A model generated the notes under the pieces. It ran no database searches, had not been told where the DNA came from, and saw nothing but the letters and a program-made list of their open reading frames with translations. The position numbers and the translations under genes were made by a program. Positions 1 to 35,521 of a DNA stretch of 35,521 bases are shown here, one piece after another. This DNA is from an uncultured Oscillospiraceae bacterium. Lineage in GTDB: Bacteria > Bacillota > Clostridia > Oscillospirales > Oscillospiraceae. The stretch's first letter is position 1. Every line of letters starts with the position of its first letter. The stretch lies in NCBI GenBank assembly GCA_944385435.1, contig CALWXG010000024.1, positions 1 to 35,521 of the forward strand, written 5' to 3'.

Positions 1-629
1 GCCTCTCCCACGCCGTGGAAGGCGCCGGCCATAAAGGGGTTGTCCTCCACGGCGTTGCAGAACACCACCAGCTTGGCGCAGCCGAAGCCGCCCTGGTCGG
101 CGGTGCGCTCCGCCGCAGCCTTGATGGTCTCGCCCATGAGACGCACCGCGTCCATGTTGATGCCGGCCTTGGTGGAGCCCACGTTGACGCTGGAGCACAC
201 CACATCGGTGACGGCCAGGGCCTCGGGGATAGCGGCGATGAGCTTCTTGTCCCCCTCGGTCATGCCCTTCTGCACCAGGGCGGAGAAGCCGCCGATGAAG
301 TTGACCCCCACCGCCTTGGCGGCCTTGTCCATGGCCTGGGCGAAGGGGACGTAGTCGCTGGTGCGGGAGGCACCGGCCACCAGGGCCATGGGGGTGACGG
401 AGATGCGCTTGTTCACAATGGGAAGGCCGAACTCCGTCTCAATGTCCCGGCCGGTCTGCACCAGTTTCTCCGCGCTGGTGGTGATCTTGTCATAGATCTT
501 CCGGCAGGCGGCGGCGGGATCCGGGTCGCAGCAGTCCAGCAGGGAGATGCCCATGGTGATGGTGCGCACATCCAGGTGCTGCTGGTCGATCATGTGGATG
601 GTATTTAAAATGTCTTTTTGATTGAGCAT
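1..629 (-). CDS. PFL family protein (UPF0210/DUF711-type), 3'-truncated by window edge
   Basis: Only the N-terminal 209 codons lie in the window; the gene runs off the left edge. The protein starts [11 protein letters not shown] and contains the segments [14 protein letters not shown] and [14 protein letters not shown], which I recognise from the UPF0210/PFL family. That family has a pyruvate formate-lyase-like fold and its function is not established. Family members usually sit directly after a small ACT-domain gene, and that arrangement is present here (826-1095, same strand). The start is the ATG at 627-629; only a short G-run precedes it, so translation may depend on the folded upstream element at 653-826. 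The gene is probably co-transcribed with the ACT gene and yfbR. Family call is firm; biochemical role unknown. Confidence 0.85.
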
Positions 630-652
630 GGTGATACCCCTATACTTTTATA

Positions 653-826
653 CTTTCGAAAGGATGCGGCTTTGTCCGCCGCTCCGGCCCAGCGGGCTGT
701 GCGCGGCGGCTGCGCGACGCGGTTCTAAGTCCTGCGACTGCGCCAAAACCCATCCGGGCCTGCGGCCCTCCTTGGGCTTTTGGCTTCGCTCCGGCCTTAG
801 CCCGCTGCTCACGACGGCTCAGCGCT
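653..826 (-). other. Highly structured intergenic element between the ACT and PFL genes (possible dispersed repeat or structured RNA)
   Basis: This non-coding stretch folds extensively. On the plus strand I see GCGGC/GCCGC arms at 666-670 and 678-682, GCGC arms at 701-704 and 712-715, and a perfect GGGCC-TGC-GGCCC hairpin at 756-768. The latter is nested in arms GCCAAAACCC (742-751) and GGGCTTTTGGC (774-784). An outer long-range pair AGCGGGCT (691-698) with AGCCCGCT (799-806) encloses the whole. The nonamer GCTCCGGCC occurs twice in direct orientation (681-689, 788-796). It lies inside a presumed operon, so it would be transcribed with the PFL gene. Neither the class nor the copy number elsewhere can be judged from this window. 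Confidence 0.5.
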
Positions 827-1095
827 TAAATGCGGTGCATGGCGTCGAAGATGGCCTCCTGCTGGACGCGGATGTCCAGGCCCTTGTCCTGGCCCAGGGC
901 GGCCAGATTCTCCTGGAGCCGGGCGAAGGGGACGGTGGCGGCGGACACGTCCACCAGCATGGTCATGGTGAAGAACTCCTGCAAAATGGTCTGGCTGATG
1001 TCCAGCACGTTGACGTTTTTCTCGCTGAGCAGGGAGCAGACAGCGGCGATGATGCCCACCTGATCCTTGCCGATGACGGTGACGATGGCTTTCAT
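826..1095 (-). CDS. ACT domain-containing protein (UPF0237 family)
   Basis: This 89-residue protein is a single ACT domain of the UPF0237 type. It opens with MKAIVTVIGKDQVGIIAAV, the typical first strand and ligand loop, and continues with SLLSEKNVNVLDISQTI as first helix and second strand. ACT domains usually bind small ligands such as amino acids; no ligand can be inferred here. An excellent ribosome site (AGGAGG, 7 nt upstream) supports the ATG at 1093-1095. It lies 53 nt after yfbR and about 200 nt before the PFL-family gene, all on the minus strand. The ACT-PFL gene pair is a conserved arrangement, which suggests that the ACT protein regulates or partners the PFL-family protein (inference). 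Confidence 0.88.
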   Translation of the reverse strand: MKAIVTVIGKDQVGIIAAVCSLLSEKNVNVLDISQTILQEFFTMTMLVDVSAATVPFARLQENLAALGQDKGLDIRVQQEAIFDAMHRI

Positions 1096-1148
1096 ATTGC
1101 TTCCTCCTGAATAAAGATGAGTGTGGATGATTCGTCTGCGCGGGGAAT

Positions 1149-1724
1149 CTACCCCAGATCGTCCAGCGTGAGCTGGAACGCCCCGGCCAGATGGTCCAGG
1201 AACCAGTCCAGCTCCTCCAGGTGCATGTCCCGCAGGGCGGACATGGTCTCATCCGCGGCCCGTCGGAACTCGCTGTTGCCCGCCTTCAGCTCCTCCTGGC
1301 ACTTGAGCCAGGCGGCCAGCTTGTCGGCCCCCTTCACATACCGGCGCACCTCCGGGTCGGCCTCCCGCACCAGCGGCTCGTAGGCGTCCACCAGCTCCGG
1401 GGGCAGCATGGACAGCAGCTTGTCCTGGGCCACGGTCTCCACCTGCTTGTAGGCGGTCTTCAGCTCCGGGTTGTAATATTTGATGGGGGTGGGCATGTCC
1501 CCGGTGATGATCTCCGGCGCGTCGTGAAACAAAGCGGCGGCTGCCGCTTTGTCCGGGTCCAGGTCCTTGCGGAAGATCTCCCGGCCGATGACTGCCAGGG
1601 CGTGGGCCAGCACGGCCACCTCATAGGAGTGCTCCTCCACGTTTTCCGTGCGGGTGTTGCGCATCAGCGCCCACCGGGCGATGTAGCGCATGCGGAAGAT
1701 ATAGGCGAAAAAGCTGTGGCTCAA
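1149..1724 (-). CDS. yfbR: 5'-deoxynucleotidase, YfbR-like HD-domain phosphohydrolase
   Basis: A 191-residue HD-domain protein that aligns along its whole length with E. coli YfbR, which dephosphorylates deoxyribonucleoside 5'-monophosphates. Visible landmarks are RWALMRNTRTENVEEHS near residues 18-33, the metal-binding His32, the His67-Asp68 pair in ALFHDAPE, the segment TGDMPTPIKYYN (74-85), and Asp134 in KGADKL, where family members carry the last metal ligand. The start is a TTG at 1722-1724: no ATG lies suitably placed upstream, GGAGGGAG precedes it, and the resulting N-terminus matches the family. Its own promoter lies at 1777-1805, and it is the first gene of the yfbR-ACT-PFL unit. Likely role: dNMP turnover in the cytoplasm. 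Confidence 0.9.
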   Translation of the reverse strand: MSHSFFAYIFRMRYIARWALMRNTRTENVEEHSYEVAVLAHALAVIGREIFRKDLDPDKAAAAALFHDAPEIITGDMPTPIKYYNPELKTAYKQVETVAQDKLLSMLPPELVDAYEPLVREADPEVRRYVKGADKLAAWLKCQEELKAGNSEFRRAADETMSALRDMHLEELDWFLDHLAGAFQLTLDDLG

Positions 1725-1776
1725 ACCGGTCCGCTCCCTCCTGCCGCCGCCGTCAGACGGCGGGATGTCATGGGAC

Positions 1777-1805
1777 AGTATAACAGGAAACGGCGGGATT
1801 GTAAA
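1777..1805 (-). promoter_or_regulatory. Promoter of the yfbR-ACT-PFL unit
   Basis: Read on the minus strand, TTTACA (1800-1805) and TATACT (1777-1782) are separated by 17 nt. This is a good match to a vegetative sigma-A promoter and lies about 50 nt before the yfbR start. Confidence 0.65.
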
Positions 1806-1815
1806 CGCTTAGCCC

Positions 1816-1844
1816 TGTACAAACGGCGGGAAAATTGATATACT
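1816..1844 (+). promoter_or_regulatory. Probable promoter of mtaB
   Basis: A near-consensus -10 box, TATACT (1839-1844), lies 17 nt after a weaker -35 box, TGTACA (1816-1821). It is the only good candidate before mtaB and is divergent from the yfbR promoter, with roughly 10 bp between the two -35 boxes. Confidence 0.55.
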
Positions 1845-1880
1845 GTGTGGCGAAATTGACCAATCTCTGGAGGAAACAGA

Positions 1881-3176
1881 ATGAAAGTCGCCATCTGCAC
1901 CCTGGGGTGCAAAGTGAATCAATATGAGAGCCAGGCCATGGAGCAGGAACTGCTGCGCCGGGGCCATGAGCTCACAGACTTCGACGCGCCCGCCGACGCC
2001 TACATCATCAACACCTGCACCGTCACCGCGGTGAGCGACAAGAAGTGCCGGAACATCATCCGCCGGGCCAGGAAACAGGCCCCCCGGTCGGTGGTGGCGG
2101 TGTGCGGCTGTTATGCCCAGACCGACCCCGAGGCGGTGGCGGCGCTGGGGGTGGATCTGGTGTCCGGCTCCGCCGGCCGCATGGAGTTCCTGAACCGGCT
2201 GGAGGAACAGCTGCGGGAGCGGGGGGCGCAGATTGTCGCCGTGGACGACTCCAGGAAGCGCCGTGTCTTTGAGCGCCTCCCCGCCGGCGGCCAGGAGGGC
2301 CGCACCCGGGCCATGCTGAAGGTGGAGGACGGCTGCGTCAACTTCTGTTCCTACTGCATCATCCCCTATGCCCGGGGCCCGGTGCGCTCCCTGCCTCTGG
2401 AGGAGGCGGCCCGGCAGGCCGCGGACCTGGAGAAAGAGGGCTACCGGGAGGTGGTGGTCACCGGCATCGAGATCTCCTCCTGGGGACGGGATCTGCCGGG
2501 GAGGCCGGAGCTGATCGAACTGGTGGAGGCGGTGTGCCGGGCGGCCCCCGGGCTGCGGGTGCGCCTGGGCTCTTTGGAGCCGCGGACCATCACGGAGGAG
2601 TTCTGCCGCCGGGCGGCAGTCCTGCCCAACCTGTGCCCCCATTTTCACCTGTCCCTCCAGTCCGGCTGCGACGCCACCCTGGCCAGAATGAACCGGAAAT
2701 ATGATTCCGCACGGTATTATCAGTCGGTGGAATTACTCACAGGCGCGTTTGCGGACCCGGGGATCACCACCGATCTCATAGTGGGCTTCCCGGGGGAGAT
2801 GGAGGAGGAGTTCGGGCAGAGCCTGGACTTTGTCCGCCGGTGCGCCTTTTCCGCCATGCACGTCTTCCCCTATTCCCGCCGCCCGGGCACTCCTGCGGCG
2901 GCCATGGACGGCCAGGTGCCCCACGCCGTTCAGGAGGAGCGGGTTCACCGGGCCATGGCCGCGGCCCGGGAGATGGGACGGGCCTATCTGGAGCGTCAGG
3001 TGGGCCGGGTCTTCCCGGTGCTCTTTGAAGAGGAGAAAGACGGGCTGTGGCAGGGCCATGCCCCCAACTACGTGTTGGTGCGCGGGAAAGGGGAATCGCT
3101 TCACAACCGGGTGGTCCCGGTGCGCATCACCGGCGTCGCCGGGGACAGCCTGACCGGGGAGGTGGAAGGGTCATGA
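1881..3176 (+). CDS. mtaB: tRNA (N6-L-threonylcarbamoyladenosine(37)-C2)-methylthiotransferase MtaB
   Basis: A 431-residue radical-SAM methylthiotransferase that converts t6A37 to ms2t6A37 in tRNAs reading ANN codons. The N-terminal MTTase domain begins KVAICTLGCKVNQYES and carries the cluster cysteines C10, C46 and C77 (in CGCYAQ). The radical-SAM motif CVNFCSYC gives C152, C156 and C159. TTDLIVGFPGE and LSLQSGCDATLARMNRKY are further family signatures. A TRAM-like tail ends the protein. The sequence CKVNQ plus the whole-length pattern point to MtaB/YqeV rather than MiaB. The ATG has GGAGG about 8 nt upstream. Its stop overlaps the next start by 4 nt (ATGA), so translation is coupled to the DUF1275 gene. 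Confidence 0.95.
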   Translation: MKVAICTLGCKVNQYESQAMEQELLRRGHELTDFDAPADAYIINTCTVTAVSDKKCRNIIRRARKQAPRSVVAVCGCYAQTDPEAVAALGVDLVSGSAGRMEFLNRLEEQLRERGAQIVAVDDSRKRRVFERLPAGGQEGRTRAMLKVEDGCVNFCSYCIIPYARGPVRSLPLEEAARQAADLEKEGYREVVVTGIEISSWGRDLPGRPELIELVEAVCRAAPGLRVRLGSLEPRTITEEFCRRAAVLPNLCPHFHLSLQSGCDATLARMNRKYDSARYYQSVELLTGAFADPGITTDLIVGFPGEMEEEFGQSLDFVRRCAFSAMHVFPYSRRPGTPAAAMDGQVPHAVQEERVHRAMAAAREMGRAYLERQVGRVFPVLFEEEKDGLWQGHAPNYVLVRGKGESLHNRVVPVRITGVAGDSLTGEVEGS

Positions 3177-3910
3177 GGACCTGGCGCACGTGCGGGGCAG
3201 ATCCCTGCGCGGGGGAGTATCTGGAGTGCGAAAAGACCTGGGTGTTTCTGCTGCTGATGGCGGTGGGCGGCTACTTCGGGGCCTTCACCTACTCCATCCG
3301 GGGCGGCGTGTTCTGCAATGCCCAGACGGCCAACTTCGTGCTCATGGCCATGGCTTTGGGACGGGGAGACTGGGGACAGGTGCGGTATCTGCTCATCCCC
3401 ATGAGCGCGTACTTCCTGGGAGCGGTGGTGTCCGAGGCCATCGCCAACCCCATCAAGAGGCTGAATCTCATCCGCTGGGATACCCTCTTTGTCCTGCTGG
3501 AGATGATCGCTGTGGTGGCTCTGGGCCTGCTGCCGGAGAGCGCGCCCTATCAGATCACCCAGGTGGCCATCAACTTTATCTGCTCCATGCAGTACAATAC
3601 CTTCCGCCAGGCCCGGGGAATCCCCATGGCAACCACCTTCTGCACCAACCATCTCCGCCAGGTGGGCATCGCCTTCACCAAGGCGGTGAAGCACCGGGAT
3701 GCCTCCCATCTGCGGCGGATGGGGTCCCATCTGGCCATGCTGGGGGTGTTTGTGGCCGGCGGTGTGGCCGCCACTGTGCTGTGCCGCCTGTTTCTGGGCA
3801 GGGCTCTGTTCTGGGCGCTGATCCCCCTGGGGATCGTGCTGGCCGGCCTGCTCCACGCTGATCTCACCAAGGAGCGGGGCGCCCTGGCCCGGGTGCCCCA
3901 CGGGCACTGA
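3173..3910 (+). CDS. YoaK/DUF1275 family integral membrane protein
   Basis: A 245-residue polytopic protein with about six hydrophobic segments. The family signature is at the start: a first helix (LLLMAVGGYFGAFTYSI) followed by GGVFCNAQTANFVLMAMAL. A second hallmark, SMQYNTFRQARGIPMATTFCTNHLRQ, lies mid-protein. The function of DUF1275/YoaK proteins is not established, although a transporter role is often proposed. I chose the ATG that overlaps the mtaB stop by 4 nt; a longer upstream reading frame exists but lies entirely inside mtaB. The coupling to a tRNA-modification gene may be no more than operon packing. Confidence 0.88.
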   Translation: MRTWRTCGADPCAGEYLECEKTWVFLLLMAVGGYFGAFTYSIRGGVFCNAQTANFVLMAMALGRGDWGQVRYLLIPMSAYFLGAVVSEAIANPIKRLNLIRWDTLFVLLEMIAVVALGLLPESAPYQITQVAINFICSMQYNTFRQARGIPMATTFCTNHLRQVGIAFTKAVKHRDASHLRRMGSHLAMLGVFVAGGVAATVLCRLFLGRALFWALIPLGIVLAGLLHADLTKERGALARVPHGH

Positions 3911-4010
3911 GTCAATCCTGCGTATGAGGGCAGATCGCGGCCAGTCCTGGCCCGGTCTGTCCGCTTGCCTGGGAGCTGTAAGATTGGTCAAAAGAGAGCG
4001 GGGAATGGAA

Positions 4011-5030
4011 ATGAAGGCAGAGTGCGTCTTATTCAATCTGGCCGCAGCGGTCGCCCTGTTTTTGCTCAACGGATGGCTCGGAAAGCTTCAGTTCGGAATC
4101 GATGAACTTTCCTTTGAATACGGGAGCATCTCTTTTTTTGACACAGACAGCCAGAACTTCTCCGGGAACTTTTTTCAAAAGATCGTGAATCCAACGGTGT
4201 TTCTTGCTGCGGTTGCGTCCGTGATGCAGGGGATTGGCCTGCAGGATATGATCGGATCTCTCTGGTTGATGATTCCGATGTTTTGGGGGATCAGACTGAT
4301 GTATATGATTCTGAAAAACCGGCTTCGGATTCTGAACCTGAAATGGGAAGCGCTGGCGTGCCTGTTATCCCTCGGCTTGGGGGAAGGAGTGTTTTTTGGG
4401 CTGATCCAAGAGCTCATCCGGCAGGGAGAAGCGATCTGGATTTCCTCCGCAGCCCTGCGTGATGCAATTTGGTTCGCGATCTTGGCCTATGTGGCAAGGA
4501 CCGCATGGTCGGTTATGAAAAAAATATATGCGGGCAAGCACTTATATCCGCAGGAGACTCTGGAAGCTTATGTGCTGAAACGGTATGACGCCTTTTCCGG
4601 AAAGTATGGGGCATATATTACGCAACAGGTGGCGGAGAGATATGGAGAAAAGCTCAGCAGAGACGCTCAAGAGAGGTTCATCCGCACAATCTATGCCATT
4701 ATGATCTATGAGGATTACAACCGGCCCTTTCTGACTCGCGTGTTGGAGCGAATTGCAAGGGTGACTGTGTTCCGGTCCTGTGAAATGACCCTGGGGATAA
4801 TGCAGGCGAAGACAACGAAGCTGATCACAGATTGCCAGAGCATCGGAATTGCAATGGAAGAGCTTAGCAGGCCGTTCCTGTCCGGAGAACCTGATCCGGA
4901 GATGCGCGCCGCAGAGGCATATAATTTTGGGGAGAACTACGCCAGAGAGGTTCGGGGGATCTACGATATGCTGGATCGGCGCCTGCCCTCTGACCGGGAT
5001 GCGCCAGACAACGAAGTGTATCGAATCTGA
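4011..5030 (+). CDS. Unrecognised membrane protein with possible lysozyme/transglycosylase-like C-terminal domain
   Basis: A 339-residue protein I cannot assign firmly. The first half has hydrophobic segments at about residues 5-22, 62-75, 83-101, 114-134 and 152-168. The second half is soluble and alpha-helical. It contains IYEDYNRP (residues 232-239) and, about 25 residues later, TLGIMQAKT (260-268). A glutamate followed by a G(I/L)MQ motif resembles the catalytic Glu and conserved turn of lysozyme/SLT-type muramidases, so Glu234 is a candidate catalytic residue; this is inference. The ATG at 4011 was preferred over 4005 because GGGGA sits 6 nt upstream. Base use is much AT-richer than the neighbours (many AAA, ATA, TAT, TTT codons), which suggests recent acquisition. 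It has no clear operon partner: it begins 100 nt after the DUF1275 gene. Confidence 0.6.
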   Translation: MKAECVLFNLAAAVALFLLNGWLGKLQFGIDELSFEYGSISFFDTDSQNFSGNFFQKIVNPTVFLAAVASVMQGIGLQDMIGSLWLMIPMFWGIRLMYMILKNRLRILNLKWEALACLLSLGLGEGVFFGLIQELIRQGEAIWISSAALRDAIWFAILAYVARTAWSVMKKIYAGKHLYPQETLEAYVLKRYDAFSGKYGAYITQQVAERYGEKLSRDAQERFIRTIYAIMIYEDYNRPFLTRVLERIARVTVFRSCEMTLGIMQAKTTKLITDCQSIGIAMEELSRPFLSGEPDPEMRAAEAYNFGENYAREVRGIYDMLDRRLPSDRDAPDNEVYRI

Positions 5031-5059
5031 AGCGGCGGCCTCGGACCGGGGATGTGTCC

Positions 5060-5088
5060 TTGTGTGCGCACCAAAATTATGGTATTAT
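5060..5088 (+). promoter_or_regulatory. Promoter of the comM-type gene
   Basis: TTGTGT (5060-5065) and TATTAT (5083-5088) with a 17-nt spacer, ending 23 nt before the ATG. This indicates transcription independent of the upstream acquired gene. Confidence 0.6.
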
Positions 5089-5111
5089 GGGAGACAATAG
5101 GAGGTGAAAAG

Positions 5112-6635
5112 ATGGTCTGCAACATTCTTTCCCTGGGATTATACGGGGTGTCCGGCTACCTGGTGGAGGCGGAGTGCGCCCTGTCCAACGGCCTGCCTGC
5201 CTTTGATGTGGTGGGCCTGCCCGATGCGGCGGTGAAGGAGGCCAGGGAGCGGGTGCGCTCGGCCATCCGGGACAGCGGCTTCACTTTTCCTGTCTCCCGG
5301 ATTACGGTGAATCTGGCCCCCGCGGACCGGAAGAAGGCGGGGACGGTGTACGACCTGCCCATTCTGGTGGGCATCCTGGCCGCCAGCGGGCAGCTGAGTC
5401 TGAGGGACCTGGAGGATGCCGCCTTTGTGGGGGAGCTGTCCCTGTCCGGAAAGCTGCGCCCGGTGTCCGGTATCCTGCCCATGGCCATGGCGGCGGTGCG
5501 TTCCGGAGTGCGCCGGCTGTTTGTCCCGGCGGACAACGCCCCGGAGGCCACCCTGGCCGGGGAGCTGGAGGTGTATCCGGTGGAGACGGTGGCCCAGCTG
5601 GCGGACCACCTGCGGGGCGGGGCGCAGATCCCGCCCGCCCCGGTGTGGCAGCCCGGAGAGCCCGCGTCGCCCGTGCCGGACTTCCGGGATGTGAAGGGGC
5701 AGGAGCAGACCAAGCGGGCCCTGGAAGTGGCTGCCGCCGGAGGGCACCACGTGCTCATGTCCGGCAGCCCCGGCTCCGGCAAGTCCATGATGGCCCGGCG
5801 TCTGCCCTCCATCCTCCCGGATCTCACCCGGGCGGAGGCGCTGGAGTGCACGGAGATCTATTCCGTGCTGGGGCTCACCAGCCGGGAGCACCCCATGGTG
5901 ACCCGCCGTCCCTTCCGTTCGCCCCACCACACCATCTCCCCGGCGGGAATGGCGGGCGGCGGCAGCAGCCTGCAGCCCGGGGAGGTGTCCAAGGCTCATT
6001 TGGGCACCCTCTTCCTGGACGAATTGCCGGAATTCGACCCGGCGGTGCTGGAGACCCTGCGGCAGCCCCTGGAGGATGGGGTGGTGCAGATCACCCGGGT
6101 GTCCGGGTCGGTGACCTACCCCAGCCGGTTCATGCTGGTGTGCGCCATGAATCCCTGCCGGTGCGGCTGGTACGGGCATCCCTCCGGCCGGTGCACCTGC
6201 AGTGAGCAGTCCATCCGCCGGTATCTGGGCCGGCTGTCCGGCCCGCTGCTGGACCGGATTGACATCTGCGTGGACGTACCGGCCCTGGAGTATGACGAGC
6301 TGGCTGCCCCCGGCGGTCAGGCGGAGCCCTCCAGCGCCATCCGGGCCAGGGTCAACGCGGCCCGGGCCATTCAGACCGCCCGGTTCGGGCCGGACGGCCC
6401 GCGGTGCAATGCCCAGATGGGACCGAAGGAACTGAAGGAGTATTGCCAGCTGGATGAGGACTGCCAGAAGTTGATCCGGGGGGCCTACGAGAGCCTGGGC
6501 CTCACCGCCCGCAGCTATGACCGGGTACTCCGGGTGGCCCGGACCATTGCGGATCTGGACGGGGAGGCGGACATCCGGCTGTCCCATCTGGCGGAGGCCT
6601 TGCAGTACCGGCCGCCGGCCTACCTGCGGAGGTAA
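5112..6635 (+). CDS. comM: YifB/ComM-family Mg-chelatase-like AAA+ ATPase
   Basis: A 507-residue protein of the YifB/ComM family. The N-terminal domain, opening with a YGVSGYLVEAE-type segment and FDVVGLPDAAVKEARERV (residues 31-48), is characteristic. A linker leads to the AAA+ core with Walker A GSPGSGKS (218-225), Walker B LFLDELPEF (300-308) and the arginine-rich RPFRSPHHTIS segment (266-276). The C-terminal Mg-chelatase lid contains AMNPCRCGWYG. ComM homologues act as hexameric branch-migration helicases during natural transformation; a role here in DNA uptake or recombination is by homology only. The start at 5112 has an ideal AGGAGGTG site, while an upstream in-frame ATG at 5052 lies inside the promoter. 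Length is normal. Confidence 0.92.
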   Translation: MVCNILSLGLYGVSGYLVEAECALSNGLPAFDVVGLPDAAVKEARERVRSAIRDSGFTFPVSRITVNLAPADRKKAGTVYDLPILVGILAASGQLSLRDLEDAAFVGELSLSGKLRPVSGILPMAMAAVRSGVRRLFVPADNAPEATLAGELEVYPVETVAQLADHLRGGAQIPPAPVWQPGEPASPVPDFRDVKGQEQTKRALEVAAAGGHHVLMSGSPGSGKSMMARRLPSILPDLTRAEALECTEIYSVLGLTSREHPMVTRRPFRSPHHTISPAGMAGGGSSLQPGEVSKAHLGTLFLDELPEFDPAVLETLRQPLEDGVVQITRVSGSVTYPSRFMLVCAMNPCRCGWYGHPSGRCTCSEQSIRRYLGRLSGPLLDRIDICVDVPALEYDELAAPGGQAEPSSAIRARVNAARAIQTARFGPDGPRCNAQMGPKELKEYCQLDEDCQKLIRGAYESLGLTARSYDRVLRVARTIADLDGEADIRLSHLAEALQYRPPAYLRR

Positions 6636-6648
6636 ACAGAAAAAACAC

Positions 6649-6677
6649 TTGCAATTGAGCAATCAGGCGAGTATAAT
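6649..6677 (+). promoter_or_regulatory. Promoter of the thiamine operon
   Basis: TTGCAA (6649-6654) and a perfect TATAAT (6672-6677) with a 17-nt spacer, immediately upstream of the TPP aptamer. Predicted start is near 6684. Confidence 0.8.
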
Positions 6678-6692
6678 CAGCTTACAACCAGA

Positions 6693-6785
6693 TACAGGGG
6701 AGCTCGTGCGTGCGGGCTGAGAGGAAGTCATCAACTTCGACCCTTACACCTGATGCGGATAATGCCGCCGTAGGAAGTCATCCAG
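6693..6785 (+). promoter_or_regulatory. TPP riboswitch (THI box)
   Basis: The conserved thiamine-pyrophosphate aptamer elements appear in order: CAGGGGAGCTC, GGGCTGAGAGG (6714-6724), GACCCTTACACCTGATG, GGATAATGCCGCCGTAGGAAG. These form the P1-P2-P4 junctions that bind the pyrimidine and pyrophosphate ends of TPP. A terminator follows 14 nt later, so TPP is expected to switch off transcription of thiW-thiM-thiE-thiD-thiC. Confidence 0.95.
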
Positions 6786-6798
6786 ATCGGATTTTTTT

Positions 6799-6836
6799 AC
6801 AGGAGGCACCGGTTCAGGTGTCTCCTGTTTGTATTT
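6799..6836 (+). terminator. Terminator of the TPP riboswitch expression platform
   Basis: A 12-bp stem, ACAGGAGGCACC (6799-6810) with GGTGTCTCCTGT (6817-6828, one G-U pair) and a 6-nt loop, followed by a U-rich run TTTGTATTT. Its position right after the aptamer fits ligand-induced attenuation. Confidence 0.8.
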
Positions 6837-7050
6837 GGGTGAAATTCAGAATGAGGGAGGGTCGGACATCTGCGGAGACTCCGCGGCGGGCTGAGGGGGA
6901 GCGCCCTGGGCCTTGTAAAACTGCGATGGGAAGCCGTGTTCCGGCGTGAGAGGAGACCAGCAAGTCTCGACCGAACGCTCCGGGTGGACCATGCCCGGGA
7001 GCGGCATCTTTCACAGTGAGGGCGCGCGGGAATGCGCGCACCTCCCGGTT
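6837..7050 (+). promoter_or_regulatory. Second structured leader before thiW; candidate divergent cobalamin-like riboswitch
   Basis: About 235 nt separate the TPP terminator from thiW and are densely structured but non-coding. Segments recall the cobalamin aptamer in the right order: GCGGCGGGCTGAGGGGGAGCG (from 6882), ACTGCGATGGGAAGCCG (from 6920) and GAGAGGAGACCAGC (6949-6962), whose GGAGACC core matches the B12 box. The 5' part of a standard aptamer (GGTG..A.TCC next to GGGAA) is not convincing, so this could be a divergent member or another class. Downstream hairpins are GAGAC/GTCTC (6953-6967), GCTCCGGG/CCCGGGAGC (6977-7002) and a GCGCGC stem (about 7018-7044). The latter ends in a CACCTCC that could mask the thiW ribosome site AAAAGGAG. 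Confidence 0.35.
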
Positions 7051-7071
7051 TTGCAAAAGGAGTGTTTCAAG

Positions 7072-7581
7072 ATGTCAGATCAACGGGTGAAGAAACTGGC
7101 GGTGGCCGCGGTGTTCTGCGCCGTGGCCGTGGTGGGCAGTATGCTCAGCTTTCCGGCCTTCGGCAGCAAGTGCGCGCCGGTGCAGCACATGGTGAACATC
7201 CTGTGCGCGGTGCTGCTGGGTCCCTGGTACGGGGTGGTGGTTGCCTTTGCCGCCTCCCTGCTGCGCAACCTGCTGGGACTGGGCACGCTCATGGCCTTCC
7301 CGGGCAGCATGCTGGGGGCGCTGGTGTGCGGCCTGGTGTACTGGAAGAGCAAAAACATCTTCGCCACCCTGGCGGGGGAGGTGTTCGGCACCGCGGTGCT
7401 GGGCGGGCTGTGCGCCTGGCCGGTGGCCGTCTACCTCATGGGTCAGAGCGCCGCGTTCTATGCCTTCATCATCCCCTTCCTCATCTCCACCGCCGCCGGG
7501 GCGATTCTCTCCGGCGTGCTGCTCTACAGCCTGAAAGGGGCCGGCGTGCTGCGCTCCATGCAGGCCACCCTGGCCAGATAA
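7072..7581 (+). CDS. thiW: ThiW, thiazole/thiamine-precursor ECF transporter S component
   Basis: A 169-residue, very hydrophobic protein with about five to six membrane helices. It matches the ThiW family of substrate-binding S components of energy-coupling-factor transporters: KKLAVAAVFCAVAVVGSML at the N-terminus, then CAPVQHMVNILCAVLLGPWYG and RNLLGLGTLMAFPGSMLGAL. ThiW is proposed to import hydroxyethylthiazole, which fits its position directly before thiM. It needs the shared EcfA/A'/T module, which is not in the window. The ATG at 7072 is preceded by AAAAGGAG about 9 nt upstream; longer in-frame readings would start inside the structured leader. Controlled by the TPP riboswitch. Confidence 0.9.
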   Translation: MSDQRVKKLAVAAVFCAVAVVGSMLSFPAFGSKCAPVQHMVNILCAVLLGPWYGVVVAFAASLLRNLLGLGTLMAFPGSMLGALVCGLVYWKSKNIFATLAGEVFGTAVLGGLCAWPVAVYLMGQSAAFYAFIIPFLISTAAGAILSGVLLYSLKGAGVLRSMQATLAR

Positions 7582-7599
7582 CAAGGAGGAACCTGTGCT

Positions 7600-8421
7600 G
7601 TGTTTGCCGAAATCCTTCAGCGGGTGCGGGATACCCGGCCGCTGGTCCACTCCATCACCAACTATGTCACCGTCAACGACTGCGCCAATATCCTGCTGGC
7701 CTGCGGGGCCTCTCCCATCATGGCGGATGACCCGGAGGAGGTGGAGGAGATCACCGCGGGCAGCTCCGGTCTGACCCTGAACCTGGGCACGCTGCACCGG
7801 CAGCGCGCCGCCGCCATGCTGGCGGCAGGGCGGACGGCCAACCGTCTGGGCAGGCCGGTGGTGCTGGATCCGGTGGGGGTGGGCGCCTCCCGGCTGCGGG
7901 GGGAGGCGGCAGCGGCCCTGCTGGAGCAGGTGCGCTTTGCCGTCATCCGGGGCAACGGCTCGGAGATCCGCACCCTGGCCCTGGGACAGGGCGGGGAGCG
8001 GGGCGTGGACGCGGACGAGGCGGACCGGATGGAGACCGGCGGCCTGGACGGGGCGCAGCTGTGGGCGGCGCGGCTGGCCCGGCGCACCGGCGCCGTGGTG
8101 GCCGTCACCGGGGTGGTGGACGTGGTCACCGACGGGACACGGACCTTCCGCATCCGCAACGGACACCCCATGATGTCCAGGGTGACCGGTACCGGCTGCC
8201 AGCTGTCCGTGGTGGCCGCCGCCTTCACGGCGGCCAGCCCGGGAACTCCCCTGGAGGCCGCCGCCGGGGCGGTGTGCGCCATGGGAGTGTGCGGGGAGCT
8301 GGCCTTTGCCCGGATGGGGCCGGAGGACGGCAACGCCGCCTACCGGGGCTATCTCATGGACGCCATGTACAACCTCACCCCGGAACAGCTGGAGGAGAGA
8401 GCAGACTATGAACTTCGGTAA
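7600..8421 (+). CDS. thiM: Hydroxyethylthiazole kinase
   Basis: This 273-residue ribokinase-fold enzyme phosphorylates 5-(2-hydroxyethyl)-4-methylthiazole (THZ) with ATP, the salvage route to the thiazole half of thiamine. Family motifs are VHSITNYVTVNDCANILLA (16-34), DPVGVGAS (90-97), RGNGSEI (117-123) and VTGTGCQLS, which holds the conserved Cys200 of the anion hole. It starts with GTG at 7600, 9 nt after AAGGAGGA. Its last 14 nt overlap the thiE start, indicating translational coupling. Presence of thiM and thiW, with no thiazole-synthesis genes nearby, suggests reliance on exogenous or recycled THZ. Confidence 0.95.
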   Translation: MFAEILQRVRDTRPLVHSITNYVTVNDCANILLACGASPIMADDPEEVEEITAGSSGLTLNLGTLHRQRAAAMLAAGRTANRLGRPVVLDPVGVGASRLRGEAAAALLEQVRFAVIRGNGSEIRTLALGQGGERGVDADEADRMETGGLDGAQLWAARLARRTGAVVAVTGVVDVVTDGTRTFRIRNGHPMMSRVTGTGCQLSVVAAAFTAASPGTPLEAAAGAVCAMGVCGELAFARMGPEDGNAAYRGYLMDAMYNLTPEQLEERADYELR

Positions 8422-9073
8422 GACAAGCGTGCGGCTCTATGCCGTGACGGACCGGGCCTGGACGGGAAGCCAGAGCCTGGCGCAGCAGGTGGAGGCCGCC
8501 CTGCGGGGCGGGGTCACCTGCGTGCAGCTGCGGGAGAAGCACCTGGACACCCGGGCACTGGTCCGGGAGGCGGAGGAGATCGGCCGGCTGTGCCGGCGCT
8601 GCGGCGTGCCCTTCCTCATCAACGACGACGTGGAGGCCGCCCTTCGCTGCGGAGCAGACGGCGTCCACGTGGGCCAGGACGACATGGCGGTGCAGGAGGC
8701 CCGGCGTGCCCTGGGGCCGGGCAAGATCATCGGCGTGTCCGCCCACAGTGTGGAGGAGGCCCTGACCGCTCAGCGCAACGGGGCGGACTATCTTGGTGTG
8801 GGAGCCATGTTTGCCACCGCCACCAAGACGGACGTGCACGTCACCACCCGGGACACCCTGCGGCAGATCTGCGCCGCGGTGGACATCCCCGTGGTGGCCA
8901 TCGGGGGCATCACGGAGGAGAATCTGCCGGAACTGGCGGGCACCGGCGTGGACGGGGTGGCCCTGGTCAGCGCCATCTTCTCCGCCCCGGACATCGAGGC
9001 CCGCTGCCGGCGTCTGCGGGCGCTGGCCGAACAGGCGGCGCAGACCCCGCGGCAGCGGACAGAGGAGCTCTGA
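8408..9073 (+). CDS. thiE: Thiamine-phosphate synthase
   Basis: A 221-residue TIM-barrel enzyme that condenses HMP pyrophosphate with THZ phosphate to thiamine phosphate. Visible motifs are LYAVTDRAW, VTCVQLREKHLDTR (pyrophosphate-binding), VPFLINDDVEAAL, ADGVHVGQDD, IIGVSAHSVEEA and YLGVGAMFATATKTD, followed by VVAIGGI. The ATG at 8408 lies inside the thiM 3' end (14-nt overlap), and GGAGGAGAG just before it provides the ribosome site. The reading frame extends further upstream, but only as antiphase thiM sequence. The following 95-nt gap before thiD holds a GGGCCG/CGGCCC hairpin. Confidence 0.95.
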   Translation: MNFGKTSVRLYAVTDRAWTGSQSLAQQVEAALRGGVTCVQLREKHLDTRALVREAEEIGRLCRRCGVPFLINDDVEAALRCGADGVHVGQDDMAVQEARRALGPGKIIGVSAHSVEEALTAQRNGADYLGVGAMFATATKTDVHVTTRDTLRQICAAVDIPVVAIGGITEENLPELAGTGVDGVALVSAIFSAPDIEARCRRLRALAEQAAQTPRQRTEEL

Positions 9074-9168
9074 GGGCCGTTTCCCCCGGGGAGCGGCCCG
9101 GCGGCAGATTGGGGGCACCACTCTCTGTCGCCTAACAAAAGGAATGCGGACGGAAAGGAAGTACATCC

Positions 9169-9975
9169 ATGAAGACAGCATTATCCATCGCTGGCAGTGA
9201 TTGCAGCGCAGGCGCCGGTATTCAGGCCGATCTGAAGACAATGACCATGAATGGGGTGTATGCCATGAGCGTGATCACCGCGCTCACGGCCCAGAACACC
9301 ACCGGCGTGACGGGAATCCTGGAGGTTTCCCCGGAATTTTTGGACCAGCAGCTGGAGGCGGTGTTTTCCGACATCCCGCCCGACGCGGTGAAGATCGGGA
9401 TGATCCCCTCCCCGGCGCTGATGGAGACGGCGGCGGCCTGCCTGCGGCGGTACGGGGCCCGGCGCATTGTGGTGGACCCGGTGATGGTGGCCACCTCCGG
9501 TTCCAGCCTGATGGACACCGGGGCGGTGGACACCCTGCGCCGCGCCCTGCTGCCCCTGGCGGATCTGGCCACCCCCAACATCCCCGAGGCGGAGGTGCTG
9601 GCCGGCATGGCCATCCGCTCCAGGCAGGAGATGGAGCAGGCAGCGGCGCGCATCAGTGAGGCGTGCGGCTGCGCGGTGCTCCTCAAGGGAGGGCACGGCG
9701 TGCACGACGCGGACGACCTTCTGGTGGCGGACGGGACGGCCACCTGGTTCCCCGGCCGGCGGATTGACAACCCCAATACCCACGGGACGGGCTGTACCCT
9801 GTCCAGCGCCATCGCGGCCAATCTGGCCAAGGGCTTTTCCCTGGAGCAGTCGGTGGCCCGGGCCAAGGAGTACATCACCGGCGCCCTGGAGGCCATGCTG
9901 GACCTGGGCCGGGGCAGCGGGCCGCTGGATCACGGCTTCTGCCTGAATGGTTATTTCTCGCAATACGCGGACTGA
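9169..9975 (+). CDS. thiD: Bifunctional hydroxymethylpyrimidine kinase / phosphomethylpyrimidine kinase
   Basis: This 268-residue ribokinase-family enzyme phosphorylates HMP and HMP-phosphate to HMP-PP, the pyrimidine substrate of ThiE. It shows the N-terminal signature SIAGSDCSAGAGIQADLKT (6-24), DAVKIGMIPS, VVDPVMVATSGSSL, TPNIPEAEVL and the phosphate/anion-hole motif NTHGTGCTLSSAIAA with its catalytic Cys. Length is typical of stand-alone ThiD. The start has AAAGGAAG 9 nt upstream. A 21-nt gap separates it from thiC, placing both HMP-branch genes next to each other. Confidence 0.95.
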   Translation: MKTALSIAGSDCSAGAGIQADLKTMTMNGVYAMSVITALTAQNTTGVTGILEVSPEFLDQQLEAVFSDIPPDAVKIGMIPSPALMETAAACLRRYGARRIVVDPVMVATSGSSLMDTGAVDTLRRALLPLADLATPNIPEAEVLAGMAIRSRQEMEQAAARISEACGCAVLLKGGHGVHDADDLLVADGTATWFPGRRIDNPNTHGTGCTLSSAIAANLAKGFSLEQSVARAKEYITGALEAMLDLGRGSGPLDHGFCLNGYFSQYAD

Positions 9976-9996
9976 ATACAAAAGGAGTGCATGTAC

Positions 9997-11307
9997 ATGT
10001 CAGACAAGAGTTACGCCACCCAGATGGAGGCGGCCCGGAAGGGCATTGTCACCCCTCAGCTGGAGACGGTGGCCCGGAAGGAGCGCATGAGCGTGGAGGA
10101 GCTGCTGCCACTGGTGGCCAGCGGCAAGGTGGTGATCCCCGCCAACAAGAAGCACACCTGCCTGGACCCGGAGGGGGTGGGTTCCATGCTGCGCACCAAG
10201 ATCAACGTGAATCTGGGCGTGTCCCGGGACTGCAAGGATTACGACGTGGAGATGGAGAAGGTGCTCTCCGCGGTGAAGATGGGGGCGGAGGCCATTATGG
10301 ACCTGTCCAGCCACGGCAACACCCAGCCCTTCCGCCAGAAGCTCACCGCCGAGTGCCCCGCCATGATCGGCACCGTGCCGGTGTATGACAGCGTCATCCA
10401 CTACCAGCGGGACCTGGACACCCTGTCCGCCCGGGACTTCATCGACGTCATCCGCCTCCATGCCCGGGACGGAGTGGACTTCGTCACCCTCCACTGCGGC
10501 ATTACCCGCAAGACCATCGACCAGATCCGCCGGCACAAGCGGAAGATGAACATCGTCTCCCGGGGCGGCTCCCTGGTCTTTGCCTGGATGTGCATGACCG
10601 GAGAGGAGAACCCCTTCTACCAGTACTATGACGAGATCCTGGACATCTGCCGGGAGTACGATGTGACCATCTCCCTGGGGGATGCCTGCCGGCCGGGCTG
10701 CCTGGCCGACGCCACCGACGTGTGCCAGATCGAAGAGCTGGTGCGGCTGGGCGAGCTGACCAAGCGGGCCTGGGAGAAGGACGTGCAGGTGATGGTGGAG
10801 GGCCCCGGCCACGTGCCCATGGACCAGATTGCCGCCAACATGAAGGTGCAGCAGACCCTGTGCATGGGCGCCCCCTTCTACGTGCTGGGGCCGCTGGTCA
10901 CCGACATCGCCCCCGGCTATGACCACATCACCGGCGCCATCGGCGGGGCCATTGCCGCCATGCACGGGGCGGCCTTCCTGTGCTATGTGACCCCGGCGGA
11001 GCACCTGGCTCTGCCCAATCTGGAGGATGTGAAGCAGGGCATTATCGCCAGCAAGATCGCCGCCCACGCCGCCGACATCGCCAAGGGCGTCCGGGGCGCC
11101 CGGGAGATGGACGACAAGATGGGCGACGCCCGCCGGGCCCTGGACTGGGAGGGCCAGTGGGCCTGCGCCCTGGATCCGGAGACCGCCAAGGCCATCCGGG
11201 CGGACCGCTCCCCGGAGCACGACGACACCTGCTCCATGTGCGGCAAATTCTGCGCGGTGCGCTCCATGAACAAGGCTCTCAACGGGGAGCACATCGACAT
11301 CCTGTAA
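9997..11307 (+). CDS. thiC: Phosphomethylpyrimidine synthase (HMP-P synthase)
   Basis: A 436-residue radical-SAM enzyme that rearranges 5-aminoimidazole ribotide to HMP phosphate. It is the short form, lacking the N-terminal extension of the E. coli enzyme. Recognisable segments include [54 protein letters not shown] and the C-terminal cluster motif CSMCGKFC (C412, C415, C419). The cysteine spacing here is CX2CX3C, one residue shorter than the CX2CX4C of the E. coli type. ATG 9997 was chosen over ATG 9991 because AAAGGAG lies 9 nt rather than 3 nt upstream. It is the last gene of the operon and is followed by a terminator. Confidence 0.95.
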
Positions 11308-11321
11308 GACAGCACGTCAGT

Positions 11322-11355
11322 ACCCGCCGAAAGGAAACTTCCGGCGGGTATTTTT
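11322..11355 (+). terminator. Terminator of the thiamine operon
   Basis: 8-bp GC stem ACCCGCCG (11322-11329) with CGGCGGGT (11342-11349), followed by ATTTTTG, 15 nt after the thiC stop. Confidence 0.85.
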
Positions 11356-11472
11356 GTGTGCCGACACAACTCCGGCACAAATCTGTGGTATTCTGCAGAC
11401 GGAAAGAAAGGAGGATGGCTGCCACTGGAAAAGACCGAGGGACTGTCCGCCCCTGAAAGACAGATAGACGGA

Positions 11473-11510
11473 AAACAGGCCCTGTCCCACGCCGGGGACA
11501 GGGCCTGTTT
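11473..11510 (-). terminator. Bidirectional terminator after the fucosidase-transglutaminase operon
   Basis: A perfect 16-bp stem, AAACAGGCCCTGTCCC (11473-11488) with its complement (11495-11510). On the minus strand it follows the transglutaminase gene and ends in TTTT; on the plus strand it ends in TTTTT. The 11356-11472 interval before it holds no supportable gene. Confidence 0.9.
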
Positions 11511-11516
11511 TTGCCG

Positions 11517-13931
11517 TCAGAGCAGGTTCAGAATGGTGAGCAGCCGGCGGGCCAGCCGGATCTGGTAGTTGGCGCAGCCGTAGACACCCCGGCCCCCACG
11601 GTCCAGAATCAGGACCAGAGGCAGACGGCTGTCCCCCAGGCCCATGGCGCGCTGCAGGGCGAGCCGGTCCGCCCGGGGGCAGAGCAGGCAGGTGCCGGCG
11701 GGAATGGCCTGAAGCACCTGCTGCAGGGTGCGGTTTTTCCGCTGGTCCGGGTCGGCGAGGACCATCCGGATGGGCCAGCCGCCCTGGCGGAAGGCGCCGC
11801 TCAGCTCCAGCAGTTCCCGGAGCAGATGCTCTGTGGGTTCCCTGCCGGGCTGAAGGAACAGCAGCACGCCGCCCCGGTGGGACGGAAGGCACAGGGGAGA
11901 GGGTGCCCCGCCTGACAGGGGAATGCCCTTGACGCCGGGGAGGGTGACGCACCGGAGCAGCCGGCCGGTCCGGTCCGGTTCCAGCTCCAGGGGTATGGTC
12001 CGGTCCGTGTGGAGGAGAAACTGGATGGCCCTGGCGCTGACGGTGCCGTCGATCTGCCTGCGGGCGGTGATCAGGCGGTAGGCGCCGGGGGGCAGGGAGA
12101 GCCGGGTTTCGGGGGAGAGGGCCAGGGAGCCGAACTCCAGGACCCGGTAGTCCGTGCCGTCCCACCGGGCCAGGGTGGCGTGCTCCCCATACCGGAGCTC
12201 CGGCTCCGCTGCGGCCAGGGTGAGGGTGACGGGCGAATACGAAGGGGAATCTCCGGCCGCGGAAAAACGATGGGTAATCGTATCCAGCCGGGCGGGGATG
12301 CCCAGGGCCCGGCAGATCTCCACGGCGGTCAGCTCCCGCTCCGAGGGAGGACAGGCCCTGTGCCGCATATACCCGGCGGCGCTGCCCCGGCGGTCCGTGC
12401 GGCCGTACTCCTCCAGGGGGTGCAGGTGGGTGTCCATCCAGTCCAGCACGTCCCGGGCGGTGTGCAGGGGTTCCCCTGCCAGCAGACGGCGCAGGGCAGC
12501 CCGGACGGGGAGCAGGGGCTCCCACTCCACCCGGGGGGCCAGGATCTGATCCCGCCACACCGGGAGGGGGAACCGGCCCTTCCAGGGCAGAGCCGCGGCC
12601 AGGGCATCGGACAGGACGGCGCAGGTGACGTCGCTGAGGTCCTTTTCCGTGAGGGTGGACAGGAGCAGATCCTTGTCCTCCGTGGAGAAACAGGTCAGCC
12701 GGCAGAAGCGGGCGATCTCACCGCCGTTTTTTCCGGCGAGCTCCACCCACCTGGCGCAGGCCGGGGGAAGGCCGGAAGGGGGCTGGGGCACGCCGGCTTC
12801 ACAGGGCTGCTCCGGAAGGTGGGTCTCGTCCCACAGGGCGGGGCGCTCCGGCAGCCGCTCGGCCGGCGGGGTCAGCTCCCAGCGGACGCGGCCCTCCCGG
12901 GTGAGGGGGTCGAAGCCGTCTTCCCACCGCAGGGTGACGGCCCGGGTTTCACGCACGTCCGCCCGCTGTTCCAGCAGACGGCCGCCCACACAGGCGGAGA
13001 GCACCAGGCAGCCCAGCCCCACCTCCAGGGAGACGCAGCCCGCCCCGTCGGTGTGTCCCTCCCACAGGGACTTCAGCTGGGCGTAGTTTACCAGCTGGAA
13101 CCGCACCGGGACGCCGGGACAGGGGCGGCTGTCCCGTTCCACCCGCACCGTGAGCCGGGCGGTGTCCCCGTACCGGCCGGTGGTGTTGATCAGTTCCCAG
13201 CCGCCCTGCACCGGATCGGGGGCGAAGCTGCGCACCAGCATGGCCCGGGAGGCGGCGGAGGTGAACCAGCCGGTATCGGGCTGGGGCTCTGGTTCGCAGG
13301 CGCCGGTATAGTGCCAGCTGCCGTCCGCCCAGAACTCCACCCAGGCGTGGTTGTCGTCGCAGTGGGCCCACCAGGGGGCATAGCACTGCCGGGCGGGGAT
13401 GCACACGGCTCGCAGGGCGCTGACCAGCAGGGTGGACTCCTCCCCGCACCGGCCCTTGCCCCGGCGGAGCACAGCCAGGGGGGCGAGGGTGCGGTCATCG
13501 GTGGGGGCGTAGGACACCCGCGACCCGCACCAGCGGTTGACGGCCAGGGCGGCGCTGAGCATGTTTTGACCGGACGGCTGCGCTTCCAGCCATCGGAGGA
13601 GCTCCGGGCCGAACTGCTGCCGGAAGCGGTCGGGGTATTCGTTGTTGACCCGGGGCGGCAGCACATAGCGGAGAAACAGCTCCTCCGGGACGCGGCTGCC
13701 CCAGGGGACGGCCTGCCTGGCGGCCAGGGATGCCCCGGCGCAGTCTGCCAGCAGCTCCAGCGGGAGGGAGAGCTGGTCCCGGCCGTCCAGCAGTGCGTAC
13801 AGTGCCGGCAGGCACCGGCGCAGGTCCGGGTCGGGCAGGCGGGCGGTCAGTTCCTCCAGCTCAGCCCACCGGGCCGGGAACCGGGTCCGGGCGGCCTGCA
13901 GCCTGGCTTGCATCGGTGGGGAGAGTGTCAT
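11517..13931 (-). CDS. Large transglutaminase-like domain protein
   Basis: An 804-residue protein without signal peptide or membrane segment. Residues about 125-215 form a transglutaminase-like (papain-fold) core with the triad Cys162 in RRGKGRCGEES, His195 in DDNHAWVEF and Asp203 in WADGSWHY. A stretch at about 220-330 looks beta-rich (LTVRVERDSRPCPGVPVRF), like an Ig-like insertion. Around residues 460-560 a second, degenerate core seems present (SERELTAVEICRALGIPARL), and the C-terminal 150 residues (GGVLLFLQPGREPTEH) look like an alpha/beta domain. Such bacterial proteins may be proteases or amide-bond enzymes; the substrate is unknown. It is the last gene of the minus-strand operon and overlaps cutC by 4 nt. 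Confidence 0.75.
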   Translation of the reverse strand: MTLSPPMQARLQAARTRFPARWAELEELTARLPDPDLRRCLPALYALLDGRDQLSLPLELLADCAGASLAARQAVPWGSRVPEELFLRYVLPPRVNNEYPDRFRQQFGPELLRWLEAQPSGQNMLSAALAVNRWCGSRVSYAPTDDRTLAPLAVLRRGKGRCGEESTLLVSALRAVCIPARQCYAPWWAHCDDNHAWVEFWADGSWHYTGACEPEPQPDTGWFTSAASRAMLVRSFAPDPVQGGWELINTTGRYGDTARLTVRVERDSRPCPGVPVRFQLVNYAQLKSLWEGHTDGAGCVSLEVGLGCLVLSACVGGRLLEQRADVRETRAVTLRWEDGFDPLTREGRVRWELTPPAERLPERPALWDETHLPEQPCEAGVPQPPSGLPPACARWVELAGKNGGEIARFCRLTCFSTEDKDLLLSTLTEKDLSDVTCAVLSDALAAALPWKGRFPLPVWRDQILAPRVEWEPLLPVRAALRRLLAGEPLHTARDVLDWMDTHLHPLEEYGRTDRRGSAAGYMRHRACPPSERELTAVEICRALGIPARLDTITHRFSAAGDSPSYSPVTLTLAAAEPELRYGEHATLARWDGTDYRVLEFGSLALSPETRLSLPPGAYRLITARRQIDGTVSARAIQFLLHTDRTIPLELEPDRTGRLLRCVTLPGVKGIPLSGGAPSPLCLPSHRGGVLLFLQPGREPTEHLLRELLELSGAFRQGGWPIRMVLADPDQRKNRTLQQVLQAIPAGTCLLCPRADRLALQRAMGLGDSRLPLVLILDRGGRGVYGCANYQIRLARRLLTILNLL

Positions 13932-14686
13932 GAGGCGGTTTCCTCCAGGGCCTGGGCGGCCGAGCGGATGGCCTGTTCGTCGGTGCGCCAGACCTGGAAT
14001 TCGCTGATGCCCGGCAGGCCCATGTTCACCTGCCGGTTGCGCCAGGCCATGCCGCTGTCCAGCACCTGTTTGCCGGACAGGTGGAAGGCCCGGGCCAGGG
14101 GAAGCTCCCTGCGGAAGGCCCGGATCACGCCGGCGTTCACTCCGCCGCCGATGAGAATGTCCGAGCGGACCTCGGCCCGGTCCAGAAGCCGGCCGATTAG
14201 CGCCCGGCCCTCCCAGGCGGTGGCGGCCTGGCCGGAGGTGAGAATGGTGCCGATGCCCAGGTCAATGGCCTGCTCCAGGGTGTCCATGGGGTCCCGGCAC
14301 ACGTCAAAGGCGCGGTGGAGGGTGACGGGCAGCCCCTGGGCGGCGGCCACCAGATCTGCCATCTGCTCCAAGTGCAGGGAGCCGTCGGGACGCAGGGCGC
14401 CGAAGACAAAGGCACAGGCGCCCCGGGCGGCAAAGGTGGAGATGTCCCGGCACATGATCTCATGTTCCCAGTTTGTGTACAGAAAGTCCCCGAACCGGGG
14501 CCGGATGAGCACCCGGACCGGCAGGTCCACTGCCTCCCGCACCGCGTCAAACAGGGCGGGGGTGGGGGTGGTGCCGCCGAGGATCAGATTGGCGCACAGC
14601 TCCAGGCGGGTGGCGCCCCCCTGGGCGGCAGCCAGGGCGGACTCCACCGAGTCCACGCAGGCCTCCAGAATGTACTCTTTTTTCAC
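13928..14686 (-). CDS. cutC: CutC family protein (copper homeostasis-type TIM barrel)
   Basis: A 252-residue TIM-barrel protein matching CutC: LEACVDSVESALAAAQGGATRLELC at the N-terminus (interrupted here only for description), then VRVLIRPRFGDFLYT and VTLHRAFDVCRDP, with ILIGGGVNAG and FHLSGK near the end. CutC was linked to copper tolerance in E. coli, but its actual reaction is unresolved. It starts with GTG immediately after the pepA stop codon, with TGGAGG 8 nt upstream, and its stop overlaps the transglutaminase start by 4 nt. It is therefore tightly coupled on both sides. Confidence 0.92.
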   Translation of the reverse strand: MKKEYILEACVDSVESALAAAQGGATRLELCANLILGGTTPTPALFDAVREAVDLPVRVLIRPRFGDFLYTNWEHEIMCRDISTFAARGACAFVFGALRPDGSLHLEQMADLVAAAQGLPVTLHRAFDVCRDPMDTLEQAIDLGIGTILTSGQAATAWEGRALIGRLLDRAEVRSDILIGGGVNAGVIRAFRRELPLARAFHLSGKQVLDSGMAWRNRQVNMGLPGISEFQVWRTDEQAIRSAAQALEETAS

Positions 14687-16036
14687 TTAGGATTCCTCCA
14701 TTCCGGCGGCCAGGTGATACAGGGTGCTCACGGCGGCGCCGGTGGCGCCGGGCACCTGGTGCTGCCAGACCGGGGTGCTGCCGTCGGCGGTGCCGGCGAT
14801 GTCCAGGTGCAGCCAGGGCAGGTCCTGGGTGAACCGCTTCAGGAACAGCCCGGCGGTGATGGCGCCGCAGCCGTCTTTGGAGTTGTTGCGCACGTCGGCC
14901 AGTTCGCTGTCGATGAGTTTTTCATATTCGGGGAAGGCGGGTATGCGCCAGTACCGCTCCCCGGACCGGGCGGCGGCGTCCTCCAGGGCGGAATACCAGC
15001 TGTCGTCGCTGGCCATCACCCCGGCGGCCACGTGGCCCAGCATGGCGTAGATGGCGCCGGTGAGGGTGGCCACGTCCACCAGCCGGGTGGCGTTCTCCTG
15101 CCGGATGGCCCAGGTGAGGGCGTCGCACAGGATGAGCCGGCCCTCGGCGTCGGTGTTCAGCACCTCGATGGTCTGGCCGGACAGGGAGGTGATCACATCG
15201 CCCGGCAGCATGGCCAGATTGGAGATGCGGTTTTCACAGGCGGGGATGACAGCGGTGACGTTCACCCGCACCCCATTGGCGGCCAGGGCGCACACCGCGG
15301 CGGCGGTGGCCGCGCCGCCGGCCATGTCGCCCTTCATACCGGCCATGGATTTGGCGTTTTTCAGGCAGTAGCCGCCGGTGTCGCAGGTGACGCCCTTGCC
15401 CACCAGGCCCAGCCGCTCTGTGCTGTCCGGCGCGCCGGTGTAGCGCAGCACCGTCAGGCAGGGGTCGTTGCCGCTGCCGGTACCCACGGCCAGCAGGGCG
15501 TTCAGGCCCAGCTGTTCCAGCTGGGCGCGGCCGTACACCTGCACCTGGACGGGCAGGCCGGCGGCCATCTCCTCCAGGGCGCAGGCGAACCGGGCGGGGG
15601 TGAGGAGATTGGCCGGGCGGTTGACCAGGTTGCGCACCTGAAGGATGTGCCGCGCCAGACGGACGGCCTGATCCAGGTCCCGGTCAGTCCAGCCCTCGCC
15701 GGAGGCGCAGCAGGTCAGGGGCGGCTCGCAGGTGCCGTCCAGGGCAAAGCGCTGGCGGTAGCTGCCGCCGTAAATGCCCTCCAGGGCGGCGAACAGCCCG
15801 GGCTGGCCCAGCTGCGCCGCAGGGGAGAGGTCGAAGTCGCAGCTCTCCCACTTCTGGGCCAACACGGTTTTCACCGCCTGGCCGTACACCTCCTTGCAGG
15901 CCAGCGGCGTCCAGTCCTCGCCCATGCCCACGGTGACCTGCGCAGGGTCCCGGTCCAGATAGTACTGTGTGCGCAGGTACTCGCCGGGGACGTGGGTGAC
16001 GCGGGCCTGAACTTTTTCCTTCTCATAGCGCTTCAT
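14687..16036 (-). CDS. pepA: M17 family leucyl-type aminopeptidase
   Basis: A 449-residue metallo-aminopeptidase. The C-terminal catalytic domain shows VGKGVTCDTGGYCLK (residues 212-226), giving the metal ligands Lys214 and Asp219 and the active-site Lys226, then KGDMAGGAA with Asp237, and NTDAEGRL with Asp296, Glu298 and Arg300. VRNLVNRPANLLTP before it is another M17 hallmark. The N-terminal domain is divergent and somewhat short, which is common in Clostridia. It is cytoplasmic and would act on peptide N-termini. It lies 23 nt after the fucosidase gene and abuts cutC without a gap, so all four genes look co-transcribed. Confidence 0.92.
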   Translation of the reverse strand: MKRYEKEKVQARVTHVPGEYLRTQYYLDRDPAQVTVGMGEDWTPLACKEVYGQAVKTVLAQKWESCDFDLSPAAQLGQPGLFAALEGIYGGSYRQRFALDGTCEPPLTCCASGEGWTDRDLDQAVRLARHILQVRNLVNRPANLLTPARFACALEEMAAGLPVQVQVYGRAQLEQLGLNALLAVGTGSGNDPCLTVLRYTGAPDSTERLGLVGKGVTCDTGGYCLKNAKSMAGMKGDMAGGAATAAAVCALAANGVRVNVTAVIPACENRISNLAMLPGDVITSLSGQTIEVLNTDAEGRLILCDALTWAIRQENATRLVDVATLTGAIYAMLGHVAAGVMASDDSWYSALEDAAARSGERYWRIPAFPEYEKLIDSELADVRNNSKDGCGAITAGLFLKRFTQDLPWLHLDIAGTADGSTPVWQHQVPGATGAAVSTLYHLAAGMEES

Positions 16037-16059
16037 AATCCAAGATACTCCTTTGTCTG

Positions 16060-17370
16060 TCAGTGTTCGTTCAACGTGATTTCCAGCACGGTGTCAATGG
16101 GGTCGGGGAGCTGCGGGTCCGGGCCCAGATCGGCGAAGACCATGTCCGGGTAGTCGCTGTGGACCCAGCTGGTGGAGATGGGAACTTCCGCCCCGGTGGC
16201 CAGGGCGCGGATGGAGCGGATCTGCTCCCGCTTCAGCCCCGGGAGGGGCAGCGGACCCAGGGTGTTCTCAAAGATGTGGACGTAGAGATGCGCTCCGTTC
16301 CGGGTGAGCCGGCCGTATTCCGGCTTGTCGGTTCCGGCCCTGCCGCAGCCGTAGATGCTCGCCCCGTTCCGGGCCATCCAGCGGCCCATGGAGTTGAGAC
16401 AATCCAGGGACTCCGGCGGGAGATTGCCCCGGGCGTCCGGTCCCACATTGAGCAGCAGGTTGCCCCCTTTGGACACGCATTCCACCAGGCCGCGCAGGAG
16501 CATGGAGGCGGGCTTGAAGAACCGGTCTGCGGCGCAGTAGCCCCAGTGCCGGTTCATGGTGACGCAGGCCTCCCAGGCCAGGTCCTGCCCCAGGGCGTCC
16601 TGGAGGCCGTGGGGGGGAATGATCTGCTCCGGGGTGATGAAGTCCCCATGGCAGGGAGTGGGGTGCCCGGCGGCCAGGGAGCCGAAGCCCTCGCCGCTGA
16701 CCTCCAGGCGGTTGTTCAGGATGATCCCCGGCTGCAGGGTGCGCACCATCTCCGCCAGCTGGGCGCCCCTCCAGGCCTCGCCCCGCAGATTGCCGTAGGA
16801 AAAGTCAAACCACATCAGATCCAGCTTGCCGTAGTTGGTGCACAGCTCCTCCACCTGGGCGTGGAGGTAGTCCAGATAGCGCTCAAAGCTGCGCCCCTGG
16901 TTCCCGCACTCCGGATGGCGGCGCATGGGGTGGTTGGCGTCGCCCCAGTGGGGATAGTCCGGGTGGTGCCAGTCCAGCAGGGAGTAGTAGAGTCCCGCCC
17001 GCAGGCCCTCGGCCCGGGCGGCCTGGAGGAAATCCGCCACCACATCCCGCCCCAGAGGGGTATTGGTGGATTTGAACCGGGTGTACCGGCTGTCGAAGAG
17101 GCAGAATCCGTCGTGGTGTTTGGCGGTGAGAATCACGTACTTCATTCCGGCCTGTTTTGCTGCCCGGACCCAACCGGCGGGGTTGTAATCCGGAGCGGAG
17201 AACTCCTGGAAATAACGCAGGTACTCCGACTCCGGCATCTCCTCGGTGCTGCGGACCCACTCGCCCCGGGCGGGGATGGCGTAAAGCCCCCAGTGGATAA
17301 ACATGCCCAGCCTGGCCTGCCGGTACCAGGCCATTCTGGCGTCGTACTCCCTGCGGTCAAATTGGTACAT
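16060..17370 (-). CDS. Alpha-L-fucosidase, glycoside hydrolase family 29
   Basis: A 436-residue cytoplasmic GH29 enzyme (no signal peptide). Family features are RLGMFIHWGLYAIP (20-33), KYVILTAKHHDGFCLFDS (77-94), and LDLMWFDFSYG, where Asp189 is the expected catalytic nucleophile. KGGNLLLNVGPDARG marks the end of the barrel. Its likely substrates are intracellular fucosides from mucin or other host glycans taken up by a transporter. I chose ATG 17368-17370, which has GGAGGTGA at the right distance; an upstream in-frame ATG lies beyond the promoter. It leads the GH29-pepA-cutC-transglutaminase operon. Confidence 0.92.
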   Translation of the reverse strand: MYQFDRREYDARMAWYRQARLGMFIHWGLYAIPARGEWVRSTEEMPESEYLRYFQEFSAPDYNPAGWVRAAKQAGMKYVILTAKHHDGFCLFDSRYTRFKSTNTPLGRDVVADFLQAARAEGLRAGLYYSLLDWHHPDYPHWGDANHPMRRHPECGNQGRSFERYLDYLHAQVEELCTNYGKLDLMWFDFSYGNLRGEAWRGAQLAEMVRTLQPGIILNNRLEVSGEGFGSLAAGHPTPCHGDFITPEQIIPPHGLQDALGQDLAWEACVTMNRHWGYCAADRFFKPASMLLRGLVECVSKGGNLLLNVGPDARGNLPPESLDCLNSMGRWMARNGASIYGCGRAGTDKPEYGRLTRNGAHLYVHIFENTLGPLPLPGLKREQIRSIRALATGAEVPISTSWVHSDYPDMVFADLGPDPQLPDPIDTVLEITLNEH

Positions 17371-17398
17371 GGTGCGGTCACCTCCTGTGCTGTATCGT

Positions 17399-17427
17399 AT
17401 TGTAGCATCGCAGGCGGGACAATGCAA
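17399..17427 (-). promoter_or_regulatory. Promoter of the fucosidase operon
   Basis: On the minus strand, TTGCAT (17422-17427) and TACAAT (17399-17404) with a 17-nt spacer, about 28 nt before the fucosidase ATG. Confidence 0.7.
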
Positions 17428-17487
17428 TGCGGGGCGGAGATTTGGGGAGATTTGCGGGAAAAGCCGGAGCAAAGTGCTTTGCAAACC

Positions 17488-17516
17488 TTGACAGGACCGG
17501 GAGAAAAGCCTAAACT
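17488..17516 (+). promoter_or_regulatory. Promoter of the SLC13-type transporter
   Basis: Perfect TTGACA (17488-17493), 17-nt spacer, TAAACT (17511-17516). Divergent from the fucosidase promoter; the two -35 boxes are about 60 bp apart, room for a shared operator although no palindrome is obvious. Confidence 0.75.
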
Positions 17517-17584
17517 AAACAACTGCCGGTTCCACAGAAACCGGGAAAAACAGGCAGGCTGTGGCCTGGGTGAGGTGCAGACGG

Positions 17585-18691
17585 ATGCAGGCAGTGGGAG
17601 CGTTCTTCAAAAAGGAAACGGTATTGTGCATCGCGGTGATTCTGGCCGTGGTCTCCATGTGCGTTGTCCCGCCCGGACCGGCCTACCTCTCCTACATAGA
17701 CTGGGATACCCTGGCCATGCTGTTCAGCCTGATGGCGGTGGTGAAGGGATTCCAGAAAGCGGGCCTGTTCCTGTGCCTGGGGGACTATCTGCTGCGGCGC
17801 ACCACCCACTCCAAGGTGATGCTGCTGATCCTGGTCTTCCTGCCCTTTGTATTCAGCATGCTGGTGACCAACGACGTGTCCCTGATCACCTTCGTGCCCT
17901 TCGGACTGATCGTTCTGCGGCTGGCGGGGCAGGAGCGGCTGGTGGTGCCTCTGGTGGTGCTGCAGACAGCGGCGGCCAATCTGGGCAGCATGCTCACCCC
18001 CATGGGCAATCCCCAGAATCTGTATCTGTACACCCAGTCCGGTATGAGCTTCGGCGCGCTGTGCCTGCTGATGCTGCCCTATGTGCTGATTTCCGCCCTC
18101 TGCCTGATCCTGCTGGTGCTGCTGGGAAAGGGAGAGGCCGTTGCGGCGGTGAGCGTGGATGCGAAGCTGGGCAGCCGGAAGGTGCTGCTGCTCAGTGCCC
18201 TGGGGTTTCTCATCTGTCTGGGCGGCATTTTCAAGCTGATTCCGCCCCTGGTCATCGCGGCGGTGATCGCCGTGTTTCTCCTGGCGGCGGATCGGAAGCT
18301 GCTGGCGTCTGTGGACTACTCCCTGCTGGGCACCTTCATTGCCTTCTTTATTTTTATTGGGAATCTGGGGAATGTGGAGGCGTTCCGCAATCTGATCGCC
18401 TCGGTGCTGTCCGGCCATGAGGTGCCGGTGGCGGTGGTGGCCAGCCAGGTGATCAGCAACGTGCCGGCGGCGCTGCTGCTGTCCGGATTTTCCCAGCAGT
18501 GGGACGGGCTGATCGTGGGCTGCAATCTGGGCGGCCTGGGTACGCTGATCGCGTCAATGGCCAGCTTGATCTCCTACAAACAGGTGGTCCAGGAGTACCC
18601 GGAGCGGAAGAAGTCCTATTTTCTCTGGTTCACCCTGTGCAATGTGGGCCTGCTGGCGGTGCTCCTGGCGGCCTGGCTCATCATTGGTTGA
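17585..18691 (+). CDS. SLC13/ArsB-type (ion transporter superfamily) permease
   Basis: A 368-residue membrane protein with about ten hydrophobic segments. Two re-entrant-hairpin signatures of the ion transporter superfamily are visible: SMLVTNDVSLITFVPFG followed by ANLGSMLTPMGNPQNLYLY in the first half, and SQVISNVPAALLLSGF followed by GCNLGGLGTLIASMASLIS in the second. The TP(M/V/I)GNPQN motif is typical of this superfamily (dicarboxylate, sulfate or arsenite carriers); the substrate cannot be told from sequence. The ATG at 17585 has GAGGTG 8 nt upstream. It faces the fucosidase operon head to head, but any functional link is inference. Confidence 0.85.
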   Translation: MQAVGAFFKKETVLCIAVILAVVSMCVVPPGPAYLSYIDWDTLAMLFSLMAVVKGFQKAGLFLCLGDYLLRRTTHSKVMLLILVFLPFVFSMLVTNDVSLITFVPFGLIVLRLAGQERLVVPLVVLQTAAANLGSMLTPMGNPQNLYLYTQSGMSFGALCLLMLPYVLISALCLILLVLLGKGEAVAAVSVDAKLGSRKVLLLSALGFLICLGGIFKLIPPLVIAAVIAVFLLAADRKLLASVDYSLLGTFIAFFIFIGNLGNVEAFRNLIASVLSGHEVPVAVVASQVISNVPAALLLSGFSQQWDGLIVGCNLGGLGTLIASMASLISYKQVVQEYPERKKSYFLWFTLCNVGLLAVLLAAWLIIG

Positions 18692-18698
18692 CAAACGG

Positions 18699-18737
18699 TC
18701 CGGGCGGTTCCCCAAAGGGAACCGCCCGGATGTTCTA
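18699..18737 (+). terminator. Terminator between the convergent transporter and GH3 genes
   Basis: A perfect 14-bp stem, TCCGGGCGGTTCCC (18699-18712) with its complement (18717-18730), loop CAAA, then TGTTCTATTT. It sits 8 nt after the transporter stop and 5 nt from the convergent GH3 stop, so it probably serves both. Confidence 0.8.
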
Positions 18738-21131
18738 TTTGCGCCGCCCCCTGCGGATCCAGGCCCGCAGCAGTCCGGCCGCACCCCGGAAGAACTGGCC
18801 GTTGAACACCGTTACCAGCGCCCGGGCCATCTCCATGGTGACCATGCCGCCGGTGAGTTTGGCCGCCCCCCGGAAGGGCATGTTCAGGGAGAAGAGGGTA
18901 TTCAGGTCCAGCCGGCTGCGCCGTGCAGCCCGGTTCAGCCGGCAGGTGAGGATGCGCCAGACCAGCCGGCCCAACCAGCTTTTGGAGTAGTACAGCTGGG
19001 CAAAGGTGTCGTTGAGCTCCAGCGGGGCGTCCGGGTCCCACCGGGACGGGGGGATGGGGCCGCCCAGCAGGGCGGCAAACTCCCGGTCCTCCACCTGGGT
19101 GACCCGGGCGGAGCAGTAGCTGGGCAGCTGTGCCGGGTCATAGGGCAGGGGCGCACCGGTGCCCGGCACCGCCAGGGTGCCGGACAGGGGGAGGTCCTGG
19201 CTGGAGGAGCCCACCTGGAGCAGGTACGTGCCGCCCTCCGTCTCCCAGCCCCCGGTTTTCACATTGAAATAGCGGAAGGCCCGCTTGTCCAGGGGAATGG
19301 TCACCTCCCTGCGCTCTCCCGGAGCCAGGTGCACTTTGGCAAAGCCCTTCAGCTCCCGGACAGGGCGGAAGAGTTTGCTGTCCGGCAGGGAGACGTAGAG
19401 CTGGGCAATCTCCGCCCCGGCCCGGTCCCCGGTGTTGGCGAGGGTGAAGCGCACCCGGTCCGGGGAGACGGCCAGATCGGAGTAGGCAAAGCGGGTGTAG
19501 CTCAGCCCGAAGCCGAAGGGGAAGCGCACCGGAACCCGGGCGGAGGCGTAGTAGCGGTAGCCCACAAAGAGCCCCTCCCGGTACTCCGCCGTGCGCTGGG
19601 GGCCGGGGTAATACCGGTGGGCGGGAGTGTCCTCCAGGGATACGGGCCAGCTCTCCGCCAGCTTGCCGGAGGGGTTGCGCCGCCCGGTGAGCACATCCGC
19701 CATGGCGCCCGCCCCGGCCTGGCCCCCCAGATAGCCGGCCACCAGGGCCTGGCAGCAGTCCAGCCAGGGGCACTCCACCGGCGCCCCGCCGGAGAAGACC
19801 GCCGCCACATGGGGATTGGCCCGGCAGACCGCCTGGAGCACGGCAATCTGGTTGTCCCGGAGCTTCAGATGGGGCCGGTCCAGCCCCTCGGACTCGGCCA
19901 GCTCGTCCAGGCCGAGGAAAAACAGCACCGCGTCCGCCCGGCGGGCCAGCTCCTCCGCCGCGGCCAGCCGGGCCCCGTCCGCCCCGCCGCAGCGGGGGAA
20001 GCCGGGCTCATAGCCGATGAGGTCCAGGCCGCTGCGCTTCAGACAGTCCAGGGGGATGTCCACCCGGGTGGGATTCACCGCGCTGGAGCCGGCGCCCTGA
20101 TACCGGGGCGCTCCGGCGAAGTCCCCGATCACCGCCACCCGGGTGCCGGGGGCCAGGGGGAGCAGGTTGTCCTGGTTTTTCAGCAGCACGATGGACGCCC
20201 CGGCGGCCTGCCGGGCGAAGGCATGATGGGCCTGGACGTCGAAGCTGTCCGGGGCGTCCTCCGGGATGGCCGTCCGCTCCAGTACCCGGAGGTACTCCTC
20301 CGCCAGCCGGTCCACGGCGGCCCGGTCCAGCTGCCCGGCCCGGACGGCCGCCGCCACCGCCCGGTCGCTGTCTCCGCCGGTGGTGGGCATCTCCAGGTGG
20401 CAGCCCGCCCGGATGCCGGCCACCCGGTCGTTGCAGGCTCCCCAGTCGGTGACCACGAAGCCGTCGAAGCCCCACTCGTCCACCAGAATGTCCCGGAGCA
20501 GCAGCTTGTGCTCGCTGGCAAAGGTGCCGTTGATCTGGTTGTAGGAGGACATGATGCACCAGGGGCGGCCCTCCTGGACGGCGATCTCGAAGGCGGTGAG
20601 GTAGAGCTCCCGGAAGGTGCGCGGATCGAGGATGCTGTCTGAGTGCATCCGCAGGGTCTCCTGGCTGTTGGCCGCGAAGTGCTTGGGACAGGCGGCGACG
20701 CCGTTGGCCTGCACCCCCCGGATATAGGCCGCCGCCAGCTTGCCCGCCAGGAACGGGTCCTCGGAGAAGTACTCAAAGTTCCGCCCGCACAGGGGGGAGC
20801 GCTTCAGGTTCAGCCCGGGGCCCAGCAGCACGTTGACCCGCTGGGCCCGGGCCTCCGCTCCGGTGAGCCGGCCCACCTCCTCCAGCAGGGGGAGGTCCCA
20901 GCTGTTGGCCAGGGCGGAGGGGGTGGGCCAGCAGGTGGCGGGCAGGCTGGGATTCAGCCCCAGATGGTCGGCGGAGCCGGCCTGCTTGCGCACCCCGCAG
21001 GGCCCGTCGGCCAGGAACAGGGCGGGGATGGACAGCCGGGGGATCTCTTTGGTGGTGAACTGGCTGCCGCCGCTGAGCAGGGAGCAGACCTCCTCCAGGC
21101 TCATCTGTTCCACCAGCTGCTTTGCGTTCAT
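18735..21131 (-). CDS. Beta-glucosidase-type glycoside hydrolase family 3 enzyme
   Basis: A 798-residue GH3 enzyme, cytoplasmic by absence of a signal peptide. The N-terminal barrel has FLADGPCGVR (39-48), VLLGPGLNLKRSPLCGRNFEYF (split here as GPGLN and GRNFEYFSEDP), the Lys150-His151 pair in CPKHFAANSQ and the nucleophile Asp229 in GFVVTDWGA. The alpha/beta sandwich follows with VIGDFAGAPRYQGAGSS, then the fibronectin-III-like domain. An extra C-terminal segment of about 100 residues (LNMPFRGAAKLTGG) is seen in related gut Firmicute enzymes. It probably hydrolyses beta-glucosides or related oligosaccharides. The ATG at 21129-21131 has AGAGGAG 9 nt upstream. The gene is monocistronic with its own promoter and terminator. 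Confidence 0.9.
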   Translation of the reverse strand: MNAKQLVEQMSLEEVCSLLSGGSQFTTKEIPRLSIPALFLADGPCGVRKQAGSADHLGLNPSLPATCWPTPSALANSWDLPLLEEVGRLTGAEARAQRVNVLLGPGLNLKRSPLCGRNFEYFSEDPFLAGKLAAAYIRGVQANGVAACPKHFAANSQETLRMHSDSILDPRTFRELYLTAFEIAVQEGRPWCIMSSYNQINGTFASEHKLLLRDILVDEWGFDGFVVTDWGACNDRVAGIRAGCHLEMPTTGGDSDRAVAAAVRAGQLDRAAVDRLAEEYLRVLERTAIPEDAPDSFDVQAHHAFARQAAGASIVLLKNQDNLLPLAPGTRVAVIGDFAGAPRYQGAGSSAVNPTRVDIPLDCLKRSGLDLIGYEPGFPRCGGADGARLAAAEELARRADAVLFFLGLDELAESEGLDRPHLKLRDNQIAVLQAVCRANPHVAAVFSGGAPVECPWLDCCQALVAGYLGGQAGAGAMADVLTGRRNPSGKLAESWPVSLEDTPAHRYYPGPQRTAEYREGLFVGYRYYASARVPVRFPFGFGLSYTRFAYSDLAVSPDRVRFTLANTGDRAGAEIAQLYVSLPDSKLFRPVRELKGFAKVHLAPGERREVTIPLDKRAFRYFNVKTGGWETEGGTYLLQVGSSSQDLPLSGTLAVPGTGAPLPYDPAQLPSYCSARVTQVEDREFAALLGGPIPPSRWDPDAPLELNDTFAQLYYSKSWLGRLVWRILTCRLNRAARRSRLDLNTLFSLNMPFRGAAKLTGGMVTMEMARALVTVFNGQFFRGAAGLLRAWIRRGRRK

Positions 21132-21183
21132 AGGCACGGCTCCTCTCTGTGCGGTTTGGGCCGGATACGGCCCGTCACTCCAG

Positions 21184-21212
21184 ACTATAGGAAAACGAGC
21201 GGGAAAAGTCAA
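21184..21212 (-). promoter_or_regulatory. Promoter of the GH3 gene
   Basis: On the minus strand, TTGACT (21207-21212), 17-nt spacer, TATAGT (21184-21189), about 50 nt upstream of the start codon. Confidence 0.7.
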
Positions 21213-21214
21213 GA

Positions 21215-21244
21215 CACCCCGGCCTGGGAATTCAGGCCGGGGTG
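21215..21244 (-). terminator. Terminator of the mod operon
   Basis: A 12-bp stem, CACCCCGGCCTG (21215-21226) with CAGGCCGGGGTG (21233-21244), follows the modC stop on the minus strand and abuts the GH3 -35 box. Its T-tract on that strand is interrupted (TCTTGACTTTT). Confidence 0.65.
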
Positions 21245-21281
21245 CCGCGGTTTTTGGAAGGGTAAGGCCTGCTTTCGCGGC

Positions 21282-22325
21282 CTAAGAGGCGGGGTCGGTG
21301 AGGGGCATCAGGGCCTCCGGCGGGATGCGCACCAGCTGCCCCGGGGGCAGGGCGGCATAGTCGGCCTTGGACAGCTCCCAGCGGATGGGCCGGGCCCGGG
21401 GCGCGTCCACCGGGCGGACCATGAGGATGACGGAAAAGGTATCCTCAATGGAGGAGACCACCTCATAGGGGAACACATTTTCCCCCGGTCGGCTCACGGC
21501 CTGGAGGTAGTGGGCCCGCAGCCCCACACAGTTGGCCGGCTCCTCCGGCGCCGGGGCGGCCAGGGTCAGGCCCCAGTCCGGCACGGCTGCCTGCCCCTGC
21601 CCCCACCGGGCGGGGGCGATGTTCTTGCAGCCGGTGAGCCGGGCGGTGACGGCGGTGCGGGGATGGCGGAACAGCTCCCACTTCTCCCCTACCCGGTCGA
21701 TGGTCCCCTGGCCGTAGACGGCGATGGAGCGGGCAATGCGGTACACCTCGTCCCGGTTGTGGCTCACCAGCAGGGTGGTGCCCCCGAAGGAGCGGGTGAT
21801 GGCCAGCACCTCCTGCTCCAACTCCCAGCGCAGGTGGGCGTCCAGGGCGGAGAAGGGTTCGTCCAGCATGAGCAGCGCCGGCCGGGTGATGAGCATCCGG
21901 GCCAGGGCCGCCCGCTGCTGCTGCCCGCCGGACAGCTGCCGGGGCAGGTGATGCTCCAGCCCCTCCAGCCGGAAGCGGTGCAGGTACTCCGCCACCAGGG
22001 GGGAGTTCCGGCCCGCCCAGCCCAGGCCAGCGGCCAGGTTCTGCTCCACCGTCATGTTGGGGAACAGGGCGTAGTTCTGAAACAGCAGACCCACCCGCCG
22101 CTGCTGGGGAGGCAGGTCGATATTCCGGGCAGAGTCGAAGAGCACCCGGCCGTCGGCCACGATGCGGCCCGCGTCCGGCCGCTCCACCCCGGCGATGCAC
22201 CGCAGGGTCATGGACTTGCCGCAGCCGGAGGGGCCCAGCAGGGCCAGCACCTCGTTCTGGGCGGAAAAGGACACGTTCAGGGTGAAGGTGCCCAGCTGTT
22301 TTCGGATGTTTACCTCCAGGGACAT
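21282..22325 (-). CDS. modC: Molybdate ABC transporter ATP-binding protein ModC
   Basis: A 347-residue ABC ATPase: Walker A GPSGCGKS (31-38), Q-loop LLFQNYALFPNMTV, signature LSGGQQQR (131-138), Walker B LLMLDEP (151-157), and switch His in LVSHNRDEV. The C-terminal 110 residues after the ATPase are a divergent regulatory extension (MOP/TOBE-like position) including CVGLRAHYLQAV. Specificity for molybdate is inferred from gene order modA-modB-modC and the Moco riboswitch upstream. It begins 13 nt after the modB stop. A related reading would be a tungstate or sulfate transporter, but the riboswitch favours molybdate. Confidence 0.9.
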   Translation of the reverse strand: MSLEVNIRKQLGTFTLNVSFSAQNEVLALLGPSGCGKSMTLRCIAGVERPDAGRIVADGRVLFDSARNIDLPPQQRRVGLLFQNYALFPNMTVEQNLAAGLGWAGRNSPLVAEYLHRFRLEGLEHHLPRQLSGGQQQRAALARMLITRPALLMLDEPFSALDAHLRWELEQEVLAITRSFGGTTLLVSHNRDEVYRIARSIAVYGQGTIDRVGEKWELFRHPRTAVTARLTGCKNIAPARWGQGQAAVPDWGLTLAAPAPEEPANCVGLRAHYLQAVSRPGENVFPYEVVSSIEDTFSVILMVRPVDAPRARPIRWELSKADYAALPPGQLVRIPPEALMPLTDPAS

Positions 22326-22338
22326 GGGGCGCCTCCCT

Positions 22339-23043
22339 TCACCAGCGTTTGGGATTCTTCTCTTTTTTCGCGGAGATCAGGTTGACCGCGGCCACAATGG
22401 CAAAGGCGATGACCAGGACGATGACCACCCAGATGCCGGCGGTGAGATAGTCTCCGTTCTGGATGACCATGGCGATCTTCTGGGAGATGGTGCCCGTCTT
22501 GCCGGCGATGTTGCCCGCCAGCATGGCGGTGGCGCCGTACTCCCCCAGGGCCCGGGCGAAGGTGAGGATGGTGCCCGCGGCGATGCCCGGCCCGGCGTTG
22601 GGGATCACCACCTTCCAGAAGATGGCCCCCTCGCTCATGCCCAGGGTGCGCCCGGCGTAGATCAGGTTCACATCCACCTGCTCGAAGGCGGCCCGGGCGT
22701 TGCGGTACATCAGGGGGAAGGCGATCACCGAGGCGGCGATGACGCAGCCGGCCCAGCTCTGCACCACTTTGAGGCCGAAGTTCTCAAACAGCCAGCCGCC
22801 GAAGGGCCGGCGCAGGGAGAAGACCAGCAGCAGGAAGAAGCCCGCCACCGTGGGGGGCAGCACCATGGGCAGTGTGAGAATGCCGTCCACCACCGCCCGG
22901 GCCCGGGGCCTCAGCTTCAGCACCCCCCGGGCGGCCCACAGGCCCAGGAAGAAGCACAGCACGGTGGCCACCGCCCCGGTCTTCAGGGAGATCCACAGGG
23001 GGGACCAGTCCAGGTCCCGGAGCACGTCCAGCACCTCAGCCAT
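22339..23043 (-). CDS. modB: Molybdate ABC transporter permease ModB
   Basis: A 234-residue inner-membrane permease with about five to six helices. ILTLPMVLPPTVAGFFLL and FARALGEYGATAMLAGNI are hallmark ModB segments, and the EAA loop that docks on ModC is seen at AGRTLGMSEGAIFWKVVIPNA. I took the ATG at 23041-23043, preceded by AAAGGA about 10 nt upstream, rather than an in-frame ATG 14 codons further up, which almost abuts the modA stop. Gap to modA is 38 nt. The trailing KKEKNPKRW tail is charged and cytoplasmic. Confidence 0.92.
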   Translation of the reverse strand: MAEVLDVLRDLDWSPLWISLKTGAVATVLCFFLGLWAARGVLKLRPRARAVVDGILTLPMVLPPTVAGFFLLLVFSLRRPFGGWLFENFGLKVVQSWAGCVIAASVIAFPLMYRNARAAFEQVDVNLIYAGRTLGMSEGAIFWKVVIPNAGPGIAAGTILTFARALGEYGATAMLAGNIAGKTGTISQKIAMVIQNGDYLTAGIWVVIVLVIAFAIVAAVNLISAKKEKNPKRW

Positions 23044-23081
23044 ATGCGCGCACCGTCCTTTCGTCACAGGGGGGGAGAACC

Positions 23082-24014
23082 TCACCCCTCCAGGTTGCTC
23101 ACAAAGAGGTAGCTCTCAAAGATGTCCATCACCGCGTCGGTCTGGAGGAAGGCGTAGAAGTCGTCCGCGGCGGCGGTCTGGGCCTGGTCCGCCCCGGCGT
23201 TCACCACCCGGCTCATGGGGTAGACGATGCTGCCGGTGAGGGAGCTGTCCACCAGCTCCAGGATCTCCACGTCGTCGATGCGGGAGTAGGCGTCGGAATA
23301 GTAGACGGTGCCCACCTCGTTGGACCCCTCCGCCACGGCGTTCAGGGTGGCGGAGACGTTGGCGGTCTCGTTGATCTCCACCCCGCCCAGGGCCTCAGAC
23401 ACCTCCTGGGCGGTGAACTCGGCGGCGTCCTTGCCGCTGTCCAGGATGCCCAGGGCCTGGAGGGCGGTGCGGGTGTACTGGCCCACGGGGACGGAGCTGC
23501 CGGCCAGGGCCACGGAGGCGGCATTGCCGATCTCGGACAGGGTGGTGACGCTGGTGCCCGAGCCCTTGTAGGTGATCAGGGCCACCTTGTTCTGGAGCAG
23601 GTCCACCCGGGTGCCCTCTATGGCCAGGCCGTCGGCCTCCAGGTCATTGATCTGCCGGGCGCCGGCGGAGAAGAAGATGTCGCACTCAAACCCCTCCTGG
23701 ATCTGGGTGAGCAGGGTGCCGGAGGAGTCGGCGGAGTAGGTGACGGTGATATTGGGCTGGCTGTCGCGGTACAGGGCGATGATGTCCTGGAAGGCGTTCT
23801 CCAGAGAGGCGGCGATGAACACCTGGATCTCGGCGGCGGCCAGCTCCCCGCCGTCCTCTCCGGGCTGCTCAGAGGCGGGCTGGGATACGGGGGGCTCGGA
23901 CGCCGGGCCAGACGGGGCCTGAGAATTCCGGCCGCTTGAGTCGGCGCAGGCGGCCAGGGACAGGCAGAGGGACAGGGCCAGCAGCAGGGCGAGGGTTTTC
24001 TTCATGGGTTTCAC
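23082..24014 (-). CDS. modA: Molybdate-binding lipoprotein ModA
   Basis: A 310-residue extracytoplasmic solute-binding lipoprotein. The signal peptide ends in LSLAAC, so Cys23 is the lipidation site. A 35-residue Ser/Pro/Glu-rich spacer follows, and then the mature domain starts at IQVFIAASLENAFQDI, the ModA pattern in which serines bind the oxyanion. Further signatures are ADSSGTLLTQIQEG, CDIFFSAG and NKVALITYKG. I favour a GTG start at 24012-24014 (AAAGGAG 8 nt upstream); an ATG three codons later is the alternative. It lies directly behind the Moco riboswitch terminator. The Gram-positive-type lipid anchor fits a monoderm envelope. Confidence 0.92.
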   Translation of the reverse strand: MKPMKKTLALLLALSLCLSLAACADSSGRNSQAPSGPASEPPVSQPASEQPGEDGGELAAAEIQVFIAASLENAFQDIIALYRDSQPNITVTYSADSSGTLLTQIQEGFECDIFFSAGARQINDLEADGLAIEGTRVDLLQNKVALITYKGSGTSVTTLSEIGNAASVALAGSSVPVGQYTRTALQALGILDSGKDAAEFTAQEVSEALGGVEINETANVSATLNAVAEGSNEVGTVYYSDAYSRIDDVEILELVDSSLTGSIVYPMSRVVNAGADQAQTAAADDFYAFLQTDAVMDIFESYLFVSNLEG

Positions 24015-24044
24015 AGGACATGCTCCTTTCATTCGCGCAGGGCG

Positions 24045-24083
24045 AGAAAAAATGGCCACTTCGTCCGAAGACAAAGCGGCCAT
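24045..24083 (-). terminator. Terminator of the Moco riboswitch
   Basis: On the minus strand, a 14-bp stem (24070-24083 with 24052-24065, two mismatch/wobble positions) and a UUCG-type loop are followed by TTTTTTCTC. It stands between aptamer and modA and provides on/off control of modABC by transcription termination. Confidence 0.88.
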
Positions 24084-24159
24084 GCGCAAAAGCCGGTCCG
24101 GCCACAGACCGGATCGGGAGCATTGTGTCGGCAATCTCTGTCTCCTTTTCAGAAAAGGA

Positions 24160-24262
24160 AGGCCAGGACATTTCTGTCGCTGACCCCGTGGGGCGGCGGG
24201 AACAGCTGCCCCAGGCCGTCCGGCCATGGGCGTGCGCCTTTAGGCCGGAGGGCTCGGAAACG
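24160..24262 (-). promoter_or_regulatory. Molybdenum cofactor (Moco) riboswitch
   Basis: Minus-strand RNA with the conserved Moco-RNA elements in order: CGAGCCCTCCGGCC, TAAAGGCGCACGCC, TGGCCGGACGGCC, and the 3' element ACAGAAATGTCCTGG. A GGGGC/GCCCC hairpin is present between the last two; this is the P3-type stem that is missing in the variant thought to sense tungsten cofactor, so molybdenum cofactor is the likelier ligand. Downstream genes are modA, modB and modC, a classic target. Confidence 0.88.
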
Positions 24263-24274
24263 AGTGGTATAACC

Positions 24275-24303
24275 AATGTAGCAGGGAACGTCTGATTTGT
24301 CAA
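24275..24303 (-). promoter_or_regulatory. Promoter of the mod operon
   Basis: On the minus strand, perfect TTGACA (24298-24303), 17-nt spacer, TACATT (24275-24280), immediately upstream of the Moco aptamer. Confidence 0.75.
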
Positions 24304-24307
24304 GCCG

Positions 24308-26458
24308 TCAGTATTGGTTCACCCAATTGGCCAGCAGCAGCTCAGGCACCAGCCAGGCCAGCATGAACACCAGGAAGCTGACCGGGGTGAGGGAGTCCCA
24401 GGCGCCCACATAGGTGAGGTAAAAGGTGAGGCAGACGCCCAGAACGGCGCCCAGCAGGGTGAAGACCAGGCTGCGGCGGAGGGTGGAGCGCAGACGGCGG
24501 CCGCCCACCACGGCCTCGGAGTAGGCGTTGAGCCCCTCCCGGCCCAGCAGGGCCACCGGGATGTCGCTGTGCTCCTGGTCCGGCTGGGACAGCTCCAGCC
24601 GCCGCTCCACCGGTGGAAACTCCATCTTGTCCACGGGGAGCTTGAACTTCTGCTCCAGCAGGGCGGGGATGAGATTGAAGTCCCGGGTGGCCAGGATGGG
24701 GGACACGTCGGCGTGCATCAGGGCGGACAGGGCGGGGTTGACGGCGGAGCTCATGGCGTAGTTCAGGGGGAACATGCCGGCCAGCTGGCCGTCGATGGCG
24801 CAGAATACCCCGTGCTTGATGTTCAGGCCCTGGGGCAGGGTCACGTCCATCAGGTGCATGAAGGCGGCGGTGCCCACCAGCACCTCCTGGTTGCGGATGA
24901 TGCCGGACAGGCCGCCCTCGTGGGGGCGCACACCGGACACCTCCCGGTAGATGGCGCCCTGGGCGCGGAGCAGATCGTGGAAGGGGCGGGTGAGGCCGCA
25001 CTGGAAGACCCGCAGCAGGGTGGCGGTGTAGGCCACCACCTTCTCCGTGGACACGCCGCCGAAGACCCGAACCTGGGCCACCTGTACACTGCCGGGGGGG
25101 AAGAGGTCCAGATCGGTCATGAGGATGCCGGCGCTCCGGCAGCGGGAGACGCCCGGCCAGCCGGCCAGAGCGGCGCCGATCTTGTGCAGACGCTGGGCCA
25201 GCTTCTGGTAGGGCAGGGCGTAGGCCAGCAGAGCGGACCAGGGGCAGGCGGCGGTGAAGCAGGCGGAGGCGGACCAGAGAAACCGGGCCGGGTCGCCGCA
25301 GTTCACCGCGGCCATCAGGGAACACAGAAGGCAGGCCAGCATCAGAAGGGGCGCGGCAATGCGCCAGGCCAGCTGGGCGCCGTCCTCGCTCTGAAGCTGG
25401 CTGCCGAAGCCCACCGTGGAGCCGGACCATTTGGCGTAGGCCGGCCGGCCGCTCCATTTGCTGTCATCCAGGGTTACCACATAGGGGGTGCGGGTGAGGG
25501 CGGCGGTCTTGGCGCTCAGCCGGTCGCCCCGTCGGTGCAGGGTGTCGCCCCAGAAGGCGAAGGCGAGGCACAGGGCGGTGACTGTGCAGCAGGGCAGACC
25601 CTGCCGGTACTGGGTTGCCAGAAGCAGCAGGGTGTCCGCCAGAGTGAACAGCCAGGCCAGGGCCAGCAGGGTCTCCGCGCCGGGGCGCAGGGAGACCAGC
25701 TGGGACAGGCCCCGGACAGGCAGCTCCCAGCACAGCAGGCCTGTGAGCAGCAGCAGTCCGGCCAGGGCGGCCAGGCGGACGGTGGGCATGGGGGCGGCGC
25801 TCCAGTCCAGGAAGGGGACGTCCAGGGAGAGAAACGCCGCGGCCAGGCCGGCGAGAAAGCCCAGGCCGGTGCGGATCCTGCGCCCCTTCAGACCCCGCTG
25901 CCAGCGCTCGGCCAGATCCGCCGGGGCGGTGTCCGGGAAGAGCCGGGCGGGCCGGCGGTTTGCAGCGCGGGGTTTGGGAGGTGCCGGGGCCGGCTGTTCC
26001 TCCCGGTCCACGCCGGGGATGTAGCGCTCGGCCTTCACCGTCTCCTCGTCGGGCTCGGCCTGGTCGTACATGTGGTCTGCGTAGTGGTCCGCCCGGCGCA
26101 TCAGGGTGGACAGACGGGCTGCCAGGTGCCGGCCGATGCCGTCCGGGACGATTTCCGCCACGGGGGCGGGGGCTTTTTCCCCTTCCGGGGCGGGTGCCGG
26201 GCCGCGCCTGTCCCGGCTGCGGGTCACCGGGAAGGGGTCCGGGCCGGGTTCCGGCGTGGTGGGGGAGACAGACTCCGCCCGCTCCTCCGGCAGAAGGGGA
26301 ACGGTGTCCTGCCGGGCGGCGGACGGCTGCCGCTCCGGGAAGGGCACCACCTTCTGGGAGGGCTTTGGATATTTTCCGGTGCCGTATTCGGCCAGAATTT
26401 CATCCACCGAATACTGCTTCTGGTTCTCTCTCTCCTGATCCTTGCGGTCTGATGACAT
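24308..26458 (-). CDS. Membrane protein resembling a catalytically dead P-type ATPase
   Basis: A 716-residue protein. Residues 1-190 are polar, Pro/Glu-rich and probably disordered (YSVDEILAEYGTGKY near the start). Hydrophobic segments at about 198-216, 226-246, 263-283, 289-305, 366-386, 390-412, 662-685 and 691-712 give the 4+2+2 layout of P1B-type metal ATPases. Between the last two pairs lies a domain matching their P and N domains: ACPWSALLAYALP where CPC is expected, ILMTDLDLFPPG where DKTGTLT is expected, GGLSGIIRNQEVLVGTAAFM (N-domain), and ILATRDFN in place of MLTGDN. VALLGREGLNAYSEAV stands where MVGDGINDAPAL is expected. The actuator TGE motif is not visible. Phosphorylation and Mg-binding residues are thus lost, suggesting a pseudoenzyme. 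It starts 46 nt after rlmB with AAAAGGAG. Confidence 0.6.
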   Translation of the reverse strand: MSSDRKDQERENQKQYSVDEILAEYGTGKYPKPSQKVVPFPERQPSAARQDTVPLLPEERAESVSPTTPEPGPDPFPVTRSRDRRGPAPAPEGEKAPAPVAEIVPDGIGRHLAARLSTLMRRADHYADHMYDQAEPDEETVKAERYIPGVDREEQPAPAPPKPRAANRRPARLFPDTAPADLAERWQRGLKGRRIRTGLGFLAGLAAAFLSLDVPFLDWSAAPMPTVRLAALAGLLLLTGLLCWELPVRGLSQLVSLRPGAETLLALAWLFTLADTLLLLATQYRQGLPCCTVTALCLAFAFWGDTLHRRGDRLSAKTAALTRTPYVVTLDDSKWSGRPAYAKWSGSTVGFGSQLQSEDGAQLAWRIAAPLLMLACLLCSLMAAVNCGDPARFLWSASACFTAACPWSALLAYALPYQKLAQRLHKIGAALAGWPGVSRCRSAGILMTDLDLFPPGSVQVAQVRVFGGVSTEKVVAYTATLLRVFQCGLTRPFHDLLRAQGAIYREVSGVRPHEGGLSGIIRNQEVLVGTAAFMHLMDVTLPQGLNIKHGVFCAIDGQLAGMFPLNYAMSSAVNPALSALMHADVSPILATRDFNLIPALLEQKFKLPVDKMEFPPVERRLELSQPDQEHSDIPVALLGREGLNAYSEAVVGGRRLRSTLRRSLVFTLLGAVLGVCLTFYLTYVGAWDSLTPVSFLVFMLAWLVPELLLANWVNQY

Positions 26459-26504
26459 GTTCAGGCTCCTTTTGGGGGAAATGAATGGGGTGGGCAGGGC
26501 GGCC

Positions 26505-27284
26505 TCAGCCGCGCTGCCGCACCGCCTCATACAGGACAATGGCGGCGGCGGCGGAGGCGTTCAGGGAGTTGAGCTGCCCCCGCATGGGGATGGACACCAG
26601 GAAGTCGCACTGCTCCCGCACCAGGCGGCTCATGCCGTCCCCCTCGCTGCCGATGACGATGGCGGCTGGGCCCTTCAGGTCGGCCCGGTAGAGGGGGGTG
26701 GAGCCGTCGGCGGCGGTGCCGTAGACCCAGATGCCCTCCTCTTTCAGCTGCTTGAGCAGGGCGGTGAGGTTGGGGACCCGGGCCACGGGCAGGTAGCTCA
26801 CGGCGCCGGCGCTGGTCTTGGCCACCACGGCGGTGAGGCCGGCGGAGCGGCGCTTGGGGATGACCACCCCGTGGGCTCCGGCGCACTCCGCGGTGCGGAT
26901 GACGGCGCCCAGATTGTGGGGGTCGCTGAGCTCATCGCACACCACAATGAGAGGGGCTTCCCCCTTTTCCCGGGCGGCGGCCAGGATGTCCTCCACGCTG
27001 GCGTAGGCGCGCACGGCGGCCACGGCGATGACGCCCTGGTGGCTGTGGGTGCGGCTCATGGCGTCCAGCTTGCGCCGGTCGCACTCCACCACCACCACGC
27101 CCCGGTCCCGGGCCGCGGCGGCGATGTAGCCCAGGGTATTGTCCGTATCCCCTTTGGCGATGTAGACCTTATCGATGGCCGTGCCGGAGCGCAGGGCCTC
27201 CGTGACTGCGTTGCGGCCCTCGATCAGGCCGTCCGCGCCGTCCTCCTCCTGCCTGGCCGGCCGGCGGCGTTTGTTCTCTTCCAT
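26505..27284 (-). CDS. rlmB: 23S rRNA (guanosine-2'-O-)-methyltransferase RlmB (TrmH family)
   Basis: A 259-residue SPOUT methyltransferase. After a charged N-terminus (MEENKRRRPARQEED), a substrate-binding domain begins with LIEGRNAVTEALRSG. Three SPOUT motifs follow: DELSDPHNLGAVIRTAEC, IVIGSEGDGMSRLV and SIPMRGQLNSLNASAAAAI, forming the trefoil knot that binds S-adenosylmethionine. The expected product is Gm2251 in 23S rRNA; a related TrmH-group 2'-O-methylase with another target is possible. The ATG at 27282-27284 has AAGGAG 9 nt upstream. Reading frame continues antisense across ftsH but that part is not coding. It is first gene of a pair with the P-type-ATPase-like gene. Confidence 0.92.
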   Translation of the reverse strand: MEENKRRRPARQEEDGADGLIEGRNAVTEALRSGTAIDKVYIAKGDTDNTLGYIAAAARDRGVVVVECDRRKLDAMSRTHSHQGVIAVAAVRAYASVEDILAAAREKGEAPLIVVCDELSDPHNLGAVIRTAECAGAHGVVIPKRRSAGLTAVVAKTSAGAVSYLPVARVPNLTALLKQLKEEGIWVYGTAADGSTPLYRADLKGPAAIVIGSEGDGMSRLVREQCDFLVSIPMRGQLNSLNASAAAAIVLYEAVRQRG

Positions 27285-27345
27285 AGACGTACACTCCTTA
27301 TCAATACACCGGCTGATTCCAGCCGGCAGGTCGGTTTTCTTTCCA

Positions 27346-27374
27346 ATCATAACATGTTTTCCGGTGGAACAAAA
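27346..27374 (-). promoter_or_regulatory. Possible promoter of rlmB
   Basis: On the minus strand a good extended -10, TATGAT (27346-27351), lies 17 nt from a poor -35 (TTTTGT). A GCCGGCTG/CAGCCGGT hairpin sits in the predicted leader. The rest of the 27285-27626 interval holds the ftsH promoter and leader. Confidence 0.4.
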
Positions 27375-27468
27375 GAGGAAAAATACATAGGATACGGCCG
27401 TGGGCCGATCTTTTTCCGGAGTGTCGAAAGCGGTCATAGAAAGTTTACAAGGCAGGGGTGAACATTCC

Positions 27469-27497
27469 TTGTTTTTGGTTGTGAAATATGTTAGAAT
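27469..27497 (+). promoter_or_regulatory. Promoter of ftsH
   Basis: TTGTTT (27469-27474), 17-nt spacer, TAGAAT (27492-27497). Predicted start near 27504 leaves a 120-nt leader. Confidence 0.7.
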
Positions 27498-27505
27498 AAA
27501 GCTCA

Positions 27506-27606
27506 TCAAATCTGCGCCCCCGGAGGAAAAGGCGGATTTGAAGGTCGGGCACAGCCTGTCTGGAGCAGACAGAGGGCCGTGCCGGGGGAGGGAAAACGCC
27601 TCCCAT
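27506..27606 (+). other. Folded 5' leader of ftsH
   Basis: Three consecutive stems are visible: TCAAATC/GGATTTGA around a purine-rich loop (about 27506-27542), CTGTCTG-GAG-CAGACAG (27557-27573) enclosed by GGGCAC/GTGCC arms, and GGGAGG/GCCTCCC (about 27587-27605) just before the ribosome site. No known riboswitch class is recognised. Confidence 0.4.
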
Positions 27607-27626
27607 CTATGAAGGAGCGTGCGCCT

Positions 27627-29822
<2,196 letters not shown>

Positions 29823-29846
29823 GGGACAACGTCCAGCCAAACAACC

Positions 29847-29885
29847 GCAGGACAGAGCGTAAATGGCGCTCTGTCCTGCTTTTTT
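29847..29885 (+). terminator. Terminator of ftsH
   Basis: A perfect 13-bp stem, GCAGGACAGAGCG (29847-29859) with CGCTCTGTCCTGC (29867-29879), followed by TTTTTTG. Confidence 0.92.
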
Positions 29886-29915
29886 GCGCGGAGAAGGGAG
29901 ACGGGGGAGGCGGAT

Positions 29916-30190
29916 GTGTCCGGACTGGGCGTGTCCGGGGAGAAAGCTCTGGAAATCCTGGCCCTCACCGATGGCGGATACGTCTTCCAGGTGATGGCCG
30001 GCCTGTTCGGGCCGATTCTGGCCAGGAAGAAGTTCCTGTTCACCGTGACTCTGAGTGTGCTGCTTTTTGTGCCCCAGTTGGTGAACTTCCTGCGCACCGA
30101 GGAATCATCATGCTGATTGTGGTCAATGCGGTGGCCCTGGTGATCCCTTACTACTATCTCCACAATGCGTGGAAGAATTTCAAGCGCTGA
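29916..30190 (+). pseudogene. Small membrane protein in two overlapping frames (possible frameshifted gene)
   Basis: A GTG-started frame (29916-30116, GGAGG 5 nt upstream) encodes 66 residues with one clear hydrophobic segment, FLFTVTLSVLLFVPQLVNFL. It ends in TGA within a CATCATC run. From ATG 30110, in another frame, 26 codons follow (to 30190) encoding a second hydrophobic helix, VVNAVALVIPYYYL, and a basic end. Third-position GC bias looks coding in both parts. Either a single gene was broken by a frameshift at the CATCATC repeat, or there are two tiny overlapping membrane peptides. No family recognised. Confidence 0.35.
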
Positions 30191-30211
30191 GCATGTATTT
30201 ACCGTATATCA

Positions 30212-30239
30212 AGAAAAAAGCGGAGCCTTTCAGCTCCGC
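30212..30239 (-). terminator. Terminator of the brnTA operon
   Basis: On the minus strand GCGGAGC (30233-30239) pairs with GCTCCGC (30220-30226) and is followed by TTTTTTCT. Located 30 nt after the brnA stop. Confidence 0.8.
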
Positions 30240-30269
30240 CGCAAATAATTATGGTACAATATAAATGCC

Positions 30270-30485
30270 TTACAGCCAGGACATCTGAAGCTGTCTGTGG
30301 TTGTCGGCGCAATCTCTTAAATAAAGATTGATTAAAGTTTGGTAGGGAATTCCTTCATGCTCCGCCATGGATTTGAAGTAATCAATGGTGCTGCTATCGA
30401 GGTTAATCGTAATCTGCTTCTTCAAACGGCTCGCATAGGGGTTCTTTCTTGGATTTAATTCATTGATGTCATATTCGTCTCTCAT
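30270..30485 (-). CDS. brnA: BrnA-family antitoxin
   Basis: A 71-residue protein matching BrnA antitoxins. The central ribbon-helix-helix DNA-binding fold is KKQITINLDSSTIDYFKSMA (22-41) followed by EGIPYQTLINLYLRDCA, and NPYASRLKK before it is also typical. It should neutralise BrnT and, as a dimer complex, repress the operon by binding the AT-rich palindrome upstream. It begins 9 nt after the brnT stop with GAGGTG as ribosome site. As in known BrnTA systems, the toxin gene comes first. Base composition is AT-richer than the surrounding genes, which fits a mobile module. Confidence 0.9.
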   Translation of the reverse strand: MRDEYDINELNPRKNPYASRLKKQITINLDSSTIDYFKSMAEHEGIPYQTLINLYLRDCADNHRQLQMSWL

Positions 30486-30494
30486 ACTATCACC

Positions 30495-30773
30495 TCAAAT
30501 TCTGTCAAGATAAGCTTGTCGCTCAGTTTTGGTTGCCCGTCTTGCCGAGATAATACGGATAGTGTCCTCTGCGTCGCGATAGCAATGGCTTACAATGCAA
30601 ATTTGTTCTGTCCTGGTCGCCCCTATGATGAGGAAGCGATCTTCGTCAATCGAATGATCCGGATCATCGAACAGGATCGCGAACTCGTCATAAAAGACCT
30701 CCTTTGCTGTCTCGAAAGATAAGCCATGCTTCTTTTTGTTGATCTCATTCTTGTTTGGGTCCCATTCAAACAT
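30495..30773 (-). CDS. brnT: BrnT-family ribonuclease toxin
   Basis: A small RelE-fold toxin of 92 residues. It shows the family start MFEWDPNKNEINKKKHG, then SFETAKEVFYDE, DEDRFLIIGAT and the basic end IRIISARRATKTERQAY, whose Arg residues are thought to be catalytic. BrnT cleaves mRNA and arrests growth when not bound by BrnA. I took ATG 30771-30773 rather than ATG 30783-30785: the promoter predicts a transcript beginning near 30785, family members start with MFEWD-like sequence, and a GGAAG lies just upstream. The longer form would be leaderless. Confidence 0.88.
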   Translation of the reverse strand: MFEWDPNKNEINKKKHGLSFETAKEVFYDEFAILFDDPDHSIDEDRFLIIGATRTEQICIVSHCYRDAEDTIRIISARRATKTERQAYLDRI

Positions 30774-30785
30774 CAGTGCTTCCAT

Positions 30786-30820
30786 AATTATATTATATGT
30801 ATTTTATAATTGGATGTCAA
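30786..30820 (-). promoter_or_regulatory. Consensus promoter and palindromic operator of brnTA
   Basis: On the minus strand, perfect TTGACA (30815-30820), 17-nt spacer, perfect TATAAT (30792-30797). Inverted arms AATTATA (30786-30792) and TATAATT (30805-30811) overlap the -10 and spacer, the position expected for BrnA autorepression. Confidence 0.8.
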
Positions 30821-30852
30821 CCCCCGTTTATATATTTTTATTTATGTTATGA

Positions 30853-31080
30853 TTTGGGCGCCAAAAGGTCTGCAAGGACACAGATGAGAACAATTCCAAG
30901 TGCAAAAGCTTCAAAATGAACATGGAGCTGGGCGAATCGGAATACACGCAGGAAAAGTATGAGGAACCGTGTAAATGGCCCGGCGTATACTTCCTGGAGA
31001 CAACCTCAAAAAATCCGGCAGATGCGGTATTCAGTGCCTGCAAAGCTAGGTGGCCCATTGAGACCTTCAACAACTACATC
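30853..31080 (+). pseudogene. Transposase remnant (IS4/IS1634-like DDE family)
   Basis: A 76-codon open stretch without both ends of a gene. It reads KVCKDTDENNSKCKSFKM, then YTQEKYEEPCKWPGVYFLET and SKNPADAVFSACKARWPIETFNNYI. The K(A)RWPIET segment corresponds to the YxxRWxIE region that carries the last catalytic Glu of IS4/IS1634-type transposases. It begins right after an in-frame stop and runs into unrelated sequence after FNNYI. No terminal inverted repeats are visible. It marks an old insertion next to the toxin-antitoxin pair. Confidence 0.55.
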
Positions 31081-31127
31081 CTTGTAGCACAAATCATTTT
31101 TATAGCAATGTAGAAATGAAGAAAACA

Positions 31128-31159
31128 AGACAAAGCCGGCCATTGGGCCGGCTTTGTCT
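31128..31159 (-). terminator. Terminator after the orphan fragment
   Basis: A perfect 14-bp stem, AGACAAAGCCGGCC (31128-31141) with its complement (31146-31159). On the minus strand it continues as TGTTTTCTTC and lies 15 nt after the fragment's stop codon. Confidence 0.75.
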
Positions 31160-31174
31160 GTACCACCTAAGCTA

Positions 31175-31351
31175 TCATACCTTAACAGACAACCCAATCG
31201 GGCAGACGTAACTGAATCCTGGAGTGGAGATGTACCAGCAGCCAGTGTCGGTCGGCTCCCAAGATACTTCCAGGGTAATGTTATGCCACCCATCAGGAAA
31301 CAGGGCGGTAAAGCCCTCCCCGGCATGAACACCACAGCGCTCCAAAAGCAA
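31175..31351 (-). pseudogene. Orphan C-terminal fragment of an unrecognised protein
   Basis: On the minus strand an ATG-less frame ends in TGA at 31175-31177. It encodes LLLERCGVHAGEGFTAL, FPDGWHNITLEVSWEP and TDTGCWYISTPGFSYVCPIG, rich in Trp, Cys and Gly and unlike random antisense sequence. The frame stays open upstream to about 31433 but has no start and passes into the next gene's 3' end. A strong terminator follows. I read it as the 3' remnant of a gene whose 5' part was deleted. I do not recognise the family. Confidence 0.45.
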
Positions 31352-31412
31352 TCGATGAATCAGCGTATGCCGGATCTGGCAACTGAATTTGCGGATTAAT
31401 TGGGCGGCAGTC

Positions 31413-31790
31413 TCAGCTGCGCCGGGCGCTCGCCTTCACGGCGATGGCGCACACCAGATAGAGGACAGGAACCACGCAGCTGAGCAGGTGCTGGGTGGTT
31501 GTGGCCAGATACAGGTTCACCGCCCCGGGAATGACCGCCAGCACGCCGAAGACGATGGCGGCGGTGGCCTTGTGGGGGGTGGGTGGCGGCCCGCAGACAC
31601 AGCAGGCCGCACAGCACGTCCGGCACTCCGCCCACCATGAGCAGGACTACCACGAGGATCGTGAGGGCGATGGCCAGGGGGGCGGGAAGCCGGAGTGGAA
31701 GGAGAATCCGATGTTGATGCCGCCGGCAGTCAGGGGCAGGATGCCTACGACCATTGTGATGACCGAGAGAATGCGCGAAATCAGTTTCAT
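31413..31790 (-). pseudogene. Small four-helix membrane protein gene with two compensating frameshifts
   Basis: Read on the minus strand from ATG 31788-31790, three segments in successive frames make sense: MKLISRILSVITMVVGILPL then AGGINIGFSFHSGFP (frame 1); LAIALTILVVVLLMVGGVP then DVLCGLLCLRAA (frame 2); and KATAAIVFGVLAVIPGAVNLYL then VVPVLYLVCAIAVKASARRS (frame 1 again), ending at TGA 31413-31415. The shifts fall at two C-runs (CCGCCCCCCTGG and CACCCCCCAC), one lacking a C and the other having an extra C. Total length is 126 codons. It could be a decayed gene, a phase-variable one, or a sequencing error. The protein would have about four membrane helices; no family recognised. Confidence 0.6.
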
Positions 31791-31805
31791 GAACTCTTCT
31801 TGTGG

Positions 31806-32285
31806 TCAGTCCAGTGCATCCACCGCACCGGGCAGGGTGGCCGGATCACCCACCGCCAGCAGCACGGTGTTGCCGGCCTGGCGGATCACCGCATCCTCCA
31901 GCCGGGGGACGGCGGCAGGCGCGTAGCTCTCGCACACGGCGATCTGGTTCTCGACGCGGTCCTGGCAGGCCTCCACTGCGGCCTGGGCGGCGGATTCGTC
32001 GGAGAGGATGAGGATGGTGAGCTCATCGGCGCTCACCGAGGTGTTGGTGGCCATGTAGCAGACACAGTCCTGCAGGCTGTCGGTGTCCAGGCCGTACAGA
32101 CCGGCCACCAGATCTGAGGGGACCTGGGCCATGGAAGGGTCGAAGGCGCCGCTGTCCAGCAGTGTCTGGGCATTGTCCAGGGTGTAGACCGGCTGCTGGG
32201 CGGAGTTGTCGCCGCAGGCGCCCAGGGCCAGAATCAGGGCCAGCGCGGCGGCCAGAAGGCCGGCGCGGGAAAGAGTCCGCTTCAT
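31806..32285 (-). CDS. DUF4358 domain-containing lipoprotein
   Basis: A 159-residue lipoprotein. The signal peptide ends in LALGAC with Cys24 as lipidation site. The mature part has the DUF4358 pattern: VAGLYGLDTDSLQDCVCYMA, then SVSADELTILILSDESAAQAA, a helix, and ESYAPAAVPRLEDAVIRQAGNT followed by a short last strand. The function of DUF4358 is unknown. It starts 3 nt after the SGNH-hydrolase stop, so the two are certainly co-translated. In Firmicutes this domain is frequently found with SGNH and MBOAT acyltransferase genes (recalled from general knowledge); the small damaged membrane gene downstream is not recognisably an MBOAT. Confidence 0.85.
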   Translation of the reverse strand: MKRTLSRAGLLAAALALILALGACGDNSAQQPVYTLDNAQTLLDSGAFDPSMAQVPSDLVAGLYGLDTDSLQDCVCYMATNTSVSADELTILILSDESAAQAAVEACQDRVENQIAVCESYAPAAVPRLEDAVIRQAGNTVLLAVGDPATLPGAVDALD

Positions 32286-32288
32286 AGG

Positions 32289-33155
32289 TTAACCCACCTC
32301 CCCGTTTGTCAGGGACCGGTTATAGAAGTACCGGTCCGGATCCATCACATGGCAGCGCAGGTAGTCTGCCCACATGGTGTAGCCACTGTATACAAAATGC
32401 GCTCCGTCGGAGGCCAGCTCAGCAGGCAGCTGCCCGTCCGGCCCCCGGTAGATGGAGGCAGTGTCCAGTAGGACCACCTTTTTCTCAGCGGCAATGCGGA
32501 CAATGGCCTCGTTGAACCGGTTGACATTCTCATTATTGATGTAGTACGCCAGACCGCTCTGCTGGGCCACCGTGTCGTTCACCGGGGGGAGGGTCTGAAG
32601 GTAGATGACGGCGTTGGGCTGGGCGGCGATGACCTTGTCGACCAGTGTTGCCATGCCGGTTTCATAGCTCTCGGCGGGATAGCCCAGCTCATTGATGCCG
32701 ATCATGATGTACACCGAGTCATACTGCTTTTTGCTCAGTGTGCCCACCAGGGTGAACATTTCCCCGTCCACGTCGAAGATCTTGTAATCCTCGCTGTCCG
32801 CACGGAACACACTCATGCCCCGGGCCCAGTAGAAGGTGCCGTTTTTCAGACCGCTGAACAGCTGCAGGCCCTCCGTGCGGGAGTCGCCCAGAAAGACTGC
32901 GGTATCAAAGAATGTGTCGTCGGCCACCGGATCGCTCTGCTCCAGGGGAGTGCCGAACTCATACAGGGGGAACTGGGGTGTAGGCTCCGGCGTGGGTTCA
33001 GGCGTGGGGGTCGGCGTAGGTGCAGGCTGGGACGCGGGCGAGGATGGATCCTGTCCGGGGAGAGGACCGTCTCCGGCCGTGCTGCAGCCGGCTGCCAGGG
33101 ACAGGCACAGGGAGAAAGCGGCAATCAGTGCGATGAATTTTATTTTGCGATGCAT
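32289..33155 (-). CDS. SGNH/GDSL-type hydrolase lipoprotein
   Basis: A 288-residue surface lipoprotein. The signal peptide ends in LSLAAGC (Cys24). A Pro/Thr/Glu-rich spacer of about 35 residues follows (PTPTPTPEPTPEPTP), lifting the domain from the membrane. The SGNH catalytic elements are FLGDSRTEG (Ser92), a likely oxyanion residue Asn155 in MIGINELG, and the Asp250-His253 pair in ASDGAHFVYSG. Such enzymes act as esterases or, with a membrane acyltransferase, in O-acetylation of surface glycans. ATG 33153-33155 has AAAGGAAG about 10 nt upstream. A strong promoter precedes it. Confidence 0.88.
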   Translation of the reverse strand: MHRKIKFIALIAAFSLCLSLAAGCSTAGDGPLPGQDPSSPASQPAPTPTPTPEPTPEPTPQFPLYEFGTPLEQSDPVADDTFFDTAVFLGDSRTEGLQLFSGLKNGTFYWARGMSVFRADSEDYKIFDVDGEMFTLVGTLSKKQYDSVYIMIGINELGYPAESYETGMATLVDKVIAAQPNAVIYLQTLPPVNDTVAQQSGLAYYINNENVNRFNEAIVRIAAEKKVVLLDTASIYRGPDGQLPAELASDGAHFVYSGYTMWADYLRCHVMDPDRYFYNRSLTNGEVG

Positions 33156-33186
33156 TTCGACCAAACTTCCTTTCAAAAGACAATTT

Positions 33187-33215
33187 ACTATATCATTCGA
33201 CTGGAAGAGCGTCAA
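33187..33215 (-). promoter_or_regulatory. Promoter of the SGNH-DUF4358 operon
   Basis: On the minus strand, TTGACG (33210-33215), 17-nt spacer, TATAGT (33187-33192), 31 nt before the start codon. Confidence 0.75.
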
Positions 33216-33240
33216 CTACAAAAGGGTAACAATAACCTGT

Positions 33241-33283
33241 AAAAAAGAAACAGCGCACCCGGCCTGTGGGAGGCTGGATGCGC
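33241..33283 (-). terminator. Terminator of the thrE-yjjG operon
   Basis: On the minus strand GCGCATCC (33276-33283) pairs with GGGTGCGC (33253-33260) around an inner GCCT/AGGC pair, followed by TGTTTCTTTTTT. It lies 24 nt after the yjjG stop. Confidence 0.85.
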
Positions 33284-33306
33284 GGAGGAGCTCTGTAACG
33301 CTGGGG

Positions 33307-33996
33307 TCAAGCCAGGAGACGCAAAATCTCGTCATAGCTGGCAGCGGTATAGGTGGGGACGGCGGGGCCGGTGAGGGGGAGATGGTCCGGGTTGTACCAG
33401 ATGGTGTCGATCCCTGCCCGGTTGCCTCCCAGAATATCGGTGCCCAGTCCGTCGCCCACCATGACCGCTTGGGTTCGGTCGGAGAGGTGCAGGGTCTCGC
33501 AGATCCGGTCAAAAAAGGCGGGCAGAGGCTTCTGGGCTCCCAGTTCCATAGAAATGAATAGATGGGGGATGTAGCGGTCCAGCCCGGTGCGGGTGTAGCG
33601 GCCCCGCTGGGCGGCAGGCAGACCGTTGGTGGCAATGGCCAGGGTGAGCCCGGTTTTGCTCAGGGCCTTGCAGAAGTCCTCTGCTCCGGGCAGAAGCCAG
33701 GCCTCCTCCCCCAGGGCCAGTTCATAACTACGGTTGACCTCTTTGGGGTCGGCGGTCCCGCCGTGAGCCCGCATGAGAGCGGCAAACCGCTCCACCACCA
33801 GGAAATCCTGGTCGATCTCGCCCCGGGCGAAGGCATCCCACAGCGCGGCATTGATCTTGGAATAGTTCCGGATCACCTGCTCGTCCTGAGCCAGCCCGTA
33901 ACGGGCCAAGACCCGCTTCAAAGCTTCCCGCTCAGAACGGTGAAAGTCGAAAAGGGTCATATCCGCATCCAGGAGGATTGTGGTATAGCGGGACAT
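33307..33996 (-). CDS. yjjG: YjjG family noncanonical pyrimidine nucleotidase (HAD superfamily)
   Basis: A 229-residue HAD phosphatase. Motif I is LLDADMTLFDF with nucleophile Asp10 and acid/base Asp12, motif II IATNG, motif III Lys in MELGAQKPLPAFFD, and motif IV MVGDGLGTDILGG. The helical cap with residues such as YSKINAALWDAFARGEI matches the YjjG/YfnB group, which removes damaged or noncanonical pyrimidine nucleotides from the pool. It begins 3 nt after the thrE stop, with GAAGGGG as a moderate ribosome site. Closest alternative is another HAD-IA phosphatase, but length and motifs fit YjjG well. Confidence 0.88.
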   Translation of the reverse strand: MSRYTTILLDADMTLFDFHRSEREALKRVLARYGLAQDEQVIRNYSKINAALWDAFARGEIDQDFLVVERFAALMRAHGGTADPKEVNRSYELALGEEAWLLPGAEDFCKALSKTGLTLAIATNGLPAAQRGRYTRTGLDRYIPHLFISMELGAQKPLPAFFDRICETLHLSDRTQAVMVGDGLGTDILGGNRAGIDTIWYNPDHLPLTGPAVPTYTAASYDEILRLLA

Positions 33997-33999
33997 GGT

Positions 34000-35238
34000 T
34001 CAGCACCCCTTCTTTCTGTGACGGTGTTGGAGAATGCGTACAGCGGTGGATACCACCAGCGTGCCCAAGGCGATGCAGCCGGCGATGCCGAAAGTGCGGA
34101 TGAAGGTTTCAATGAACAACTGCGTGTTGCCCTGAATGCCGTATTCCATGGCCTGATAGATGGTGAAGCCGGGAACCAGAGGAAAGTAGGAGATCACCAG
34201 ATAGGATGTGGCGGGACATTTGCGCAGCCGTGCCATGATCTCTGCGTAGATGGCCACGGAGATGGCGGCGAACAGGCTGGGCAGATAGACAGGATTCCCG
34301 GTGATGGCCTGCGCAGCCAGGTAGACGGCCCAGCCCAGTGCACCGCCCAGGCAGCACAGGAATCCGCCCAGTCCCTGGACATTGTATGGGAAACAGAACC
34401 CAAGACAGCCCGCAAAGGCAAAAACACAGTAGAGAACAGGGGAATAGTTGTGGACGGTGCTGCTGCTTCCCGGCAGTATCCACAGGTTCAGGCACAGGGC
34501 AAGGGCAGCGCCGGTGCCCAGGGCGATGGCGCCGGCGGTAAGCACCGCCCGCACAAAGGTGGACAGCCCCGCCACGATGTCTCCGGTGAGCAGGTCGCTC
34601 ATGAAGTTGGTGAACACCAGACCGGGCACCAGCACCATGATGGCACCAGTGATGACGACTTGAATATTTACCGGCATACCGAAGGCCAGCAGGGCGTAGG
34701 CAGAAAAGGCCAGCACGAACCCGGAGGCCAGGGTGCTGATAAAGAAGTTGGACTGGGACCGGTTGAGGAGGATCAGACACAGGCCGGACAGCAGTCCGGC
34801 GATGGCGGCGGCGACGGCTTCCAGCCAGCCGCCGGAAAAGAACAGCGCGAAGGCACCGCCGCCGATGAAATAGCCCATCAGGTGCATCCAGGGGGCGTAG
34901 CCCTTGAGCCCGGCTGCCACCTGACGGACCTGAGCGGCGATCTGCCCCGGATCCTCCGGCGGGGCGGCGCACAGCCGGCGGGACAGGGCGTTGTAGCCCT
35001 CCAGGGCCTCAATGTCGATGCCCCGGATTTCCGCCCGGCGCATCCGGGTGTGGATGTGCCCCTGGCCGTCGGTGACGCTGACAATGAGGCAGTTGGGGAT
35101 GGCAAACACTTCGCTTTTTACCTGATAGGCGGCGCACAGGCGGTGAACGGTGTCCTCCACCCGATGAATTTCCGCGCCGCACCCCAGCAGGCGGCAGCCC
35201 ATTTCACAGCAGCCGTTGAGCAGCAGATCGTAGTCCAA
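34000..35238 (-). CDS. Threonine/serine exporter, fused ThrE family
   Basis: A 412-residue membrane protein joining the two halves of ThrE-type exporters (DUF1212 and DUF3815), which in many Firmicutes are separate genes. The soluble N-terminus contains CRLLGCGAEIHRVEDTVHRL and IPNCLIVSV, typical of the first half. A first bundle follows (MHLMGYFIGGGAFALFFSGG, LVPGLVFTNFMSDLLTGDIV), then a second bundle (YLVISYFPLVPGFTIYQAM). About ten helices in total. No ATG is suitably placed; I chose a TTG at 35236-35238, 6 nt after GGGAGGAG. A longer reading to an upstream ATG would run through the promoter and leader hairpin. Confidence 0.85.
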   Translation of the reverse strand: MDYDLLLNGCCEMGCRLLGCGAEIHRVEDTVHRLCAAYQVKSEVFAIPNCLIVSVTDGQGHIHTRMRRAEIRGIDIEALEGYNALSRRLCAAPPEDPGQIAAQVRQVAAGLKGYAPWMHLMGYFIGGGAFALFFSGGWLEAVAAAIAGLLSGLCLILLNRSQSNFFISTLASGFVLAFSAYALLAFGMPVNIQVVITGAIMVLVPGLVFTNFMSDLLTGDIVAGLSTFVRAVLTAGAIALGTGAALALCLNLWILPGSSSTVHNYSPVLYCVFAFAGCLGFCFPYNVQGLGGFLCCLGGALGWAVYLAAQAITGNPVYLPSLFAAISVAIYAEIMARLRKCPATSYLVISYFPLVPGFTIYQAMEYGIQGNTQLFIETFIRTFGIAGCIALGTLVVSTAVRILQHRHRKKGC

Positions 35239-35267
35239 GACAGACTCCTCCCTGTTTGAAAACTGTT

Positions 35268-35296
35268 GGAAGGCCGCCGGGAGCCGGCGGCCTTCC
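35268..35296 (-). other. 13-bp hairpin at the 5' end of the thrE transcript
   Basis: GGAAGGCCGCCGG (35268-35280) and its complement (35284-35296) with a 3-nt loop. It begins at the predicted transcription start, ending about 20 nt before the ribosome site. It may protect the 5' end or attenuate; it lacks a proper T-tract on the minus strand. Confidence 0.6.
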
Positions 35297-35298
35297 CA

Positions 35299-35327
35299 AT
35301 TATATCTGCCGGAGGCCAGCAATGCAA
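35299..35327 (-). promoter_or_regulatory. Promoter of thrE-yjjG
   Basis: On the minus strand, TTGCAT (35322-35327), 17-nt spacer, perfect TATAAT (35299-35304). Confidence 0.78.
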
Positions 35328-35392
35328 GAACAGATTTTCCGGAGAGCGGAAATGAGGATCGTTGGCGAAAACCTGGGAAGACCAGATGGGGG

Positions 35393-35435
35393 AAAAGCCA
35401 TGCGGACCGGTTTCGTGCGGCCTGCATGGCTTTTT
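35393..35435 (+). terminator. Terminator-like hairpin at the right edge
   Basis: AAAAGCCATGC (35393-35403) pairs with GCATGGCTTTT (35424-35434), with an inner partly paired 20-nt loop, and is followed by T residues on the plus strand. No plus-strand gene ends before it in this window; it may serve a minus-strand gene beyond the edge. Nothing else is evident in 35436-35521. Confidence 0.6.
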
Positions 35436-35521
35436 GTCATAATGTGATTTGAGCGACAAAAGGGTATGATCCAAAGAGCTCTATCCTAATTCACAGGCTT
35501 GATTTGGGAGATATTTCTATT

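What the first reader, a model, noticed from the sequence alone, without database searches (positions are those of the whole stretch)
24308..26458. P-type ATPase scaffold stripped of its catalytic residues, co-transcribed with rlmB
The 4+2+2 helix layout and the ordered landmarks of a P1B metal ATPase are all recognisable. Every catalytic motif, however, is altered: CPC became CPW, DKTGT became MTDLDLF, TGDN became ATRDFN, and GDGIND became GREGLN. The actuator TGE is absent and an approximately 190-residue disordered N-terminus has been added. This looks like a conserved pseudoenzyme, perhaps a sensor, scaffold or regulator, rather than a pump. A random dead gene would not keep a 716-codon open frame with a good ribosome site.
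Basis: partly seen in the sequence, partly recalled or inferred. Interest (0 to 1): 0.72.

Follow-up and report, generated by a model that had tools for sequence, protein, structure and literature searches.

The report
Dead copper-pump relative paired with rlmB
A membrane protein descended from copper pumps has lost the parts that make a pump work, yet nearly every sampled member of one bacterial order keeps it, almost always behind the same ribosome-modification gene, so it probably has a new, non-pumping job.

Summary
The gene is real: minus strand 24308-26458, 716 aa, 46 nt behind rlmB. It is homologous to CopA-type P1B ATPases over the whole transporter (hhalign 99.8%, E 1.1e-28), with 4+2+2 helices by hydropathy. 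It cannot run a P-type cycle. DKTGT is replaced by TDxDLFPPG; CPC and SEHP are gone. DKTGT and GDGxND occur in 0 of 161 aligned relatives, and both deletions are in all 161. It was found in 138 of 147 sampled genomes of the order; outside, only weak matches appear, eight inspected and all intact CopA. dN/dS is 0.09-0.47 in 135 pairs. rlmB lies upstream on the same strand in 155 of 156 loci with room, within 200 nt in all but a few. Best reading: a non-catalytic, membrane-anchored binding protein, possibly a partner of RlmB; the RlmB part is inference. No structure could be predicted.

The parts
24308..26458 (-). The gene: 716-aa pseudo-P1B ATPase (stop codon included)
26505..27284 (-). rlmB, 23S rRNA (guanosine(2251)-2'-O)-methyltransferase, upstream, 46-nt gap
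   Evidence: NCBIfam TIGR00186 248 bits, cut-off 160; coordinates
26384..26413 (-). N-terminal motif YSVDEILAEY (residues 16-25), the best conserved piece of the Pro/charge-rich N-terminus
   Evidence: no second copy found in the own genome by a 38-position profile
25547..25867 (-). Membrane helices 1-4 (residues about 198-304)
   Evidence: averaged hydropathy of 122 members; aligned to CopA M1-M4
25370..25510 (-). Remnant of the actuator domain (residues 317-363); about 63 CopA residues including TGES deleted
25223..25369 (-). Membrane helices 5-6 (residues 364-412), with CPW at 405-407 where CopA has CPC
   Evidence: CPW not conserved in the family
25091..25117 (-). TDLDLFPPG (residues 448-456) at the DKTGTLTxG position
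24704..25048 (-). N domain (residues 471-585), well conserved; the SEHP His and the Glu before it are lost
24674..24691 (-). ATRDFN (residues 590-595) at the TGDN position; Thr and Asp kept, Gly to Arg
24560..24574 (-). Site of the 32-residue deletion that removes GDGIND (near residues 629-633)
24332..24469 (-). Membrane helices 7-8 (residues about 664-709)

Best explanation
It is a CopA-type (P1B) ATPase converted, most simply once, early in this bacterial order, into a non-pumping membrane protein. Shown: homology over the whole transporter; loss of the actuator/TGES region and of the GDGIND stretch in every relative read; replacement of DKTGT; wide conservation in the order under purifying selection; near-fixed position behind rlmB. 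Inferred: without an actuator domain, Mg-binding loop or ATP-contact residues it cannot run the E1-E2 cycle, so the conserved P/N headpiece works by binding, with the former catalytic pocket (TDxDLFP, RDFN, R620) as a binding surface. The eight helices anchor the headpiece and the flexible N-terminus reaches out with a short, probably helical motif (SLEDILAEY) to a partner. The likeliest partner is RlmB or the maturing large ribosomal subunit, so the protein would tether or regulate rRNA modification at the membrane. My odds: not a pump 0.95; works by binding or scaffolding 0.65; functionally tied to RlmB 0.3.
For: Profile homology: hhalign 99.8%, E 1.1e-28 to CopA; HMMER profile to HMA4 2.7e-12 and LpCopA 7.2e-12. 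Deletions in all 161 relatives: M4-M5 segment 42-65 aa, TGD-to-M7 segment 59-68 aa. DKTGT in 0 and GDGxND in 0 of 161; the few TGDN, TGE[SP], SEHP and CP[CHS] strings found (1, 1, 1 and 2 of 161) lie away from the places of those motifs. dN/dS 0.089-0.473 in 135 pairs. The headpiece (1.95-2.09 bits) is more conserved than helices 1-6 (1.53-1.83), with helices 7-8 at 1.95 and the N-terminal motif at 2.66. Found in 138 of 147 genomes of the order (one of these, G225, as a weak contig-edge piece). rlmB upstream on the same strand in 155 of 156 loci with room, 150 of the 154 measured within 200 nt. Other neighbours are far less regular: an FtsH-like gene in 58 of 162 and an EF-G-like gene downstream in 54 of 162, though the loci fetched hold only about 1.5 kb of flank. 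Eight of 147 genomes show neither gene at the thresholds used. 16 pseudo-ATPases chosen for a tree form one clade, 100/100.
Against: No partner, localisation or phenotype is known. Gene order can reflect shared transcription only. The 'neither' genomes are soft evidence: adjacent genes can vanish together in an assembly gap; one search's profile missed three genomes that a wider profile recovered, and that wider profile was not run over the whole of the eight; five of the eight have rlmB-like matches below the cut-off. rlmB exists without this protein in the 57 genomes of the sample that lie outside the order. D449 and D451 are kept in most relatives, which would fit some remaining chemistry. 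In one genome (L136/G200) the gene lies away from rlmB. The N-terminal motif is weak outside the window's family (11 of 39). No structure could be predicted.
Confidence: 0.5

Rival explanations
1. Pseudo-pump whose job has nothing to do with RlmB; the two genes merely share a promoter, kept by regulatory convenience. The protein would be, for example, a membrane sensor or an assembly factor for other membrane proteins.
For: No direct link to RlmB beyond position. RlmB exists without it in the 57 sampled genomes outside the order. In one order outside (family code f40), rlmB is followed by copA in 5 of 11 genomes, three of them read in full and intact, so rlmB and P1B genes can sit together while the pump still works.
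Against: The adjacency holds in 155 of 156 loci while the other neighbours vary, and neither gene was detected in 8 of 147 genomes (see the limits given above).
Confidence: 0.4
2. A residual HAD-type enzyme: the P domain has returned to a DxD motif and acts as a phosphatase or phospho-acceptor rather than a pump.
For: D449 in 140 and D451 in 144 of 161, spaced as the nucleophile and acid/base of HAD phosphatases (recalled); T591 kept in 91 of 161.
Against: The loop bearing GDGIND, which carries Mg-binding acidic residues (recalled), is deleted in all 161; D449 is another residue in 21 of 161; T591 is V, I or A in 45 of 161; the motif register shifts in other families.
Confidence: 0.1
3. A passive metal or ion channel, or a membrane metal sensor, using the eight helices without ATP.
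For: All eight helices are kept; conserved helix-region residues P370, P416, G250, W702 and D275 (111 of 161).
Against: The CPx metal site is not conserved (P406 in 61, W407 in 17 of 161); helices 1-6 are less conserved than the headpiece.
Confidence: 0.1
4. A decaying pseudogene or a chance resemblance to P-type ATPases.
For: Catalytic motifs are missing; no Pfam or NCBIfam model reaches its cut-off in the members scanned.
Against: Purifying selection; found in 138 of 147 genomes, nearly always as an open frame; full-length profile match to CopA; eight intact CopA genes from outside the order score E 4e-41 to 4e-52 against the family profile.
Confidence: 0.01

Closest known systems
CopA / P1B-1 Cu+-transporting P-type ATPases (LpCopA 3rfu, HMA4)
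   Same: Sequence homology from M1 to M8, 4+2+2 helices, P and N domains in the same order.
   Different: No HMA domain found by Pfam in 11 members scanned; actuator/TGES region deleted; CPC, DKTGT, SEHP and GDGIND lost; long N-terminus with a SLEDILAEY-type motif.
Human TMEM94/ERMA (PMC12134183; passages read)
   Same: A P-type-ATPase-like membrane protein with A-, P- and N-like domains that lacks TGES and, in those authors' cryo-EM work, shows no nucleotide at the proposed site and no sign of a Post-Albers cycle.
   Different: Eukaryotic, ten helices, keeps an A-like domain, nearest in structure to SPCA; its status is disputed (a 2026 paper on ERMA as an ER Mg ATPase: listing and start of abstract only). 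Homology to the present family was not tested.
PcrP (PA2803) of Pseudomonas aeruginosa (search listing and start of abstract only)
   Same: A bacterial protein for which a non-catalytic function is reported; that it belongs to the HAD superfamily is recalled.
   Different: The text was not read; from what was seen it is not presented as a P-type ATPase descendant.

Membership tests
P1B-type ATPase | Sequence homology over the transporter | tested here: met
   hhalign E 1.1e-28, residues 184-714; HMMER profile 7.2e-12 to LpCopA
P1B-type ATPase | Eight membrane helices arranged 4+2+2 | tested here: met
   averaged hydropathy of 122 members; no dedicated topology program used
P1B-type ATPase | DKTGT phosphorylation motif | tested here: not met
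   0 of 161
P1B-type ATPase | GDGxND hinge/Mg motif | tested here: not met
   0 of 161; stretch deleted
P1B-type ATPase | Actuator domain with TGE | tested here: not met
   63-column deletion; 42-65 aa left in all 161; no PF00122 match in this gene; the only TGE[SP] string, in L081, lies in the N-terminus
P1B-type ATPase | CPx metal site in M6 | tested here: not met
   P406 in 61 of 161; CPW in the window protein; the two CP[CHS] strings (L112, L167) lie elsewhere
P1B-type ATPase | TGD motif | tested here: inconclusive
   T591 in 91, R592 (for Gly) in 125, D593 in 156 of 161
P1B-type ATPase | SEHP and Glu ATP contacts of the N domain | tested here: not met
   window residues opposite them are C487 and a Leu (read off); the only SEHP string, in L122, is at its N-terminal end
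P1B-type ATPase | Metal transport or ATPase activity | not testable with these tools
   needs purified protein
P-type ATPase fold | Three-dimensional fold | not tested
TMEM94 family | Homology to TMEM94 | not tested
   compared through passages of one paper only

The most novel reading that the evidence does not exclude
An entire bacterial order has turned a copper pump into a non-catalytic membrane partner of an rRNA methyltransferase. The protein would hold RlmB or maturing 50S particles at the membrane and so couple ribosome modification to membrane or metal state, a link that the paper searches made here did not turn up for any bacterium.
Probability: 0.22. Interest if true: 0.88.

Novelty: new variant of a known kind. 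Interest (0 to 1): 0.68.

Why it matters
Pseudoenzymes descended from P-type ATPases seem hardly known in bacteria: eight searches of the open-access library found no paper on one (most subscription journals are not held). This gene is spread through an order of common Clostridia, usually once per genome, and no Pfam or NCBIfam model reaches its cut-off in the members scanned. It offers a clean case of an ion pump that lost its motor by defined deletions yet was kept. Its near-fixed pairing with rlmB gives a testable idea about where and how 23S rRNA is modified. It also means that weak P-type-ATPase matches in these genomes should not be counted as metal pumps.

Tried and rejected
Sporulation protein: rejected. 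In the sample of 147 order genomes the family is present in 15 of 19 without SpoIVA and in 123 of 128 with it.

Shared docking motif with other proteins: the N-terminal motif profile found no second protein in the own genome. Among ORFs of at least 80 aa in the flanks of 167 loci, the only other match was in the second piece of a split family gene (L165).

Ancestral rlmB-copA pair: in one order outside (family code f40), rlmB is followed at -38 to +4 nt by copA in 5 of 11 genomes; the three read in full have all motifs intact, the other two are cut by the end of the locus. That looked like the ancestor, but the RlmB tree (84 rows; three of 29 outside rows dropped for length) puts f40 with other outside genomes, not beside the order, and the P-type tree cannot place the pseudo-clade among CopAs because of its long branch. 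In that RlmB tree the order itself needs two changes, since L144 falls among outside rows. None of 29 other outside loci has a P-type gene downstream of rlmB, though L223, L224 and L229 have shortened downstream room; L203 has one upstream. Left open.

Family outside the order: the 187 class genomes outside it give at best 6e-17 and the 197 other genomes of the phylum sample, at least four of them the same as in the class sample, at best 4e-17. Eight class matches were fetched, all intact CopA; the two phylum ones (G551, G683) and the remaining class ones were not inspected.

Rows dropped: of 127 loci, L005, L037, L039, L040 and L050 (a near-copy, a fragment, duplicates) were left out of the 122; L165 (split ORF) was left out of the 161. 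No two of the 161 are more than 98% identical, but they are related, so counts are not independent. Several begin at a stop-to-stop ORF or contig edge, so their N-termini are uncertain. The 135 dN/dS pairs are those of 72-98.5% identity; NG86 was used, which high GC can bias. That and the limits on the 'neither' genomes did not change my odds.

Full report
What is there. The finding is a 716-codon gene on the minus strand, 24308-26458, with ATG at 26458 behind AAAAGGAGCCTGAAC. 46 nt upstream on the same strand ends rlmB (26505-27284), which scores 248 bits against NCBIfam TIGR00186, cut-off 160. No terminator-like site on that strand lies between the two. Downstream, a promoter-like site at 24303-24275 and a molybdenum riboswitch at 24271-24126 begin the next unit, a ModA-like gene (named from its sequence, no search). 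So rlmB and this gene look like a two-gene unit; no transcript data were available. An open frame of 712 codons on the opposite strand (24314-26452) I take for a high-GC shadow.

What it descends from. One protein alone gives almost nothing: no Pfam family near its cut-off and NCBIfam CopA at E 0.041. A profile of 122 relatives (A1) matches copper ATPases of the PDB (HMA4 2.7e-12, LpCopA 7.2e-12). It aligns with P1B ATPases of the same genome at E 1.6e-15. A profile of 161 relatives aligns with six intact CopA proteins at probability 99.8%, E 1.1e-28, over residues 184-714, from the first to the last helix. Hydropathy averaged over 122 members gives 4+2+2 helices. The genome has seven ordinary P-type ATPases with intact DKTGT and GDGxND.

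What was lost. One search shows two large deletions. About 63 columns of the actuator domain, TGES included, are missing; 48 residues remain between M4 and M5. A 32-column stretch with GDGIND is missing from the P domain. Both deletions are found in all 161 sequences, 122 of the window's family and 39 of other families of the order (M4-M5 segment 42-65 aa, TGD-to-M7 segment 59-68 aa). DKTGT and GDGxND occur in 0 of 161. The few other motif strings (TGDN in L042, TGE[SP] in L081, SEHP in L122, CP[CHS] in L112 and L167) lie away from the motif places. At the DKTGT place stands TDxDLFPPG: D449 in 140, D451 in 144, F453 in 152, P454 in 149 of 161. At the TGDN place stands ATRDFN: T591 in 91, R592 in 125, D593 in 156, N595 in 132 of 161. 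The register of the first motif differs by one residue in some other families, where a D stands at 448 in 10 of 39, so which Asp matches the phosphorylated one is not certain. The His of SEHP and the Glu before it are C487 and a Leu in this protein (read off).

What was kept. The best conserved stretch is a short N-terminal motif, [FY]S[LV][DE]xILAE[FY], at 2.66 bits per column, then the P/N headpiece and helices 7-8 (about 1.95-2.09); helices 1-6 are at 1.53-1.83. The motif is mainly a feature of the window's family: a looser pattern matches 105 of 122 there and 11 of 39 in other families. It sits in a Pro-rich, charged region (16% Pro, 33% charged in residues 1-185), and a profile of it finds no second protein in the own genome. 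In 135 pairs of relatives NG86 dN/dS is 0.089 to 0.473. For the window gene against L002-L004, the core (171-716) gives dN 0.10-0.12 and dS 0.41-0.52.

Where it occurs. In the window's family 183 of 200 sampled genomes match, 127 of 129 high-quality ones. In the order, 135 of 147 match at E below 1e-15, the weakest best matches at 3e-25 to 5e-25; I read the sequences of a part of these, 40 from other families, and 39 of the 40 are in the alignment of 161. A wider profile recovers three more directly behind rlmB: G204 and G227 strongly, G225 only as a contig-edge piece at 6e-8. That makes 138 of 147. Most genomes have one match; four gave two, which look like pieces. In the class sample, the nine genomes of the order all have it (E below 1e-45) and the other 187 give at best 6e-17. 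Eight of those matches were fetched and all are intact CopA. In the phylum sample only the two genomes of the own genus have it, with two weak partial matches (4e-17) not inspected. A tree of 16 chosen pseudo-ATPases and 16 ordinary ones puts the 16 in one clade (100/100).

The rlmB link. Of 162 loci examined, rlmB lies upstream on the same strand in 154, within 200 nt in 150 of these; the others are at 342, 469, 828 and 1094 nt, the last because that gene is split. Of the eight without, six end at a contig edge and one (L141) proved adjacent on inspection, leaving L136 as the only exception: 155 of 156. The median gap is about 25 nt by the starts chosen. The next commonest neighbours are an FtsH-like gene in 58 of 162, none of them in other families, and an EF-G-like gene downstream in 54 of 162; the loci fetched hold only about 1.5 kb of flank, which lowers those two counts. 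In the order sample rlmB exceeds its cut-off in 137 of 147 genomes. The pair is detected together in 136, plus G287 whose rlmB is cut by the contig edge. rlmB alone appears in G203 and the pseudo-ATPase alone in G306, both at contig edges. Eight genomes show neither (G223, G231, G259, G264, G284, G297, G319, G324); five of them have rlmB-like matches below the cut-off, G259, G297 and G324 none at 1e-30. This is soft: adjacent genes can be lost in one assembly gap, and the wider profile was run on only three fetched stretches of these genomes. G259 and G324 are of one genus, 97 and 95% complete, in a family whose other sampled members match at 1e-146 or better, so there real co-loss is likely.

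How it most likely works. A P-type cycle needs an actuator TGE, the phosphorylated Asp with its Lys-Thr-Gly-Thr, and the Mg-binding GDGxND loop (recalled); the first and last are deleted and the middle one is changed throughout. So I hold ATP-driven pumping to be excluded. The conservation pattern (headpiece and, in the window's family, a docking-like motif, over helices 1-6) points to a membrane-anchored binding protein. The best-supported candidate partner is RlmB, on position and co-occurrence only; I put that at about 0.3. Rivals are a pseudo-pump with an unrelated job, a residual HAD enzyme, and a passive channel or metal sensor.

Origin. In a different order of the class (family code f40) rlmB is followed directly by copA in 5 of 11 genomes; the three read in full are intact. 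This could be a relic of an ancestral rlmB-copA pair or an independent event. The RlmB tree places f40 among the outside genomes rather than beside the order, so I do not claim it as the ancestor.

Compared with what is known. It looks like a pseudoenzyme on a P1B scaffold; it is not filed as a P1B ATPase, since defining motifs were tested and not met. The nearest described case is human TMEM94, for which PMC12134183 (passages read) reports A-, P- and N-like domains, no TGES and no sign of a Post-Albers cycle, though a 2026 paper seen in the listing and start of abstract calls it an ER Mg ATPase. Searches of the paper library for inactive or pseudo P-type ATPases, and for RlmB with P-type ATPase, found nothing on this family; that library lacks most subscription journals.

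Noticed in passing
window 24126-24271 (-): A molybdenum/tungsten (Moco) riboswitch, 82 bits, directly before a ModA-like molybdate-binding lipoprotein gene (named from its sequence only).
   Followed up: partly
window 6686-6793 (+): A TPP riboswitch aptamer, 63 bits.
   Followed up: no
window 24314-26452 (+): A full-length 712-codon open frame antisense to the gene; probably a high-GC shadow frame.
   Followed up: no
L232 3583-6570, L233 3164-6176, L234 3284-6266; also L235, L241: In another order of the class, copA overlaps or abuts the end of rlmB (-38 to +4 nt) in 5 of 11 genomes, an independent or ancestral rlmB-copA pairing.
   Followed up: partly
54 loci, e.g. L094 7367-9442, L149 7161-9252: An EF-G-like gene (one member scanned: NCBIfam PRK12740.1-5) lies downstream of the pseudo-ATPase, making an rlmB, pseudo-ATPase, EF-G-like run of genes.
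   Followed up: partly
58 loci of the window's family; also window 27495-29822 (+): An FtsH-like gene (named from its sequence, no family search) is found in these loci, on the strand opposite to the pseudo-ATPase in 54 of the 58.
   Followed up: no
L144 (553 aa) and the other ORFs of 541-564 aa of family code f10: The nine sampled genomes of this family have short members that seem to lack the N-terminal extension; four of the nine also lack SpoIVA. Only L144 was read.
   Followed up: no
L184 (G204) and L185 (G227), family code f6: RlmB here has a long basic, disordered-looking N-terminal extension (open frames of 408 and 450 aa); G245 of the same family has a 515-aa frame (not read).
   Followed up: no
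window 12113-12201 (-): ARAGORN calls a tRNA-Ala(GGC) of 89 nt inside long open frames; probably a false call.
   Followed up: no
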